From the NCBI RefSeq assembly GCF_900119795.1, contig NZ_LT634361.1:310001-374000 (forward strand): a stretch of 64,000 nucleotides of DNA. The letters are read 5' to 3'. The notes below the pieces were generated by a model. It did no database searches, was not told where the DNA came from, and saw nothing but the letters and a program-made list of their open reading frames with translations. This stretch comes from Tenacibaculum maritimum NCIMB 2154 (GTDB taxonomy: Bacteria; Bacteroidota; Bacteroidia; Flavobacteriales; Flavobacteriaceae). Positions 1 through 64,000 of the stretch are shown in pieces. Every line of letters begins with the position of its first letter. Position 1 is the first letter of the stretch. Both the position numbers and the translations under genes were made by a program.

Positions 1-3000
1 ATGGAGATGGAATTCCTAATTATTTAGATTTAGATTCGGATAACGATGGTTGTAATGATGTGGTGGAGTCAGGTGGTGTGGATGCGAATAATGATGGTGT
101 TTTAGATGGAGATGGTTTTAATTCTTCTGGTCAAGTAACTACAGGAGGAGTTGTTTTAGGATCTAGCTATAATGGAATAACTGGAGAAGAAATAATGGCT
201 ACTCAAGTATTGGTAGATCCTACAGCGTTAGTAGATCAAACCATAGAAAGTGGTAATCCAGCTACATTTACAATAACTTCGGCTTCAGCAACTAGCACGA
301 CTGTTTTTACGGGTACGGCTCCATCAACGGTGCCTAATTATGCAGATGCATCTGCTACGGATGTTTCAGGCGCTATTGTATATCAATGGCAGGAAGATGG
401 CGTTGATTTATCAAATACAGGAGTGTATTCAGGAGTCAACACAACTACATTAACAATAAGTAGTGTAGCTGGGTTAGACGGGAAAGTATATAATTTAGTG
501 ATAACACATCCTGAGAATGCTTGTATAAATATACAAAATAATGCAATCTTAACAGTTACTCTTTCAATAGATGCAGTAGATGATAATTTTACAGGAAGTC
601 CAGTTACAGCAGGAGATAATACTGCAAGTGTAGTGGGTAATGATACGTTGGATGGCAGTGGAGTAGTGATAGGAACAGGAGCTGGCGAGGTAAGTTTGAG
701 TGGAGTTACGGTTCCAGCAGGCTTGACGCTAAATGGAGATGGAACAGTGAGTGTTGCTACTGGTACTGCTTCTGGTAGCTATACTGTAGAGTATGAGATT
801 TGTGAGAATGGAGCGACTCCAGTAAATTGTGATCGAGCTACGGCAACTATAGTAGTAGCAAATCCAATAGATGCAGTAGATGATGATTTTACAGGAAGTC
901 CAGTTACAGCAGGAGATAATACCGCAAGTGTAGTGGATAATGATACGTTGGATGGCAGTGGAGTAGTGATAGGAACAGGAGCCGGCGAGGTAAGTTTGAG
1001 TGGAGTTACGGTTCCAGCAGGCTTGACGCTAAATGGAGATGGGACAGTTAGTGTGGCTACTGGTACACCTTCTGGTAGTTATGCAGTGGTGTATGAGATT
1101 TGTGAGAATGGAGCGACTCCGGCGAATTGTGATCGAGCTACGGCAACTATAGTGGTATCGAATCCAATAGATGCAGTAGATGATGATTTTACAGGAAGTC
1201 CAGTTACAGCAGGAGATAATACGTCTAGTGTAGTTGGTAATGATACGTTGGATGGCAGTGGAGTAGTGATAGGAACAGGAGTTGGCGAGGTAAGTTTAAG
1301 TGGAGTTACGGTTCCAGCAGGCTTGACGCTAAACGGAGATGGAACAGTGAGTGTGGCTACTGGTACTGCTTCTGGTAGTTATGCAGTGGTGTATGAGATT
1401 TGTGAGAATGGAGCGACTCCAGTAAATTGCGATCGAGCTACGGCAACTATAGTGGTATCGAATCCAATAGATGCAGTAGATGATGATTTTACAGGAAGTC
1501 CAGTTACAGCAGGAGATAATACGTCTAGTGTAGTTGGTAATGATACGTTGGATGGCAGTGGAGTAGTGATAGGAACAGGAGCTGGCGAGGTAAGTTTGAG
1601 TGGAGTTACAGTTCCAGCAGGCTTGACGCTAAATGGAGATGGGACAGTGAGTGTGGCTACTGGTACTGCTTCTGGTAGTTATGCAGTGGTGTATGAGATT
1701 TGTGAGAATGGAGCGACTCCAGTAAATTGTGATCGAGCTACGGCAACTATAGTAGTAGCAAATCTAATAGATGCAGTAGATGATAATTTTACAGGAAGTC
1801 CAGTTACAGCAGGAGATAATACGTCTAGTGTAGTTGGTAATGATACGTTGGATGGCAGTGGAGTAGTGATAGGAACAGGAGCTGGCGAGGTAAGTTTGAG
1901 TGGAGTTACGGTTCCAGCAGGCTTGACGCTAAATGGAGATGGAACAGTGAGTGTTGCTACTGGTACTGCTTCTGGTAGCTATACTGTAGAGTATGAGATT
2001 TGTGAGAATGGAGCGACTCCAGTAAATTGTGATCGAGCTACGACAACTATAGTAGTAGCAAATCCAATAGATGCAGTAGATGATGATTTTACAGGAAGTC
2101 CAGTTACAGCAGGAGATAATACGTCTAGTGTATTGGATAATGATACGTTGGACGGCAGTGGAGTAGTGATAGGAACAGGAGCCGGCGAGGTAAGTTTGAG
2201 TGGAGTTACGGTTCCAGCAGGCTTGACGCTAAATGGAGATGGAACAGTGAGTGTTGCTACTGGTACACCTTCTGGTAGTTATGCAGTGGTGTATGAGATT
2301 TGTGAGAATGGAGCGACTCCGGCGAATTGTGATCGAGCTACGGCAACTATAGTGGTATCGAATCCAATAGATGCATTAGATGATGATTTTACAGGAAGTC
2401 CAGTTACAGCAGGAGATAATACGTCTAGTGTAGTTGGTAATGATACGTTGGATGGCAGTGGAGTAGTGATAGGAACAGGAGTTGGCGAGGTAAGTTTAAG
2501 TGGAGTTACAGTTCCAGCAGGCTTGACGCTAAATGGAGATGGGACAGTTAGTGTGGCTACTGGTACTGCTTCTGGTAGTTATGCAGTGGTGTATGAGATT
2601 TGTGAGAATGGAGCGACTCCGGCGAATTGTGATCGAGCTACGGCAACTATAGTAGTAGCAAATCCAATAGATGCATTAGATGATGATTTTACAGGAAGTC
2701 CAGTTACAGCAGGAGATAATACGTCTAGTGTAGTTGGTAATGATACGTTGGATGGCAGTGGAGTAGTGATAGGAACAGGAGTTGGCGAGGTAAGTTTAAG
2801 TGGAGTTACGGTTCCAGCAGGCTTGACGCTAAACGGAGATGGAACAGTTAGTGTGGCTACTGGTACACCTTCTGGTAGTTATGCAGTGGTGTATGAGATT
2901 TGTGAGAATGGAGCGACTCCGGCGAATTGTGATCGAGCTACGGCAACTATAGTGGTATCGAATCCAATAGATGCAGTAGATGATGATTTTACAGGAAGTC

Positions 3001-6000
3001 CAGTTACAGCAGGAGATAATACTGCAAGTGTAGTGGGTAATGATACGTTGGATGGCAGTGGAGTAGTGATAGGAACAGGAGCCGGCGAGATAAGTTTGAG
3101 TGGAGTTACAGTTCCAGCAGGCTTGACGCTAAACGGAGATGGAACAGTTAGTGTGGCTACTGGTACACCTTCTGGTAGTTATGCAGTGGTGTATGAGATT
3201 TGTGAGAATGGAGCGACTCCAGTAAATTGTGATCGAGCTACGACAACTATAGTGGTATCGAATCCAATAGATGCAGTAGATGATGATTTTACAGGAAGTC
3301 CAGTTACGGCAGGAGATAATACGTCTAGTGTAGTTGGTAATGATACGTTGGATGGCAGTGGAGTAGTGATAGGAACAGGAGCCGGCGAGGTAAGTTTGAG
3401 TGGAGTTACAGTTCCAGCAGGCTTGACGCTAAACGGAGATGGAACAGTTAGTGTGGCTACTGGTATACCTTCTGGTAGTTATGCAGTGGTGTATGAGATT
3501 TGTGAGAATGGAGCGACTCCAGTAAATTGTGATCGAGCTACGACAACTATAGTGGTATCGAATCCAATAGATGCAGTAGATGATGATTTTACAGGAAGTC
3601 CAGTTACGGCAGGAGATAATACGTCTAGTGTAGTTGGTAATGATACGTTGGATGGCAGTGGAGTAGTGATAGGAACAGGAGCCGGCGAGGTAAGTTTGAG
3701 TGGAGTTACAGTTCCAGCAGGCTTGACGCTAAACGGAGATGGAACAGTTAGTGTGGCTACTGGTACACCTTCTGGTAGTTATGCAGTGGTGTATGAGATT
3801 TGTGAGAATGGAGCGACTCCAGTAAATTGCGATCGAGCTACGGCAACTATAGTGGTATCGAATCCAATAGATGCAGTAGATGATGATTTTACAGGAAGTC
3901 CAGTTACAGCAGGAGATAATACGTCTAGTGTAGTTGGTAATGATACGTTGGATGGCAGTGGAGTAGTGATAGGAACAGGAGCCGGCGAGGTAAGTTTGAG
4001 TGGAGTTACAGTTCCAGCAGGCTTGACGCTAAACGGAGATGGAACAGTTAGTGTGGCTACTGGTACACCTTCTGGTAGTTATGCAGTGGTGTATGAGATT
4101 TGTGAGAATGGAGCGACTCCAGTAAATTGTGATCGAGCTACGGCAACTATAGTGGTATCGAATCCAATAGATGCATTAGATGATGATTTTACAGGAAGTC
4201 CAGTTACAGCAGGAGATAATACGTCTAGTGTAGTTGGTAATGATACGTTGGATGGCAGTGGAGTAGTGATAGGAACAGGAGTTGGCGAGGTAAGTTTAAG
4301 TGGAGTTACGGTTCCAGCAGGCTTGACGCTAAACGGAGATGGAACAGTTAGTGTGGCTACTGGTACACCTTCTGGTAGTTATGCAGTGGTGTATGAGATT
4401 TGTGAGAATGGAGCGACTCCAGTAAATTGTGATCGAGCTACGGCAACTATAGTGGTATCGAATCCAATAGATGCAGTAGATGATGATTTTACAGGAAGTC
4501 CAGTTACGGCAGGAGATAATACGTCTAGTGTAGTTGGTAATGATACGTTGGATGGCAGTGGAGTAGTGATAGGAACAGGAGCCGGCGAGGTAAGTTTGAG
4601 TGGAGTTACAGTTCCAGCAGGCTTGACGCTAAACGGAGATGGAACAGTTAGTGTGGCTACTGGTACACCTTCTGGTAGTTATGCAGTGGTGTATGAGATT
4701 TGTGAGAATGGAGCGACTCCAGTAAATTGCGATCGAGCTACGGCAACTATAGTGGTATCGAATCCAATAGATGCAGTAGATGATGATTTTACAGGAAGTC
4801 CAGTTACAGCAGGAGATAATACGTCTAGTGTAGTTGGTAATGATACGTTGGATGGCAGTGGAGTAGTGATAGGAACAGGAGCCGGCGAGGTAAGTTTGAG
4901 TGGAGTTACAGTTCCAGCAGGCTTGACGCTAAACGGAGATGGGACAGTTAGTGTGGCTACTGGTACACCTTCTGGTAGTTATGCAGTGGTGTATGAGATT
5001 TGTGAGAATGGAGCGACTCCAGTAAATTGTGATCGAGCTACGGCAACTATAGTGGTATCGAATCCAATAGATGCAGTAGATGATGATTTTACAGGAAGTC
5101 CAGTTACAGCAGGAGATAATACGTCTAGTGTAGTTGGTAATGATACGTTGGATGGCAGTGGAGTAGTGATAGGAACAGGAGCCGGCGAGGTAAGTTTGAG
5201 TGGAGTTACAGTTCCAGCAGGCTTGACGCTAAACGGAGATGGAACAGTTAGTGTTGCTACTGGTACACCTTCTGGTAGTTATGCAGTGGTGTATGAGATT
5301 TGTGAGAATGGAGCGACTCCAGTAAATTGTGATCGAGCTACGGCAACTATAGTGGTATCGAATCCAATAGATGCAGTAGATGATGATTTTACAGGAAGCC
5401 CAGTTACGGCAGGAGATAATACGTCCAGTGTAGTTGGTAATGATACGTTGGATGGCAGTGGAGTAGTGATAGGAACAGGAGCCGGCGAGGTAAGTTTAAG
5501 TGGAGTTACAGTTCCAGCAGGCTTGACGCTAAATGGAGATGGAACGGTAACAATTGACGCAAATACTCCTGCGGGTAATTATACTATAGAGTATGATATT
5601 TGTGAGAATGGAGCGACTCCAGTAAATTGTGATCGAGCTACGGCAATCATTGTAGTGGTACCACCTGTAATAGAAGCAGTGGCGGATACAGTAGCAGGTG
5701 TTGATGGATTAGCGGGAGGAACGACACCAGCGTTGACGGGTAATGATACATTAAATGGAGTGCCAGTAAATATTGGGACAGGTCCTGGAGATGTTGAGTT
5801 AACGCCAGATAATGTTCCAGCAGGATTGACTTTAAATGCAGACGGAACAGTAACGGTAGCACCAGGTACTCCTGCGGGTAGTTATGATGTAGAATACACG
5901 ATTTGTGAGGTAACGAATCCGATGAATTGTAGCAGTGTAATTTCAGTAGTAAATGTATTAGGAGCGCCAATTGTAGCAAATAACGATACGGATGCATCTG

Positions 6001-7265
6001 GATTGGATACAGTCAATGGATTTACAGGAGGCATCGCAGGAGATGTAACAGAGAACGATACGTTAAATGGTGTTTTGGTAGATGACAATGATATTTTAAT
6101 AACAGTATTAAATGAGGGAGGACTGACAGGAGTTAGTATAGATGGTTCAGGAAATTTAATAGTACCTTCAGGTACTCCTTCGGGAAGCTATACAGTTACG
6201 TATCAGATATGTGAGGTTTTAAACCCAGGGAATTGTGATACGGCAACGGCTTTGGTTGTTGTAGAACCAGATACAGATGGCGATGGGGTTGTAGATTCAG
6301 TAGATTTAGATGATGATAATGATGGGATTTTAGATGTTATAGAGGAGAACGGTACCCCAGGATTGGATACAGATAACGATGGTATTCCAGATACCTTAGA
6401 TTTAGATAGTGATGGGGATGGTATTTTGGATATAGTGGAGAGTGGTCAAGATGCAGGGAGTTTAGATACAGATGGAGATGGCGTTTTAGATAGTACAACA
6501 GATTTAGATGGCGATGGAATTGTGGATACTGCAGATGCAGATGATACGAATCCTTCGGGAGGAGGAAAGGTAAATCCAGTAGATACAGATAATGATGGTT
6601 CACCAGATTTTCAGGATATCGATGACGATGGCGATGGAGTGAATACGATTGATGAGAATCCAGATCCAAATACAGATGGTAGTGTTACAGATGCACAGGA
6701 TACGGATAATGATGGTATTCCAGATTATTTAGATACGGATGATGATGGTGATGGAGTGAATACGATTGATGAGAATCCAGATCCAAATACAGATAGTATT
6801 ATAACAGATGCACAGGATACGGATAATGATGGAGTTCCAGATTATTTAGATACGGATGATGATGGCGATGGAGTGAATACGATTGATGAGAATCCAGATC
6901 CAAATACAGATGGTAGTATTACAGATGCGCAAGATACGGATAATGATGGTATTCCAGATTATTTAGATATGGATGAAACCGTTACTATCTATAATGAATT
7001 TACGCCTAATGGAGATGGTGATAATGATACTTTTTATATTGAATTTATAGAGCGTTACCCGAATAATAATTTAGAGATTTATAATAGATGGGGTAATTTG
7101 GTTTATAGTAAGAAAGGATATGATAATACATTTAAAGGAGTTTCGAATGGACGCTTAAATATAGATGAGAATTCTAAATTACCAGTAGGGACGTATTTTT
7201 ATGTACTGGATTTAGGGGAATCAGGGAAAGAACCTTTAAAAGGATGGTTATACATTAATAGGTAG
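1..7265 (+). CDS. Giant repetitive surface adhesin with type IX secretion C-terminal domain, 5' end cut by window edge
   Basis: The frame is open from the first bases, and the residues before the first possible GTG (position 60) already read as calcium-binding thrombospondin type 3 repeats, so the true start lies left of the window. Visible order: acidic DxDxDG repeats; about 130 residues of unique Ig-like sequence; seventeen 100-residue modules; two diverged modules; a second acidic repeat block rich in DTDNDG and DDDGDG (about 6264-6975); and a terminal domain of about 90 residues with FTPNGDGDND, NRWGNLVY and LPVGTYFYVLDL. That end matches the gliding-motility-associated (type B) sorting domain of the type IX secretion system, so the protein should be exported and surface attached. 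Each module holds a Cys-x8-Cys pair that could form a disulfide outside the cell. The SprF-like and OmpA-like genes follow within 20 bp each, as with SprB-type adhesins. The ligand is unknown. Confidence 0.93.
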   Translation, partial: GDGIPNYLDLDSDNDGCNDVVESGGVDANNDGVLDGDGFNSSGQVTTGGVVLGSSYNGITGEEIMATQVLVDPTALVDQTIESGNPATFTITSASATSTTVFTGTAPSTVPNYADASATDVSGAIVYQWQEDGVDLSNTGVYSGVNTTTLTISSVAGLDGKVYNLVITHPENACINIQNNAILTVTLSIDAVDDNFTGSPVTAGDNTASVVGNDTLDGSGVVIGTGAGEVSLSGVTVPAGLTLNGDGTVSVATGTASGSYTVEYEICENGATPVNCDRATATIVVANPIDAVDDDFTGSPVTAGDNTASVVDNDTLDGSGVVIGTGAGEVSLSGVTVPAGLTLNGDGTVSVATGTPSGSYAVVYEICENGATPANCDRATATIVVSNPIDAVDDDFTGSPVTAGDNTSSVVGNDTLDGSGVVIGTGVGEVSLSGVTVPAGLTLNGDGTVSVATGTASGSYAVVYEICENGATPVNCDRATATIVVSNPIDAVDDDFTGSPVTAGDNTSSVVGNDTLDGSGVVIGTGAGEVSLSGVTVPAGLTLNGDGTVSVATGTASGSYAVVYEICENGATPVNCDRATATIVVANLIDAVDDNFTGSPVTAGDNTSSVVGNDTLDGSGVVIGTGAGEVSLSGVTVPAGLTLNGDGTVSVATGTASGSYTVEYEICENGATPVNCDRATTTIVVANPIDAVDDDFTGSPVTAGDNTSSVLDNDTLDGSGVVIGTGAGEVSLSGVTVPAGLTLNGDGTVSVATGTPSGSYAVVYEICENGATPANCDRATATIVVSNPIDALDDDFTGSPVTAGDNTSSVVGNDTLDGSGVVIGTGVGEVSLSGVTVPAGLTLNGDGTVSVATGTASGSYAVVYEICENGATPANCDRATATIVVANPIDALDDDFTGSPVTAGDNTSSVVGNDTLDGSGVVIGTGVGEVSLSGVTVPAGLTLNGDGTVSVATGTPSGSYAVVYEICENGATPANCDRATATIVVSNPIDAVDDDFTGSPVTAGDNTASVVGNDTLDGSGVVIGTGAGEISLSGVTVPAGLTLNGDGTVSVATGTPSGSYAVVYEICENGATPVNCDRATTTIVVSNPIDAVDDDFTGSPVTAGDNTSSVVGNDTLDGSGVVIGTGAGEVSLSGVTVPAGLTLNGDGTVSVATGIPSGSYAVVYEICENGATPVNCDRATTTIVVSNPIDAVDDDFTGSPVTAGDNTSSVVGNDTLDGSGVVIGTGAGEVSLSGVTVPAGLTLNGDGTVSVATGTPSGSYAVVYEICENGATPVNCDRATATIVVSNPIDAVDDDFTGSPVTAGDNTSSVVGNDTLDGSGVVIGTGAGEVSLSGVTVPAGLTLNGDGTVSVATGTPSGSYAVVYEICENGATPVNCDRATATIVVSNPIDALDDDFTGSPVTAGDNTSSVVGNDTLDGSGVVIGTGVGEVSLSGVTVPAGLTLNGDGTVSVATGTPSGSYAVVYEICENGATPVNCDRATATIVVSNPIDAVDDDFTGSPVTAGDNTSSVVGNDTLDGSGVVIGTGAGEVSLSGVTVPAGLTLNGDGTVSVATGTPSGSYAVVYEICENGATPVNCDRATATIVVSNPIDAVDDDFTGSPVTAGDNTSSVVGNDTLDGSGVVIGTGAGEVSLSGVTVPAGLTLNGDGTVSVATGTPSGSYAVVYEICENGATPVNCDRATATIVVSNPIDAVDDDFTGSPVTAGDNTSSVVGNDTLDGSGVVIGTGAGEVSLSGVTVPAGLTLNGDGTVSVATGTPSGSYAVVYEICENGATPVNCDRATATIVVSNPIDAVDDDFTGSPVTAGDNTSSVVGNDTLDGSGVVIGTGAGEVSLSGVTVPAGLTLNGDGTVTIDANTPAGNYTIEYDICENGATPVNCDRATAIIVVVPPVIEAVADTVAGVDGLAGGTTPALTGNDTLNGVPVNIGTGPGDVELTPDNVPAGLTLNADGTVTVAPGTPAGSYDVEYTICEVTNPMNCSSVISVVNVLGAPIVANNDTDASGLDTVNGFTGGIAGDVTENDTLNGVLVDDNDILITVLNEGGLTGVSIDGSGNLIVPSGTPSGSYTVTYQICEVLNPGNCDTATALVVVEPDTDGDGVVDSVDLDDDNDGILDVIEENGTPGLDTDNDGIPDTLDLDSDGDGILDIVESGQDAGSLDTDGDGVLDSTTDLDGDGIVDTADADDTNPSGGGKVNPVDTDNDGSPDFQDIDDDGDGVNTIDENPDPNTDGSVTDAQDTDNDGIPDYLDTDDDGDGVNTIDENPDPNTDSIITDAQDTDNDGVPDYLDTDDDGDGVNTIDENPDPNTDGSITDAQDTDNDGIPDYLDMDETVTIYNEFTPNGDGDNDTFYIEFIERYPNNNLEIYNRWGNLVYSKKGYDNTFKGVSNGRLNIDENSKLPVGTYFYVLDLGESGKEPLKGWLYINR
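567..5666 (+). repeat. Seventeen in-frame 300-bp tandem repeats in the adhesin gene
   Basis: The repeat unit begins at the codons for IDAVDD and recurs every 300 bases without an indel, at 567, 867 and so on to 5367. Most copies differ by only a few bases. Variable points recur in different combinations: VVGND, VVDND or VLDND; GAGE or GVGE; TASGSY or TPSGSY; ATPVN or ATPAN; VANP or VSNP. The last copy changes in its second half into the diverged modules that follow (from about 5667). Exact period and shuffled variants point to unequal crossing-over and gene conversion. Confidence 0.97.
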
Positions 7266-7283
7266 TATAAATTCACAGGAAAC

Positions 7284-8234
7284 ATGAGATTAACACAAAT
7301 ACAAAGCAATATGAATATTTTACTACAACGCAATATTTTATTACTAGGAATATTCTTGCTATCATTTACGATATATGGTCAGCAAGACCCTCAGTACACA
7401 CAGTATATGTATAATACGATGAGTGTAAACCCTGCGTATTCTGGATCGCGGGGGCATACAACAATTACAGGTTTGGCACGTACACAATGGGTAGGATTTA
7501 CAGGAGCCCCAGAAACACAAACACTAAGTTACGATACTCCACTAGGTTATAGTGGAGTAGGCTTAGGAGTTAATTTGGTAAATGATAAGATTGGTCCCGT
7601 AAATGAAACGTCATTAGATGTGAATACTTCTTACACCTTGCGTACTAGTGATGAAGGGAACTTTGCCTTTGGACTAAAACTAGGAGCTCGTTTGCTTAAT
7701 ATTGATTGGAGCAAAGGGAGGTACCGAGATGCAACGGATAAATTATTGAATGAAAATATCAATAATAAGTTTTTACCTACGGTAGGAGCGGGGTTGTATT
7801 ATTATACCCCAAAATGGTATGCAGGTATTTCTGTTCCAAATTTTTTACGAACGGATCATTATGACAATGATTTAGAATCTGTAGCAGCAGAGCGTATGCA
7901 TTATTTTTTAATAGCAGGATATGTTTTTGAATTAAACGATCGTATAAAGTTTAAACCTGCGGTTTTAACAAAAGTAGTATCCGGAGCACCTTTATCTTTA
8001 GATGTTTCAGCGAACTTTTTATTCCATGATCGATTCAATGCGGGTATTTCTTGGCGTTGGGATGATTCGATCAGTGGTATTTTAGGATTTCAAGTAACGG
8101 AGGGTCTTCATATAGGATATGCTTATGATTTGACAACGAGTAATTTGCAGAATTACAATTCAGGAACTCATGAGATTATGTTACGCTATGAGATCTTTAA
8201 GGAGGTAAGTGTACTATCACCAAGATTTTTTTAA
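7284..8234 (+). CDS. PorP/SprF-family outer membrane protein
   Basis: This is a 316-residue protein of the Bacteroidota PorP/SprF family. The family mark is near the mature N-terminus: DPQYTQYMYN followed by NPAYSGSRG, then an outer-membrane beta-barrel-like sequence ending in EIMLRYEIF. Residues 10-33 form a signal peptide (MNILLQRNILLLGIFLL... ending YGQ), so the start at 7311 is an equally good choice and would give a conventional signal. SprF-like proteins are needed for secretion or surface attachment of the type-B-CTD adhesin encoded directly upstream; here the gap is 18 bp. Function is inferred from family and context. Confidence 0.92.
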   Translation: MRLTQIQSNMNILLQRNILLLGIFLLSFTIYGQQDPQYTQYMYNTMSVNPAYSGSRGHTTITGLARTQWVGFTGAPETQTLSYDTPLGYSGVGLGVNLVNDKIGPVNETSLDVNTSYTLRTSDEGNFAFGLKLGARLLNIDWSKGRYRDATDKLLNENINNKFLPTVGAGLYYYTPKWYAGISVPNFLRTDHYDNDLESVAAERMHYFLIAGYVFELNDRIKFKPAVLTKVVSGAPLSLDVSANFLFHDRFNAGISWRWDDSISGILGFQVTEGLHIGYAYDLTTSNLQNYNSGTHEIMLRYEIFKEVSVLSPRFF

Positions 8235-8252
8235 CTCAAATAAGGAACAATT

Positions 8253-10187
8253 ATGAAACACTATATATTAATATTCGTTGCCTTATTGGTAACCACGTTT
8301 AGTTTTGGTCAGCGAAAATATGCTGCGGACCGGTATTTTAAAGAATACTCTTATAAAAAAGCCTCAGAATTATATAAGAAGTTATATGAAGGAGGAGATC
8401 GATCACAATTAGTTTTGGAACGTTTAGGAGATTGCCATTACCTTAATTCAGAAACGAATGAAGCATCACATTGGTATGGAGAGTTATTAAGCAAGTATGC
8501 GTCCAGTGTATCTCCGGAGTATTTGTTTAAATATGCTCAAAGTTTAAAGAGTAATGGGGAGCAATCTTTATCAGATAGTTGGATGTTAAAGTTTAATGCA
8601 TTACAAAAGGAAGATAGTCGTGGAGGAGAGCTATTGAGTAATAAAGATTATTTTTCAGCTTATACCAATAAGCCAGAGACTTATTTGAATGTGCATAATT
8701 TATCAAGTAATACGAAGTACTCTGACTTTGGAGGTTTTATTCAAGGAAATAAGCTTTATTATGCATCTTCTAAGGCGGTTGGAGGCAATCCGAAGTTGTA
8801 TAAATGGAATAAACAACCTTATTTGAACCTATATGAATCGTCGATGAAGCTGGATGAATTAATGGGTGATTCGAGTGATATTCTAGAGGTTGAAGAAACG
8901 GTTTCAATAAAATCACCAATAGCAACGGGATACCATGAATCAAATGCGATCTTAACCAAAGATGGTCGCACAATGTATTTTACGCGAAATAACTATGATG
9001 GAAAGCGTTTGCATAAAGATAAAAAACGAACGTCTCGTTTAAAGATTTATAAATCGGTATTAAAAGAGGGAGTTTGGAGTACTCCGGAGGAACTTCCTTT
9101 TAATAATGCGTCTTATTCCGTAGGGCATCCAGCATTAAGTGTAGATGAACAAACGTTGTATTTTGTATCAGACATGCCTGGAGGATTAGGATCTTCAGAT
9201 ATTTATAAAGTATCTATAGAAGCATCAGGAGGATATGGGAAACCAGAAAATTTAGGAAGACCAGTTAATACAGAAGGTAGAGAGATGTTTCCATTTATAG
9301 GATCAGACCAAACGTTGTATTTTTCGTCAGATGGGCATTTGGGCTTAGGGTTATTGGATGTATTTGAGAGCAAGAAAGAAAATGGAGTTTATACAAAACC
9401 GGAGAATTTAGGAAGTCCAATTAATAGTAATCGGGATGATTTTTCATTTGTATTGAACCAAGGTTTAGATAAAGGATTCTTTTCCTCTAACCGTGATGGA
9501 GGAAAGGGAGATGATGATATTTATAGTTTTTTAATTTATGAATGTGTTCAAGGAATTTCTGGAGAGGTAAGAGACTTACGAACAGGAGTAGTTTTAGCAG
9601 AAGCAATGGTGAAGCTCATTGATGAATCAGGGTCGATCATAGCGAGTCAGCAAACCGATTCGAATGGAGTATATACTTTTGAACAGGTTTCGTGTAAATC
9701 GAATTATGTAGTTGTAGCAGAGCAGTCAGATTATAAATCAGCACAAGAGGCAGTGGCTACTAGTGGTAAACGATCGGGAATACAAGAAGTAGATTTAGGA
9801 TTAGTTCCATTAATAGTGGAGGATCAAATAGTAATTAAACCTATTTATTTTGATTTTGACAAGTGGGATATTCGAGAGGATGCGGAGTATGAGTTAGAGC
9901 ATATTGTATCAGTAATGAATAACCACCCGAATATGGTGATAAGGATAGAATCGCATACAGATAGTCGAGGGTCTAAGGGGTATAACCGAAGACTGTCAGA
10001 TAAGAGAGCTAAATCAACCCGAGATTATTTAATTTCACGAGGTATTGAGGGTTCAAGAATAGCGAGTGCAATAGGATATGGCGAAGATCAATTATTAAAT
10101 CATTGTGATGACGCACATAGAAATAAGTGTAGTGAAGAAGAACATCAACTAAATCGAAGATCTTATTTTTATATAGTTAAGAAATAG
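8253..10187 (+). CDS. OmpA-family protein with PD40 propeller and carboxypeptidase-regulatory-like domain
   Basis: The 644-residue protein has a signal peptide (residues 1-19, ending SFGQ), a TPR-like helical N-terminal part, a run of PD40/WD40-like beta-propeller repeats (about 225-430; repeated LYFVSD, LYFSSDG, GFFSSNRDGG), a carboxypeptidase-regulatory-like beta domain (about 432-520), and a C-terminal OmpA peptidoglycan-binding domain (about 525-644; IYFDFDKWDI, ESHTDSRGS, NRRLSDKRA). It should sit in the periplasm or outer membrane and tie an envelope complex to peptidoglycan. It is the third gene of an adhesin-SprF-OmpA cluster typical of Flavobacteriia, with 18 bp between it and the preceding gene, and a strong terminator follows. 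Confidence 0.93.
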   Translation: MKHYILIFVALLVTTFSFGQRKYAADRYFKEYSYKKASELYKKLYEGGDRSQLVLERLGDCHYLNSETNEASHWYGELLSKYASSVSPEYLFKYAQSLKSNGEQSLSDSWMLKFNALQKEDSRGGELLSNKDYFSAYTNKPETYLNVHNLSSNTKYSDFGGFIQGNKLYYASSKAVGGNPKLYKWNKQPYLNLYESSMKLDELMGDSSDILEVEETVSIKSPIATGYHESNAILTKDGRTMYFTRNNYDGKRLHKDKKRTSRLKIYKSVLKEGVWSTPEELPFNNASYSVGHPALSVDEQTLYFVSDMPGGLGSSDIYKVSIEASGGYGKPENLGRPVNTEGREMFPFIGSDQTLYFSSDGHLGLGLLDVFESKKENGVYTKPENLGSPINSNRDDFSFVLNQGLDKGFFSSNRDGGKGDDDIYSFLIYECVQGISGEVRDLRTGVVLAEAMVKLIDESGSIIASQQTDSNGVYTFEQVSCKSNYVVVAEQSDYKSAQEAVATSGKRSGIQEVDLGLVPLIVEDQIVIKPIYFDFDKWDIREDAEYELEHIVSVMNNHPNMVIRIESHTDSRGSKGYNRRLSDKRAKSTRDYLISRGIEGSRIASAIGYGEDQLLNHCDDAHRNKCSEEEHQLNRRSYFYIVKK

Positions 10188-10228
10188 TGATTATAGTTGT
10201 TTGTTTGAGAAGCAAGTAAATAAAAAGT

Positions 10229-10265
10229 GCCTTAGAATTTTAGTGATTCTAAGGCTTTTTTTTTT
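10229..10265 (+). terminator. Intrinsic terminator of the adhesin operon
   Basis: A perfect 10-bp stem (GCCTTAGAAT pairing with ATTCTAAGGC) with a 7-base loop is followed by ten T. It lies 41 bp after the OmpA-like gene. Confidence 0.92.
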
Positions 10266-10700
10266 GGAATAGTTTTTAGAGTACTAGCCTGACTGATATG
10301 TTAAAAAAATAAGTATATAGGCAAGAAGGTTTTAGTACATAGTCTAGAGGCGGGGTATTTGATAAAGAAAGAGAATATTCAGTTATGATTTTTAGCTTGA
10401 TGGATGGATAGAAATGAAAAAAGTAACAAGCCAAGCTACAAGTTGATTGAAAGAATAATAAGAGACAGCCATAAACGTATTTTAAATATAATATTTTTCA
10501 CTTATCTAAAAACTTTAGAAGAATCTCGTTATTCTTGTTTTTTACTTATTACTTACATTTTTTAAGAGAAAATGTTAAAAATGGGTTCATATTAGTTCTT
10601 TTTACCTGAAAATTGTAAAAATACTTGTACTTTAGCAAAATACAATATCAATCTTTTAAATCTTATTTACATTATTTATTCCCCAAAATAAATGTAAGAA
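10266..10700. other. Non-coding gap of about 435 bp
   Basis: No open frame longer than about 20 codons starts with ATG here, and no tRNA or clear repeat is visible. The last 90 bases are very AT-rich and contain TACTTTAG (about 10629-10636), one base from the Bacteroidota -7 box, which could be the promoter of the following gene. Nothing else is supported. Confidence 0.5.
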
Positions 10701-12296
10701 ATGAAAAGAATAGTAATAATATTGCTCTTTTTTATAAATATTATTAATATAAAAATATACTCTCAGACAGGGCCTGGGGGAGTGGGAGCTAATGATGGAA
10801 CTTCTAATCTTAAGGTATGGCTACGAGCAGATGATATTAATGGAGATGGAAACCTTTCTAATAACCCTGTCGTAGGAACAAAAATAAGTGTTTGGAATGA
10901 TTATAGTGGAAATGCTAACCATTATACCAATGCTAGTACAGTGGAGTCTCCAACACATACGCTTGGTGTTTTTAATGCCATAAATTTTGATGCTGCTGCG
11001 GCTTCTGTACAATTTTTAAATGCAAATGTAGGAGGAACTTATATAGATGCAAGTACTTTTTTTGCACTAAATCCTGCAAATATTGGACCAAGTAATTCCT
11101 TGTTTGATAATGGAAGCTATTCACTTCGGTCTAGGCAATGGAGTAATACTAATAGGATAGGATATACCAGATATGGAGCGGCGGATTATACCTCAACATT
11201 AGCACCTTCATTTGGTAATAATGCTATCATTTCTTATCATAAACAAGCAACAGCAACAAATATGGAGTTGTACTTAAATAATAATACAAGTACAATTAAT
11301 GTGGGAATTACTGGGGCAGGAATCCCTTATGATAGAATAGGAAGAAACTCGCCCGGAGCTGATAGAGCGAGTGGTGATTTCTACGAAGTAATATTATACA
11401 ATAGTAGCTTGTCTATGGCTGAGCGACTTATTGTAGAAAACTACTTAAGTGCCAAATATGGTAGTATTCTTATCGTAGATAATATTTATAATGAAGATGA
11501 GGATGGTGATTTTGATCATAAAGTAGCAGGAATTGGTCAGGCATTGGATGGAACAAATCATATAGATTCACAAGGAACAGGAATTGTGAGAATAAATACT
11601 CCTAATGATTTACAAAATAATGAGTTTTTATTATGGGGAGAAGATGTTGAAAATTCAGATTATAGTTTTTCTATAGTTGCACCTGTAAATAAGAGGCATA
11701 GGATACATACAAAATGGCGTGTTAGCGAAAGAGGTGATGTAGGTACTGTTACTTTTTCTGTGAAAGCGAGCGATATCAATCTTGCAGGAGTTCCGGCAGG
11801 AGTGTTAAAGCTAGTACGTAGCACGGTATCTGATTTTAGCACTGTAGCTCAAGAGTATAATTTAGCTTTATCAGGAGGAGTATATTCTGCAACAGTATCC
11901 TTTAATGATAATGATTTTTTTACTATTGAAATGGTACCTACAGTAGATTTAAGCTTGGTAAAAAAGGTTACAAATGCGCTTCCAAAGGTAGGGGATACTA
12001 TTATTTATACATTGACACTAAAAAATAGTGGCCCTCAAGAGGCTACTGGTGTAAAAATAAGAGACCAGCTTCCTGTTGGGCTGCAATATAATGCAGGAGC
12101 TTCTACAATCTCCTCAGGAACATATGATGCAGTCTCAGGTGAATGGGATTTATCAGGGGTTTCTATTGGTACTGGACAAACGGTAACGATACAAATAGCT
12201 GCAGTTATAAACTCTCCAGGTGTTATTACCAATACTACTGAAGTTATAAGTGTTGATCAAGAAGATATTGACGCTATCCCTAATAATGGGAATTAA
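10701..12296 (+). CDS. Secreted laminin-G-like / DUF11-domain protein lacking a sorting domain
   Basis: The 531-residue protein starts with a signal peptide (residues 1-21, ending IYSQ). Residues 25-250 resemble the concanavalin/laminin-G-like domain that opens many Bacteroidota surface proteins (LKVWLRADDINGDG, VWNDYSGNANHY, ERLIVENYLSAKYG). Next comes a beta domain (about 258-415; HKVAGIGQALDG, FLLWGEDVEN) and a DUF11 repeat (about 418-525; VDLSLVKKVTN, VGDTIIYTLTLKNSGP). It then stops right after DAIPNNGN, the place where related proteins normally continue into further DUF11 repeats and a type IX sorting domain. It is either a shortened gene or one exported by another route. No partner gene lies next to it. 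Confidence 0.85.
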   Translation: MKRIVIILLFFINIINIKIYSQTGPGGVGANDGTSNLKVWLRADDINGDGNLSNNPVVGTKISVWNDYSGNANHYTNASTVESPTHTLGVFNAINFDAAAASVQFLNANVGGTYIDASTFFALNPANIGPSNSLFDNGSYSLRSRQWSNTNRIGYTRYGAADYTSTLAPSFGNNAIISYHKQATATNMELYLNNNTSTINVGITGAGIPYDRIGRNSPGADRASGDFYEVILYNSSLSMAERLIVENYLSAKYGSILIVDNIYNEDEDGDFDHKVAGIGQALDGTNHIDSQGTGIVRINTPNDLQNNEFLLWGEDVENSDYSFSIVAPVNKRHRIHTKWRVSERGDVGTVTFSVKASDINLAGVPAGVLKLVRSTVSDFSTVAQEYNLALSGGVYSATVSFNDNDFFTIEMVPTVDLSLVKKVTNALPKVGDTIIYTLTLKNSGPQEATGVKIRDQLPVGLQYNAGASTISSGTYDAVSGEWDLSGVSIGTGQTVTIQIAAVINSPGVITNTTEVISVDQEDIDAIPNNGN

Positions 12297-12536
12297 TACT
12301 GTTTGGTTGGTGGTTATTTAAAATCACCTTAAAGAAATGCATTTGTTGGATTTTTTATCTCATATAAGATAAATACTATCAATTTTACCCGATTCCATAA
12401 TTCAAAATATCAGGTCTTTAGATCAAAATCGCTTCAAATTAACTTTTTTAGAAGTGTTTTTTATATAGCAAAACTTCACAATTACAAGAAAATACGTAAT
12501 TTCGCAAATCAAATTATAGAACGACAATTTAAAAGT

Positions 12537-15500
12537 ATGAAATTTACTGAATATAAAGGACTTGACTTACCAAATATAGCGGAAGAAATTTTGAACTATT
12601 GGGAAGAAAATAACATCTTTGAAAAAAGTATAACTTCACGTGAAGGTAATGAACCGTTTGTGTTTTTTGAAGGTCCGCCTTCTGCAAACGGTTTGCCAGG
12701 GATTCATCATGTAATGGCACGTGCTATTAAAGATATTTTTTGTCGTTATAAAACTCAGAAAGGATTTCAAGTAAAAAGAAAAGCAGGTTGGGACACCCAT
12801 GGGCTTCCTGTTGAACTTGGCGTTGAAAAAGAATTAGGTATCACTAAAGAAGATATTGGTACAAAAATTTCGGTTGAAGAGTATAATATAGCTTGTAAAA
12901 AAGCAGTAATGCGTTATACTGATATCTGGAATGAGATGACTCGTAAAGCTGGATATTGGGTAGATATGGAGGATCCGTATATTACCTATAAACCAAAGTA
13001 TATGGAAAGTGTATGGTGGTTATTAAAGCAAATTTATGATAAAAACTTATTGTATAAAGGATATACAATTCAGCCTTACTCTCCGAAAGCAGGTACCGGA
13101 TTAAGTTCGCACGAATTGAACCAACCAGGAACATACCAAGATGTAACCGATACTACTATTGTTGCTCAATTCAAAGCAAAGGAAGAAACGCTTCCAGTAT
13201 TTTTACAAAATGAAGGAACCATTTATTTTTTAGCATGGACAACAACTCCTTGGACCTTATCATCTAATACAGCCTTAACAGTTGGAAATAAAATTGACTA
13301 TGTATTGGTGGAAACGTATAACCAATATACATTTAAACCAATGAATGTTGTTTTGGCAAAAAACTTAGTAGGGAAGCAATTTACAGGAAAATATAAAGAA
13401 GTTGTTGAAAAAGGAGAATTATTGACTTATAGCGAAGGAGATAAGAAGATCCCATTTTATATAGTAAAGGAATTTAAAGGAGCAGATTTAGTGGGTATTT
13501 GTTATGAACAGTTATTAGATTATGCACTTCCGTATGAGAATGCTGAAAATGCATTTAGAGTTATTTCGGGAGACTTTGTTACTACAGAAGATGGTACAGG
13601 AATTGTGCATACAGCTCCTACTTTTGGAGCAGATGATGCTATGGTGGCAAAACAAGCTGTTCCAGAAGTACCTCCAATGTTAGTATTAGACGCTCATGGA
13701 AACCCAGTTCCTTTGGTGGATTTACAAGGTAAGTTCCGACCAGAAATGGGAGAGTTTGGAGGAAAGTATGTGAAAAATGAGTATTATGCAGAAGGAGAGG
13801 CACCTGAAAAATCAGTAGATGTAGAAATTGCGATTAAGTTAAAAACAGAAAATAAAGCATTTAAGGTTGAAAAATACGTACACAGTTATCCTAATTGCTG
13901 GCGTACAGATAAACCAATATTATATTACCCATTAGATTCTTGGTTTATTAAGGTAACAGATGTCAAAGAGAAGATGTTTGATCTTAATGAAACTATTAAT
14001 TGGAAACCTAAGTCAACAGGAGAAGGACGCTTTGGAAATTGGTTAAAAAATGCCAACGATTGGAACTTATCTCGTTCTCGTTTTTGGGGAATTCCATTGC
14101 CAATATGGAGAACGGAAGATGGAACGGAGCAAATTTGTATAGGATCAGTTGAAGAGCTAAAAGCAGCAATGGCAAAATCAATTGAGGCAGGCATGATGAC
14201 AGAAGATATTTTTGCAAACTTTGAAGTAGGTAATATGTCTGAAGAAAATTATGAAACGATTGATCTGCATAAGAATGTGGTTGACAAAATAATATTGGTT
14301 TCAGCATCAGGAAAACCAATGAAAAGAGAAAGTGATCTAATTGATGTTTGGTTTGATTCAGGATCTATGCCATATGCACAGTGGCATTATCCGTTTGAAA
14401 ATAAAGAATTAATTGATAACAATGAAAGTTATCCAGCGAATTTTATCGCGGAAGGTGTAGATCAAACTCGTGGTTGGTTTTATACATTACACGCAATAGG
14501 GACCATGGTGTTCGATTCAGTAGCATATAAAAATGTAGTATCTAATGGATTGGTATTAGATAAGAATGGACAAAAAATGTCTAAGCGTTTGGGTAATGCA
14601 GTGGATCCATTTGAAACATTAGCTACTTACGGGCCAGATGCCACCAGATGGTATATGATTTCAAATGCTAATCCTTGGGATAATTTAAAATTTGATGTTA
14701 GTGGAATAGAAGAAGTAAAGCGTAAATTCTTTGGAACATTATATAATACGTATTCGTTTTTTAGTTTATATGCTAATATTGATGAGTTTTCGTACGAAGA
14801 AGCTGCAATTCCTTTACATCAAAGGCCGGAAATAGATCGTTGGATTTTATCAGAATTACATACCCTTATAAGAAAGGTAGATGAAGCTTATAATGATTAT
14901 GAACCAACAAAAGCTACGAGAGCAATCAACACTTTTGTGCTAGATCATTTAAGTAACTGGTATGTGCGTTTGTGTAGAAGACGTTTTTGGAAGGGAGAAT
15001 ATGCACAAGATAAAATATCAGCTTACCAAACATTATATACTTGTATGTTAACAATAGCAAAGTTAGCTGCTCCAGTAGCACCATTTTTTATGGATAGATT
15101 GTATAAAGATTTGACAGAATTTGCAGGGAGTGAGAGTTTAGAAAGTGTTCATTTAGCTGAGTTTCCAAAATACGATGAAGCATTTATTGATAAGTCATTA
15201 GAAAGGAAGATGGAAAATGCCCAAACAATATCTTCTTTAGTATTGTCATTAAGAGCCAAGGAAAAAATAAAGGTGCGCCAACCATTGCAAAAAATTATGA
15301 TTCCTGTATTAGATGCAACTCAAAAAGAGGAGATACTAGCGGTATCAGAATTGATAAAATCAGAGGTAAATGTAAAAGAAATCGAATTACTTGATGATGC
15401 TTCAGGTATTTTAGTGAAACAAATTAAACCAAATTTTAAAGCGTTAGGGCCTAAGTTTGGAAAAGATATGAGATTGGTTTCTAGTAAGATACAGGGTTTT

Positions 15501-15935
15501 TCGCAAGCAGATATTGTTGAAATAGAAAAGGAAGGTGAAATTTCCTTAGAAATTAACGAAAAAATCATTACATTGGAACTCGCTGATGTTGAAATCTCAT
15601 CAAAAGATATTGAAGGATGGTTAGTGGCAAATTCAGAAGGTTTAACTGTAGCACTAGATGTTACGATCACTGATGATTTACGAAAAGAAGGTATTGCTAG
15701 AGAGTTAGTAAATCGTATTCAAAATGCACGTAAAGAATCAGGTTTTGAGGTAACAGACAAGATTAAGTTATCACTTTTAAAATATCAAGACTTACAAGAA
15801 TCAGTATCCGTGAACGAAACATATATCATGAGCGAGACATTAACAAAAGAATTGGTTTTTGTTGATGAGTTGAAAAATGGTACAGAAATTGAATTTGATA
15901 CCATTAAAAGTAGAATGTTAATCCAAAAAATTTAA
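12537..15935 (+). CDS. ileS: Isoleucine-tRNA ligase
   Basis: This 1132-residue class I aminoacyl-tRNA synthetase charges tRNA-Ile with isoleucine in the cytoplasm. The HIGH-type motif is GIHH (residues 55-58, inside ANGLPGIHHVMA) and the KMSKS-type motif is KMSKR (about residue 680, KNGQKMSKRLGN). The editing domain lies between them (about 200-410; WTTTPWTL, DGTGIVHTAPTFG), and the anticodon-binding domain and a long C-terminal extension follow. There is no C-terminal zinc cluster, as in the long eukaryote-like bacterial IleRS type common in Bacteroidota. The DksA-like gene follows after 4 bp, so the two are co-transcribed. The gap upstream is AT-rich, with a weak TAATTTCG box about 40 bp before the ATG. 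Confidence 0.98.
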   Translation: MKFTEYKGLDLPNIAEEILNYWEENNIFEKSITSREGNEPFVFFEGPPSANGLPGIHHVMARAIKDIFCRYKTQKGFQVKRKAGWDTHGLPVELGVEKELGITKEDIGTKISVEEYNIACKKAVMRYTDIWNEMTRKAGYWVDMEDPYITYKPKYMESVWWLLKQIYDKNLLYKGYTIQPYSPKAGTGLSSHELNQPGTYQDVTDTTIVAQFKAKEETLPVFLQNEGTIYFLAWTTTPWTLSSNTALTVGNKIDYVLVETYNQYTFKPMNVVLAKNLVGKQFTGKYKEVVEKGELLTYSEGDKKIPFYIVKEFKGADLVGICYEQLLDYALPYENAENAFRVISGDFVTTEDGTGIVHTAPTFGADDAMVAKQAVPEVPPMLVLDAHGNPVPLVDLQGKFRPEMGEFGGKYVKNEYYAEGEAPEKSVDVEIAIKLKTENKAFKVEKYVHSYPNCWRTDKPILYYPLDSWFIKVTDVKEKMFDLNETINWKPKSTGEGRFGNWLKNANDWNLSRSRFWGIPLPIWRTEDGTEQICIGSVEELKAAMAKSIEAGMMTEDIFANFEVGNMSEENYETIDLHKNVVDKIILVSASGKPMKRESDLIDVWFDSGSMPYAQWHYPFENKELIDNNESYPANFIAEGVDQTRGWFYTLHAIGTMVFDSVAYKNVVSNGLVLDKNGQKMSKRLGNAVDPFETLATYGPDATRWYMISNANPWDNLKFDVSGIEEVKRKFFGTLYNTYSFFSLYANIDEFSYEEAAIPLHQRPEIDRWILSELHTLIRKVDEAYNDYEPTKATRAINTFVLDHLSNWYVRLCRRRFWKGEYAQDKISAYQTLYTCMLTIAKLAAPVAPFFMDRLYKDLTEFAGSESLESVHLAEFPKYDEAFIDKSLERKMENAQTISSLVLSLRAKEKIKVRQPLQKIMIPVLDATQKEEILAVSELIKSEVNVKEIELLDDASGILVKQIKPNFKALGPKFGKDMRLVSSKIQGFSQADIVEIEKEGEISLEINEKIITLELADVEISSKDIEGWLVANSEGLTVALDVTITDDLRKEGIARELVNRIQNARKESGFEVTDKIKLSLLKYQDLQESVSVNETYIMSETLTKELVFVDELKNGTEIEFDTIKSRMLIQKI

Positions 15936-15939
15936 GATT

Positions 15940-16317
15940 ATGGGAGACACAACAGCAAGGTATTCTGATGAGGATTTACAAGAGTTCAAGGAAATCATCT
16001 TACAAAAGATAGCAAGTGCAGAGGAAGATTTGAGTTTGCTAGAGAGTTCGTATAAGAATGACAGCAATAATGGTACAGATGATACATCTCCAACATTTAA
16101 GTCCTTTGATGAAGGAACAGATACAATGGCAAAGGAGGCAAACGTGCAATTAGCCATTCGTCAAGAAAAATTTATTAGAGATTTAAAAAATGCATTAATT
16201 CGTATAGAAAATAAAACATATGGAATTTGCAGAGTTACTGGTAAGTTAATACAAAAAGAACGATTGAAATTAGTGCCTCATGCTACTTTAAGCATTGAGG
16301 CTAAAAGAAAACAATAA
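15940..16317 (+). CDS. DksA/TraR-family protein with degenerate zinc finger
   Basis: This 125-residue protein has the DksA/TraR plan: an N-terminal coiled coil (residues 7-45), an acidic middle, a second helix with QEKFIRDLKNALIRIENKTYG, and the finger region GICRVTGKLIQKERLKLVPHA. The family normally carries four zinc cysteines (or close variants); only one (in GICRVTG) is present here, and the second pair reads LSIEAK. The fold is probably kept without zinc. DksA proteins bind in the RNA polymerase secondary channel, so a transcription-modulating role is plausible but not shown by sequence. It lies 4 bp after ileS and is closed by a terminator. Confidence 0.9.
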   Translation: MGDTTARYSDEDLQEFKEIILQKIASAEEDLSLLESSYKNDSNNGTDDTSPTFKSFDEGTDTMAKEANVQLAIRQEKFIRDLKNALIRIENKTYGICRVTGKLIQKERLKLVPHATLSIEAKRKQ

Positions 16318-16324
16318 TAGCAAG

Positions 16325-16353
16325 AAAAGCTTCCATCTTTTGGAAGCTTTTTT
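16325..16353 (+). terminator. Intrinsic terminator after the ileS unit
   Basis: An 11-bp stem (AAAAGCTTCCA with TGGAAGCTTTT) and a 5-base loop run into T-rich sequence. The ATG of the next gene lies only 6 bp past the T-run, so that gene needs read-through or a promoter inside the preceding gene. Confidence 0.88.
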
Positions 16354-16359
16354 ATTTTT

Positions 16360-17007
16360 ATGAAAAAAATAAGAATTTTTATCATTAGCCTTTTCATAAT
16401 AACTAGTGGCTTTTCTCAGCAGAGTATAGTCAAGCGTTTTACGAGTATTTCTAAAGATATTGAGATTTCAGTAGTAGGCTTGGATGATATTACTATTGTA
16501 AATTCAGATACCACAGTTATTGAAGTAGCTTTATTTAATCAAAAACTGCATTCGAATTATGTTCGAATTGGAAACGAGGAGAATGTGTTAAAAATTCAAT
16601 TTGAATTGCCTTTTGAACCTTCTGAAGAAGGTGTTTTTAGGAAGTTTATAACAAAAAGGTTACACAAAGCTTATGGGATAGTGAAACTTCCTAAAAACAG
16701 AGATGTTATTCTTTATGGGGAGGATTTGGATGTGATTTCAGAGAGCTATAATGGAAATTTAACGATTTTTATAGCTAAAGGAGAGCTGCGATTGAATACA
16801 GTTAAGGGTACTGTTAAGGCAACTCTTTATCAAGGAAATGTTTTAGGAGATGTTAATAATACTAATATTAAGATTACAACTAACAAAGGAAGCATTAATG
16901 TGAATGAAGAAATGAAAACTTCGCCGTATAAACTTGACGTAAAAAAATCAAATAAAATATTTAAGGTAAAGAGTATTCAAGGAAATATTCAAATTAACGT
17001 AAAATAA
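16360..17007 (+). CDS. Secreted beta-rich protein of unknown function
   Basis: The 215-residue protein has a clear signal peptide (residues 1-20, ending SGFSQ). The mature part is rich in short alternating strands (ITIVNSDTTVIEVALF, GELRLNTVKGTVKATLY, IKITTNKGSINVN), the pattern of beta-solenoid auto-transporter-adhesin-like or DUF4097-type proteins, which often sit in the periplasm. I assign no function. The ATG is preceded by the T-run of the upstream terminator and has no Shine-Dalgarno sequence, which is normal in this phylum. Confidence 0.8.
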   Translation: MKKIRIFIISLFIITSGFSQQSIVKRFTSISKDIEISVVGLDDITIVNSDTTVIEVALFNQKLHSNYVRIGNEENVLKIQFELPFEPSEEGVFRKFITKRLHKAYGIVKLPKNRDVILYGEDLDVISESYNGNLTIFIAKGELRLNTVKGTVKATLYQGNVLGDVNNTNIKITTNKGSINVNEEMKTSPYKLDVKKSNKIFKVKSIQGNIQINVK

Positions 17008-17076
17008 ATAGAAAATGGCGTAACAAATCTCCTTTCGTAGAGTCTAATTCAACAGAAAATCAAAATAAAATTTAGA

Positions 17077-18972
17077 ATGAATAAAAATGTATTCGCTATT
17101 GCGGTAGCAGGAATATTATTGGTAGGATGTAAATCAACTAAAAAGTTAAATCCGAATGATATAGCCACAAAAAAACCAATAGCAGCTACATTAAATCTGA
17201 CGGAAGTAGCAGATGATAAGGTTCCTGTAACAATTGATCCAGGTTATTTTACAAGTCAAAAAGTAATTTATAGACTACCAAGGGTAGTACAAGGAACTTA
17301 CTCAGTTAGTGATTTTGGTAAGTATGTAGATGACTTTAAAGCTTTTGATTATAAAGGGAAAGAGTTACCTATAAAGAAAATAGATACAAATACTTGGGAA
17401 ATTAACAATGCAGTTAATTTAGATAAAGTTCAGTATTGGGTAAATGATACTTTTGATATGGAAGTAACAGGAGGAATAGGCGGAGATGTTCCTTTCTCTC
17501 CATCAGGAACGAATATTGAAGAAACAAACTATGTGTTAAATTTACACGGATTTATTGGTTATTTTGATTCTTTAAAGAATAGTCAATATACCCTAGACGT
17601 AATCGCACCAGCTACTGTAAAAAGAACCTCTGCTTTACAAGAGATAGCGGCTACAAAAAGTAAAGATGGGAAAGTAATAACGTCAAGTTATTTTGCTCCT
17701 AGGTACTTTGATATTACAGATAATCCGATGTTTTATGGAGAGCTAGATGTAGCGGAATTCAGCGTAGGAGATATTAAAATTGTATTGAGTGTGTATTCTC
17801 CAAATAAAAAGCATAATGCTAAACAAATAAAAGCAGTTATGGAAAAAATGATGCAAGCTCAAAAAACATATTTAGGAGATATCAATAGCACTGCTCGCTA
17901 TGATATTTATTTGTATTTAGCAGATCAAAAAGAAACAGCACCTAAAGGTTTTGGGGCTTTAGAGCACCATACTTCTACTGTAGTAGTATTACCAGAGGCA
18001 ATGCCAGATAAAATGTTAGCTAAAAGTATGATTGATGTGGTTTCTCATGAGTTTTTTCATATTGTAACGCCATTAAATGTACATTCGGAAGATGTACACT
18101 ATTTTGATTATAATAAGCCTACCTTTTCTAAGCATTTATGGATGTACGAAGGAATTACAGAATATTTTGCTACCTTATTTCAAATTCATCAAGATTTAGT
18201 AAAAGAAGAAGAGTTTTATAATAAAATTATGGGGAAAATTAAAGCATCATTATCTATGGATGATACTATGAGTTTTACCAAAATGAGTGAAAATGTTTTA
18301 GAAAACCCGTATGCACCTCAGTACTATAATGTATATCAAAAAGGAGCTTTGATAGGAATGTGTATTGATATTTTATTAAGAGAAGAGAGTAATGGAAATA
18401 GAGGTGTATTATCTTTAATGAAAGAATTATCGAATAAATATGGCAAAAATAAACCGTTTCATGACGATGCTCTTATTGAAGAAATAACAGCGATGACCTA
18501 TCCTTCGATAGGAACATTCTTAAAAACTCATGTAGTAGGAACAACGCCTATTGATTATGGAAAATTTTTTGCTAAGGTTGGGTTGAAATATACAACATCA
18601 ATGGTAAAAACAAATTACCTTCAAGATGATGGGGTTTTCTTAGTAGATAGAGATAAAGAAACAGGAGCCATTAAATTTACAGGAGGAGTACATAACAATA
18701 GCTTTTGGGAAGATAATGGTGCAAAAGAAGGAGATGTGATTAAAGAAATTGATGGAGAAGTATTAACGCCAGAAAATGTAAATGAGGTATTAGGTAAAGT
18801 TTTTACTTGGAAACCAGGTCGAGAAGTAGAAGTCAAGTTAGACAGAAAAGGAAAAGAAATAGTTATAAAAACAGTACTAACGGTAACTTACGCAAAGAAA
18901 ACTAATTTAACAGAAGATCCAGTTGCTAGCCAAAAGCAAAAGGATTTGCGTAAAGTGTGGATGAAAGGGTAA
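17077..18972 (+). CDS. M61-family (glycyl aminopeptidase-like) metallopeptidase lipoprotein
   Basis: The 631-residue protein begins with a lipoprotein signal and lipobox (LLVGC, Cys18), so it is probably anchored in the envelope by lipid. The N-terminal beta domain is followed by a thermolysin-like catalytic domain with HEFFH at residues 324-328 (zinc ligands and catalytic Glu) and the downstream LWMYEGITEYF, which supplies the third ligand in M61 peptidases. A C-terminal PDZ domain (about 540-610; AKEGDVIKEIDGE) matches the M61 architecture. Substrate is unknown. It forms its own unit, ended by a terminator at 19040. Confidence 0.95.
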   Translation: MNKNVFAIAVAGILLVGCKSTKKLNPNDIATKKPIAATLNLTEVADDKVPVTIDPGYFTSQKVIYRLPRVVQGTYSVSDFGKYVDDFKAFDYKGKELPIKKIDTNTWEINNAVNLDKVQYWVNDTFDMEVTGGIGGDVPFSPSGTNIEETNYVLNLHGFIGYFDSLKNSQYTLDVIAPATVKRTSALQEIAATKSKDGKVITSSYFAPRYFDITDNPMFYGELDVAEFSVGDIKIVLSVYSPNKKHNAKQIKAVMEKMMQAQKTYLGDINSTARYDIYLYLADQKETAPKGFGALEHHTSTVVVLPEAMPDKMLAKSMIDVVSHEFFHIVTPLNVHSEDVHYFDYNKPTFSKHLWMYEGITEYFATLFQIHQDLVKEEEFYNKIMGKIKASLSMDDTMSFTKMSENVLENPYAPQYYNVYQKGALIGMCIDILLREESNGNRGVLSLMKELSNKYGKNKPFHDDALIEEITAMTYPSIGTFLKTHVVGTTPIDYGKFFAKVGLKYTTSMVKTNYLQDDGVFLVDRDKETGAIKFTGGVHNNSFWEDNGAKEGDVIKEIDGEVLTPENVNEVLGKVFTWKPGREVEVKLDRKGKEIVIKTVLTVTYAKKTNLTEDPVASQKQKDLRKVWMKG

Positions 18973-19039
18973 TAGGTGTTTTTAATTGAATTTTTTAAAT
19001 TCAAATTATAAGTAAAATATTACAAAAAAATGATTTAAG

Positions 19040-19075
19040 AAGCCAATAGCATTACTCTTTGTTATTGGCTTTTTG
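19040..19075 (+). terminator. Intrinsic terminator after the M61 peptidase
   Basis: AAGCCAATA pairs with TATTGGCTT across a 14-base loop and is followed by a short T-run. Confidence 0.85.
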
Positions 19076-19143
19076 AATAAATTAGGGTGAAAAAAGATTG
19101 ATAAAGCTTCTGAATAAAGCCCTTTTTATCTAAAGAATATTAT

Positions 19144-19151
19144 TATTTTTG
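19144..19151 (+). promoter_or_regulatory. -7 box (TATTTTTG) of lspA
   Basis: An exact TAnnTTTG match lies 20 bp before the lspA ATG, after the terminator of the preceding unit. No convincing -33 TTG is placed at the usual distance. Confidence 0.6.
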
Positions 19152-19171
19152 ACAGATAATTAAAATAATAT

Positions 19172-19747
19172 ATGTCTAAAAAAAACATCGCTATTCTTAC
19201 GGTTGTTTTAGCAATCTTAATAGATCAAATTAGTAAAATATATATAAAAACAAATTTTATATTAGGAGAAGAAGTAACTGTGCTTTCTGACTGGTTTAAG
19301 ATTCATTTTACTGAAAATAATGGTATGGCTTGGGGGTTTGAACTTGGAGGAAAAGCGGGGAAACTCTTTTTAACATTGTTTCGTTTAGTAGCGGTGTCAG
19401 GTATTGTATATTGGTTATGGCAAACTATTCAGAAAAAAACTCATAACGGAGTTATTATTGCTATTTCATTGATCTTAGCAGGAGCCGTTGGAAATATTAT
19501 TGATTCGGTTTTCTATGGTGTGTTTTTTGAAAGTTCAGCACATAAAGTTGCAGGCTTTCTTTTAGAACCCGATTATAGTAAACTTTTTTATGGGAAGGTG
19601 GTAGATATGCTGTATTTTCCAATATACGAAGGAGAAAGTTTTACTTTTTTTAATGCTATTTTTAATGGTGCGGATTCGTGGATTACTATTGGAGTAGCGC
19701 TTCTATTCATATTTAATAAACAGGCATTTCCGAAAGAAGAAGTGTAG
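19172..19747 (+). CDS. lspA: Lipoprotein signal peptidase (signal peptidase II)
   Basis: This 191-residue inner-membrane aspartic peptidase removes signal peptides from lipidated prolipoproteins. It has four predicted membrane helices. The catalytic aspartates are in AGAVGNIIDS (Asp111) and FNGADSWI (Asp168), and the early conserved motifs DQISK and FTENNGMAWG are present. The periplasmic loop between residues 115 and 145 is longer than in enterobacterial LspA, which is usual in Bacteroidota. Its own -7 box lies 20 bp upstream. Confidence 0.97.
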   Translation: MSKKNIAILTVVLAILIDQISKIYIKTNFILGEEVTVLSDWFKIHFTENNGMAWGFELGGKAGKLFLTLFRLVAVSGIVYWLWQTIQKKTHNGVIIAISLILAGAVGNIIDSVFYGVFFESSAHKVAGFLLEPDYSKLFYGKVVDMLYFPIYEGESFTFFNAIFNGADSWITIGVALLFIFNKQAFPKEEV

Positions 19748-19783
19748 GCGTTTTTTCTATATCTTTCATGAAAATTAGTTAAG

Positions 19784-20386
19784 ATGCAAATTGTAAAATA
19801 TACGGCGGTATTCATTCTTGGTTTTTTAGTAGCTAAGTTTTGGTATGACAAAAGAGATACTGATTATCAGAAAGAGGAGATAAAGGTTATGCTTAACGGT
19901 ATAAAGAGTATGAGTAAATTGGTAGTGGCTGAAGGAACCTTTTCAGAAGTACTAAATTATTCTGATAGCAAGAAGTATCTTTATGATTTTTTGTCGTTTG
20001 ATAAGAAAGCAATTGTAACCGTAGAAGCCAAGGTAGAGGTAGGTTATGATCTATCTAAATTAGATGTTCAAATAGATTCTATAGGCAGAAAAATAGTTAT
20101 CAATAAGATTCCTTCAGAAGAAATTATAGTGGTTCCAAATGTTAGATATTTTGATTTACAGCAGAGTCAATTCAATTCATTTACAAAAGAGGAATTAAAT
20201 AAAATCAATCAAAATAGCATAGCCCGTATAAAAGAAACGGCAAAAGTTTCAATGTTGCAAGCTGATGCTAAAATTCGATTATTTGAAGAATTGTCTAAAA
20301 TCTATCGACTTTCCTCAGTATTTAACTGGGAGGTAGTAGATCATACAGATAGTAATTTACTACATGAATTCTTGATAAAAGATTAG
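19784..20386 (+). CDS. DUF4230-domain membrane-anchored protein
   Basis: The 200-residue protein has one N-terminal membrane helix (residues 5-20) and a soluble domain that matches DUF4230 by pattern: LVVAEGTFSEVLNY, VTVEAKVEVGYDLSKL, followed by IVINKIPSEEI and a helical C-terminus. It lies 36 bp after lspA and is probably co-transcribed. Its last 4 bases overlap the end of the convergent transporter gene at 20383. Function is unknown. Confidence 0.85.
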   Translation: MQIVKYTAVFILGFLVAKFWYDKRDTDYQKEEIKVMLNGIKSMSKLVVAEGTFSEVLNYSDSKKYLYDFLSFDKKAIVTVEAKVEVGYDLSKLDVQIDSIGRKIVINKIPSEEIIVVPNVRYFDLQQSQFNSFTKEELNKINQNSIARIKETAKVSMLQADAKIRLFEELSKIYRLSSVFNWEVVDHTDSNLLHEFLIKD

Positions 20387-20796
20387 TGAGGGAGTTTATT
20401 GCTCAAAAGACCATAGATAAAAGCACCTAAGGTAGCTCCTATTAAAACAACTAAAATAGCAATAGTACCATGCCCTACTAAAACAAATATAGGACCTGGA
20501 CAAGCACCAGCTAAAGCCCATCCTAATCCAAAAATAGTTCCTCCGAATAAGGTTCTTATAATTCCCTTTTTCTTTTCTTTCACCATTATTTGCTCTCCTA
20601 TATAGTTTTTAATAACTCCTTTTTTAAAAAGTAGCATAAGAATAGCCGAAACCACAACGGCAGAGCCAATAATTCCATACATATGAAAGGATTGGAATTT
20701 AAACATTTCGTATATTCTATACCAAGAAACTACTTGCGATTTGCTTAATATAATTCCGAATAAAATACCAATAAATAAGAATTTTATATTTTTCAT
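20383..20796 (-). CDS. YeeE/YedE-type (DUF6691) sulfur transporter half
   Basis: The 137-residue membrane protein has about four hydrophobic helices and the signature GWALAGACPGPIFVLVGHG, in which the Cys of GACPG is the conserved thiol-relay residue of the YeeE/YedE family. The short form is usually paired with a longer homologue, which here lies directly upstream. Together they are likely to import thiosulfate or another reduced sulfur compound; the substrate is inferred from family. It is the last gene of the waaA unit. Confidence 0.9.
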   Translation of the reverse strand: MKNIKFLFIGILFGIILSKSQVVSWYRIYEMFKFQSFHMYGIIGSAVVVSAILMLLFKKGVIKNYIGEQIMVKEKKKGIIRTLFGGTIFGLGWALAGACPGPIFVLVGHGTIAILVVLIGATLGAFIYGLLSNKLPH

Positions 20797-20839
20797 TTTA
20801 TGTTATTTGTTATAAAGAGAAAGATTGCAGTAAAATAAA

Positions 20840-21397
20840 TTAAAAAATGAGAGGAATAAAGAACCAAGTCATTAACAACCCTCCTATAAAAAAGCCCATA
20901 GTAGCAATAAGAGAAGGAAGCTGAAAACTACTTAATCCTGTTATGGCGTGCCCCGAAGTGCAGCCACCTGCATACCTAGCTCCGAATCCAATTAAAAACC
21001 CAGCTCCTATTAAGATAAGAAACCCTTTAAAAGAAAATAAAACCTCTTTTCCGAAGATTTCTGAAGGTAGATAAGAGTTGCCTGCATTAGAAAACCCCAG
21101 CTCAGAGAGTTCTTTTACAGTTTGAGGGCTTAGTGCAATTTCCTTAGTGGGCATTAAAAAATTGAATGAAATAAACCCGCCGATTACTATTCCAGTAGCA
21201 AATATTAAGCTCCAACCCCTAGCTTTCCAGTCTGTTTTAAAATAATCAGATATTTTTCCAGCACCACCAATGGTACAAAAGGTTTCTAAATTGGTAGAAA
21301 CTCCGAAGCTTCTTCCGAAATAAAATAGTAAAAATAATACGCTTGCTATCATTGGTCCAGTAATGTACCAAGCCCATGGTTGAGTGATAAAGTCCAT
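20840..21397 (-). CDS. YeeE/YedE-family sulfur transporter half
   Basis: The 185-residue inner-membrane protein has several hydrophobic helices. Conserved thiols are in LETFCTIGGAG and YAGGCTSGHAITG; the GGCTSGH element is a YeeE/YedE hallmark. It is separated by 1 bp from the end of waaA and by 43 bp from its short partner, so the three genes form one minus-strand unit. Such pairs are common in Bacteroidota, sometimes beside sulfurtransferase or beta-lactamase-like genes, none of which occurs here. Confidence 0.92.
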   Translation of the reverse strand: MDFITQPWAWYITGPMIASVLFLLFYFGRSFGVSTNLETFCTIGGAGKISDYFKTDWKARGWSLIFATGIVIGGFISFNFLMPTKEIALSPQTVKELSELGFSNAGNSYLPSEIFGKEVLFSFKGFLILIGAGFLIGFGARYAGGCTSGHAITGLSSFQLPSLIATMGFFIGGLLMTWFFIPLIF

Positions 21398-21398
21398 T

Positions 21399-22646
21399 TT
21401 AATATTGTGTCATTAGTTTAGAAATATAAGCCATGATTGAATTGGTAGCACCAACATTGTCTTGAATATATTTTTTATTAATCTTCCCCATGTCTGTTCT
21501 AAGAGAAGTATTTTGTTTTAATGTAGCAAAAGTACTAGAAAAATCTTCTTTGTTTGTAACAATTGTTGCACCCTTTAACTCCAATAAGTCAATTGCTTCC
21601 TGAAATTTTTTGTATTTTATTCCGCCAAAGGTAATTGGAATACCGTAGGTAGCAGGTTCTAAGATATTGTGTAATCCCGTAGCTAAACCACCACCTACAT
21701 AAGCCGTATCAGCATATGAGTAAATTTTAGTTAGTAATCCAATAGTATTTATGATTAGCACTTGATAATTAGCAATATTTTTACCTTCTTTTTCAGAAAA
21801 CACAACAGTAGGTTTATTAATTGATTTTTTTAAATTTAAAATATCTTTTGGATTGATATTATGTGGGGCAATGATGAATTTTTCATCGGAGGAAGCGTTA
21901 TTGTTAATATAATTTACCAATAATTCTTCGTCTTCTTTCCAAGTACTTCCTGCAACAATAGTATAGGTATTGTTCTTAAAAGAATTTACAAATTTAAGTT
22001 CGTTTTGTTGTTGTAAAATCTCGAAAACTCTATCAAATCGAGTATCGCCACTTACAGAGACATTATTAAAGTTAATTTCTTCTAAAAGTTTCTTAGAAGT
22101 ATTATTTTGAACGAAGAAATGTTGAAAAGCTTTGAGAGACTTTCTCATAAAGGCGCCATACCACTTAAAGAAAATTTGATTTTTCCTGAAGATTCCAGAA
22201 ACTAAAAGCGTTGTTGTTTGGGTGTTATACAATTCATTTAATAAGTTAGGCCAAAATTCATATTTAATAATGATAGCAATTTTAGGATTAACTTTTCGAA
22301 TAAATTTTTTCATATTCTTTGGAGTATCTATAGGAAGATAGCATACAACATCCGCCAATTTATAGTCTTTGCTAACCTCATATCCAGAAGGAGAAAAAAA
22401 GGTTACTAAAATCTTGTATTCAGGAAAATACATTTTTATTTGCTCTATGATAGGTCGTCCTTGTTCAAATTCTCCAAGAGAAGCAGCGTGAAGCCAGATA
22501 ACTTTGTCTTTTTTTTTGAATACAGCTAGTTTTTCAAAGCTTTCTTTTCTACCATTAACAAAAAGCGCTAATTTTTTATTGAATATTGCTAAGAAGTTGA
22601 TAAGCATTGAAGCAAGATATAGTAAAGGAGTATAAAATAAATTCAT
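21399..22646 (-). CDS. waaA: 3-deoxy-D-manno-octulosonic acid (Kdo) transferase
   Basis: This is a GT30 glycosyltransferase that adds Kdo to the lipid A precursor at the inner membrane. An N-terminal hydrophobic anchor is followed by WLHAASLGEFEQ and YKILVTFFSPSGYE, and the C-terminal half has AGSTWKEDEELL, IIAPHNI and YVGGGLATGLHNILEPATYGIPI. I chose the ATG at 22646: an in-frame ATG at 22679 lies inside the hairpin of the upstream terminator and would add 11 atypical residues. The sulfur transporter genes follow without a terminator. Confidence 0.95.
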   Translation of the reverse strand: MNLFYTPLLYLASMLINFLAIFNKKLALFVNGRKESFEKLAVFKKKDKVIWLHAASLGEFEQGRPIIEQIKMYFPEYKILVTFFSPSGYEVSKDYKLADVVCYLPIDTPKNMKKFIRKVNPKIAIIIKYEFWPNLLNELYNTQTTTLLVSGIFRKNQIFFKWYGAFMRKSLKAFQHFFVQNNTSKKLLEEINFNNVSVSGDTRFDRVFEILQQQNELKFVNSFKNNTYTIVAGSTWKEDEELLVNYINNNASSDEKFIIAPHNINPKDILNLKKSINKPTVVFSEKEGKNIANYQVLIINTIGLLTKIYSYADTAYVGGGLATGLHNILEPATYGIPITFGGIKYKKFQEAIDLLELKGATIVTNKEDFSSTFATLKQNTSLRTDMGKINKKYIQDNVGATNSIMAYISKLMTQY

Positions 22647-22667
22647 AGCCGCTAATTTATGGAAATA

Positions 22668-22709
22668 AAAAAAGACCATTTATAAATTATAATTTAAAAC
22701 GGTCTTTTT
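22668..22709 (-). terminator. Intrinsic terminator between the DUF2911 gene and waaA
   Basis: AAAAAGACC pairs with GGTCTTTTT around an AT-rich loop. A/T runs flank both sides, so it could act on either strand, but it sits after a minus-strand gene. Confidence 0.82.
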
Positions 22710-22739
22710 TACGAAACTCAAATTAAAGAGAAGAAATGA

Positions 22740-23603
22740 TTACTTTCTCTTTTTATCGACCTCTTTTAATAAAAGAGAGCATTTTGCTATATATCCAAAA
22801 TCAGAAGCTTTACTATTTTTGGCATCTTTTAGACACTTTTCAGCGCTTAGTTTAGCTATCTTATATTTTTTTAGTTTATAGGCTAATTCACCTTTATAAT
22901 AGGTGTACCAGAAAGCTTGAGGTCTCAAAGCCTCTGCTTTACTGAACCATTTGAAAGCAGTGGTAAGGTCTTTGTTTTTTTCATAATAATATTGTGCAGC
23001 ATCAAAATAAGTTTGAGGAGCTGCTACTTTTTTGGAGTTGATAATTTCTGCATCAATTTGTTGTTGAATGATGGCATCAGAATCTACTTTTACAGGGATT
23101 ACTACTTTGGTGTTTTCCCAAACTATGACAAAATCAGCGCCGTCAACAGTATAGTTTTCAAAATAAATATTTAAAGTTTCAGAGGTGTCGGTAGTGGTTT
23201 TTGAAGGCGTTGAAAATCTGATAAAGTCATTTTCCTGTTGGTAACCAGCATCCCCCCATAAGTTACTTTTTTTATGAAAAATAATAGTCCACTCAGTCTT
23301 ATTAGGAATGGTATATAATCCGTAGGTTCCTGCTGGGATTAAGTGATTAGCAAAAGAAGCTTCTTTGTCTAAAGTAATCTTAGTTGCTGCATTAGCTCCT
23401 GTTCTCCATACTTTTCCGTAAGGGATTAAGGAACCAAAGATAATTCTACCTTTTTTACTAGGTTGACTATAAGATAAGTTAATATTAGCAAGCCCAACTT
23501 GTTGTTGGATTGTTGTTTTAGGACTTAAGCTGGGTTTGTTAATTTGAGCCGTTAAACTAAGAGAGGCTACTAAATAAATGAAGATACTAAAGTAAATTTT
23601 CAT
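22740..23603 (-). CDS. DUF2911-domain secreted protein with TPR-like tail
   Basis: The 287-residue protein has a signal peptide (residues 1-19, ending SLTAQ). Residues 30-175 match DUF2911: GLANINLSYSQPSKKGR, GKVWRTGANAATKI, LIPAGTYGLYTIPN, WTIIFHKKSNLWG. The C-terminal 90 residues are helical and TPR-like (AAQYYYEKNKDLTTAFKWF, YYKGELAYKLKKYK). It is probably periplasmic; no enzymatic role is known. It is a single-gene unit ended by the hairpin at 22668. Confidence 0.93.
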   Translation of the reverse strand: MKIYFSIFIYLVASLSLTAQINKPSLSPKTTIQQQVGLANINLSYSQPSKKGRIIFGSLIPYGKVWRTGANAATKITLDKEASFANHLIPAGTYGLYTIPNKTEWTIIFHKKSNLWGDAGYQQENDFIRFSTPSKTTTDTSETLNIYFENYTVDGADFVIVWENTKVVIPVKVDSDAIIQQQIDAEIINSKKVAAPQTYFDAAQYYYEKNKDLTTAFKWFSKAEALRPQAFWYTYYKGELAYKLKKYKIAKLSAEKCLKDAKNSKASDFGYIAKCSLLLKEVDKKRK

Positions 23604-23717
23604 GAGTTTGTTTTTTAATCGTAAGCATTAGACGATTTTATTTTATGAAAATTACAAAAGAAATTGGAATACTATGTATTGATTAGGATTGGTGTAAAAA
23701 GGAGATTGTGAAATACG

Positions 23718-23755
23718 AAAAAGCTTCTTTTTTCTAAGAAAAAAGAAGCTTTTTA
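23718..23755 (-). terminator. Intrinsic terminator of the acc/fab unit
   Basis: A nearly perfect 18-bp self-complementary A/T-rich hairpin (AAAAAGCTTC with GAAGCTTTTT at its base) lies 17 bp past the accC stop. Its symmetric flanks suggest it can work in both directions. Confidence 0.88.
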
Positions 23756-23771
23756 TAGTGTAGATTCTTAC

Positions 23772-25109
23772 TTATTTCATTTCAAAATCTTCCATGAATT
23801 TTGTTGTATAGTTTCCAGCAACATAATCAGGATGATCCATAAGTTGTCTGTGAAAAGGGATGGTAGTTTTGATTCCTTCAATAATAAATTCATCCAAAGC
23901 GCGCTTCATTTTATTAATAGCTTCTTCACGTGTCTGTGCAGTTACAATTAATTTAGCAATCATTGAATCATAGTTAGGAGGAATCATATATCCTGCATAA
24001 ACATGAGTGTCTATACGAACCCCATGGCCTCCTGGAGAATGGAATGTGGTTATTTTACCTGGCGCGGGTCTGAAATTATTATAAGGATCTTCTGCATTAA
24101 TCCTACATTCTATAGAATGCAATTGCGGATAATAGTTTTTCCCTGAAATTGGTACACCAGCAGCTACTAATATTTGTTCTCTAATTAAATCGTAATCTAC
24201 TACTTCTTCGGTAATAGGGTGTTCTACCTGAATACGAGTATTCATTTCCATAAAGTAGAAGTTACGATGCTTGTCTACTAAGAACTCTACAGTACCAGCT
24301 CCTTCGTATTTGATATATTCAGCTGCTTTTACAGCTGCTTTACCCATTGCATCTCTCAATTCATCGGTCATGAAAGGAGAAGGAGTTTCTTCTGTTAATT
24401 TTTGATGGCGGCGTTGTACAGAGCAATCTCTTTCAGATAAATGGCAAGCTTTACCAAAAGAATCTCCAACAACTTGGATTTCTATATGGCGAGGCTCTTC
24501 AATTAACTTTTCTAAATACATACCATCATTACCAAAGGCAGCTTTTGCTTCTTGACGAGCAGAATCCCATGCATCTTGTAAATCTTCCGGATTCCAAACA
24601 GCTCGCATTCCTTTACCACCACCACCAGCAGTAGCTTTTAACATTACAGGATATCCTGCTTCAGTAGCAAGTTGTTTGCACTCTTCAAAGTCTTTTATAA
24701 TCCCTTCAGAACCAGGAATACAAGGAACTCCTGCAGCAATCATAGTTGCTTTAGCAGAAGCTTTGTCTCCCATTTTATCAATCATTTCACCAGTAGCGCC
24801 AATGAATTTGATATCATGCTCAGCACATAGATTAGAAAATTTAGCATTTTCAGCTAAGAAGCCATATCCAGGATGAATAGCATCTGCATTTGTAATTTCT
24901 GCAGCAGCTATAATGTTAGACATTTTTAGGTAAGAAAGATTACTTGGGGCAGGGCCAATACAAACTGCTTCATCAGCAAACTTTACATGTAAACTTTCTG
25001 CGTCAGCAGTAGAGTAAACAGCAACAGTTTTAATGCCCATTTCTCTACAGGTTCTAATAACACGTAATGCTATTTCTCCTCTATTGGCAATTAATATTTT
25101 TTTAAACAT
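23772..25109 (-). CDS. accC: Acetyl-CoA carboxylase, biotin carboxylase subunit
   Basis: This 445-residue ATP-grasp enzyme carboxylates the biotin on AccB with ATP and bicarbonate, the first half-reaction of malonyl-CoA formation. It shows the N-terminal [17 protein letters not shown], the glycine-rich nucleotide loop [15 protein letters not shown], the catalytic [16 protein letters not shown] and the C-terminal lid with [12 protein letters not shown]. Length and motifs are complete. It is the last gene of the minus-strand run fabH-accB-accC, about 100 bp after accB. Confidence 0.98.
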
Positions 25110-25210
25110 AATTTTTAAGTTTATGAGTCTATGAGTTTAGTTACGAATTCATTTTAGCTCTTATATAGAGTGTTAAAATGCTATACTTTTTAAACTGAAT
25201 AAACTAAATG

Positions 25211-25696
25211 TTATGAAGGATCAACTAAAAATAAAGGTTGGTCGAATTCTACAGGAGAAGAATCATCAACTAAAACTTTAACGATTTTACCAGAAACTTC
25301 TGATTCTATTTCATTAAATAACTTCATTGCTTCGATGATACATACAGTATCGCCTGTTTTTATTTCAGAACCTACTTCTACAAAGTTAGGTTTGTCTGGA
25401 GAAGGTTTTCTGTAAAAAGTACCGATAATAGGAGACTTTACAGTAATATATTTAGAGTCATCTTCTGTATTATTTGCAGCAGGGGGATTCGTTATAGGTT
25501 GCGCAACAGGAACAGGGGCAGGAGCAGCTATTTGAGGAACAGCGGCTATTGGAGCAGCTGTTTGTACTATGGTAGTTTCTGTTTTTTCAGAACCTGTTTT
25601 AATAGTAATCTTAACATCTTCCATCTCTAGCTTTACTTCACTAGCACCAGATTTAGCTACAAACTTTATAAGATTTTGAATTTCTTTTATATCCAT
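25211..25696 (-). CDS. accB: Acetyl-CoA carboxylase, biotin carboxyl carrier protein
   Basis: The 161-residue carrier has a short N-terminal domain, an Ala/Pro-rich flexible linker (residues 48-75) and a C-terminal biotinyl domain. The biotinylated lysine is Lys125 in EAMKLFNEIES; the usual Met after AMK is Leu here, a common variant. It shuttles carboxybiotin between AccC and the carboxyltransferase. It sits 26 bp after fabH. Confidence 0.97.
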   Translation of the reverse strand: MDIKEIQNLIKFVAKSGASEVKLEMEDVKITIKTGSEKTETTIVQTAAPIAAVPQIAAPAPVPVAQPITNPPAANNTEDDSKYITVKSPIIGTFYRKPSPDKPNFVEVGSEIKTGDTVCIIEAMKLFNEIESEVSGKIVKVLVDDSSPVEFDQPLFLVDPS

Positions 25697-25722
25697 GTTG
25701 TTTGAATTTTTGGTTGTTGATT

Positions 25723-26718
25723 TTATGAATTATATGCCCATTTTAAATAGATAGCTCCCCATGTGAAGCCTCCTCCGAAAGCGGCAAAAATTAAATTATC
25801 TCCTTTTTTAAGTTCTTTTTCATAATCGTTTAATAATAAAGGTAATGTTGCAGAAGTGGTGTTACCATATTTATGAATATTCATCATTACTTTATCGTCT
25901 TCCAAGCCAACTCTATTGGCAGTAGCTTCAATAATTCTTTTATTAGCTTGATGAGGTACTAACCAATTAATATCATCTTTTGTTAAGTTGTTTCTGGTGA
26001 GCATTCTTTCCGCAACGTCAGCCATATTTGAAACAGCAAATTTAAAAACAGTTCTACCTTCTTGATGAACGAAGTTCTGTTTGTTTTTTAATGTTACTTC
26101 AGTAGTAGGAAGTATTGATCCTCCTGCATCAATTTTTAAGTATTCACGTCCGTTACCATCACTTCTTAAATACTCATCTTGAAACCCTAATCCTTCTTCG
26201 TTAGGCTCAAATAGAGCAGCGCCAGCACCATCTCCAAAGATAATACAAGTAGCCCTGTCAGTATAATCAATAATTGACGACATTTTATCAGCTCCAATTA
26301 AAAGAACCTTTTTATAACGACCAGATTCAATATAGCTAGTTGCTACTGACATTCCGTATAAAAAACTAGAACAAGCAGCTTGCAAATCATATGCAAAAGC
26401 ATTAGTAGCGCCTATTTTTGTAGCAGTATATACAGCCGTTGAAGCAACTGGCATATCAGGTGTAGTTGTAGCTACGATAATCATATCAATATCCTTCGGG
26501 TCAACGCCCGATTTTTGTAGTAAATCTTCCGCAGCTTTGATAGCCATAAAAGAGCTACCCAAGCCTTCACCTTTTAAGATTCTTCTTTCTTTAATACCAG
26601 TTCTTGTAGTGATCCACTCATCATTGGTATCTACCATACTCTCTAACTCTTTGTTAGTTAGTACGTATTCTGGAACGTATTTTCCTACTGCTGTGATCGC
26701 TGCAGTTGTTTTAATCAT
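25723..26718 (-). CDS. fabH: Beta-ketoacyl-ACP synthase III
   Basis: The 331-residue enzyme condenses an acyl-CoA primer with malonyl-ACP to start fatty acid synthesis. The catalytic triad is visible: Cys116 in DLQAACSSFLYG, His in WLVPHQANKRII and Asn in HKYGNTTSATLPLLL. It heads the fabH-accB-accC unit. Two consecutive terminators separate it from rpmF upstream, so the conserved rpmF-fabH linkage exists here with an uncoupled transcript. A near-match -7 box (TTACTTTG) lies about 40 bp upstream. Confidence 0.98.
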   Translation of the reverse strand: MIKTTAAITAVGKYVPEYVLTNKELESMVDTNDEWITTRTGIKERRILKGEGLGSSFMAIKAAEDLLQKSGVDPKDIDMIIVATTTPDMPVASTAVYTATKIGATNAFAYDLQAACSSFLYGMSVATSYIESGRYKKVLLIGADKMSSIIDYTDRATCIIFGDGAGAALFEPNEEGLGFQDEYLRSDGNGREYLKIDAGGSILPTTEVTLKNKQNFVHQEGRTVFKFAVSNMADVAERMLTRNNLTKDDINWLVPHQANKRIIEATANRVGLEDDKVMMNIHKYGNTTSATLPLLLNDYEKELKKGDNLIFAAFGGGFTWGAIYLKWAYNS

Positions 26719-26784
26719 AGTTGTTGTTTGTTGTAAAACGAGCGTCCAAAGTAATGAAAATTATTTTACTTTTTAATGAAAAAA

Positions 26785-26810
26785 ACGTCAAAAACATTTG
26801 TTTTTGACGT
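26785..26810 (-). terminator. Second of two tandem terminators after rpmF
   Basis: A perfect 12-bp stem (ACGTCAAAAACA with TGTTTTTGACGT) and 2-base loop are followed, on the minus strand, by seven T. Confidence 0.85.
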
Positions 26811-26815
26811 AGAAA

Positions 26816-26850
26816 CACAAAAAAACCCTCAATTCGAGGGTTTTTTTGTG
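26816..26850 (-). terminator. First of two tandem terminators after rpmF
   Basis: A perfect 15-bp stem (CACAAAAAAACCCTC with its complement) and 5-base loop end 17 bp past the rpmF stop. The stem contains its own A- and T-runs, so it can act on both strands. Confidence 0.9.
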
Positions 26851-26866
26851 CTTTAAAAGAAATCAA

Positions 26867-27061
26867 TTAAGCTTCTGCAACAGCAGATTCTAATACTACT
26901 TGACCTCTGTAATATAGTTTACCTTCGTGCCAATGAGCTCTGTGGTACAAATGAGCTTCTCCAGTTGTTGGATCTGTAGCTATTTGAGGAACAGAGGCTT
27001 TGTAATGAGTTCTCCTTTTATCTCTTCTAGTTTTAGATATTTTTCTCTTTGGATGTGCCAT
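26867..27061 (-). CDS. rpmF: Large ribosomal subunit protein bL32
   Basis: The 64-residue basic protein begins [20 protein letters not shown] after the initiator Met, which is typical of bL32, and continues with [19 protein letters not shown]. No CxxC zinc pair is present, as in other Bacteroidota bL32. The gene follows the DUF177 gene by 1 bp, the widely conserved pairing. Confidence 0.98.
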
Positions 27062-27062
27062 T

Positions 27063-27605
27063 TTATGTCTTTTTTTCTGTTAGTAAATCCTTTAATTTAT
27101 CCCATCTAGGGTCTGTTGACTCTTCTTCAACAGTTTTCTCTTCTTTAATCTCTAATTCTCGTAGTTTTTTTAAAGCTTCTGAATCCATAGTTCCATCTAG
27201 TACTTTAGGATGCACTCTTTTTGAAGGAACAGCAAGGACGATCATTTCATAAACATATTGGGCTATATTTAGCTGGTATGCTTCGTGAGGTAATATTAAT
27301 ATTTCCTCATTGTCGTCGTTAAATTCTGCTCCAAACTTTACAATTAAAGGTAAAGTTGCTTTGATTTCCTGATCAAATGACTCATTAGTAATGTCACAAG
27401 GAACATTTACGGTTCCATTTGCTTCAAAATTAAGTTCGAAAAAGGTGCTCTTTTTTAAAAAATTAAGAACTACTTTTACATTTGTATCAATAAAATCATC
27501 AAATTGAAAAGCTTCAAAGAACTTTTTGCCAATTTGATATTCAAACAAATGACTTCCTTCTTTTAATCCTACAAAAGGAATGTTGAATTGCTTTAAGTCT
27601 TTCAT
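27063..27605 (-). CDS. DUF177/YceD-family protein
   Basis: The 180-residue acidic protein matches the YceD/DUF177 family, encoded just upstream of rpmF across bacteria. Visible features are the N-terminal [20 protein letters not shown], the central [10 protein letters not shown] and the C-terminal [11 protein letters not shown]. In other organisms the family is tied to 23S rRNA or 50S assembly; that role is inferred here from family and position. Confidence 0.93.
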
Positions 27606-27627
27606 CTACAATATCAATTTGAGCGTG

Positions 27628-27635
27628 CAAAGATA
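27628..27635 (-). promoter_or_regulatory. -7 box (TATCTTTG) of the DUF177-rpmF unit
   Basis: An exact TAnnTTTG match on the minus strand lies 22 bp before the DUF177 start codon. Confidence 0.65.
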
Positions 27636-27678
27636 TAAAAAAATGTTTTTATATCCTGTTTTATATAAAAAAAATACA

Positions 27679-28713
27679 TTATTTCGTTGTTAATGCGTTT
27701 TTTACTAGGTTTTTGTATTCTTCTCTATGCTTAAATATTCGTAATGAGGTAAATAAAGCTTCTTTAAAAGAATCAGGGTTCGCAAGTCCTTTACCTGAAA
27801 TATCGAAACCTGTTCCGTGGTCAGGAGAAGTCCTGATTTTTTCTAAACCAGCAGTGAAATTAACACCATTACCAAAAGATAGCGCTTTAAATGGAGCCAA
27901 ACCTTGATCGTGATACATTGCTAAAACACCATCAAACTCTTGGTAAGTTTTAGATCCAAAAAAACCATCGGCAGCATAAGGTCCGAAAACGAGTTTCCCT
28001 GTTTTTCTAATTTTAGCTATGGTTGGTCGAATAATTGCATCATCTTCTTTACCTATAACTCCATGATCTCCGCAGTGTGGATTCAATCCTAACACTGCGA
28101 TTTTAGGTTTATGGATGCCAAAATCTTGTTGTAAAGATTGGTACATTATATTTACCTTTTCTTCAATAATTTCAGAAGTAATATTTTGAGCTACTTCTGA
28201 AATAGGAATATGACCGGTAATTAAACCTATTCGCAAGGTTTCGGTAAGGAGAATCATTAAGCTTTTGCCTCCTAGCTCTTTTTCAAGAAATTCTGTATGA
28301 CCTGGAAAATTAAAAGAGTCAGATTGTATGTTTTCTTTGTTGATAGGAGCTGTTAGAAGGGTGTCGATTTCTCCTTTTTTTAATGATTCTGTGGCTGCGG
28401 ATAATGATTTTAAAGCAGCTTTACCTGATTGTTGAGTAGGAGTTCCAATATGAACAGGTACTTCGTCTTTCCAAACAGAAAATAAATTCACCTTTCCGTG
28501 AGATATCTCGGATAGAGAAGAAGCATTATGGATGCTTATGTTGGAGCGTAAAGTTTTCTTATGATATGAAATCATTTTTGGAGAGCCAAATAAAACTGGG
28601 GTACAAAAATCTAACATTCTTTTGTCTTCGAATGTTTTTAAAATAACTTCTATACCAATTCCATTCGTATCTCCAATTGAGATTCCTACAATAATTTTAT
28701 CAGATTTATCCAT
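27679..28713 (-). CDS. pdxA: 4-hydroxythreonine-4-phosphate dehydrogenase
   Basis: The 344-residue enzyme oxidises 4-phosphohydroxy-threonine in the DXP-dependent pyridoxal phosphate pathway. It shows GISIGDTNGIGIEV, the metal-binding histidines in FPGHTEFLEKELG, GLNPHCGDHGVIGKED and YHDQGLAPFKAL, and the end GTGFDISGKG. Motifs and length are complete. It is divergent from ribE, and the two promoters overlap in the 60-bp gap. Confidence 0.97.
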   Translation of the reverse strand: MDKSDKIIVGISIGDTNGIGIEVILKTFEDKRMLDFCTPVLFGSPKMISYHKKTLRSNISIHNASSLSEISHGKVNLFSVWKDEVPVHIGTPTQQSGKAALKSLSAATESLKKGEIDTLLTAPINKENIQSDSFNFPGHTEFLEKELGGKSLMILLTETLRIGLITGHIPISEVAQNITSEIIEEKVNIMYQSLQQDFGIHKPKIAVLGLNPHCGDHGVIGKEDDAIIRPTIAKIRKTGKLVFGPYAADGFFGSKTYQEFDGVLAMYHDQGLAPFKALSFGNGVNFTAGLEKIRTSPDHGTGFDISGKGLANPDSFKEALFTSLRIFKHREEYKNLVKNALTTK

Positions 28714-28732
28714 GTTTACTTTCGTAATGTTG

Positions 28733-28740
28733 TATTTTTG
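28733..28740 (+). promoter_or_regulatory. -7 box (TATTTTTG) of ribE
   Basis: An exact TAnnTTTG match lies 33 bp before the ribE ATG, within the 60-bp divergent intergenic region. Confidence 0.65.
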
Positions 28741-28747
28741 AGAGCTA

Positions 28748-28755
28748 CAAAAGTA
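28748..28755 (-). promoter_or_regulatory. -7 box (TACTTTTG) of pdxA
   Basis: An exact TAnnTTTG match on the minus strand lies 34 bp before the pdxA start. It is only 7 bp from the opposite ribE box, so the two promoters are likely to interfere with each other. Confidence 0.6.
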
Positions 28756-28773
28756 ACCAAAATTTACTGAAAA

Positions 28774-29367
28774 ATGTTTACAGGAATTATTGAAACGCTA
28801 GGTGTTGTCACCAAAACAGAGATAGAAGCAGGGAATATCCATTTAACGCTTCAGAGTAATTTTACAAATGAGTTAAAAATAGATCAAAGTGTTGCTCATA
28901 ATGGGGTTTGCCTTACAGTTATAGATATTAAGGGAGATGAGTACACGGTAACAGCAATTAAGGAAACGTTAGATAAAACCAATATAGGAGGTTTGCTTAT
29001 TGGTGATGAAGTAAATTTAGAAAGGGCAATGAAATTAGGAGATAGGTTAGATGGTCATATTGTTCAAGGACATGTAGATGAAACAGGTAGTTGTATTGCT
29101 GTGAAGAATGAGAATGGAAGTACTATTTATTCATTTGCTTATAACTCAATGAATAATAATGTTACTATAGAAAAAGGATCTATAACAATAAATGGAGTAA
29201 GTTTGACTGTTGTGGATTCTAAAGTTAACGAATTTAGCGTGGCTATTATTCCTTATACTTTGGCACATACCACTTTTAAAAATATAAAGAAAGGAGATGA
29301 AGTTAATCTTGAATTTGATGTTATTGGTAAATACGTATCAAGATTAACTCAAATAAAAGAAGGGTAA
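28774..29367 (+). CDS. ribE: Riboflavin synthase, alpha chain
   Basis: The 197-residue enzyme makes riboflavin from two lumazine molecules. It has the N-terminal MFTGIIETLG and the internal duplication of two lumazine-binding barrels: NGVCLTVID and LDGHIVQGHVDETG in the first, NGVSLTVVD and LAHTTFKN in the second. Length is normal. No FMN riboswitch is seen in the short upstream gap. Confidence 0.97.
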   Translation: MFTGIIETLGVVTKTEIEAGNIHLTLQSNFTNELKIDQSVAHNGVCLTVIDIKGDEYTVTAIKETLDKTNIGGLLIGDEVNLERAMKLGDRLDGHIVQGHVDETGSCIAVKNENGSTIYSFAYNSMNNNVTIEKGSITINGVSLTVVDSKVNEFSVAIIPYTLAHTTFKNIKKGDEVNLEFDVIGKYVSRLTQIKEG

Positions 29368-29410
29368 ATTTATTTAAAGCGTGTTGCTGTGTTTTGTAGT
29401 TTAAATAACT

Positions 29411-29418
29411 TATTTTTG
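29411..29418 (+). promoter_or_regulatory. -7 box (TATTTTTG) of the XRE/S24 regulator
   Basis: An exact TAnnTTTG match ends 7 bp before the ATG, so the transcript would be leaderless or nearly so. Confidence 0.6.
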
Positions 29419-29425
29419 TAGCAAC

Positions 29426-30196
29426 ATGAATCGTATAAAGAAAAATATCAAGCATTTAAGAAAGTTGAAGAGGCTGACGCAAGATCAGTTGGCAAATGAA
29501 CTAAAAGTAACTCGTTCTAAAATAGGGTCTTATGAAGAGGGGCGTTCTGAACCCTCCATTGAGATGTTAATGTTGTTTTCTGATTATTTCAACTTACCTA
29601 TAGATGTACTGATTAAAAAAGATCTAACTTACGCTACTGATTTTTCGTTTATAGATATTACAGACCAACGTATTTTATTTCCTATAACGATAAAAGAAGA
29701 AGAGGATGATTTTATAGAAGTTGTTCCTGTGGCCGCATCGGCTGGTTATTTATTGGGATATGATGATCCTGAGTATATAGAGCAACTGGATAGGATTAAA
29801 TTGCCTTTTTTGCCAATAGGTAAACATAGAGCCTTTCCTATAAAAGGGGATTCTATGCTTCCTTTAAAAGATGGTGCCTATGTGGTTGCTAAATTTGTAG
29901 AAGATTTTAACGAAGTTTCTAATGGAACGACCTATGTGGTTGTAACGAGGAATGATGGAATGACTTATAAAAGAGTGTATAATGATATTGAAAAAGAAGG
30001 GGGATTTCTGCTGTCTCCTGATAACCCAAACCACCAATCTTATTTTGTTCCAGTCACGGAGATTTTGGAAATGTGGGAGTTTACATGTGCTATTAATACG
30101 CAAGAGTATGATGAAAAAGAGCTGAAAATAAGTAGTATTGCAATGATGTTGAATGGGTTAGGAGTAGAATTAAGAGAGTTAAAGAAAATAGTGTAG
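29426..30196 (+). CDS. XRE-family regulator with LexA-like S24 domain
   Basis: The 256-residue protein has an N-terminal Cro/CI-type helix-turn-helix (residues 8-62; LTQDQLANELKVTRSKIGSY) and a LexA/UmuD-like S24 domain (about 95-220). The Ser-Lys dyad is visible: Ser in GDSMLPL and Lys in MTYKRVY. The cleavage-type Ala-Gly site is at SAGYLLG (about residues 106-112), so stress-induced self-cleavage is possible, but whether it is active is not shown. Similar genes are common in Flavobacteriaceae chromosomes and are not evidence of a prophage. A palindromic terminator follows. Confidence 0.92.
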   Translation: MNRIKKNIKHLRKLKRLTQDQLANELKVTRSKIGSYEEGRSEPSIEMLMLFSDYFNLPIDVLIKKDLTYATDFSFIDITDQRILFPITIKEEEDDFIEVVPVAASAGYLLGYDDPEYIEQLDRIKLPFLPIGKHRAFPIKGDSMLPLKDGAYVVAKFVEDFNEVSNGTTYVVVTRNDGMTYKRVYNDIEKEGGFLLSPDNPNHQSYFVPVTEILEMWEFTCAINTQEYDEKELKISSIAMMLNGLGVELRELKKIV

Positions 30197-30238
30197 CGTT
30201 TATTTTAATATGAATTAATGGATTAAGAACTAAAACAA

Positions 30239-30270
30239 AAAAACCTTAACAAATATTTGTTAAGGTTTTT
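30239..30270. terminator. Bidirectional terminator between the regulator and the tRNA cluster
   Basis: A perfect palindrome (AAAAACCTTAACAAAT then its complement) with flanking A and T runs serves both the plus-strand regulator and the minus-strand tRNA cluster. Confidence 0.85.
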
Positions 30271-30272
30271 AG

Positions 30273-30358
30273 TACAGAAGGCGGGACTTGAACCCGCACG
30301 AGCATTACGGCTCATTGGATTTTAAGTCCAACGTGTCTACCAATTCCACCACTTCTGC
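30273..30358 (-). tRNA. tRNA-Leu (anticodon TAA), copy A
   Basis: It is an 86-nt cloverleaf with a long class II variable arm. The acceptor is GCAGAAG with CTTCTGT, the anticodon loop is CTTAAAA (TAA) and the T-arm is GCGGGTTCAAGTCCCGC. CCA is not encoded. It is nearly identical to the copy 142 bp away. Confidence 0.96.
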
Positions 30359-30385
30359 GTATGTTTTTTCTGACTACTTTAAAAT

Positions 30386-30413
30386 TAAGCCTCACCAATA
30401 AAAGTGAGGCTTA
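30386..30413 (-). terminator. Hairpin between the two tRNA-Leu genes
   Basis: A perfect 10-bp stem (TAAGCCTCAC with GTGAGGCTTA) abuts the 3' end of tRNA-Leu copy B on the minus strand. The T-run after it is weak, so it may be a partial terminator or a processing signal. Confidence 0.55.
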
Positions 30414-30414
30414 G

Positions 30415-30500
30415 TACTGAAGGCGGGACTTGAACCCGCACGAGCATTACGGCTCATTGGATTTTAAGTCCAACGTGTCTACCAATTCCACCACTTCAGC
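30415..30500 (-). tRNA. tRNA-Leu (anticodon TAA), copy B
   Basis: It is an 86-nt class II tRNA identical to copy A from the D-arm through the T-arm. Only the acceptor differs, by a compensated pair: GCTGAAG with CTTCAGT in place of GCAGAAG with CTTCTGT. Confidence 0.96.
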
Positions 30501-30522
30501 ATAATCTTTTTTAAAGGATTAG

Positions 30523-30594
30523 AGCGAAAGACGGGATTTGAACCCGCGACCCCCACCTTGGCAAGGTGATGCTCTACCCCTGAGCTACTTTCGC
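30523..30594 (-). tRNA. tRNA-Gly (anticodon GCC)
   Basis: The cloverleaf has acceptor GCGAAAG with CTTTCGC, a D-stem of GCTC with GAGC, anticodon loop TTGCCAA and T-arm GCGGGTTCAAATCCCGT. CCA is not encoded. It is the first tRNA of the minus-strand cluster. Confidence 0.96.
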
Positions 30595-30740
30595 GTAGTC
30601 AAAACTATTTTAATGAACTTGCATCGTTGTGAATGCGGGTGCAAATATAACACCTTTTTTTTAATTGCAAAGAAAAATTTCAATTTTTTATAAGTATTTC
30701 AATAAGTGCTAAAAAATATGGTAGTTCGCTAATAAAAAAA

Positions 30741-30748
30741 TATCTTTG
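30741..30748 (+). promoter_or_regulatory. -7 box (TATCTTTG) of the cytochrome oxidase operon
   Basis: An exact TAnnTTTG match lies 21 bp before the cyoE ATG, downstream of the divergent tRNA cluster. Confidence 0.65.
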
Positions 30749-30769
30749 CAAAAATTTTTTTAATACTAA

Positions 30770-31672
30770 ATGAATTCTGTTTCAGCTATCGATACTAAAA
30801 TAAGCATAAAGGCATTGTTTTCCGATTTTAAACAACTTACGAAAGTTGGTTTATCGGCAAGCGTTGTGTTTACTTCAATAACAGGATATTTGTTAGGGGT
30901 AAACCAAATTAGTATCACAACGATACTCCTATTAGGAGTAGGGGGGTACTTAATGGTAGGGGCATCTAATGCCTTTAACCAAGTTATAGAAAAAGATACA
31001 GATGCCTTGATGCAACGTACTAAGAATAGGCCTATTCCAAGCGGCAGGATGAAAATAAATACAGCGTTAACGATTGCGGTATTATTTACCATTATCGGTA
31101 TTACAATACTCTATACAATTAATGCGAAATGTGCTTTATTTGGAGCAATCTCTATCTTTCTATATACGAGCGCCTATACTCCTTTAAAAGGAATTACTCC
31201 TTTAGCGGTATTTGTGGGGGCAATTCCTGGGGCAATTCCATTTATGCTAGGTTGGGTTGCTGCTACAAATCAATTTGGTGTTGAAGCAGGTTTCTTATTT
31301 ATGATTCAGTTTTTTTGGCAATTCCCGCATTTTTGGTCTATAGGTTGGTTACAATATGAAGAATATCATAAAGCAGGTTTGCATATGTTACCCATGGATA
31401 AAAAAGATAAAGGAGCAGTTACTCAGATTATTTTTTACACCTTGGTGATGATGTTGATTTCTATCGCGCCAGTGTTAAGAGTAACAGGTGTTTTCTATAT
31501 TTATCCTATAACTGCAGTTGTTATCTTGTTATTAGGAACTCTAATGTTGTACTATGGGATAAAGCTATACAAGTCAGAATCAAATACAGATGCACGAAAA
31601 TTAATGTTGGCAAGTGTTTTTTACATTACAATAGTGCCAATAATATATGTAGTAGATAAATTTTTACATTAA
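30770..31672 (+). CDS. cyoE: Protoheme IX farnesyltransferase (heme O synthase)
   Basis: The 300-residue UbiA-family membrane enzyme adds a farnesyl group to heme B to make heme O for terminal oxidases. It has several membrane helices, the prenyl-diphosphate motif NQVIEKDTDALMQRTKNRPIP with its conserved Asp residues, and YTPLKGITPLAVFVGAIPGA. It is the first gene of a run of oxidase subunits and assembly factors (to 35835), with 2 bp to the next gene. Confidence 0.97.
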   Translation: MNSVSAIDTKISIKALFSDFKQLTKVGLSASVVFTSITGYLLGVNQISITTILLLGVGGYLMVGASNAFNQVIEKDTDALMQRTKNRPIPSGRMKINTALTIAVLFTIIGITILYTINAKCALFGAISIFLYTSAYTPLKGITPLAVFVGAIPGAIPFMLGWVAATNQFGVEAGFLFMIQFFWQFPHFWSIGWLQYEEYHKAGLHMLPMDKKDKGAVTQIIFYTLVMMLISIAPVLRVTGVFYIYPITAVVILLLGTLMLYYGIKLYKSESNTDARKLMLASVFYITIVPIIYVVDKFLH

Positions 31673-31674
31673 TA

Positions 31675-32259
31675 ATGAACGATCAAAGTTTACAGGCTGA
31701 ATTAAAAGCAGCAAGGCGAAAATCAGCGAAACCAATGTTATGGATTTCTATGATTAGTATGGTCATGTTTTTTGCAGGGCTAACAAGTGCATATGTAATA
31801 AGTATGAATAGGGAAGACTGGGTGAGTTTTGATTTGCCTCAGGCTTTTTATATAAGTACTGTTTTAATTATCTTAAGCAGTGGAACACTGTTGGTATCAC
31901 AGTTCTCTTTGAAAAAAGAAAAGATTAAAAACTCTTTAGTGTTTTTAACATTGACATTGGTGTTAGGAATAGGGTTTATATGGTATCAATATGTAGGATT
32001 TAATGAGCTAAAAGAAGCAGGACTTTATTTTACCGGACCAGAAAGTACGGTGTCAACATCTTTTATTATAGGTATTACATTTATGCATATATTGCATTTA
32101 ATAGCGGGGGTAATCGTGTTATTAGTGCTAATTTATAATCATTTTAAAAATAAGTATTCATCTACTGATATGCTTGGTTTTGAGCTAGGTGCGATCTTCT
32201 GGCATTTCGTAGATGTTTTATGGATTTATCTATTTTTCTTTTTCTATTTTATTAGATGA
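31675..32259 (+). CDS. Heme-copper oxidase subunit III (first copy)
   Basis: The 194-residue membrane protein has five predicted helices. It carries subunit III features: FFAGLTSAYVISMN near the N-terminus, TFMHILHLIAGV in the middle and FELGAIFWHFVDVLWIYLFFFFYF at the end. It starts 2 bp after cyoE and precedes a second, longer subunit III gene, an arrangement often seen in Bacteroidota. Confidence 0.93.
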   Translation: MNDQSLQAELKAARRKSAKPMLWISMISMVMFFAGLTSAYVISMNREDWVSFDLPQAFYISTVLIILSSGTLLVSQFSLKKEKIKNSLVFLTLTLVLGIGFIWYQYVGFNELKEAGLYFTGPESTVSTSFIIGITFMHILHLIAGVIVLLVLIYNHFKNKYSSTDMLGFELGAIFWHFVDVLWIYLFFFFYFIR

Positions 32260-32314
32260 TGAAAAATGCGTAATTTTGACAAATATTTTAACAAAAATTA
32301 ACTAATAGATATTT

Positions 32315-33295
32315 ATGGAAGCAAATATTGCTGTAAATTCTGACAACAAAGAGACCTGGGGCGGAGGTGGTGCAAAACCATTTGGAGCTAGTTATGGTAA
32401 AATGATGATGTGGTTTTTTATCCTGTCTGATGCATTGACATTTTCAGGTTTTTTAGCTGCATATGGTTTAACTCGTTTTAAATTTATTGATTCTTGGCCT
32501 ATTGCTGATGAAGTGTTTACTCACTTTCCGTTTTTACACGGAGTACATTTACCAATGTATTATGTAGCATTAATGACATTTATTCTGATTTTTTCTTCAG
32601 TAACAATGGTTTTAGCAGTAGATGCTGGACACCAAATGAACAGGAAAAAGGTTACTTGGTATATGTTTGCTACCGTATTAGGAGGTTTAATTTTCTTAGG
32701 TTCTCAAGCGTGGGAATGGAAAAACTTCATTAATGGATCTTATGGAGCTGTAAAAACAACGGATAATAAAATTTTACAGTTTGTAAAGGATGGGCATCAA
32801 GTAGCATTAAAAGATTTTGTGGTAGGAGGAAAAAGAGAAGAAGTATATCATACGAGGAAGAATGGATTATGGTTTGAGCAAGGAGCTCCGTTAACTGAAT
32901 ACGCCCTTTCTGAAGTGGTGGAATCATTTAATAAACATCCTGAATTAAGAGTTAGGATTCAGAAAATTAATCCAGAAACAAAACAAAAAATAATACTTTC
33001 AAGAGAGGAAAGTATAAAAGCATTAGCAAAAGCTAATGGTGTTGTAGAAGGAGCCAATCTTATAGAAAACGAATATGGTAATTCATTGTTTGGAGATTTC
33101 TTTTTCTTTATTACAGGTTTCCACGGATTCCACGTTTTTTCTGGGGTAGTATTAAATATTATAATCTTTTTCAATGTGATTTTAGGAACTTATGAGAGAA
33201 GAGGTCATTATGAAATGGTTGAAAAAGTAGGATTGTACTGGCACTTTGTAGATTTAGTATGGGTATTCGTATTTACTTTCTTCTATTTAGTGTAA
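32315..33295 (+). CDS. Heme-copper oxidase subunit III (second copy, with large loop)
   Basis: The 326-residue membrane protein shares the end of the first copy (GLYWHFVDLVWVFVFTFFYLV) and has FHGFHVFSGVVLN. Between the third and fourth helices (about residues 140-255) lies a hydrophilic insert of about 110 residues that ordinary subunit III lacks; it should face an aqueous side of the membrane. The role of the insert is unknown. It follows the first copy by 55 bp. Confidence 0.93.
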   Translation: MEANIAVNSDNKETWGGGGAKPFGASYGKMMMWFFILSDALTFSGFLAAYGLTRFKFIDSWPIADEVFTHFPFLHGVHLPMYYVALMTFILIFSSVTMVLAVDAGHQMNRKKVTWYMFATVLGGLIFLGSQAWEWKNFINGSYGAVKTTDNKILQFVKDGHQVALKDFVVGGKREEVYHTRKNGLWFEQGAPLTEYALSEVVESFNKHPELRVRIQKINPETKQKIILSREESIKALAKANGVVEGANLIENEYGNSLFGDFFFFITGFHGFHVFSGVVLNIIIFFNVILGTYERRGHYEMVEKVGLYWHFVDLVWVFVFTFFYLV

Positions 33296-33314
33296 ATTAA
33301 AAATATATAAAAAG

Positions 33315-33659
33315 ATGGGAGCACATTCACACGGTTCAAATGCAAAAAGGATATGGATAGTATTTGGTATATTATCTTTAATAACAATAGTAGAAGTTTG
33401 GTTGGGTATTGTTAAGCCTAAATCGTTAGTATTTACTGATTTTTTAAGCATGCACTTATTAAATTGGATTTTTATTATTTTAACGCTAGCGAAAGCATAT
33501 GGTATTGCATGGGCATTTATGCACTTAGAAGGAGAAAAAAAATGGTTTAGAAGATCCATTGTTTGGACAGCTGTTTTCTTAATTAGCTATTTAGTAACGC
33601 TATTACTAATTGAAGGAGATTATTTATACGAAACATTATCACCATTGGTGAAATGGTAA
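33315..33659 (+). CDS. Cytochrome c oxidase subunit IV-family protein
   Basis: The 114-residue protein has a short His-rich N-terminus and three hydrophobic helices. The middle one contains LAKAYGIAWAFMHLEGEKKW, a pattern of the prokaryotic subunit IV (CtaF/CyoD-like) family. It is the fourth gene of the oxidase unit, and a terminator follows directly. Confidence 0.9.
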   Translation: MGAHSHGSNAKRIWIVFGILSLITIVEVWLGIVKPKSLVFTDFLSMHLLNWIFIILTLAKAYGIAWAFMHLEGEKKWFRRSIVWTAVFLISYLVTLLLIEGDYLYETLSPLVKW

Positions 33660-33673
33660 TAAAATAAAATGAT

Positions 33674-33700
33674 AAAGGTGGTTTTAACCACCTTTTTTTT
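33674..33700 (+). terminator. Intrinsic terminator inside the oxidase gene run
   Basis: A perfect 10-bp stem (AAAGGTGGTT with AACCACCTTT) and 2-base loop are followed by five more T. It separates the subunit genes from the SCO-type assembly genes, which must rely on read-through or their own promoter. Confidence 0.88.
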
Positions 33701-33721
33701 GCTTATATAAAATAATTTAAA

Positions 33722-34369
33722 ATGAATAAAGCCCAAAAATTTATAATCTTATTTGTACTATTTATAGTACCATTGTTGTTTTATATCTTTCTATCAGCGG
33801 GGATTAATAATTTTGCAAAGTTACCAGTAGTAACTGAAAATGTTATTGATATTTCTGAAATTGACAAAGGATATCGTTTTAAAAAGAATATTTCTATAGT
33901 ATTGTTTTTAGGGAAAGATATTAATAGAATAAAAGGAAGTGTTTTCAATTTAAACCAAAAAATATACAAGCCATTTTATGGATTTAAAGATTTTCAAGTT
34001 ATAGCAATTGCTCCAAAAGGAAATAATAAAGGTGTAGAAAAGCTTCAAAAGGAAATAGGAGCTTTTACAAATATGGTGAAGTGGCGTTTTGTTTATGGAG
34101 AAGAAGAGGAAATAAAAGCACTGTATAAAAGTTTTAATACCAATCAAAACTTAGATGAAGATTTGTATAGTTCGAAAGCTTTTCTTATGGATAAAGAAGG
34201 CAAATTAAGAGGTAGAACTGATGATAAAGATACTGCTAACGGTAAGTTGTATGGTTATAATATGCAATCTGTAGGAGAGTTAAATGATAAAATGAAAGAT
34301 GATGTAAAGGTTGTATTGGCAGAATACCGTTTGGCGTTGAAAAAAAATAATGCAGATAGAGAAATTTAA
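33722..34369 (+). CDS. Membrane-anchored SCO-like protein without cysteines
   Basis: The 215-residue protein has one N-terminal membrane helix (residues 7-27) and an extracytoplasmic domain. Its pattern follows the neighbouring SCO protein: a strand ISIVLFLG where SCO has VYVVEFFFS, then FQVIAIAP, a Trp-containing segment WRFVYG and SSKAFLMDKEGKLRGR where SCO has HSGLFALVDKEGYIRSR. No cysteine is present anywhere, so it cannot do thiol or copper chemistry through a CxxxC motif. A structural or scaffold role in oxidase assembly is inference. Confidence 0.8.
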   Translation: MNKAQKFIILFVLFIVPLLFYIFLSAGINNFAKLPVVTENVIDISEIDKGYRFKKNISIVLFLGKDINRIKGSVFNLNQKIYKPFYGFKDFQVIAIAPKGNNKGVEKLQKEIGAFTNMVKWRFVYGEEEEIKALYKSFNTNQNLDEDLYSSKAFLMDKEGKLRGRTDDKDTANGKLYGYNMQSVGELNDKMKDDVKVVLAEYRLALKKNNADREI

Positions 34370-34427
34370 AAAAGAAACTATTAAGTATTACAAGTAGGTA
34401 ACTACGGAAACTTTTCTGAATAAAAAA

Positions 34428-35075
34428 ATGAACAAAAAATATTCATACGTTGGAATTTCTTTTATAATTCTACTTTTTGGGATATATGTAGTCCCTAAAG
34501 TAGTGGCTAGGTTTAAAAAACCTCAGCTAGCTACTTTTAATAAGGTGCCATCATTTGAGTTTATAAACCAAGATGGAAAAAAAATAACAAATAACAATTT
34601 TAAAGGGAAAGTATATGTGGTCGAGTTTTTCTTTTCTACTTGTACAACAATTTGTCCTTTAATGACAACCAAAATGGTTGAACTTCAAGACGAATTTTTT
34701 GGAAACCCTAATTTCGGAATAGCTTCTTTTTCAATAACTCCAGAAAGAGATACGCCTTATGTATTAAAAGAATATGCTAAAAGGAACAAGATACTCGCTA
34801 AAAATTGGCATCTGTTAACAACAGAGGGAGCTGATGATATTGTATATAATTTGGCAAATAAAGGATTTAAATTGTATGCAGGAAAAGATGATAGAAGTAC
34901 CGATGGCTTTGAACACTCGGGCTTGTTTGCATTAGTAGATAAAGAAGGCTACATTCGTTCAAGGTATGATGAGTTTGGAAACCCAATAATGTATTATAGG
35001 GCTTTAGAAGAGAATGAATTTTCAGATCAAATAAAAGAATTAAAAGAGGATATTAAACTGTTATTAAATGAGTAA
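34428..35075 (+). CDS. SCO1/SenC-family copper chaperone
   Basis: The 215-residue protein has an N-terminal membrane anchor and a thioredoxin-fold domain facing the periplasm. It delivers copper to, or reduces, the CuA site of cytochrome oxidase. Copper ligands are Cys72 and Cys76 in STCTTICPLMT and His163 in FEHSGLF. It overlaps the following DUF420 gene by 8 bp. Confidence 0.95.
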   Translation: MNKKYSYVGISFIILLFGIYVVPKVVARFKKPQLATFNKVPSFEFINQDGKKITNNNFKGKVYVVEFFFSTCTTICPLMTTKMVELQDEFFGNPNFGIASFSITPERDTPYVLKEYAKRNKILAKNWHLLTTEGADDIVYNLANKGFKLYAGKDDRSTDGFEHSGLFALVDKEGYIRSRYDEFGNPIMYYRALEENEFSDQIKELKEDIKLLLNE

Positions 35076-35595
35076 AATAGCACAAGAAAAAAAATACAAT
35101 AGGATTATTACTGCCCTATCTATTGTAATACCATTAGCAGTGGCAGCATTGTTTGGAATAAAATTACCTAATGTGGCACCTTTACATTTTTTGCCACCGA
35201 TTTATGCAACTATAAACGGTATAACTGCTGTTATTTTAGTTTGGGCAGTAGTATCAATAAAAAAAGGAAATAGATTATTACATGAACGTTTAATAAAATT
35301 AGCAATGCTTTGCTCAATACTTTTCTTGTTGATGTATATAGGCTATCATATGACCTCTGATTCAACTAAATTTGGAGGAGAGGGAGTTGTAAAATACATA
35401 TATTATTTCATTTTGGTAACGCACATTATATTGTCAATAGCAGTGATTCCTTTTGTATTGTTAACTTATGTAAGAGCGCAATTAGGTAAGTTTGAAGCCC
35501 ATAAGAAAATAGCAAAAATAACATTTCCTCTTTGGTTGTACGTAGCGGTTACAGGTGTTGTTGTTTATGTAATGATTTCACCTTATTACGGATAA
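35068..35595 (+). CDS. DUF420 membrane protein (oxidase assembly, CtaM-like)
   Basis: The 175-residue integral membrane protein has about five helices and conserved histidines in LHFLPPIYATING, LLHERLIKLA and GYHMTSDS, the DUF420 pattern. Members linked to SCO genes (CtaM) are needed for heme-copper oxidase activity in Firmicutes, so a similar role is likely here. The start overlaps the SCO gene by 8 bp, which suggests translational coupling. Confidence 0.92.
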   Translation: MSKIAQEKKYNRIITALSIVIPLAVAALFGIKLPNVAPLHFLPPIYATINGITAVILVWAVVSIKKGNRLLHERLIKLAMLCSILFLLMYIGYHMTSDSTKFGGEGVVKYIYYFILVTHIILSIAVIPFVLLTYVRAQLGKFEAHKKIAKITFPLWLYVAVTGVVVYVMISPYYG

Positions 35596-35613
35596 GGTAT
35601 AAAAAAGAATACA

Positions 35614-35835
35614 ATGAAAAAAGCGACAATTATAACAGTAGTATTCTGTTTGATAGGAAAAATTAGTATTGCTCAATGTGCAATGTGTAAAGCTGTTGTC
35701 GAAAATGGAGATGAAACAATGGCAGAAGGAGTAAATAATGGAATTACATACTTAATGATATTTCCCTATTTACTAATTGGCGTGCTGTTTTATTTTTTAT
35801 ATAGACATAGAAAAAAGACAAAAAGTTTTAACTAA
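35614..35835 (+). CDS. Small membrane protein with CxxC motif
   Basis: The 73-residue protein has a signal-like N-terminus (residues 1-20, ending SIAQ), then CAMCKAVVENGDE, a membrane helix (about 47-64) and a basic tail. The Cys pair after the cleavage site suggests metal or thiol handling on the periplasmic side. It ends the oxidase gene run 18 bp after DUF420; a link to oxidase biogenesis is inferred from position only. Confidence 0.82.
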   Translation: MKKATIITVVFCLIGKISIAQCAMCKAVVENGDETMAEGVNNGITYLMIFPYLLIGVLFYFLYRHRKKTKSFN

Positions 35836-35885
35836 GGTAAATATTCTGTAACATATTTTAAAAGCGATCGTCATATAGGCGAAAC

Positions 35886-35928
35886 AAAAGAAGCGATACG
35901 TTCTTTTTAAGAATACATCGCTTCTTTT
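35886..35928 (+). terminator. Intrinsic terminator of the oxidase assembly genes
   Basis: A perfect 12-bp stem (AAAAGAAGCGAT with ATCGCTTCTTTT) closes over a partly self-paired loop. Confidence 0.85.
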
Positions 35929-35972
35929 ATGAAAATAAGTGAAATACTTTACAGGAATTATAAAAATCATAC

Positions 35973-37310
35973 GTGTTGAAAACAAAAGTTGCATTATTTG
36001 TAGTGATTTTAATATCATTTACTTCTTTCTCTCAAAAAAAATGGACACTTAAAGACTGTGTAAACCATGCATTAGAGAATAATATTACGATAAAACAAAA
36101 CAAGTTAAATGTTCAATTAGCGGAAAGAGATGTTGAAATAGCGAAAGGAAACTTTTTACCAAACTTAAATGGTTCTTCAGGAGCAAACTTAGGGTTTGGA
36201 TCTATAATTCACCCAGTAACAAATAGTAGGGTTTCGCAGAACACTTTTGGAAATTCTTATAGCTTGGGTACGGGAGTAACTATATTTAATGGATTTAGAA
36301 ATTTAAATACATTAAAAAGTGCTAGGCTTGGTGTTGAAGGGAATAAGTTAGATTTAGCGAAGATAGAGAATGATATTTCTTTGAATGTAGTTAATTTCTA
36401 TTTAAATGTATTATTTGCAAAAGAAAATTTAAATGTGGCAAGAATTCAAGCTGAGATTAGCCAGAATCAAATAGAAAGAGCTAAAGCAAGATTTGAGGCA
36501 GGAGTTATTCCTAAAAGTGATTTACTAAATGTACAGTCAACAGCGGCAACTGATGTGCAAAATGTTGTGAATCAAGAAAACACATTAAATTTAGCACTTT
36601 TGAATTTAAGGCAGGCTTTGCAGGTTTCTTCTGATACTTTTGATGTTTTGCCTATTGATGTGGAAGCTCCCTCTGCGGCACTTTTATATGAGAATGCAGG
36701 TATTGTGTATAATAATGCGCTGACTAATAGACCTGAAATAGAAAGAGCTAAATTAAATATTGAAGATGCAGATTTGAGGATAAAAATAGCAAAAGGAGCT
36801 TATTTACCATCTCTTACAGCATCTGCTAATGCACAAACGAATTTTGCACATAGTTTTGATTTATTGCCAGGCCAGCGAGGGAATAATTATCTATTTAAAC
36901 AATTGAATGATAATCTAGGTTATGGAGTGGGGATTTCTTTAAATGTACCTTTGTTCAACCGCTTTCAAACTAAAAATAACGTAGCAAAATCAATCATAAA
37001 TAAAAAAGTGAGTGAGTTTCAGTTAGAAAATCAAAAATTACAGTTGCAACAGCAAATAGAAAAATCATATTTGGACGCAAAAGCAGCTGCAAAAACTTAT
37101 GAAACTGCACAAGTGTCTCTAGATGCTCAGAAGGAAGCTTTTAAGAACGCTCAAGAAAGTTACAACTATGGCTCTATGACTCAATTTGATTTTGATCAAG
37201 TTCGTAACCGTTTGGTAAATGCAGAAGGTGCTATGATTAGAGCTAAATATGATTATGTATTTAAAACGAAGGTGTTGAAGTTTTACTACGGGGAGTCCAT
37301 TTTAGATTAA
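35973..37310 (+). CDS. TolC-family outer membrane efflux protein
   Basis: The 445-residue protein has a signal peptide (residues 1-20, ending SFSQ) and two OEP repeats with long helices: WTLKDCVNHALENN at the start, then ERAKARFEAGVIPKSDLLNVQS, and in the second half LNVPLFNRFQTKNNV. It forms a trimeric channel across the outer membrane and periplasm. The start is GTG at 35973: an in-frame stop lies 4 codons upstream and no ATG is available. It is not accompanied by RND or adaptor genes. A terminator follows. Confidence 0.94.
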   Translation: MLKTKVALFVVILISFTSFSQKKWTLKDCVNHALENNITIKQNKLNVQLAERDVEIAKGNFLPNLNGSSGANLGFGSIIHPVTNSRVSQNTFGNSYSLGTGVTIFNGFRNLNTLKSARLGVEGNKLDLAKIENDISLNVVNFYLNVLFAKENLNVARIQAEISQNQIERAKARFEAGVIPKSDLLNVQSTAATDVQNVVNQENTLNLALLNLRQALQVSSDTFDVLPIDVEAPSAALLYENAGIVYNNALTNRPEIERAKLNIEDADLRIKIAKGAYLPSLTASANAQTNFAHSFDLLPGQRGNNYLFKQLNDNLGYGVGISLNVPLFNRFQTKNNVAKSIINKKVSEFQLENQKLQLQQQIEKSYLDAKAAAKTYETAQVSLDAQKEAFKNAQESYNYGSMTQFDFDQVRNRLVNAEGAMIRAKYDYVFKTKVLKFYYGESILD

Positions 37311-37330
37311 ATTGGACTTTTTGGAGAGAA

Positions 37331-37375
37331 AAAGAAATTCGTATGGTAATTTTACCTATACGAATTTCTTTTTTT
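37331..37375 (+). terminator. Intrinsic terminator of the TolC-family gene
   Basis: A perfect 14-bp stem (AAAGAAATTCGTAT with ATACGAATTTCTTT), extended in the loop by GGTA with TACC, ends in a T-run. It lies 6 bp before the -7 box of tsaB. Confidence 0.92.
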
Positions 37376-37380
37376 AAAAC

Positions 37381-37388
37381 TATATTTG
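37381..37388 (+). promoter_or_regulatory. -7 box (TATATTTG) of tsaB
   Basis: An exact TAnnTTTG match overlaps the upstream in-frame TTG at 37386, which argues that translation starts at the later TTG at 37407. Confidence 0.65.
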
Positions 37389-37406
37389 CAGCTAAAATTA
37401 GAGAAT

Positions 37407-38081
37407 TTGGCAATAATACTGAACATAGAAACAGCTACAAAAAATTGCTCTGTAAGCATCGCTGAAAATGGAGAGATTTTAGCTTTGAAAGAGCTAAATA
37501 ATGGTAATTATTCACATGCAGAAGTATTGCATTCGTTTATTTTAGAGGTTTTAAGTGAATCAAATGTAACCACAAAAGATATTGATGCGGTGGCAGTTAG
37601 TAAAGGTCCTGGATCTTATACAGGGTTGCGTATAGGGGTTTCCGCAGCGAAAGGATTGTGCTTCGCATTTGACAAGCCATTAATAGCAATAGATACATTG
37701 GCCTCTTTGAGCCATTCCGTAAGTATCAAGGAAGGGGTTATTGTACCTATGTTGGATGCTCGTAGAATGGAAGTGTACGATGCGGTATTTAATAAAGAGC
37801 ATGAATTAATACGAGAGATCAAAGCAGAAATTATCGATGCTAGTTCATTTCAAGAGTATTTATTAAAAGGAGAGGTATGTTTTTTAGGAGATGGAGCCGC
37901 TAAATGTAAGGAAGTGATAAAACATAAAAATGCTATTTTTATTGAAGGGAAATATCCTTCTTCTAGAGAGATGGCTAAATTAAGTTATTGCAAGTACAAA
38001 AAAAACGACATTGAAAATGTCGCTTATTTTGAACCTTTTTATTTAAAAGATTTTATAGCTGTGCCTCAAAAGAAGCGCTAA
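37407..38081 (+). CDS. tsaB: tRNA threonylcarbamoyladenosine biosynthesis protein TsaB
   Basis: The ASKHA-fold partner of TsaD is needed for the t6A37 modification of ANN-decoding tRNAs. After the start come LNIETATKNCSVSIAENG, then KGPGSYTGLRIGVSAAKGLCFA and VPMLDARRMEVYDAVF, all typical. I chose the TTG at 37407 because it gives the family-like start MAIILNIETA, whereas the earlier TTG (37386) lies inside the promoter box. The protein is then 224 residues. The gene is convergent with mscS, with no gap. Confidence 0.93.
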   Translation: MAIILNIETATKNCSVSIAENGEILALKELNNGNYSHAEVLHSFILEVLSESNVTTKDIDAVAVSKGPGSYTGLRIGVSAAKGLCFAFDKPLIAIDTLASLSHSVSIKEGVIVPMLDARRMEVYDAVFNKEHELIREIKAEIIDASSFQEYLLKGEVCFLGDGAAKCKEVIKHKNAIFIEGKYPSSREMAKLSYCKYKKNDIENVAYFEPFYLKDFIAVPQKKR

Positions 38082-38888
38082 TTACCCTTTTTTTTGAATT
38101 TCAACAGAGTGTGGATATGGTATTTCTATGCCAGCCTTATCTAGTGCTATTTTAGCATTTTCTAGTGATTCAAAATATACATCCCAATACTCAGCAGGAG
38201 TTGCCCAAGGTCTTACTGCAAAGTTTACAGAGCTGTCAGCTAATTCAGAAACATTAACAGAAGGAGCAGGATCTTTTAATACCTTTGGGTTGGATGTTAA
38301 AGCGCTTAAAAGAACTTCTTTGGCTTGTTTAATATCAGTATCGTAAGAAACACCAATAGTTAAATCGACACGTAGTTTTCCTTCAGCGGTGTAATTAATG
38401 ATGTTCCCATTAGAAAGAGTTCCATTAGGAATAATTGCTAGTTTATTGCCAGGAGTATTTAAATGAGTAGTAAAAATTTGTATTTCTTTTACGACCCCCG
38501 TAACTCCTTGAGTTTCTATCAGATCTCCTATTTTGAATGGTTTGAAGATCATGATCAATGCGCCACCTGCAAAATTAGATAAAGATCCTTGTAAAGCTAA
38601 ACCTATAGCCAAACCAGCAGCTCCGATGATAGCAGCGAAGGAGGTAGTGGCAACTCCTAATTTAGCAATGACAGTAACGAATAATAAAGCTTTTAAAGCC
38701 CAACTGGTTAAATCTCCTAAAAACTTTTGGAGAGTGATGTCCACACCTCTCTTTTGCATGATTTTTTGAGAAGCTTTGACAATAAATTTAATAGCAAATA
38801 AACCTACTATTAAAATAGCTAGTGCAGTTAGTACTTTGGGAGTGTACTCTACTAATAAGTCTTGAACATTGATCCAATATTTTTCCAT
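38082..38888 (-). CDS. Small-conductance mechanosensitive channel (MscS family)
   Basis: The 268-residue protein has three N-terminal membrane helices and the pore-lining helix region FAAIIGAAGLAIGLALQGSLSNF, followed by the beta domain FKIGDLIETQGVTGVVKEI and a C-terminal alpha/beta domain. It opens under membrane tension to release solutes during osmotic downshock. Size is close to E. coli MscS (286). It has its own -7 box. Confidence 0.96.
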   Translation of the reverse strand: MEKYWINVQDLLVEYTPKVLTALAILIVGLFAIKFIVKASQKIMQKRGVDITLQKFLGDLTSWALKALLFVTVIAKLGVATTSFAAIIGAAGLAIGLALQGSLSNFAGGALIMIFKPFKIGDLIETQGVTGVVKEIQIFTTHLNTPGNKLAIIPNGTLSNGNIINYTAEGKLRVDLTIGVSYDTDIKQAKEVLLSALTSNPKVLKDPAPSVNVSELADSSVNFAVRPWATPAEYWDVYFESLENAKIALDKAGIEIPYPHSVEIQKKG

Positions 38889-38955
38889 GTTTAAAAATTT
38901 AAAAAAAATTAATATTTAATTATGTGAGTTAGTAGTAGTTTTTAGTTTAGGGCAA

Positions 38956-38963
38956 CAAAAATA
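38956..38963 (-). promoter_or_regulatory. -7 box (TATTTTTG) of mscS
   Basis: An exact TAnnTTTG match on the minus strand lies 67 bp before the mscS start. Confidence 0.55.
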
Positions 38964-39096
38964 CTAAACCTAATTGTGCGAGAATAGATTAGGTAAAGAA
39001 AAATTTAAAAAAAAAATAAGGATATCTTTTCGTGAATTTACTCCATCTATAATCTTTAATAGTAGCTATGTAGATTGCAGGGAGTCTAAGTCAGGG

Positions 39097-39297
39097 TTAT
39101 TTTATTTCGAAAGTGATTTTAAGATTAACCCTAAATTCGGTGATCTCGTCATTATGAACCACTGCACTTTGTGATTGGACAAACACTGATTTGATGTTTT
39201 TTACTGATTTAGAAGTCTCTTTTACAGCTTTTCTTGTAGCGTCTTCCCAGCTTTTATTTGAATTAGCTAAGACTTCTATAACTTTTATTATGGCCAT
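39097..39297 (-). CDS. Dodecin-family flavin-binding protein
   Basis: The 66-residue protein matches dodecin over its whole length: IKVIEVLANSNKSWEDATRKA, then VKNIKSVFVQSQSAVV and ITEFRVNLKITFEIK. Dodecins form hollow dodecamers that store or buffer flavins. Although small, it is more convincing than the overlapping plus-strand frame. It stands alone between mscS and the MORN-like gene. Confidence 0.93.
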   Translation of the reverse strand: MAIIKVIEVLANSNKSWEDATRKAVKETSKSVKNIKSVFVQSQSAVVHNDEITEFRVNLKITFEIK

Positions 39298-39416
39298 GTT
39301 AACTTTTGTAAGATTATTAAAGATTAGTAAAAGTACGAAATAATTTATGACTAGTTATTTTTGTATAATGTTAAATTAATGTTATTTAAATGTTTTTTTA
39401 TGGTAAATAAATATAG

Positions 39417-39424
39417 TATATTTG
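39417..39424 (+). promoter_or_regulatory. -7 box (TATATTTG) of the MORN-like gene
   Basis: An exact TAnnTTTG match lies 30 bp before the ATG. Confidence 0.6.
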
Positions 39425-39454
39425 TAAATATACCGTTAATTAAAGTGTTGTACT

Positions 39455-39802
39455 ATGAATAAAATTTTGATATTAGCATGTATGTTGTCTGTTGCGTCAA
39501 TGCAAGCAGGAGATAAGAAACCGACTTATGAGAAAGTTGGGGGTTTAATAAAAGTAACATATTACTATAGCAATGGGAATGTGAAAGAACAAGGTTTTTT
39601 TAAAGACAAGAAGTTAACAGGAACTTGGGAGTGTTTTGATGAGTCAGGAGCTAAAACTGTGATAGCGTATTATGAAGAGGGAAAAAAAGTAGGGAAATGG
39701 TTATTGTGGAAAGGCAGCTTATTGAGGGAGATTAATTATGAGAATTACGTTATTGCAAATGTTCAAACATGGAAAGAAGATACTAAGATAGCTATTAAAT
39801 AA
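39455..39802 (+). CDS. Small secreted MORN-repeat-like protein
   Basis: The 115-residue protein has a signal peptide (residues 1-18, ending SMQA). The mature part holds two or three short MORN/YwqK-like beta units: YYYSNGNVKEQGFFKDKKLTGTW, ESGAKTVIAYYEEGKKVGKW and GSLLREINYEN. Such proteins are common and often duplicated in Flavobacteriaceae. The role is unknown. Confidence 0.82.
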   Translation: MNKILILACMLSVASMQAGDKKPTYEKVGGLIKVTYYYSNGNVKEQGFFKDKKLTGTWECFDESGAKTVIAYYEEGKKVGKWLLWKGSLLREINYENYVIANVQTWKEDTKIAIK

Positions 39803-39908
39803 CTAAGGTTTTGTAGGAATAGCCAAGAAATTATCAGCTAAAGTTTGAGAGTATCGTAGCAATAAGCGTTTAAATATGGTAATTTCAAAATTATAAAAGT
39901 CTTTAGTG

Positions 39909-40547
39909 TTATTTTCTGCCAAAATCAGCAGGGATTTCCCCCCAAGCTTTTGTTTCCCATTTTAAGATTGGGTTTTTAACATTGTTTTCTTGTAGCCATT
40001 TTTCAGCGCGTTTGATCAATTCTAGTATTTTCTTGTTAGAGTTGTCAAACTTTATATTGGTCCTACATTGCTTTTTTCGAACCCATCCCATAGCAATCTT
40101 GGAGTCTGAGTAAATAGGAAGCATTTCCATTTTTTTTTGTTTTAAAATAGCAATTCCATGTACTAGGGCTAAGAATTCCCCTATATTATTTGTTCCGTTT
40201 TTAAAAGGTCCCATTCTAAAAATCTCTTGTTTGCTCAGTGTTAGAACACCTCTGTATTCCATTGCACCAGGGTTTCCTGAGCATGCGGCATCAACAGAAA
40301 TACTCTCTAGAATAGGAGAACCGTATTGGGCTTTTTCCTTAGCAGATAGAGTGGGGTTTTTAGTATTTTTACCTCTGTAATCATTATATGTTTTGGTAAA
40401 AGCTAATTCCGCTTTTTTTTTATCAGTAAACGATTTATATTGAGCACCTTGATAGCCGTCTATTTGCTTTTTGCAATTGCTCCAAGAAGTGTAAATTCCT
40501 TTTTTATGGCCTTGCCAAACAACGTAATACTTCTTTTTTTTAGACAT
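39909..40547 (-). CDS. rnhA: Ribonuclease HI with N-terminal viroplasmin-like domain
   Basis: The enzyme cleaves RNA in RNA-DNA hybrids. The N-terminal viroplasmin/hybrid-binding domain is visible as KYYVVWQGHKKGIYTSWSNC and YKSFTDKKKAELAF. The catalytic D-E-D-D set is in VDAACSGNPG, NNIGEFLALVHG, PIYSDSKIAMG and the final EIPADFGRK. I start at the ATG at 40547 (MSKKKKYYVVW); an ATG 7 codons earlier is possible. Either way the start overlaps the end of purN, suggesting coupling. About 212 residues. Confidence 0.95.
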   Translation of the reverse strand: MSKKKKYYVVWQGHKKGIYTSWSNCKKQIDGYQGAQYKSFTDKKKAELAFTKTYNDYRGKNTKNPTLSAKEKAQYGSPILESISVDAACSGNPGAMEYRGVLTLSKQEIFRMGPFKNGTNNIGEFLALVHGIAILKQKKMEMLPIYSDSKIAMGWVRKKQCRTNIKFDNSNKKILELIKRAEKWLQENNVKNPILKWETKAWGEIPADFGRK

Positions 40548-41109
40548 ACTTATTAATAACTTGCTCAATAACTTTGGGGAAATGTTCGTATTCTAATTCA
40601 TGCACCTTATGAGCAATGGTTTCAGGAGTATCTTCCGTTGATAATATTGTTTTTGTCTGGAAAATAATAGCTCCTTCATCATAATTTTCGTTTACATAAT
40701 GAATAGAAATACCAGTTTCTGTTTCTTTATTTTCTTTTACAGCCTTATGAACATGCATTCCATACATCCCTTTTCCACCGTACTTTGGCAATAAAGCAGG
40801 ATGTATATTTATAATTTTATTAGGAAAAGCAGCTATAATTTTGCTAGGTATTTTCCAAAGGAAGCCTGCAAGAATGATAAAATCGGCTTCTTGCAGAAGA
40901 AACTGTAAAACAGTATCTTCTTTGGCAAAGTCTTCCTTGTCAAACAATGAGATAGGGATTTTAAGGCGTTCGCAGCGCTCAAAAACTTTAGCGTGCTGAT
41001 TGTTAGAAAGAACGTGTGTAACTGTAACACTTTCACTAGGTGCAAAGTGATGGATGATGTTTTCGGCATTAGATCCAGATCCAGAAGCAAAAATAACAAG
41101 GCGTTTCAT
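40540..41109 (-). CDS. purN: Phosphoribosylglycinamide formyltransferase
   Basis: The 189-residue enzyme transfers a formyl group from 10-formyl-THF to GAR in purine synthesis. It has the N-terminal VIFASGSGSNAENIIHHF, ADFIILAGFLWKIPSKII, the catalytic region INIHPALLPKYGGKGMYGMHVH and TGISIHYVNENYDEGAII. It is complete. rnhA overlaps its 3' end by 8 bp on the same strand. Confidence 0.97.
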   Translation of the reverse strand: MKRLVIFASGSGSNAENIIHHFAPSESVTVTHVLSNNQHAKVFERCERLKIPISLFDKEDFAKEDTVLQFLLQEADFIILAGFLWKIPSKIIAAFPNKIINIHPALLPKYGGKGMYGMHVHKAVKENKETETGISIHYVNENYDEGAIIFQTKTILSTEDTPETIAHKVHELEYEHFPKVIEQVINKYV

Positions 41110-41249
41110 TCGTGTTTTAGGTTGTGTTGTTACTGCAAAAAAAAGAATAAATATTAAGAACTAAGGTATCTGGATAAAAGAATGAATGATTTTTTTTATT
41201 TTAGATGTCACATTTTTGAGGAAAAATTAGAATTAAAAGAGAAGATTTG

Positions 41250-41257
41250 TATTTTTG
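41250..41257 (+). promoter_or_regulatory. -7 box (TATTTTTG) of the acpP unit
   Basis: An exact TAnnTTTG match lies 32 bp before the acpP ATG. Confidence 0.65.
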
Positions 41258-41289
41258 CCTCGATTTTAAATTTTAAAAATTAGAAAATT

Positions 41290-41526
41290 ATGTCAGACAT
41301 TGCATCAAGAGTAAAAGCAATTATCGTAGACAAATTAGGAGTAGACGATAACGAAGTAACAACAGAAGCTAGCTTCACAAATGATTTAGGAGCAGATTCT
41401 TTAGATACTGTTGAGTTAATTATGGAATTCGAAAAAGAATTTGATATCCAAATTCCAGACGATCAAGCTGAGAATATCGGTACAGTAGGTCAAGCAATCA
41501 GCTATATAGAGGAAGCAAAAAAGTAA
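41290..41526 (+). CDS. acpP: Acyl carrier protein
   Basis: The 78-residue acidic protein carries the phosphopantetheine attachment site Ser37 in [12 protein letters not shown]. It holds growing acyl chains in fatty acid synthesis. It is followed after 7 bp by fabF and then by rnc, a gene order common in bacteria. Confidence 0.98.
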
Positions 41527-41533
41527 CAATCAT

Positions 41534-42784
41534 ATGCAATTAAAACGAGTCGTAGTAACTGGACTTGGCGCATTAACGCCAATAGGAAATAATATAGAAG
41601 AGTATTGGAATGCTTTAATTAACGGAGTTAGTGGAGCGGCACCTATTACATATTTTGATGCTGCCAAGTTCAAGACTCGTTTCGCATGCGAATTGAAAGG
41701 ATTCGATGCGACCAATTATATGAACAGGAAAGAGGCGCGTAAAATGGATAGGTTTACGCAATATGCAATGGTGGCTTCAGATGAAGCAATTGCAGATTCA
41801 AAGTTAAATCTAGATGAAGTAAACAAACTTCGAGTAGGTGTAATTTGGGGAGCGGGTATAGGTGGTTTAGAAACCTTTCAAAATGAAGTGCTAAATTTTG
41901 CTTCTGGAGATGGAACTCCTAAATTTAACCCTTTCTTTATTCCTAAAATGATTGCAGATATAGCTCCAGGGAATATTTCTATAAAAAACGGGTTTATGGG
42001 ACCTAACTATACTACCGTGTCAGCTTGTGCTTCTTCAGCAAATGCAATGATAGATGCATTAAATTACATTCGTTTAGGACATTGTGACGTTATTGTAACA
42101 GGAGGTTCTGAAGCAGCAGTTACCATAGCTGGAATGGGTGGTTTTAACGCAATGCATGCTTTGTCAACAAGAAATGAATCTCCAGAAACAGCTTCAAGGC
42201 CTTTCGATGCTGAGCGTGATGGGTTTGTTTTAGGAGAAGGAGCAGGGGCTATTGTTCTTGAAGAGTATGAACATGCAAAAGCACGTGGAGCAAAGATTTA
42301 TGCAGAAGTAGTTGGAGGAGGAATGTCGTCTGATGCACACCACATGACAGCTCCGCACCCTGAAGGGATAGGAGTCATTGCAGTAATGAAAAACTGTTTG
42401 GAAAATGCAGGTTTGAAACCTGAAGATGTAGATCATATTAATACACATGGAACATCAACACCACTAGGAGATGTAGCAGAGTTAAAAGCAATATCAGAGG
42501 TGTTTGGTAGCCATGCAAAAAATATCAATATTAACTCTACAAAATCAATGACAGGTCATTTGCTAGGAGCGGCTGGAGCTATAGAATCTATTGCAGCTAT
42601 CTTAGCTATTGAAAATAGTATTATTCCTCCTACAATAAATCACGCTACGCCAGATGAGAATATTAATTCAGCATTGAACTTGACTCTTAATAAAGCAGCA
42701 AAAAGAGAAGTGAAAGTAGCTGTAAGTAATACATTTGGATTTGGAGGGCATAATGCTTGTATCGCCTTTAAAAAAATAGATTAA
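41534..42784 (+). CDS. fabF: Beta-ketoacyl-ACP synthase II
   Basis: The 416-residue condensing enzyme elongates acyl-ACP with malonyl-ACP. The catalytic triad is Cys165 in SACASSANAM, His in NTHGTSTPLGD and His in KSMTGHLLGAAGAIE. The C-terminal NTFGFGGHNACIAF is typical. It lies between acpP and rnc in the same unit. Confidence 0.98.
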   Translation: MQLKRVVVTGLGALTPIGNNIEEYWNALINGVSGAAPITYFDAAKFKTRFACELKGFDATNYMNRKEARKMDRFTQYAMVASDEAIADSKLNLDEVNKLRVGVIWGAGIGGLETFQNEVLNFASGDGTPKFNPFFIPKMIADIAPGNISIKNGFMGPNYTTVSACASSANAMIDALNYIRLGHCDVIVTGGSEAAVTIAGMGGFNAMHALSTRNESPETASRPFDAERDGFVLGEGAGAIVLEEYEHAKARGAKIYAEVVGGGMSSDAHHMTAPHPEGIGVIAVMKNCLENAGLKPEDVDHINTHGTSTPLGDVAELKAISEVFGSHAKNININSTKSMTGHLLGAAGAIESIAAILAIENSIIPPTINHATPDENINSALNLTLNKAAKREVKVAVSNTFGFGGHNACIAFKKID

Positions 42785-42796
42785 ATTTAATAACAG

Positions 42797-43534
42797 ATGA
42801 ATTTCCTTCGTAGAATAGTAAGACCTCAATCCAAAGAAGATGAGGATCTTTATTACGAGTTAAAGGAGTTGTTAAATTTTAAGCCAATAAAGTTAGCTTA
42901 TTATAAGAAGGCTTTTACACACCGTTCTTTAAAAGTAGTAGATAAAGATGGCAACCCAGTAAATTATGAGCGTTTAGAGTTTCTAGGGGATGCAATGTTG
43001 GGAGCTGTAATTGCTTCTTATTTATATAAGAAAGTGCCAAAAGGAACAGAGGGATATTTGACACAAATGCGTTCAAAAATTGTAAGTAGAGAGCATTTAA
43101 ATGAGTTAGGAAAGGACTTAGATTTAATTCATTTTGTAAAGAGCAATATTTCTAAAGATCATGTAGGGGAGAATATTCATGGCAATATTTTTGAAGCACT
43201 TATAGGAGCAATATATTTAGATAGAGGATATAATTACTGTAAGCAATTTGTTTTTGATAAAGTAATTGTTCCTTATGTAGATATAGAAAAACTAGAAAAG
43301 AAAATTACAAGTTATAAAGGGCTTATTATTGAATGGTGTCAAAAGAATAAGAAAAAATATAAGTTTGAATCTTATGAAGATTCAGGAAATCAATCAGTAA
43401 AACATTTTAGTGTGAAAATCACGATTGATGGAAATATGATTGCTAAAGGAAGATCAACGTCCAAAAAGAAAGCAGAAGAAAAAGCAGCAAAAAGAGTTTA
43501 TTATACTTTGCAAGATCAAATAATAGGATCCTAG
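42797..43534 (+). CDS. rnc: Ribonuclease III
   Basis: The 245-residue endonuclease cleaves double-stranded RNA in rRNA and mRNA processing. The signature YERLEFLGDAMLGAVI carries the catalytic acidic residues, a second cluster is GNIFEALIGAIYLD, and the C-terminal double-stranded-RNA-binding domain ends KKKAEEKAAKRVYY. It is complete and co-transcribed with fabF (12 bp gap). Confidence 0.97.
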   Translation: MNFLRRIVRPQSKEDEDLYYELKELLNFKPIKLAYYKKAFTHRSLKVVDKDGNPVNYERLEFLGDAMLGAVIASYLYKKVPKGTEGYLTQMRSKIVSREHLNELGKDLDLIHFVKSNISKDHVGENIHGNIFEALIGAIYLDRGYNYCKQFVFDKVIVPYVDIEKLEKKITSYKGLIIEWCQKNKKKYKFESYEDSGNQSVKHFSVKITIDGNMIAKGRSTSKKKAEEKAAKRVYYTLQDQIIGS

Positions 43535-43621
43535 CGTTAGTTTCATCATAAGCTTTTTGTTAATTTTACAATAGTTTTACACTACATTGCGTACATTCGC
43601 TTGAGTAAAAGTATTGTTTAA

Positions 43622-44092
43622 ATGCAAAAATATTCATTAGAAATAGATGATTTTTCCGAGCCTGATTATGTTTTAATAGGCATACATACAGCATTGGAAG
43701 ATTACAAGTTTACTTATTTATTGAATAGAAAACTAAAAATACAGCTCTCAAGAGCAAATTTTGATTTAGATTTTCATAGTAATAATAATAAGGCTATTTT
43801 CCCCGTTTATCAGTATATTGATGAAAAGTTAGATCATAAGTGGTCTCTTGTCTCTAATATATATAGAGAAATATCAATACCAAAAGAAAAAGGATTATTT
43901 AAAGAAAGTGATTCTATAACGTATTTGATTTCAGAGAAAAAAAAAGTAGATTTTCTTTTGAAATTAGAAGGAGGGTTCGATTATGAATTTATCGTAAAGA
44001 CTATTGAATATATTAATAAAATAAAGCAAGTAGTTACCTCATATCAAATAGAAGTAGGTTCTTTAAAATCAAAAGAATTTTTAATTTTTTAA
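43622..44092 (+). CDS. IPExxxVDY-family protein
   Basis: The 156-residue protein belongs to a small Bacteroidota family encoded before pyruvate kinase. It reads LLNRKLKIQLSRANFDLDF in the middle; the family motif appears in weakened form as ISEKKKVDFLLKLEG. Its stop is 2 bp before pyk. The function of the family is unknown; the constant position beside pyk suggests a link to glycolytic control, which is inference. Confidence 0.88.
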   Translation: MQKYSLEIDDFSEPDYVLIGIHTALEDYKFTYLLNRKLKIQLSRANFDLDFHSNNNKAIFPVYQYIDEKLDHKWSLVSNIYREISIPKEKGLFKESDSITYLISEKKKVDFLLKLEGGFDYEFIVKTIEYINKIKQVVTSYQIEVGSLKSKEFLIF

Positions 44093-44094
44093 CT

Positions 44095-45522
44095 ATGCCA
44101 CATAATAAAAAAACTAAAATAGTAGCAACATTAGGACCTGCTACAAATACAAAAGAAATATTAGCCGATATGGCAGCTGCGGGAGTCAATGTTTTTAGAA
44201 TTAATTTTTCGCATGCTGACTATGATGTTGTGAAATTAAGAGTACAGCAAATTAGAGAAATTAATAAGGAAAGAGGATATAATGTAGCAATTTTAGCAGA
44301 TTTGCAAGGACCAAAACTACGTGTGGGGGTGATGGAAGAAGGAGTGGAATTGAAAGAAGGCGATTCTTTTACTTTTACAACTGAAGAATGTGTCGGAACA
44401 AATAAAAAGGCGTTTATGACTTATAAGCGCTTTCCAAAAGACGTAAAAGAAGGAGAATATATTTTGGTAGATGACGGTAAGCTTATGTTTAAAGTAACCT
44501 CAACGAATAAGAAAGATAAAGTGATAGCGAAAGTAGTTGTTGGAGGCGCTTTAAAATCAAAAAAAGGTGTTAATTTACCTAATACGAATATATCGTTACC
44601 GGCATTAACAGATAAAGATAAGAAAGATGCCGTTTTTGCTTTAGAACAAGAAGTAGATTGGATTGCTTTATCGTTTGTAAGAAACCCAGAGGATTTAAGA
44701 ATGCTACGCGATTTAATAGCTCAAAAATCTTCATATAGGGTTCCTGTGATTGCCAAAATAGAAAAACCAGAAGCAGTTGAGCATATTGATGCTTTAATTC
44801 CTTATTGCGATGGGTTAATGGTTGCTCGTGGAGATTTAGGAGTTGAAGTGCCAATGCAAGAAGTTCCTCTTATCCAAAAAAGTTTGGTTCAAAGAGCTAA
44901 AAAGGCAAGGATTCCTGTGATTATAGCTACTCAGATGATGGAAACAATGATAGAAAACTCAGTTCCAACTAGGGCTGAAGTAAATGATGTAGCAAATTCT
45001 ATTATGGATGGAGCAGATGCAGTGATGCTATCAGGAGAAACATCAGTAGGAAAGCATCCTGTTAAGGTGATAGAAAAAATGACGGAAATTATAGGAAGTG
45101 TAGAATATTCTCCATTGATTAAAGTGCCGCAAGCACCTCCTCATATAAAAACAGATCGTTATATAACCAAATCCGTTTGCCATCATGCAGCATTGATGGC
45201 AGATGATATTCAAGCCGCAGCAATTTCTACATTAACAAATAGTGGATATACCGCATTTCAAATTTCAGCATGGAGACCCAAGTCGCATGTGCTAGCTTTT
45301 TCTTCTGAGAGAAGAATTTTAGGAAAGCTGAACTTACTGTGGGGGGTTAGAGCCTTCTATTATGATAAAGATGGAAGCACAGATGACACTGTAATTGACA
45401 TCAATCAGCTATCTAAGGAGAAGGGTTTTGTGAAGCAGGGAGATTATATGATTAATTTGACTTCAATGCCTGTTGAAGAAAAAGGAATGGTAAATACTTT
45501 GAGAGTTTCTTGTATCGTATAG
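44095..45522 (+). CDS. pyk: Pyruvate kinase
   Basis: The 475-residue enzyme converts phosphoenolpyruvate and ADP to pyruvate and ATP. It has KTKIVATLGPATNTKE at the start, FRINFSHADYD, ADLQGPKLRVG, the active-site Lys in VIAKIEKPEAVEHIDA, GLMVARGDLGVEVP and MDGADAVMLSGETSVGKHP. A terminator follows within 25 bp. Confidence 0.98.
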   Translation: MPHNKKTKIVATLGPATNTKEILADMAAAGVNVFRINFSHADYDVVKLRVQQIREINKERGYNVAILADLQGPKLRVGVMEEGVELKEGDSFTFTTEECVGTNKKAFMTYKRFPKDVKEGEYILVDDGKLMFKVTSTNKKDKVIAKVVVGGALKSKKGVNLPNTNISLPALTDKDKKDAVFALEQEVDWIALSFVRNPEDLRMLRDLIAQKSSYRVPVIAKIEKPEAVEHIDALIPYCDGLMVARGDLGVEVPMQEVPLIQKSLVQRAKKARIPVIIATQMMETMIENSVPTRAEVNDVANSIMDGADAVMLSGETSVGKHPVKVIEKMTEIIGSVEYSPLIKVPQAPPHIKTDRYITKSVCHHAALMADDIQAAAISTLTNSGYTAFQISAWRPKSHVLAFSSERRILGKLNLLWGVRAFYYDKDGSTDDTVIDINQLSKEKGFVKQGDYMINLTSMPVEEKGMVNTLRVSCIV

Positions 45523-45545
45523 AAGCTATCAATAATTGTTAAGAT

Positions 45546-45581
45546 AAAGCGATGTAGTTCATAAACTGCATCGCTTTTTTT
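45546..45581 (+). terminator. Intrinsic terminator after pyk
   Basis: AAAGCGATGTAGTT pairs with AACTGCATCGCTTT (one G-T pair) over a 4-base loop, then T. Confidence 0.88.
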
Positions 45582-45608
45582 ATAAACACATTGATATTTT
45601 TAAATGTA

Positions 45609-45959
45609 CTAGCTTTTCTTAATTAATAAAAAGAAGTCATTGTCTAAAGGGAGGTATCCTTGATCGTAGATGTAAAAATACGTGCTTTTTGCCTTTGTAG
45701 TGTAAATAGAAGTAAAAAACTGAAAATCAAAACCATTATCATATAATTTACTTCTCGTAACTTTTGTTTTTCCAGTAGTGTTTAATTCAGATAAAATCTT
45801 ATAATTTTTTCGAAGTCTATTATTCACATTTCTGATTAAATTTTTACTGTCTTTATTAACCTTATTGTTGTAAGAATTCCTACAGTAATCAGAGCAAAAT
45901 TTTTTATCGGCTCTTCCTTTTACGATTTCATTACATTCTAAACACTCTCTTTTCTGCAT
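45609..45959 (-). CDS. Small zinc-ribbon protein, possibly DNA-binding
   Basis: The 116-residue protein opens with a CxxC...CxxxC zinc ribbon (Cys6, Cys9, Cys22, Cys26 in RECLECNE and KKFCSDYCRNSY), the form seen in DUF2116-type and translation-related zinc ribbons. A basic middle (NVNNRLRKNYKILSEL) and a short beta/aromatic C-terminus follow (STYFYIYDQGYLPL). It is divergent from ssb, with an inverted repeat between the two. A regulatory role is inference. Confidence 0.82.
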   Translation of the reverse strand: MQKRECLECNEIVKGRADKKFCSDYCRNSYNNKVNKDSKNLIRNVNNRLRKNYKILSELNTTGKTKVTRSKLYDNGFDFQFFTSIYTTKAKSTYFYIYDQGYLPLDNDFFLLIKKS

Positions 45960-45977
45960 GGTTTATTTAATTTTTTT

Positions 45978-45985
45978 CAAAAATA
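45978..45985 (-). promoter_or_regulatory. -7 box (TATTTTTG) of the zinc-ribbon gene
   Basis: An exact TAnnTTTG match on the minus strand lies 18 bp before the start codon. Confidence 0.55.
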
Positions 45986-46011
45986 ACTAAAAAACGAATG
46001 TAAACGACTAC

Positions 46012-46039
46012 AAATGATTACATACGTAAGTAATCATTT
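46012..46039. promoter_or_regulatory. Perfect inverted repeat between the zinc-ribbon gene and ssb
   Basis: The 10-base arms AAATGATTAC and GTAATCATTT are separated by 8 bases that themselves contain TACGTA. The repeat lies about 27 bp upstream of the minus-strand -7 box and about 30 bp upstream of a near-match ssb -7 box (CATATTTG, 46069-46076), which is suitable for a shared operator. Confidence 0.5.
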
Positions 46040-46119
46040 TCTAACCGAATAAAAATAGGTTTAAGTCTCATATTTGCAGTGTCAAACGACATAAATGTTT
46101 AATAATAAAAACTTATCTT

Positions 46120-46455
46120 ATGAATACGTTAAGAAACAAAGTACAGTTAATTGGAAATTTAGGTAATGATCCAGAAATTATTACACTAGAAGATGGTAAA
46201 AAATTAGCAAAAATTTCATTAGCTACTAATGATAGCTATAAAGATGCTTCAGGAGAGAAGATTGATAAAGTCTATTGGCATAATCTTATTGCTTGGAATA
46301 AAACCGCTGAAATTGTAGAGAAGTATTTAACTAAAGGAAAGGAAATAGCTATTGAAGGAAAGCTAGTATCTAGAAGTTACGAAACTAAAGAAGGGGAGAA
46401 AAGGTATATCACGGAAATTGTTATTAATGAATTATTGATGCTAGGAGCTAAGTAG
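46120..46455 (+). CDS. ssb: Single-stranded DNA-binding protein, short form
   Basis: The 111-residue OB-fold protein has NKVQLIGNLGNDPEI, WHNLIAWNKTAEIVEKYLTKGKEIAIEGKL and YITEIVINELLMLGAK. It lacks the long disordered tail and acidic tip (DDDLPF) of full-length SSB, so it is probably a secondary SSB. This short type is common in Bacteroidota. It is monocistronic, followed by a terminator at 46492. Confidence 0.93.
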   Translation: MNTLRNKVQLIGNLGNDPEIITLEDGKKLAKISLATNDSYKDASGEKIDKVYWHNLIAWNKTAEIVEKYLTKGKEIAIEGKLVSRSYETKEGEKRYITEIVINELLMLGAK

Positions 46456-46491
46456 TGGGGGAATTTGCTAAGACTGTCGAAAAAGAAAATG

Positions 46492-46522
46492 AAAACTAGT
46501 AGTGCTAAGCTGCTAGTTTTTT
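46492..46522 (+). terminator. Intrinsic terminator after ssb
   Basis: AAAACTAG pairs with CTAGTTTT, extended by three more pairs (one G-T), followed by T. Confidence 0.82.
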
Positions 46523-46620
46523 GTTTAGGCAAATATTAGATAGATAAAGAAGTATTTTATGTTTTTATATCTGAAATCAAAGTTGGCATAGTAGTAAAAT
46601 GGTTTTAGATGGAAGAAAAG

Positions 46621-46653
46621 AAATCTCAGATAGTAGTTTTATCTGAGATTTTT
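46621..46653. terminator. Terminator of the polyamine operon, possibly bidirectional
   Basis: A perfect 11-bp stem (AAATCTCAGAT with ATCTGAGATTT) lies 11 bp past the stop of the deoxyhypusine-synthase-like gene on the minus strand. Confidence 0.85.
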
Positions 46654-46664
46654 ATATAGTTTTA

Positions 46665-47642
46665 TTACATTTTTAAAAGGTAAGCAAAGATCAGAGGAGC
46701 TACTATTGTAGCATCACTTTCAATAATGTATTTAGGAGTTTCGATTCCTAGCTTTCCCCAAGTAATTTTTTCATTAGGAACAGCACCTGAATAGGATCCA
46801 TAACTCGTAGTTGAATCTGAGATCTGGCAAAAATAACTCCAGAAAGGAGTTTCTGTCATTTCCATATCTTGATATAGCATTGGAACGACACATATAGGAA
46901 AGTCTCCAGCAATTCCTCCTCCTATTTGGAAAAAACCAATCCCGTTATCAGAATTATTTGTGTACCAATTAGCAAGAAACCCCATATATTCTATTCCAGT
47001 TTTCATGGTAGAAGCTTTCAACATTCCTTTCATTGTATATGAAGCAAAGATGTTTCCCATGGTAGAGTCTTCCCAGCCAGGAACCACTATTGGTAAGTTT
47101 TTTTGAGCAGCGGCATACATCCAAGAATCTTTGAGGTCAATTTCATAATATTCTTCTAGTACCCCAGAGAGTAATAGTTTGTACATAAATTCATGAGGAA
47201 AAAACCTTTCTTCATTTTCTTCGGCATCTTTCCAAATCTTATAGATATGCTTTTCTAAACGTCTAAAGGCTTCTTCTTCTGGAATACAAGTGTCAGTAAC
47301 ACGATTTAATCCTTTTAAAAGCAAATCCCACTCATCAGAAGGAGTTAAGTCACGATAGTCAGGAATTCGTTTATAATGAGAGTGAGCAACTAAATTCATG
47401 ATGTCCTCTTCTAAGTTAGCACCAGTACAAGAGATGATATGAACTTTATCTTGTCGTATCATTTCAGCAAATATTTTACCTAGTTCGGCAGTACTCATGG
47501 CTCCAGCTAATGAAACTAGCATTTTAGAACCTTGCTCTAATTGAGATTCATACCCTTTTGCTGCATCTACTAGAGAAGCTGCATTGAAATGTAAAAAGAA
47601 TTTTTCAATAAATTCTGAAACAGGTTTTTTATTAGTATTCAT
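46665..47642 (-). CDS. Deoxyhypusine synthase-like protein (possible homospermidine or related aminobutyl transferase)
   Basis: The 325-residue protein has the DHS fold signals: SLAGAMSTAELGKIFAEMI, ISCTGANLEEDIMN, a central NLPIVVPGWEDSTMGN, GGGIAGDFPICVVP and the C-terminal lysine region ITWGKLGIE (Lys297), where eukaryotic DHS forms its enzyme-imine intermediate. Bacteria generally lack eIF5A, so the likely reaction is NAD-dependent aminobutyl transfer between polyamines, as in homospermidine synthases. It is the last gene of the operon that makes putrescine from arginine and overlaps speB by 11 bp. The exact product is inferred. Confidence 0.9.
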   Translation of the reverse strand: MNTNKKPVSEFIEKFFLHFNAASLVDAAKGYESQLEQGSKMLVSLAGAMSTAELGKIFAEMIRQDKVHIISCTGANLEEDIMNLVAHSHYKRIPDYRDLTPSDEWDLLLKGLNRVTDTCIPEEEAFRRLEKHIYKIWKDAEENEERFFPHEFMYKLLLSGVLEEYYEIDLKDSWMYAAAQKNLPIVVPGWEDSTMGNIFASYTMKGMLKASTMKTGIEYMGFLANWYTNNSDNGIGFFQIGGGIAGDFPICVVPMLYQDMEMTETPFWSYFCQISDSTTSYGSYSGAVPNEKITWGKLGIETPKYIIESDATIVAPLIFAYLLKM

Positions 47643-48573
47643 TATTATCTTTAAATTTTAAAAGTTTATTAAAAGGAGAGTTGCTTTTGTCTTCGAAATC
47701 TTCCTCCTCTTCCTCAAGGTTTGAAGAAAACTTATAACTCAACATTTTATAATACAATTTTGCTGCTAAAAAATCAGATGATTTTTCATTTGGATTGGGA
47801 CAAAGTTCAACTAGGTCGAAACCAACTACGTTTTTCTTAGAGAATACTTTACTTAAAAAAGAAAGAGTTTCATACCAAAGTAGCCCTCCCGGTTCAGGAG
47901 TTCCTGTACTAGGCATAATAGATGGATCCAGCGCGTCTAAATCAAAAGTTATAAATACGTCATTGGTAAGCAAGTCTATTACATCATCCATCCAGTATTC
48001 ATTGGTAGCCATTTCATGCGCGAAAAAAACTTTATCTCTATTCATAACTCGGGTTTCAGAAATATCCATGCTACGAATACCAACTTGGATCAAGTTAGTG
48101 TGTTGATTAGCCTCATAAACAGCGCAAGCATGACTATAAGGAGAGCCATCATATTCTTTTCTAAGGTCGGCGTGAGCATCAATATGTAAAACGGTTAAAT
48201 TATCGAAACATTCATTAAATGCACGGATTGTTCCTATTGAGATGGAATGTTCACCTCCTAATATTGTTACAAATTTGTTTTTATTGATATATTTTTTAGT
48301 TAATTGGTGCACTGTATTTACCATTGCTTCTGGGGAAGATTTTTCAGTAATCTTCTCAGTGATATATATGCCTTCTTTATATACTTCTGAATTCGTTTCT
48401 ATATCGTATAGTTCCATATTTTCAGAGGCTTCTAAAAAAGCATCGATACCTTTGTCCGCCCCTTTTTGCCAGGTGCTAGTTTCATCATAAGGAACGGGTA
48501 TTAATACGATTTTCGAGGTTTCTAATTTAGCGTATTTCTCAGGGATTCCTGCGTAAGTTTTAGTTGTTTCCAT
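47632..48573 (-). CDS. speB: Agmatinase
   Basis: The 313-residue ureohydrolase converts agmatine to putrescine and urea. The binuclear manganese ligands are in ILGGEHSISIG, VLHIDAHADLRKEYDG and FDLDALDPSIMPSTGTPEPGG. It overlaps speA by 14 bp and the DHS-like gene by 11 bp, so translation of the three is probably coupled. Context favours agmatinase over other ureohydrolases because the arginine decarboxylase is next door. Confidence 0.95.
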   Translation of the reverse strand: METTKTYAGIPEKYAKLETSKIVLIPVPYDETSTWQKGADKGIDAFLEASENMELYDIETNSEVYKEGIYITEKITEKSSPEAMVNTVHQLTKKYINKNKFVTILGGEHSISIGTIRAFNECFDNLTVLHIDAHADLRKEYDGSPYSHACAVYEANQHTNLIQVGIRSMDISETRVMNRDKVFFAHEMATNEYWMDDVIDLLTNDVFITFDLDALDPSIMPSTGTPEPGGLLWYETLSFLSKVFSKKNVVGFDLVELCPNPNEKSSDFLAAKLYYKMLSYKFSSNLEEEEEDFEDKSNSPFNKLLKFKDNNEY

Positions 48574-49960
48574 ACCCTAGAATTGAAAGTAGTTCTTCAC
48601 TTTTTTGTTGTTCTTTAAATAATCTAGTAATTGTTTTCCCTTCTTTGTTTTTACTAATTAAAATATGTTTAGGGTTTGGTATTAAGCAATGTTGCAAGCC
48701 ACCAAAACCGCCGATACTTTCTTGATAAGCCCCTGTGTTAAAGAAACCAATATATAAGGGCGAATTTTTTTCATACATAGGTAAGTAGATGGCATTGATG
48801 TGTTGCTCGGAGTTATAGTAATCATCACTATCGCAAGTTAATCCTCCAAGTAAAACTCTTTCATACTTTACATCCCACTTATTAAGAGGTAGCATGATGA
48901 AGCGTTTATTGATAGCCCAAGAGTCTGGTAGGGTGGTGATAAATGATGAATTAATCATATTCCATTTTTCGCGGTCATTTTGTTTCTTTTGGTATAAAAC
49001 TTCGTAAATAGCCCCCCCAGACTCTCCAACTGTAAAAGACCCAAATTCGGTAAAGATATTAGGTACGTTTACTTTTGCATCATCGCAGGTAGCTTTGATT
49101 TGATTAAGAATTTCTTCAACCATATACTCGTAGTCATAATCAAATGCTAATGAGTTTTTAATAGGAAAGCCACCTCCTATATTTAAACTATCAAGGGTAG
49201 GGCATATCTTCTTTAGCTCAATATAAACACTAATACATTTTAAGAGTTCATTCCAGTAATAAGCATTGTCTTTAATTCCTGTATTGATAAAAAAATGAAG
49301 CATTTTTAGTTCTATCTGAGGATTTTTTTCAATTTCTCTTTTATAAAAAGAAACAATATTTTTATAACCAATTCCAAGCCTGCTTGTATAAAATTCAAAC
49401 TTAGGCTCTTCTTCAGAGGCTATACGTATGCCCACTTTAAAGTGGTTGCTAGTTTCATTTAATAGAAGATTCAATTCTTCGTAGTTATCTATTATAGGAA
49501 TACAATTCTTATGTCCTTCATCTATCAAACTAGCAATATTAGTAATATATTGATCTCTTTTAAAACCGTTGCATAAAACAAAAGAGGCATTATTTAGTTT
49601 GCCTTCTTTTTTCAAAGATTTTACAATATCTATATCAAAAGCAGAAGAAGTTTCAATATGAATATTATTTTTAAGAGCCTCTTCTAAAATATATTTAAAA
49701 TGCGAACTTTTAGTACAATATGAATAGTGATACTTTCCTTGATAATTTAACTTTTTGATGGCTTTGTTAAACCAACTTTTAGCCTTGTTAATATTTTCAG
49801 ATATTTTTGGTAAGTAGGTAAATTTTAATGGGGTGCCATATTGTTTAACCAACTGCACCATATCTATTTCGTGAAAAAATAAGTTGTTATTTTTTATTTG
49901 AAACTCCTCTTGAGGGAAATCAAATGTTTGCTCGATTAAGTCTTTATATTTAGTGTTCAT
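48560..49960 (-). CDS. speA: Arginine decarboxylase, fold type III
   Basis: The 466-residue PLP enzyme is shorter than the 630-residue E. coli SpeA and of the compact Bacteroidota type. The PLP lysine is Lys84 in YSYCTKSSHF. Further motifs are KVGIRIASEE, LNIGGGFPI, IFTEFGSFTVG and, near the C-terminus, TCDSDDYY, where the Cys-Asp pair completes the active site. It makes agmatine, the substrate of the next gene. The operon has a promoter box about 260 bp upstream and therefore a long leader. Confidence 0.94.
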   Translation of the reverse strand: MNTKYKDLIEQTFDFPQEEFQIKNNNLFFHEIDMVQLVKQYGTPLKFTYLPKISENINKAKSWFNKAIKKLNYQGKYHYSYCTKSSHFKYILEEALKNNIHIETSSAFDIDIVKSLKKEGKLNNASFVLCNGFKRDQYITNIASLIDEGHKNCIPIIDNYEELNLLLNETSNHFKVGIRIASEEEPKFEFYTSRLGIGYKNIVSFYKREIEKNPQIELKMLHFFINTGIKDNAYYWNELLKCISVYIELKKICPTLDSLNIGGGFPIKNSLAFDYDYEYMVEEILNQIKATCDDAKVNVPNIFTEFGSFTVGESGGAIYEVLYQKKQNDREKWNMINSSFITTLPDSWAINKRFIMLPLNKWDVKYERVLLGGLTCDSDDYYNSEQHINAIYLPMYEKNSPLYIGFFNTGAYQESIGGFGGLQHCLIPNPKHILISKNKEGKTITRLFKEQQKSEELLSILGYGNN

Positions 49961-50042
49961 TTTGCATCAAAAAAAATTATAAATAACAAACCACAGACCA
50001 TCTAATGGCTAGGGTATGAATAATCCTAATTGAAATAAAAAA

Positions 50043-50201
50043 TTAAACTCGTAATTCTAAATAAACTCCTCTAAGACGAAGATTTTGAAGAGGGGTTAAT
50101 AATAAGGAAGAAATCATAATTCTTTCGCTGTGCTTCTGAAACACTTCGCAACTTTTAGACTTCCATGAAAAGTTGGAAACGAAATAAGTAAAACATAACA
50201 T
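50043..50201 (-). CDS. Possible leader ORF upstream of speA (52 codons)
   Basis: An ATG-started frame of 52 codons lies wholly within the speA leader, starting 21 bp after the -7 box and ending 82 bp before the speA start. It would begin MLCFTYFVSNFSWKSK; an internal ATG would give a 24-residue form beginning MISSLLLTPLQNLRL. Three Arg codons fall in the last 12 codons (RLRG and LRV). The leader RNA also has hairpins: CAACTTTT with AAAAGTTG, and ACTCCTCT with AGAGGGGT. Coding is not proven; codon use is unremarkable and no homologue is recognised. Confidence 0.35.
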   Translation of the reverse strand: MLCFTYFVSNFSWKSKSCEVFQKHSERIMISSLLLTPLQNLRLRGVYLELRV

Positions 50202-50221
50202 TTAACCTATTATAAGAACAG

Positions 50222-50229
50222 CAAAGATA
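50222..50229 (-). promoter_or_regulatory. -7 box (TATCTTTG) of the polyamine operon
   Basis: An exact TAnnTTTG match on the minus strand is 262 bp from the speA start and is the best match in the 569-bp gap (49961-50529). It implies a leader of about 250 nt. Confidence 0.5.
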
Positions 50230-50291
50230 CGTTTTTTTAAAATTAAAGGATATAAAAATAAAATAAATATTTTAGGAAATAGAGTATAAAA

Positions 50292-50316
50292 AAAGCTTCA
50301 CAAAAAGTGAAGCTTT
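50292..50316 (-). terminator. Minus-strand terminator next to the presumed att site
   Basis: A perfect 10-bp stem (AAAGCTTCAC with GTGAAGCTTT) and 5-base loop run into seven T on the minus strand. No gene ends here today; it fits as the terminator of a tRNA gene interrupted by the element to its right. Confidence 0.8.
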
Positions 50317-50320
50317 AAAA

Positions 50321-50330
50321 GTGGTCCCAC
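50321..50330 (-). other. tRNA 3'-end remnant, candidate attachment site (attL)
   Basis: Read on the minus strand, GTGGGACCAC resembles the acceptor end plus CCA of a tRNA, with CGAAGTACAT just before it where a T-arm would be. No complete cloverleaf is present. It sits between a terminator and an integrase gene. Site-specific integration into a tRNA leaves such a fragment at one end and the intact tRNA at the other, which would be outside the window. Exact limits are uncertain. Confidence 0.5.
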
Positions 50331-50362
50331 ATGTACTTCGCTTATAAATCATTTTAAAACAC

Positions 50363-50424
50363 ATTTAATGACAATCCTTGAATTGTCAGTAGTGTCAGTA
50401 GATATTAATGCTCTGTCATTAAAT
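50363..50424. repeat. Inverted repeat between attL and the integrase gene
   Basis: Perfect 11-base arms ATTTAATGACA (50363-50373) and TGTCATTAAAT (50414-50424) flank a smaller hairpin (GACAAT with ATTGTC) and a 9-bp tandem duplication TGTCAGTAG. A further palindrome, AATAATTC-A-GAATTATT, is at 50434-50450. They may be arm-type binding sites of the recombinase or its accessory factor. Confidence 0.55.
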
Positions 50425-50529
50425 AATATTTAAAATAATTCAGAATTATTCAAACTAAAAACACCCTCTCAAGCACCCTAGTTTGGTACATAATTCGCTT
50501 TGTTTTAAACATAATTTAAATATAAAATA

Positions 50530-51828
50530 ATGAGCAATTTAGTATTACAAAGTACACATGGTGTAATTAGATTTAGTTTAAAAGAATCAATTAAAAGTTT
50601 AGAGTTAACTCCTAAAAAAGAGAGTTTGATTATGTTGCATTTTTCCTCAAAAGGAAGACGCTTTAAAAAGAGTATAGGTTATAAGTGTAGCTTAAAGAAT
50701 TGGGATGTAACTAAGCAAAGAGTTAAAACGGGGAAAGGAATGGTTGCGAATGCCTATGAGGTTAATGCATTTATAAACAATATCCAATCTTATGCAGAAG
50801 AAGAACTTACTAAAATCAAAAAAATAAATGATTTTATAGATGTAAAATTGCTATCATCTTTAATAGAAAAAAAGATAAAAGGAGAAGATGAAATAGATAG
50901 GGAAGAAGAGAAAAATAAAGAATTGATTTATTACTCTAGAAAGGTATTAGAGCAAAAGAAAAGTCAAATTAAAATAGTGACAACAAGATCATGTAACCAA
51001 ACAATTAAAATGTTAGAAAAGTATGAGAAGTCAAGTGGATACTTATTAAGGTTTGATGATGTTGATTTATCTTTTTACAGAGGGTTCGTTCAGTTTTTAG
51101 AGAATGAAGGCTATAGTTTAAATAGTGTAGGGAAACATATTAAGAATCTTAAAGTTTTTCTCAATGACGCTCTAACTAATGGGGTTACTGATAATTCAAT
51201 TTTTAAAAGTAGAAGCTTTAAGGTGTTAAAAGAAACTACAACAGAGATATTTCTAACTAAAGAAGAATTAGAAATCTTAGCTAATGAAGATTTTAGTAAA
51301 AGATCAAAACTAGAATTGGCAAAGGATATTTTTTTGATAGGTTGTTATACTGGGCAAAGGGTTAGCGATTATAATGGCTTCACAGAAGAAAATATTGAGG
51401 TCATTAAAGGTCGTGAAGTTATTAAGATACATCAGAAAAAGACAGGTACGATTGTTCGTATTCCAATTACTTCTAAGATTCAAAAGGTAATGGATAGATA
51501 TAATGGAGGTTTTCCGCCAAAACTAAGCGAACCAATTTTAAGAGAGAATATAAAATTAGCTTGTAAAAAAGCTGGGTTTAAAGAATTGATAACAGTTTCT
51601 TATACAAAAGGAGGAAGGTTAGTAAGAGAAGGAATTCCAAAGTATGATTTAGTTAAAACACATACTGCGAGAAGAACATTTTGTACAAATCATTATATCG
51701 ATCAAAAACCTATTCAAAATATAATGCTTTTTTCTGGTCATAAAACAGAACGAGAATTTTTAAAGTATGTTAGAATTGAAAAAAGGGAAGAGGCTTTAAT
51801 AGTGATGGAAAGTGGTTTTTTTGATTGA
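50530..51828 (+). CDS. Tyrosine-type site-specific recombinase (integrase)
   Basis: The 432-residue protein has an N-terminal arm-binding region, a SAM-like core-binding domain (about 145-235) and a C-terminal catalytic domain. The catalytic residues are Arg277 (TGQRVSD), Lys in HQKKTG, His378 and Arg381 (HTARRTF), His404 (FSGHKTE) and nucleophile Tyr413 (FLKYVRI). All are intact. It matches the Bacteroidota phage/ICE integrase type. It reads away from the presumed attL and faces the minus-strand defence cluster. A hairpin terminator follows. Confidence 0.96.
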   Translation: MSNLVLQSTHGVIRFSLKESIKSLELTPKKESLIMLHFSSKGRRFKKSIGYKCSLKNWDVTKQRVKTGKGMVANAYEVNAFINNIQSYAEEELTKIKKINDFIDVKLLSSLIEKKIKGEDEIDREEEKNKELIYYSRKVLEQKKSQIKIVTTRSCNQTIKMLEKYEKSSGYLLRFDDVDLSFYRGFVQFLENEGYSLNSVGKHIKNLKVFLNDALTNGVTDNSIFKSRSFKVLKETTTEIFLTKEELEILANEDFSKRSKLELAKDIFLIGCYTGQRVSDYNGFTEENIEVIKGREVIKIHQKKTGTIVRIPITSKIQKVMDRYNGGFPPKLSEPILRENIKLACKKAGFKELITVSYTKGGRLVREGIPKYDLVKTHTARRTFCTNHYIDQKPIQNIMLFSGHKTEREFLKYVRIEKREEALIVMESGFFD

Positions 51829-51898
51829 TATTTTAGTTATTGTTTATATTGGTAGGAAGTTGTTAATATTCTTATAAAGGATGGAAAAAGTATGTGTT

Positions 51899-51950
51899 TA
51901 AGCCTAAAAAAATGAATTTTTATTAATAACCTCAATTTTTTAGGCTTTTA
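51899..51950. terminator. Convergent terminator between the integrase and the defence cluster
   Basis: AAGCCTAAAAAA pairs with TTTTTTAGGCTT around a 24-base AT-rich loop. With A and T runs on both sides it can stop transcripts from both directions. Confidence 0.78.
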
Positions 51951-51984
51951 TATTATTAAACTTAATTTAATTTCTCAACCGTAA

Positions 51985-53169
51985 TTAAAGACCAAAATCC
52001 TTAAATTCTTCATCTCTATATGATGAACTTCTTGATAATTTTGGTTTTACAAAATAACTATGGTTTTCTTGAATTTCTTTAGCGAACTTAATAAAGTCCT
52101 CTGACATTTCTGGAAAGTAATAATAACCGATATCAAAAACACTTTCGTCTTTTCCATTGTTTCCTATAGCAATACCAATAAAGGTATTAATACTAGGGTT
52201 TAAGTATTTAGCAACTACACATCTAAGTTCCAGTTCTAATTCTTTTTCTTTCCAATTTTTACTAGATAAAGGCATAAATACATAAAGATAATTCGATTCA
52301 GGAATTAGTAAAATGCGAGCACGCACTTTAAGTTTAATCGCATTATCTAAACTGATTCCCAATTCAATTCTATTTAGCCTTGGTTCAAGATTAATTAATC
52401 TTACTGCTTCTTCTAAATTATCTCGTCTTTCATTATCAGTATTTTCATCAATATGATACTCATATAATTGCTTTATCATATAATCCCAAATAAAACTTGG
52501 TTGAATTTGTTTTCTCCAAGTTTTATATTCTTCAGATTTTTCGTAGTCTTTCCATAAATTATTAGCTCCACTTATTAAAGTAAAAGGAAAATCAAACTGT
52601 AAACCTGTCTGAAGATATAGTGCTAAAAAGTCAACTTCTTCAGGTAGTAATATCTGTTTATCTTTCAAAAAATCTTCTTTTGCTTTAAGGTATCTCGTGA
52701 AATCAGTTATTGTATCCAACTCGTTTATTAAAATTTCGGTAGATTTTTCGTCAAATACATGTGTGAACCCTCTTTTATCATACCCCATTGGCAAAGGGAA
52801 GTCATATTCACTTCCAAAAGCAATAGCTATTCTATAAATTACTCTATCACCTTTAGGTGGTAGTTTTACAACTGTTTTTCTGTTTTTTAATTTTATATTC
52901 TCTACATTATTCAAGAAGCGTTCAGCACCAAAAATTTGATTTAGAGAACTATCTACAGCTTTTTTCATCCATCTCTCGTATCTTATATTTTGATCTTGAT
53001 GATTAGAAACTTTAATATCTTTAACTGAGATTATAATTATAATATTCTCGCAGACAACTAAAAAATCACAAAGTTCTTTATTCTTTTTTCCTAATGGATT
53101 TGGATGACTCCAAAACGGGAGAAATGATTTTTTACATAAGTTTGCTACATACTTTTCTGATGGAGTCAT
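51985..53169 (-). CDS. Protein of unknown function with degenerate PD-(D/E)xK-like N-terminus
   Basis: I do not recognise a named family for this 394-residue protein. Residues 30-55 read ELCDFLVVCENIIIIISVKD, the shape of a restriction-endonuclease-like core: an Asp at the start of a strand, then a hydrophobic strand ending in (D/E)xK, here Ser-Val-Lys instead. A catalytic acid may therefore be missing or supplied elsewhere. The middle is helical, and the last 130 residues are mixed and mention no known motif. It starts 11 bp after the UvrD-like helicase and is the last gene of the seven-gene run, so it may be a third component of the OLD/UvrD pair. No signal peptide or membrane segment is seen. 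Confidence 0.75.
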   Translation of the reverse strand: MTPSEKYVANLCKKSFLPFWSHPNPLGKKNKELCDFLVVCENIIIIISVKDIKVSNHQDQNIRYERWMKKAVDSSLNQIFGAERFLNNVENIKLKNRKTVVKLPPKGDRVIYRIAIAFGSEYDFPLPMGYDKRGFTHVFDEKSTEILINELDTITDFTRYLKAKEDFLKDKQILLPEEVDFLALYLQTGLQFDFPFTLISGANNLWKDYEKSEEYKTWRKQIQPSFIWDYMIKQLYEYHIDENTDNERRDNLEEAVRLINLEPRLNRIELGISLDNAIKLKVRARILLIPESNYLYVFMPLSSKNWKEKELELELRCVVAKYLNPSINTFIGIAIGNNGKDESVFDIGYYYFPEMSEDFIKFAKEIQENHSYFVKPKLSRSSSYRDEEFKDFGL

Positions 53170-53180
53170 TTACTTTCAAA

Positions 53181-54980
53181 TTATTTTATTTGCTTTATAT
53201 TTTCAGATCCAAACCAGACTTCAATTTGTTTCATTGCTTGCTCTCCCATTTTAGATAAGGCTAAAACAACCAAATTCTCCTTTGCTCTTGAGCATGAAAC
53301 ATAAAATAAGTTTTTAGTTCTTTCTTTTCTTTCGTTACTATTATCACTATTGTCAAAATATCCTTCAAACTTGTATTGTGATTTCCAACTTGTATCGTCT
53401 ATAACTACTAGTACATTACGATATTCTTCTCCCTTTGTTCCGTGTTTTGTAGAAAATACATTTTGATTCTGAGTATGTTTAAAAAGGTTAACAAACTCTA
53501 TATATGGAAGCTCCATTAAAGAAGAGTTAAATCCAATATCTTTTTCTATTCTTTTTTTAGTATTCTCATCTAACCCTTCTGTATCAGTTTTAATCCTTTC
53601 AATAAACCTTAACATTCCTTGAGAGAACTTAATAAGCTTGTTATTGATAAGGAAATCAAATACATCTTTCACCTTTTTTGTTTCACGTATCTTAATTAAC
53701 TCTTCTATTTTATCTATAATTATTTTTTTATCCTCATGTTTTCTTAAGTTCACAGATGTGTCGTCATTTCGTTTCAAAAAATGAATAATATCATTGTAGT
53801 TTTTGTTTTCATAAAATGAAACCAAGTGTTCTATTCCTGTTTTTCGCTCTATTGATGTTTTTTTATCCATAGAACCTACAAAAAAAGCTGTAATTGGATT
53901 CTCTCTTTTTAAAAGTGCTTCATTTGCTCCCTGACCATAACGACGAGCATAAGTAGTATATAAATCCCCAAACCCTCCTCTTTTTGCTACTCTGCTATTT
54001 GCTATAATTAATATTTTATCTTCACTGTTTTCACTAAAATTCCATCCTTTCTTTTTTAATGTAGAAATAATATTATCATAGTTAACATTTTTTAAGGGTA
54101 CTAAAGAATCTTCATATTCTTTTGTTTTTTGATTTTTCTCTTTATCAGTATAATTTGTACAATTTATAAATTGTATACTACCTTGTTTTTTTTCAATTCC
54201 GTCAGGTATTTTTTGTTCAATATTTGTTCGGATTTTATTTAACAGCTTAATTACACTATGTGAGCTTCTATAATTTTCGGGTTTTGTAATTAAAGTTATT
54301 TTTTTAGAAATAATATATTCATTTAAAGAACCAATGCCTGTATTATATATTTTTTGGTGAGAATCTCCGTAAAAACCAATAAGAATTTTTTTCTTGTTTC
54401 TAGTTAAAAGAAAATCAACTAATGATTGTATAGTTTCAGGAGCTGTATCTTGATATTCATCCACGAGTATATATGGATATTTAGATGCCAAAATTGTAGT
54501 TAACAGTTTATTGTTTTCAAACATCTTTAGACTAAGTGTTATTAAGTCATCATGCCCAATTTTTCCATTTTCAAAATCACTAAATTTTCTATCACTGTAC
54601 TCTACACTTTTAATTCTATTAATTAGTCCTGACTCATATTTACTTGGCTCTTTTTTATTGTTTACGGTGTTAATTTTATCAAACTCAATTAAAAGTTGTT
54701 TATTATATGGTTTAATACAATCCCAAAGAAACTCATGAATAGTAGAAACTAGTACTAAAGGATTGTTTTGTAAGCGTTCTATAATTTCATTTTTGGCAAC
54801 ATTAGTGTATGTAATACAAACAATTCTTTGATTATTTAATTGTATTTTTTCTCCTTTGGTTTCTATTAAATAATTAATTGTTTGTATTAATGCATACGTT
54901 TTTCCTGAGCCAGCACCAGCTTCTAAGACATAACTAATGTTTTTTTCAATTTTTTTCTTAATTTGATTAATTGTGTCCAT
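53181..54980 (-). CDS. UvrD/Rep-like superfamily 1 helicase, GajB-like
   Basis: The 599-residue protein has SF1A helicase motifs in order: Q-like N-terminus and Walker A EAGAGSGKTYAL (residues 20-31), Ia CITYTNVAKNE, Walker B YILVDEYQDTAPE, III IGFYGDSHQKIY, IV KPENYRSSHSV, V TKHGTKGEEYRNVLVV and VI YVSCSRAKENLVVLAL. It starts immediately after the stop of the OLD-family gene (0 bp), the order and packing of gajA-gajB. GajB proteins are usually near 500 residues, so this one is longer, mostly between motifs IV and V. In Gabija, GajB is thought to sense DNA ends and activate GajA; that role here is inferred. Confidence 0.9.
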   Translation of the reverse strand: MDTINQIKKKIEKNISYVLEAGAGSGKTYALIQTINYLIETKGEKIQLNNQRIVCITYTNVAKNEIIERLQNNPLVLVSTIHEFLWDCIKPYNKQLLIEFDKINTVNNKKEPSKYESGLINRIKSVEYSDRKFSDFENGKIGHDDLITLSLKMFENNKLLTTILASKYPYILVDEYQDTAPETIQSLVDFLLTRNKKKILIGFYGDSHQKIYNTGIGSLNEYIISKKITLITKPENYRSSHSVIKLLNKIRTNIEQKIPDGIEKKQGSIQFINCTNYTDKEKNQKTKEYEDSLVPLKNVNYDNIISTLKKKGWNFSENSEDKILIIANSRVAKRGGFGDLYTTYARRYGQGANEALLKRENPITAFFVGSMDKKTSIERKTGIEHLVSFYENKNYNDIIHFLKRNDDTSVNLRKHEDKKIIIDKIEELIKIRETKKVKDVFDFLINNKLIKFSQGMLRFIERIKTDTEGLDENTKKRIEKDIGFNSSLMELPYIEFVNLFKHTQNQNVFSTKHGTKGEEYRNVLVVIDDTSWKSQYKFEGYFDNSDNSNERKERTKNLFYVSCSRAKENLVVLALSKMGEQAMKQIEVWFGSENIKQIK

Positions 54981-57056
54981 TTATGTCTTTGTGATTGTTA
55001 TTACCTCTTCTTTATTTTTTTTAATTGATTTTTCTAACCATTCTAATCCTTCAGAAATATAAACAGGGACTCTCCATTCTCCTATTTCTTCTGGAAATGA
55101 CATCACATCAAAAGCAAAATTTGTTTTTGAACTTGAACTTATTGGAGCTAATTCATAAGGGGTTGCTGATGTTAAATCTTCTATTTTCTTAACCTTAGAA
55201 AAGCTAAATAAATTCTTTACTTTTTTTTCTTGCCCTTTTTCATTAATGTATTTGGATTTCAATAAACTTAAGTTTGAATTAATAAAAGCTTCTTCAAAAC
55301 TTCTAGCTGTTATACCATTCTCTTCTGTTTGATAAGCAACTCTTATAATATTAGAACTTATTTTATCTTTATTTTTAACTTCAATTAATTCTTTTATAGT
55401 TTCTTTAGCAGGAATCCAGTCTTTTAAAGTATGATTTGATGTTTTTTCACCGTTGATACCGTTGTTTACTGCACATCTTTCCCCTGTTTTAGCATCAATC
55501 GAATCTATATCGGTTATAACTAAAGTTTGTAAGTTTAAAAATTCTAAAATCTCTTTGAATTTATGAGTGTATGCTCCTCCAACTTCTAAGACAGTAATGT
55601 ATTGTGTTGCTAATTTAGGAGCTGATTTTTTAATGAATTGTGGCATTAACATTCTTTCAGTTGTACCTTCAACTAAAATTACTTTATCAGAAAAAAACAA
55701 GTCAGACTTATGTAAGGTTAAATATTGTTTTAAAAAACGTGCAGTAAGTTTTTTATTGGAGATTTTAAGAATATTAAAGTCTTTGACTTCTACTTCCTTT
55801 TCTAGTTTGTTAAAATATCTAATTCGCTTAAATCCTTTTTCAGAATCTATTCCTGCTTCAGATAGTATATGAGAAGAGTGGGAAGTTATGATTAATTGAA
55901 CATATATTTTAAGTTTAGACGCTTTTTCTATAAGCCCTTTTATTTGACTAATAAATACTTGTTGCATTTGTGGGTGCATATGTGCTTCAGGTTCTTCAAT
56001 TAGTACAGTTAAAAATTCAGAAACCTTTTCTTCTTTTGCATTTTTAAAACGTTCTATAAAACTTGCTAATTCAAGAATCATGTATATTAAGTTACTGTAT
56101 CCTAGTCCGTTATAGCTCTCTGGTAAATCGATTTCATCTTGCTTGTAATAATATTTTATATTATTTTTAATTACAGATTCTGAATCAAATTCAGATTCAA
56201 TTGAAATAGGGGGTATAGCTATGGGGGTTGATGCTCCAAATGATTTTAATTCTTTAATGATTTGTTGTAATACAGCATTGTATTTGGCTTTTAGGTCTTT
56301 AGAAATTTCTGTTAAGGATTTTTCTACAGCTGTGACATTAGTATCGGTTTTATCTCTTTCGTTATAATATTTAGAAAAACCTAAAGCTAATGTTTTATTC
56401 CGATCACTTTTTTTATCATCTAATACTCTAAGTGCTTTTATATCTTCAAATGAAACTATTTTTCTAAGCTTATCTTTATATCCTATTTCAATTTCTCTTA
56501 AGTAATCTGATAAAATGTCTTTAGCGTAACATTTTAATCTGTAATGATTTTTTATGTTTTCCTTAAGGTAAGATATCAAAGTAGTTTCTCTTGTTTCTCT
56601 ATTATGAAATGCTTTTAATAATCCTAAAGAGTTATGAGGTTCGAAAGATAGTAATGAACAAGCGTCATTTCTCTTTTCGTCAAGATCTGTAATAAATTCT
56701 TTCAATTCAACCAACAAGTCATTTTCTTTGTCATAAATAAACTCAATTTGTAGTTGAATTTTAGGGAAACGTTCAATTATGTCCTTTTCGATAGCCTCTT
56801 TTGTCTCTTCATCAATTTCTAACTCTAATGTCTTTTTAAAATCAATATATAGTTCTTTAAATAAAGGATATGAAGATTGTGAGAAGTCCTCAAAAGATAA
56901 AGAGTCTTCTCCTGAAGTAAAAATTTTAATTACTTCAAATAATGAAGTCTTTCCAGTATTATTTCTTCCTATGATTAATGTAATATCGTCTTCTAAGTCA
57001 ATTGATACATCGGCTAATAATCTAAAACATTTTACTTTTATATTTTTTATTCTCAT
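54981..57056 (-). CDS. OLD-family ATPase with C-terminal TOPRIM nuclease, GajA-like
   Basis: The 691-residue protein joins an ABC-type ATPase (Walker A IIGRNNTGKTSLF at residues 29-41; Walker B region VLIEEPEAHMHPQMQQVF near 354; switch IITSHSSHIL) to a TOPRIM domain with the glutamate in ILVEGTTERMLMP (about 462) and the Asp motif LVITDIDSID (about 513). That is the architecture of overcoming-lysogenization-defect nucleases. The adjacent UvrD-like gene makes it a class 2 OLD, as in Gabija. The ATPase carries a long insert (about 70-330), and the protein exceeds the usual GajA length of about 580. It is separated from the upstream HNH gene by 55 bp. Confidence 0.92.
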   Translation of the reverse strand: MRIKNIKVKCFRLLADVSIDLEDDITLIIGRNNTGKTSLFEVIKIFTSGEDSLSFEDFSQSSYPLFKELYIDFKKTLELEIDEETKEAIEKDIIERFPKIQLQIEFIYDKENDLLVELKEFITDLDEKRNDACSLLSFEPHNSLGLLKAFHNRETRETTLISYLKENIKNHYRLKCYAKDILSDYLREIEIGYKDKLRKIVSFEDIKALRVLDDKKSDRNKTLALGFSKYYNERDKTDTNVTAVEKSLTEISKDLKAKYNAVLQQIIKELKSFGASTPIAIPPISIESEFDSESVIKNNIKYYYKQDEIDLPESYNGLGYSNLIYMILELASFIERFKNAKEEKVSEFLTVLIEEPEAHMHPQMQQVFISQIKGLIEKASKLKIYVQLIITSHSSHILSEAGIDSEKGFKRIRYFNKLEKEVEVKDFNILKISNKKLTARFLKQYLTLHKSDLFFSDKVILVEGTTERMLMPQFIKKSAPKLATQYITVLEVGGAYTHKFKEILEFLNLQTLVITDIDSIDAKTGERCAVNNGINGEKTSNHTLKDWIPAKETIKELIEVKNKDKISSNIIRVAYQTEENGITARSFEEAFINSNLSLLKSKYINEKGQEKKVKNLFSFSKVKKIEDLTSATPYELAPISSSSKTNFAFDVMSFPEEIGEWRVPVYISEGLEWLEKSIKKNKEEVITITKT

Positions 57057-57111
57057 AGAATTGAATCATTTAGTTTATATTTTGTTTTTTATTTAATATT
57101 CGAACCAGTAT

Positions 57112-58101
57112 TTAATTATCATTAGAAATACTTAGGAGTTTCTCAATAATGTCATTTTTAAATTTACTCATAACACGCTTGTGATAATCTTTTGAATTTA
57201 ATTCAATTCCAAAAATTAATCGATATTTTTCCTCATCGCTTATAGGCAAATAACTATCAAATGTATTTTTAATAAGATTCTTTAAATAGTTTTCTGAATA
57301 TTTAAATCGTAAATCGTATAAATCTTTTAGTTCTTTATCTGAATGTCCTTTGTAAATAAATGGAAGATTTAATGCTTCAAAAGTGTTATTTCCTGATAAA
57401 GAATTATCTCTTAAAAATACTTCAGGAATGTGAGCCTCATTATAGATGTAATCAAATTTATAAGAATTAGAAATGTCTTTATTTATATATGGATGTAAAT
57501 GATGGTCTAAACTAAATTCTTCTTCAGCTTTTATTGTATTACATGTGGCACAAGATGGTATTAGATTGTAAAAAGATAATGATAGCAAAGGATGGTGTGT
57601 TTTTGGAAACCAATGATCAAATTGAGGAACTAATCCTTTTCCTTTATTCTTTTTGTAAACGAAAATATATTCTCTATTGCAATATGTACAAGTGTGTTTG
57701 TTTAGTAATTTGGCTAATCTGTAATTCATTTTTTTAGATAAAAACCAATTAGTGTAACCTGAATTAATAAATATATTTTTAGTTTCAATATTAAACTGTT
57801 CTTCTGTATATCCTAAGTCATTATATTTTTGTTTTAATTGATTGTTAATTTCATTTAGACGTTTTGGTTTTGATATTATAAGCTCTTTTATTAAATCATT
57901 GTTAAATAAATCTCTGTAATCCTGATTTATATTCTTTCTTATTGTGGCTTTACTATTACATAAGATACATTCCGAATCTACACATCTATATCCTGATGGT
58001 TTAGATTTTGTTTTTCGACCTTTTATTTTTATACCAAGCCAACAGATAGCTTCATTACTATATACACTTAAAGCTTCTTTTTGTTCTCCTAAGTATATCA
58101 T
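57112..58101 (-). CDS. HNH endonuclease, PtuB-like partner of the upstream ATPase
   Basis: The 329-residue protein carries an HNH nuclease motif with zinc cysteines: Cys138 and Cys141 (HTCTYCNR), Asp162-His163 (QFDHWFPK), Asn179 (FYNLIP) and Cys184 with Cys187 (SCATCN). A second Cys cluster lies near the N-terminus (Cys40, Cys45, Cys48), which may bind another zinc. Its start overlaps the end of the ATPase gene by 4 bp (ATGA type), so the two are translationally coupled, as in Septu (PtuA-PtuB). It is longer than most PtuB; the region around residues 50-130 has no recognised domain. Confidence 0.88.
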   Translation of the reverse strand: MIYLGEQKEALSVYSNEAICWLGIKIKGRKTKSKPSGYRCVDSECILCNSKATIRKNINQDYRDLFNNDLIKELIISKPKRLNEINNQLKQKYNDLGYTEEQFNIETKNIFINSGYTNWFLSKKMNYRLAKLLNKHTCTYCNREYIFVYKKNKGKGLVPQFDHWFPKTHHPLLSLSFYNLIPSCATCNTIKAEEEFSLDHHLHPYINKDISNSYKFDYIYNEAHIPEVFLRDNSLSGNNTFEALNLPFIYKGHSDKELKDLYDLRFKYSENYLKNLIKNTFDSYLPISDEEKYRLIFGIELNSKDYHKRVMSKFKNDIIEKLLSISNDN

Positions 58102-60344
58102 AGTTGTTTATTTATATCGTTTAATTTATCAGCTACACCTAATTTTCGAGCAAAAGCCTTAACTTCTTCTAATTTTTCATTTTCAGTTTTTGGATAAGCT
58201 ATATGATACATGTCATTTAATGTATTATTTAAAAGAGGTTCATCAATAATTTCAATGAGTGATTTGCAATAATCTTTGGATATGTCTGAAATTTCATTAT
58301 AAGTTTCAAGCTCTTTTTCTTTACCTTCTAATATTTTATATTTTAACTCACTAATTTTTTTTTCTTCTTTTTTTAAAAAAACTATTTCATCTTTTAAAGA
58401 TTTTATTTGGTTTTTTAGAATTTTATAGTTTAGCCAACCGATGACTTTATCAATTTTCTCTTTAGCAAAATCCCCTATAAAACCATTACTTAGAAAAAAA
58501 TCATCAGCAAGAATATCGTGAATATTTGCGCCAAACGATTTAACAATATCTTCTTTATAAACCTGACCTTCTTGGAGTCTCAAAATGTTATTTGCAGGAA
58601 TATCTGAAAGAATGAATGGTGAATGAGTGCTGAAAATTAGATTAATTCCCTTGATGTAATCTAGTTTTAAATTTTTGAGACCGTTTAATAACTCTCTTAT
58701 ATATTTTTTTTGAAAATCAGGGTGATAGTATAATTCTATTTCATCTAAAATAATATTTACATAACTATATTTTATCTTTTTCGTATCACTTTTAAAAACA
58801 GAATTTACATTTAAAAGGTGGTAATAAATAGAATGTAATGAGTGTGCAAATTGTTGTTCTCCTGAACTTAAAGATTCAAAAATATGACCTTCTCCTTTCT
58901 TGTTTTTTTCTACTTTTAAATATGGTAAATAAGCTGCGGCTGGTATAATTTCAATTAATTCTATTGAGGAGAATTCTTTTTTTATAGCTTTAATTCTAGA
59001 AACAAATTCTTCCGTTTTTAATGAATAAGTAAACTTTTTATTATTCTTTATTGAATCATCAGGTTTCCAGCGTGCTGTCTTTGAGTTTTTAAATATATTG
59101 AATCTAATAGCATTCAAAATCTGTCGTAATTTTAAAACGATATGGCTGTTATCATTTTGTAATTTCAATAAAAGCTTTCGAAACTCTCGTAAGCTAGGTA
59201 TAGGTTTTCCATCTTTAGGAAGAAAATAAAACTCATTATACTCTTTATAGTTAAGTGAAATCCGAATTAATTTTCTTAGTATATATTTTATAAGAGAGTT
59301 AAAATGGGGAACAGCTTTTATATCAATTTCTTTAATTCTTAGTTTTTTTTCTCGATTTAAAGCATTATAGATATCTATGAAAAATTTTTCATCAGTGTAT
59401 TGGAGTCCATTTGAAAGCTTATATTCTTTAATATACTTCTGGTGTACTAGATCGATGTCTACGTTGTTTATACTGGTAAATCTTTCCGTATCTAATTCGA
59501 AAACAATAGACTCAGCTTTTTTGTTATTGACAATGTTTTTAGTTTTAAAATTTTCATCTACAAGGTTAGAAAGTAGTCTTGTCTGAGCAAAATGAAACTC
59601 ATCATTAATATCTATAATCCCTTTTGTCCGCATTGGAGTTATTACTAAGGGAGTTTGATAACCATCATTTTTATGAAAGAGACTTTGGAGCCAATGTCCT
59701 TGGTTTATTGAGTTAAGTCCATAAAGAGAATAATTTGTGACTATACTATAAAAAAAAGCCTCATTGAAAACATATTTATTAACAGGAGCTGAGTTGTTTT
59801 TATATATTTTGTTTTTAAAATTTGGGTAACTATTATTTCCTTGAATATGTTTGTGAATTAAATTTCCTTCAAAATAAGAGACAGAGAAAAAATCTGAATC
59901 AATAGCATATATTATTTCAGCTCTCAACCACATTTGTACTCTTTGGATATTATCTATGATTTCTTGTAAATAAGCTTCCTTTCCTTCCAAGTATTTTTTA
60001 TGATAGTATGTATTATCAGGGATAATTCCTTTTTCTAAAGCAATGGCAAAACAAGTCACATAAAATAATTCTAGTAGTGTACTTTTTCCAGAACCATTTC
60101 TACCAACTAAAGCTGAAATGTTAATTGAAGTTTTATTAATCTCTTCTCGGTATATATTAAAAGAATCATCTTTTTCTATAATTATTTTTTCTACAGCTTC
60201 ATTATTTTTGACTGATTCACCTTTCTTATTTAAATAATTATAGTTAGAGTAAAATGAAAATATCCCGTTAGGGTCTAGTCCTTTTAAATATACTTCATCA
60301 CAATCTATTAAAGGTCTTATAGCTAATAATCTAAATCCTCTCAT
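58098..60344 (-). CDS. ABC-type AAA ATPase, PtuA-like
   Basis: The 748-residue protein has Walker A ALVGRNGSGKSTLL (residues 78-91), a long central region (about 110-480), the signature SLSSGEQQFAHSL (about 493), Walker B YVNIILDEIELYYHPDFQ (about 533) and a switch segment NLIFSTHSPFILSD. The last 130 residues are coiled-coil-like (KSLKDEIVFLKKEEKKISEL). It is a RecF/SMC-type ATPase without a nuclease domain of its own; the coupled HNH gene supplies that. The pair is Septu-like, but it is longer than common PtuA proteins and could be a different ATPase-HNH system. The gap to the upstream TOPRIM gene is 11 bp. Confidence 0.88.
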   Translation of the reverse strand: MRGFRLLAIRPLIDCDEVYLKGLDPNGIFSFYSNYNYLNKKGESVKNNEAVEKIIIEKDDSFNIYREEINKTSINISALVGRNGSGKSTLLELFYVTCFAIALEKGIIPDNTYYHKKYLEGKEAYLQEIIDNIQRVQMWLRAEIIYAIDSDFFSVSYFEGNLIHKHIQGNNSYPNFKNKIYKNNSAPVNKYVFNEAFFYSIVTNYSLYGLNSINQGHWLQSLFHKNDGYQTPLVITPMRTKGIIDINDEFHFAQTRLLSNLVDENFKTKNIVNNKKAESIVFELDTERFTSINNVDIDLVHQKYIKEYKLSNGLQYTDEKFFIDIYNALNREKKLRIKEIDIKAVPHFNSLIKYILRKLIRISLNYKEYNEFYFLPKDGKPIPSLREFRKLLLKLQNDNSHIVLKLRQILNAIRFNIFKNSKTARWKPDDSIKNNKKFTYSLKTEEFVSRIKAIKKEFSSIELIEIIPAAAYLPYLKVEKNKKGEGHIFESLSSGEQQFAHSLHSIYYHLLNVNSVFKSDTKKIKYSYVNIILDEIELYYHPDFQKKYIRELLNGLKNLKLDYIKGINLIFSTHSPFILSDIPANNILRLQEGQVYKEDIVKSFGANIHDILADDFFLSNGFIGDFAKEKIDKVIGWLNYKILKNQIKSLKDEIVFLKKEEKKISELKYKILEGKEKELETYNEISDISKDYCKSLIEIIDEPLLNNTLNDMYHIAYPKTENEKLEEVKAFARKLGVADKLNDINKQL

Positions 60345-60355
60345 GTTTTTGTTTT

Positions 60356-61303
60356 TTAATTGAATTTATTTAATACCAAATCAATAGGTTTAATAGTTTG
60401 CTCCTCTATCCATTTATTTTTTGAAACTAATTCTTCTATTAAATTTTGCGCTTCTTTAGTAAAAGCATCTCGTTTTAAGTTTGTAAATTCTTCTTCTCTC
60501 CACTCACTATAATGTTTTCCTGATTTTATTGGTTTTAGTGTTGGGTTTTTAGGGATTAAAAGTGTGATTTCTTTATCTTTTTTAGCTAGTATTTCTTTTA
60601 TACGGATGTATATGTTTAATCCATGATAATCCCAGTCACAGACGTAAAATACTGGGTGTATTATTTTTTTTGATGGAACTTCTTCTAGTTTTTTAGTATT
60701 ATTACCACCTAAATGCCATAGCTCTATATTATTTTCTCTAAAAAGCCAAGGGTCTTTTAAAAAATCTATATTTTCACAGAGTAATATATACTTAGGGTCT
60801 TTACAATCTACAACTAGTTTCCATTGCTGAGATTTTGGTGATTGCATTGGAAATTCCTTAGCTCCAAGAATTTTTAAAATATCATCACGTAATCTTTTAT
60901 TATCGTCTAGAAATTTAGAATCTTTTTCTTCAAAAAAATTACTGGAAAATATATGTGGTGTTGATAAAGTACCCTTTAAATTTTCTTTATTCTTATGTAT
61001 AAGCATTAGGGATTTCAACACATATTCTGAATAGTTTCGTTGTGCTGATATTTCTATGTCTACTTCTTTAAAAAAGTTTGCGTAGTATAGGTATTGATCT
61101 AACAGGTTATCTTCGAAAAACTTATCATAGTCTTTGTGTTTTATAATAACATTCATGTTTCCTTCTTTATAATCAATAACTCTTTTTATATCATATAAAA
61201 CTCTTTTTACATAGATGTTATTCATTAATTTTAAACGAGTGCTTTTACCTTTATACAATCGATAAAGTCCCTCCAGTACTCGCCAAGTTAATTCTTCTCT
61301 CAT
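60356..61303 (-). CDS. TOPRIM-domain protein, JetD-like
   Basis: The 315-residue protein has a winged-helix-like N-terminal half and a TOPRIM core near its C-terminus. The TOPRIM glutamate is Glu177 in YILLCENIDFLKDP, and the DxD motif is Asp223 and Asp225 in FYVCDWDYHGLNIY, which resembles topoisomerase VI-A and JetD (DUF2220). JetD is the DNA-cleaving subunit of Wadjet. It starts 3 bp after the SMC-like gene, in the jetC-jetD order. It is somewhat shorter than typical JetD (about 350-400). Assignment to Wadjet needs jetA and jetB, which would lie right of the window. Confidence 0.83.
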   Translation of the reverse strand: MREELTWRVLEGLYRLYKGKSTRLKLMNNIYVKRVLYDIKRVIDYKEGNMNVIIKHKDYDKFFEDNLLDQYLYYANFFKEVDIEISAQRNYSEYVLKSLMLIHKNKENLKGTLSTPHIFSSNFFEEKDSKFLDDNKRLRDDILKILGAKEFPMQSPKSQQWKLVVDCKDPKYILLCENIDFLKDPWLFRENNIELWHLGGNNTKKLEEVPSKKIIHPVFYVCDWDYHGLNIYIRIKEILAKKDKEITLLIPKNPTLKPIKSGKHYSEWREEEFTNLKRDAFTKEAQNLIEELVSKNKWIEEQTIKPIDLVLNKFN

Positions 61304-61306
61304 AGT

Positions 61307-64000
61307 TTAGCTAAATATTACCGATGGATGATGGTTTGCTCTTTCCTCTCCCTTAATTTTTGTAAGTCTATAAGTGTATTGGTTTTCTTTTTTAAGTTTA
61401 TTAGGGCTAATGGATAAAGAAATGATTTGATAATCAAAACGTTTTGCAATTTCACTCAACGTATCGAAGTTAGAACCTATTCCTTCAGCTTCATCTATAC
61501 TCATAAAACGCAATCCTGGAATAGGTTTTACTTTATTAGTATTTCCATTTTTTAGAGATAATTTAGCGATACATAGTAAAGCTATTGATGTGTAAGTTTG
61601 CCCTGTACTACCAGAATTTAGCTTCCCGCTTTTTGTTATCATTTTATAATCTAAAGTGTAATAAGAATAAGGGTTTAGTAATTTTCTAACAGAAATGTCA
61701 GGTTCAGGAGTTTTACTAAATTGTTTGTACGCATATAATAACTTGTCTTTTAAAGAAGGTAACTTCTCATTTTTTGAGTTCAAACTTTCCTGATAATCAA
61801 ACAGCCCGAAATCTACTTTAGAAAGTTTTTGTAAGTACTCAGTTATCCAATTAAGCGAGATAGTATTACTAAGTTTTATGTCTAAAAAAGCGTTGTTATC
61901 CCCTGTAATTTCTGCATAATCTTCTTTAAAGAATTTCCTAATTTCTTTATTTATCTCAATTTCCTTACTAATTTCTGTTCTTAATTCGTCAAGAATGTCT
62001 TTAATGGCAATAAGTTTATTCTGATTTATTTTTGCATTTGCCTCTATTATCTTTTCTAGATATTTTTCAATTTCGTCTAATATAGTAGTTTCATTAAATG
62101 CAACATTCTTAAAGATTTCTGAAGGGAATAGCATTTTTGCTAACTCTATGAATGATTGTTCTCCTTTTAATTGTTCCTGCTTATTTGTTAATTCATAAGC
62201 AATTAATATAGCTCTAATTTCATCCCAATAACTTTCATCAGCATCTTTATAAGTTTTAAATTTTTCATTGTATTCTGACTCTTCTATAAAGTTGTCTAAA
62301 TTATTTATATATGTATACTTAAGCTTAAGGGTTTCAAGTTCAGTCTCTAATTCTTTTTTTTCTTTAATTTTTTCTTTTATCCCCTCTTCAATATTTAAAT
62401 GCTCAATAGTTTTAGTATGTTGAGTAATAAAGTCAAGTAAAAAAGAGTCTTCTTTTATTGTGATTTTTGAAACTGGGTTGGTTTCAATTTTATATCTTTT
62501 AGCAAGATTTATTAGTTGAGGATTATTATCAGGTAGAGAATGTATTTCAATTTTATTGAGTTCCGTCTGTAGACTATCAAATTTTCTTATTTCTACACTT
62601 ATTTTAGCTAATCTTTTTTTCGTTTTATCAAACTTGGCTGTTATACGATCTTTCTCTGAGTATTTTATTATTTCATCATCAAAATTATGATTCTCAAAGC
62701 GTCTAAAAACTTCTTTTTGTTGCTTGGCTTGTTTCTGTAAATTATTTCTATTTAACCATATTTTTAAATCTGTATCTGGCTCAGTCAAATGTTCTAAAAC
62801 AAATTCATATAATTTTTTGTTTATTTTTAATATTGTTTCTTTTTCTTCTAGTTGTATTTTTAAGTTTTGATTATCCGATTTGAATATTTTCTTTAATTCT
62901 TCAATGTTAATCGTTTTGAAAATAGGGGTTTTAGTTTCTTTAACAAAAATGTGAAGTCCTGAAAGTACTATCCAAAACCCATTATTTTCAGGTTCTTTTT
63001 TGCAATTTTTTAGAGCTTCTAAAATTTCATTAGGATTTGGCAGGTATCTGCTGTTTTCATTTATTTTTTTAGGTTTAATTGTATCAATATCAAAAAAATG
63101 TCTAATAATACTTTCTTCTTGTAGATTTAAACCTCTAGCTTGATTAATTACCCAATATGCCATTGATTTTGGGTTTTTGTAATCGTTAAAATTTATGAGC
63201 TCTTTGTATTTATTTACTTCAGCTTTATTTTGTGAAATTCGTTCTTGTAGTAAATTAACAATTTCTTTAAATGTTTTAGTATGGTCAAGTGTGTTAAAAT
63301 GTTTTTCTAAGCCTTGTAATTGTAATTCTTTTTGTAATTGATCATATCTATTTATATCTATTTCATTCTTTTTAAATGCATGGTAAGCTATTTTTACTGC
63401 ATCTGATGTTTTTAAAGACATTAATCTTATGGCTTCATCTACTATTTTAAAAAAGGCTACGGTAATTTCTAAGTTTTCGTTTTCTTTTTTTAAGTCACTT
63501 TCTTCTTTATTTAAATTTTGAAGGCTAGTATAATATTTATCTATTGTATCATTTTTTAAGGTTCTTAAGGCTTTTATATTTGATATTGCTGTAAAGTAAG
63601 TTTTTACAGCTTGATTTATTACATTATCTATCTGTGATAGTTTATAATTATTAAAACAAAATCTAGCTTGATTGTATTTTACAAATGCATTGTCTTTAGT
63701 TATTTTTAAATCGTTTAGCTTTTTTATTAGCTTATTTTTCTTTTTAATTTCTAAGACTTCTTGATGATTTTCTCTATGGCTCTTAATAGAATCTTCCATT
63801 TTTTTTACAGCCTCTTGAAATTGATTGTAAAATTTAGACTTCATAGATTTTCCATGTAAGAACTCTTGTAGGTTCATGTCGGTTTTTATATCAATCCCTC
63901 TGCGTGCAAAAGCTTGTAATATTTTTGCGTAATCTTCAAGATCACTATTACTTGAAAAAACATCTATAGGTAATAATTTGTTTACGAATAATACTTGATG
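61307..64000 (-). CDS. SMC-like coiled-coil ATPase, JetC-like, 5' end beyond the right edge
   Basis: An ATG at 63877 gives 856 residues, but the frame stays open for the 41 codons up to the window edge (LFVNKLLPIDVFSSNSDLED and RRGIDIKTD), so the start and the N-terminal Walker A lie outside. What is visible is a very long coiled coil (about 20-700, rich in Lys/Glu/Leu), then the ABC signature NSGSTGQTYTSIALL (about 752) and Walker B LRFMSIDEAEGIGSNFDTL (about 790) of an SMC/MukB-type head. In Wadjet, JetC pairs with JetA/JetB to recognise plasmids by loop extrusion and JetD cuts them. The following JetD-like gene fits that. Confidence 0.88.
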   Translation of the reverse strand, partial: HQVLFVNKLLPIDVFSSNSDLEDYAKILQAFARRGIDIKTDMNLQEFLHGKSMKSKFYNQFQEAVKKMEDSIKSHRENHQEVLEIKKKNKLIKKLNDLKITKDNAFVKYNQARFCFNNYKLSQIDNVINQAVKTYFTAISNIKALRTLKNDTIDKYYTSLQNLNKEESDLKKENENLEITVAFFKIVDEAIRLMSLKTSDAVKIAYHAFKKNEIDINRYDQLQKELQLQGLEKHFNTLDHTKTFKEIVNLLQERISQNKAEVNKYKELINFNDYKNPKSMAYWVINQARGLNLQEESIIRHFFDIDTIKPKKINENSRYLPNPNEILEALKNCKKEPENNGFWIVLSGLHIFVKETKTPIFKTINIEELKKIFKSDNQNLKIQLEEKETILKINKKLYEFVLEHLTEPDTDLKIWLNRNNLQKQAKQQKEVFRRFENHNFDDEIIKYSEKDRITAKFDKTKKRLAKISVEIRKFDSLQTELNKIEIHSLPDNNPQLINLAKRYKIETNPVSKITIKEDSFLLDFITQHTKTIEHLNIEEGIKEKIKEKKELETELETLKLKYTYINNLDNFIEESEYNEKFKTYKDADESYWDEIRAILIAYELTNKQEQLKGEQSFIELAKMLFPSEIFKNVAFNETTILDEIEKYLEKIIEANAKINQNKLIAIKDILDELRTEISKEIEINKEIRKFFKEDYAEITGDNNAFLDIKLSNTISLNWITEYLQKLSKVDFGLFDYQESLNSKNEKLPSLKDKLLYAYKQFSKTPEPDISVRKLLNPYSYYTLDYKMITKSGKLNSGSTGQTYTSIALLCIAKLSLKNGNTNKVKPIPGLRFMSIDEAEGIGSNFDTLSEIAKRFDYQIISLSISPNKLKKENQYTYRLTKIKGEERANHHPSVIFS

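Follow-up and report, generated by a model that had tools for sequence, protein, structure and literature searches.

The speA operon and its surroundings

The window analysed here, a stretch of 64,000 nt from the genome of Tenacibaculum maritimum NCIMB 2154, carries on its reverse strand a putative polyamine operon of three genes. The first (48560..49960) encodes a speA-like arginine decarboxylase of 466 aa, the best matches of which are arginine decarboxylase models, with scores under the curated cut-offs, and which also matches PF02784. It is followed by the gene for agmatinase (speB, 47632..48573; TIGR01230 above cut-off) and by a gene for a deoxyhypusine-synthase-like polyamine enzyme (46665..47642), assigned from PF01916 above cut-off, with every NCBIfam match of its product under cut-off. 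An upstream open reading frame (uORF) of 52 codons and a TAA stop codon (50043..50201, reverse strand) precedes speA. It ends in ...LRLRGVYLELRV, with three Arg within the last twelve codons, just as described in a first-pass annotation of this DNA.

The same annotation had placed a promoter box in front of speA. The sequence in question, TATCTTTG (50222..50229, read as 50229-50222 on the reverse strand), is located 269 nt from the speA start and 20 nt from the uORF start, and is promoter-like in that it belongs to the TAnnTTTG type, which we take to be the promoter -7 consensus of this phylum. The box recurs in relatives: TAnnTTTG is found within 90 nt before the uORF in 78/206 leaders, compared to 8% expected from shuffled sequence, at spacings to the uORF start of most commonly 19-22 nt, and a promoter-like box lies ~265-300 nt before speA in many of the 80 loci compared below. 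Just 5′ of the box in the window, a terminator-like hairpin of the rho-independent type with a T run (50292-50316, reverse strand) would insulate the speA operon from upstream transcription.

A tyrosine recombinase gene with weak XerC/XerD matches (50530-51828, forward strand) is divergent from the speA leader and begins ~330 nt from the uORF start. Close upstream of the leader, two genes on the reverse strand give strong PADLOC matches: the product of the first, a UvrD-like helicase (53181-54980), matches the GajB model, and that of the second, of the OLD/AAA type (54981-57056), the GajA model. The region 53181-57056 is thus predicted to be a Gabija anti-phage system. Together, the recombinase and the Gabija genes suggest an integrated element beside the speA operon; a search of the T. 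maritimum genome for a copy of the attachment site of this putative element found none.

Conservation of the leader in relatives

A SpeA protein scan of bacterial genomes gave 80 loci. One of these (L066) was dropped, as its contig ends at speA and hence provides no upstream sequence, and the resulting set of 80 speA leaders is made up of 79 loci plus the window. In 71/80 leaders, codons 1-32 of the uORF can be aligned with those of the window without any gap, and the uORF is 52-60 codons long in 70 of these 71. Left out of the alignment were L024, L025, L033, L045, L059, L069, L073, L076 and L078, in which the 32-codon block is absent or too different; L059, L069, L073 and L076 feature an ORF with a similar tail and a different first half, and 5/80 leaders have neither the block nor a similar-tailed ORF. 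Among the 71 aligned leaders, the uORF starts with TTG in 42 cases, with ATG in 26 and with GTG in 3. The lack of any stop codon within the block in 71/71 leaders is partly by construction, because selection of the sequences demanded an open 32-codon frame; when a frame-blind anchor was used, the frame was open in 147/149 leaders, with an NTG start in 145/149 and a TTG start in 89/149.

Several loci depart from this pattern. In L034, a locus from a metagenome-assembled genome, the RNA element described below is present and the uORF frame continues without a stop before speA, either by real loss or by assembly error. In L024, L033, L045, L276, L285 and L288, speA lies directly behind a recurring gene (protein end …GLTKKDLPRG…, pseudouridine-synthase-like by eye), and no leader was found. 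Locus L001 is on a contig labelled Rhodobacteraceae; since its SpeA (85% identical to that of the window) and its leader are of the Tenacibaculum/Polaribacter type, this record is probably mislabelled.

A pseudoknotted RNA element around the uORF start

The beginning of the uORF is overlapped by a structured RNA element, described by covariance model R1 and matched in the window at 50103..50224 on the reverse strand (73.5 bits, E 2.1e-12), which covers the uORF start and codons 1-32. Of its five helices, P1 encloses P2 and P3, and P3 encloses P4 and P5, while a pseudoknot is formed between the P4 loop, GGAAG, and CTTCC just past P1. The window version of P2 (50183..50211; ~50211-50201 with 50193-50183), identified from sequence and fold, has the uORF start codon at the end of its loop. 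P3 (50123..50184; 50184-50180 with 50127-50123) and P5 (50130..50144; 50144-50139 with 50135-50130) were read from the sequence, P3 lying one nucleotide off the family register. P4 (50149..50175; 50175-50168 with 50156-50149), found by inverted-repeat search, is a perfect helix of 8 bp, and the pseudoknot (50106..50164) joins GGAAG at 50164-50160 to CTTCC at 50110-50106, as indicated by covariation. P1, which is supported in the family (71 leaders, 99 further matches), is poorly formed and unsupported in the window in the register of the model. Two perfect hairpins had previously been read from the window sequence. The one near 50150-50175 is exact (arms 50149-50156 and 50168-50175), whereas the region given for the other, 50089-50119, contains no perfect inverted repeat of at least 6 nt; nearby, at ~50068-50094, there is a 5-bp CCTCT/AGAGG pairing with a long loop.

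Lack of a conserved frame or stems in close relatives had been named in advance as a refutation, and both a conserved frame and covarying stems were found. In the 71 aligned leaders, 89.8% of cells are paired over 33 pairs including the pseudoknot, two-sided changes occur in 25/33 pairs, and covariation scores 0.370, compared to 0.173 ± 0.006 for shuffled alignments and to 0.152 or 0.118 when pairing partners are slid by one column. For 99 distinct further matches the corresponding values are 91.9%, 27/33 and 0.320 (shuffled, 0.165), with the provisos that pair counts lean towards the model to which this alignment was fitted, and that the two tests are not fully independent because the sets overlap in species and the second contains the window (L121). 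In these two alignments, respectively, 83.4% and 90.0% of P2 cells, 88.7% and 96.4% of P3 cells, and 98.6% and 97.2% of pseudoknot cells are paired, the latter with changes on both sides; all pairs of P4 (8/8) and of P5 (4/4) show two-sided changes in both alignments. Mutual information in the gapless block, calculated with no structure assumed, also placed pairs of P4, P5 and the loop-to-tail pseudoknot among the top signals. Structure beyond chance is decisively indicated by this comparison with relatives and not by folding energy, which for the window leader alone is within the range of shuffled sequences (z -0.61; 47/200 shuffles fold at least as well). Known RNA families do not account for the element: Rfam 15 gave no family at gathering threshold in the window apart from three tRNAs, and in ten leader loci searched at E up to 1 only tRNA and a sub-threshold L20 leader match, the latter outside the element, were obtained.

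Distribution and linkage to polyamine genes

The covariance model matches 148/299 sampled Flavobacteriaceae genomes (E <= 0.01), with SpeA present in 201/299. In an order-wide sample 6/148 genomes were matched, and in a phylum-wide sample 7/247, all within Flavobacteriaceae; searches on samples of more than 40 genomes were run with stricter filters. T. maritimum itself has one confident copy. Among the 150 RNA matches listed, 127 could be tested against listed SpeA, and 123 of these lie 117-284 nt upstream of it on the same strand.

Seven copies located away from speA were examined, i.e. the other 4/127 testable matches and three from genomes without a SpeA match. The element precedes two small acidic proteins in L124-L126, short proteins that resemble the second of these by eye in L127-L129, and a glyoxalase-fold protein, 1.5 kb before speA, in L130. 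Among the matches listed, small acidic protein 2 is found 1.2-3.9 kb downstream of speA on the same strand in 40/49 cases, and in L246 the deoxyhypusine-synthase-like gene is followed by those for the two small acidic proteins (1091-1722), the first ahead of the second, and then by that for a glyoxalase-fold protein. The element thus appears to follow polyamine-operon genes. No Pfam or NCBIfam family above cut-off was found for small acidic proteins 1 and 2, both of which are absent from the operon in the window, and the second from the T. maritimum genome at E <= 0.001. In genome G179 (L129), two element copies are arranged head to head (2339-2461, reverse strand, and 2676-2798, forward strand), one directed towards speA, the other towards a gene that is ATP-grasp-like by eye and one for a short acidic protein, the N-terminus of which is signal-like.

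The two halves of the uORF

Differences between uORFs were counted by codon position in 2,325 pairs among 178 distinct sequences. For codons 2-32 they amount to 9,798, 9,756 and 9,554 at first, second and third positions, i.e. there is no periodicity, and the omega-like ratio, a simple count with a uniform mutation expectation and no fitted model, is 0.70. From codon 33 to the end, the corresponding numbers are 16,273, 15,488 and 27,396, a clear third-position excess with an omega-like ratio of 0.21, and no phase is apparent in the spacer past the uORF stop (22,151, 22,282 and 22,703). The pairs share ancestry, and thinning to 85 ORFs of less than 80% identity gave the same answer (0.76 for codons 2-32, 0.19 for codons 33 to the end and 0.14 for the last twelve), with ranges of 0.57-0.98 and 0.14-0.24 for the first and second half in 60% subsamples. 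The first half of the uORF (codons 1-32, 50201-50106 in the window) thus evolves as RNA, and the second (codons 33-52, 50105-50046) as protein.

Protein-level selection on the C-terminal part could also be the mark of a small protein that acts in trans, with the RNA element regulating both this protein and speA. Such a protein would be expected neither to lack a protein-level signature in its N-terminal 31 residues while its extreme C-terminus and stop codon are kept, nor to be encoded directly before speA in nearly all testable matches listed (123/127), and free copies outside polyamine-operon genes were not seen among the copies examined; we therefore consider this explanation very unlikely. 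The reading as a leader peptide that arrests the ribosome predicts a conserved uORF in cis of one operon and peptide-level selection centred on the stop codon and on those residues predicted to lie in the tunnel, and both are found here.

The peptide tail and the stop codon

In the window, the uORF ends with L-R-V-stop (50043..50054, reverse strand), a version of the tail [I/L/F]-[R/Q]-[I/V]-stop. In 170 distinct stop contexts, a set compiled without non-speA copies, L194, low-scoring anchors and L034, Ile or Val is found at position -1 in 155, Arg or Gln at -2 in 127 (Arg 70, Gln 57), and Ile, Phe or Leu at -3 in 161. The stop codon is TGA in 144/170 contexts, as opposed to 6/70 speA genes and 17/288 long ORFs at the same loci; the window, with TAA, differs from most of its relatives in this respect. 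It is the amino acids rather than the bases that are kept in the tail, because synonymous codons are mixed, with all three Ile, all four Val and all six Arg codons occurring. Among 27 tails that are less than 55% identical to each other, Ile or Val is last in 23, Arg is at -2 in 16 and Gln in 4, and the stop is TGA in 21; the tail signature and the mostly UGA stop persist even where the remaining tail differs. A Pfam search up to E 10 with four uORFs from four clades returned nothing above cut-off and one unrelated sub-cut-off match, to the window uORF.

The tail also occurs where the RNA was not detected. Of 26 SpeA leaders without a covariance-model match, 20 were taken and searched for ORFs ending 50-130 nt before speA. 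An ORF of at least 40 codons with a looser form of the tail is kept in 9/20, compared to 0.3 expected from shuffles, and the strict pattern in 5/20, compared to 0.0 expected, so that the peptide tail is the more persistent part of the leader. This bears on the idea of an RNA-only riboswitch, in which speA would be under the control of a metabolite aptamer formed by the pseudoknotted element, and the uORF would be open by accident. The element does have the conserved covarying fold before a metabolic gene that is typical of riboswitch classes, and its nested junctions and pseudoknot, strong covariation and association with a single gene are all in keeping with it. Coding selection on the C-terminal part, the tail motif itself, and maintenance of the tail where the RNA is undetected (9/20 leaders) or changed (L059, L069 and L073) nevertheless make an RNA-only riboswitch highly improbable.

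The first-pass annotation had envisaged a leader peptide that stalls according to arginine or polyamine level. A cis-acting leader peptide is still the best reading, but a role of its Arg codons as the sensor is not supported: Arg is absent from the last twelve codons in 85/178 distinct leader peptides, and after codon 32 in 77/178, and conservation lies in the final three residues and the stop codon. Classical amino-acid attenuation would have ribosomes slow down at uORF Arg codons whenever charged tRNA-Arg runs short, an idea put forward for the first of the Arg pairs in Salmonella orf34 (PMC6386406, accessible part). It agrees with the window uORF, where three of the last twelve codons are for Arg, and with Arg at -2 in 70/170 contexts. 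Simple arginine starvation sensing is disfavoured by the free variation in Arg-codon number, and Gln takes the place of Arg at -2 in 57/170 contexts; attenuation of this kind is highly improbable in our view.

The spacer between the uORF and speA

An arrest leader would also be expected to have a downstream switch, a hairpin or a Rho site, ahead of its gene. In the window a spacer hairpin (49965..50035, reverse strand) begins 10 nt past the first base of the stop codon of the uORF and ends 5 nt short of speA. In the alignment of the window's clade (10 sequences, without L002, which has a shorter spacer, L008, and the Polaribacter-type leaders L009-L012, L014 and L019), 24 pairs are predicted, of which 10 show two-sided changes, and pairing of the window spacer exceeds that of shuffles at p = 0.02. 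Pairing between the first 30 and the last 33 nt over 179 distinct spacers was 10.57, compared to 5.50 when shuffled, with 51/179 at p <= 0.05; the hairpin is not general in this set, being absent from many leaders, among them those of Muricauda and Winogradskyella. In the same spacers pairing of the speA start region was not raised (0.37, and 0.37 in shuffles), and a general stop-codon hairpin was discarded, the stop and the four following nt being paired at 0.49, compared to 0.44 in shuffles, with only 26/179 at p <= 0.05. Since a general signal for pairing at the stop codon or the speA start is weak or absent, opening of a sequestering hairpin is claimed for the window's clade only. As judged by comparison, the leader is real and conserved far better than the reading of a single sequence could show, and the pseudoknot, the split of the uORF and the spacer hairpin were all beyond such a reading.

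The position of the uORF stop, 49-97 nt before speA in most leaders, would also suit translational coupling without true arrest. Ordinary termination or slow release at this stop would keep ribosomes near and open the spacer for speA, the tail would set the release rate only, and the peptide would sense no metabolite, so that a ligand, if there is one, would act on the RNA through uORF initiation; the weak TTG starts noted above (42/71; 89/149) suggest tuned initiation, and the uORF start codon is located in the P2 loop. However, selection extending over ~20 codons (omega-like 0.19, and 0.14 for the last 12) exceeds what a release rate alone would need, and we regard coupling as rather unlikely.

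Relation to known leader systems

One of the closest known systems is SpeFL, or ORF34, the leader of speF in enterobacteria and other gamma-proteobacteria, which has Arg near its stop codon, acts on Rho and on a hairpin downstream of the stop, and has its own Pfam model, PF10940 (DUF2618) (PMC6386406, accessible part). SpeFL inhibits RF1 at the stop codon (PMC8429421, accessible part). Its arrest at that codon depends on ornithine. A resemblance to SpeFL had been suggested for the window, and in idea it stands: both are uORFs before a polyamine gene, and the one described here is apparently built to pause at its stop codon. Homology found no backing, as none of the four uORFs from four clades matched PF10940 (Pfam up to E 10). 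SpeFL precedes the ornithine decarboxylase gene speF, whereas the flavobacterial leader precedes a speA-like arginine decarboxylase gene, in another phylum and with another peptide; the HIRRT-HIMM core of SpeFL with its two consecutive Arg is absent from the window uORF and from the listed peptides of relatives. Moreover, the flavobacterial stop is mostly UGA while that of SpeFL is RF1-dependent, and, unlike in SpeFL, the start codon and N-terminal half of the flavobacterial uORF lie inside a covarying pseudoknotted RNA.

TnaC, the last codons of which are R23-P24-UGA and which arrests termination by leaving bound RF2 inactive (PMC8429421, accessible part), is similar in its penultimate Arg and UGA stop, to be compared with Arg or Gln at -2 and UGA in most flavobacterial leaders. 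The fixed Trp12, Asp16 and Pro24 before UGA that characterise TnaC were not found, the flavobacterial peptides ending with Ile or Val instead of Pro and sharing no fixed Trp. TnaC also has only 24 codons, whereas the flavobacterial uORF has about 52-60 and is overlapped by structured RNA. In ErmCL-type attenuators, a hairpin covers the beginning of the main gene and is opened by stalling on the uORF (PMC10219788, accessible part). The likeness here is one of layout; there is no antibiotic gene at this locus, and the spacer hairpin is confined to part of the family. To our knowledge, and in contrast to ErmCL-type systems, members of this phylum would not be expected to rely on Shine-Dalgarno sequences.

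RNA-based control of polyamine metabolism is itself known from the spermidine riboswitch class (PMC10853860, accessible part), with which the flavobacterial leader shares this general role, but Rfam gave no match to the leader at threshold in the window or in ten leader loci. In the accessible parts of two papers, a term search of the former (PMC10853860) found no mention of speA, arginine decarboxylase or Bacteroidetes, and PMC2864571, which lists Bacteroidetes motifs, does not mention speA or polyamines. Literature searches yielded no paper on a leader RNA or leader peptide of speA in Bacteroidota, a weak absence given that subscription papers and preprints mostly lay outside their coverage.

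A proposed mechanism

Comparison among relatives establishes how the RNA folds, that the tail is under coding selection, which stop codon prevails, how tightly the leader is linked to the polyamine operon, and that the window's clade has a spacer hairpin, and from these we infer translation of the uORF, arrest, its ligand, the sign of control and the role of the RNA domain. On this basis, the leader is probably a nascent-peptide arrest or attenuation leader that serves a polyamine operon, and the start of its uORF is embedded in an RNA domain. The mRNA would begin at about the pseudoknotted element, with the start codon of the 52-60-codon uORF presented in the P2 loop. While translating the N-terminal half, the ribosome would unwind the RNA element, and the C-terminal half of ~20-26 residues would then occupy the exit tunnel. 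The tail [I/L/F]-[R/Q]-[I/V] and the mostly UGA stop may slow or block release, probably in response to a polyamine or to one of its precursors, for instance arginine, agmatine or ornithine. A ribosome stalled at the uORF stop would abut the spacer hairpin, and may thereby change how accessible the speA start is, or how well Rho can reach the spacer. The RNA element, for its part, may set or gate the frequency of uORF initiation, or may bind a metabolite.

The anatomy of the leader fits such termination arrest, for which TnaC and SpeFL are precedents, because the ORF lies in cis, selection bears on tunnel residues and stop codon, and the hairpin of the clade is within reach of a ribosome at the stop. 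Against this reading, the tail interiors are so varied that one conserved ligand pocket is not obvious. The limited occurrence of the spacer hairpin, pairing around the speA start that is no higher than in shuffles, the TAA stop and poor P1 of the window, the stopless uORF of L034 and the speA genes without a leader also count against it.

It is tempting to speculate further on an RNA-gated arrest peptide, with a pseudoknotted aptamer in the first half of the ORF, RNA and nascent-chain sensors in series, and an arrest code, focused on RF2, that consists of a C-terminal [I/L/F]-[R/Q]-[I/V]-UGA on an interchangeable tunnel sequence. This more specific version is tentative, and we put it forward as a possibility only.

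Possible implications for polyamine control in Bacteroidota

Taken as a whole, the leader looks like an undescribed switch in which the shape of the RNA and a peptide that stalls the ribosome would jointly govern the making of polyamines; in principle it would be a leader-peptide regulator, which is a known kind, fused in sequence with a pseudoknotted RNA. We know of few arrest peptides in Bacteroidota, and, if our reading is right, this would be a new family of leader regulators in that phylum. It would also represent an independent link between polyamine synthesis and ribosome-based sensing, comparable to SpeFL in enterobacteria. Eukaryotic polyamine uORFs tie polyamine synthesis to ribosome-based sensing as well. 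The copies of the leader away from speA point to small acidic proteins of no assigned family as members of polyamine operons. Finally, a single ORF split cleanly into an RNA-constrained and a peptide-constrained part would offer a natural system for separating the two layers, and with many dissimilar interiors sharing one C-terminal signature, the requirements of a release-factor arrest code would become directly testable.
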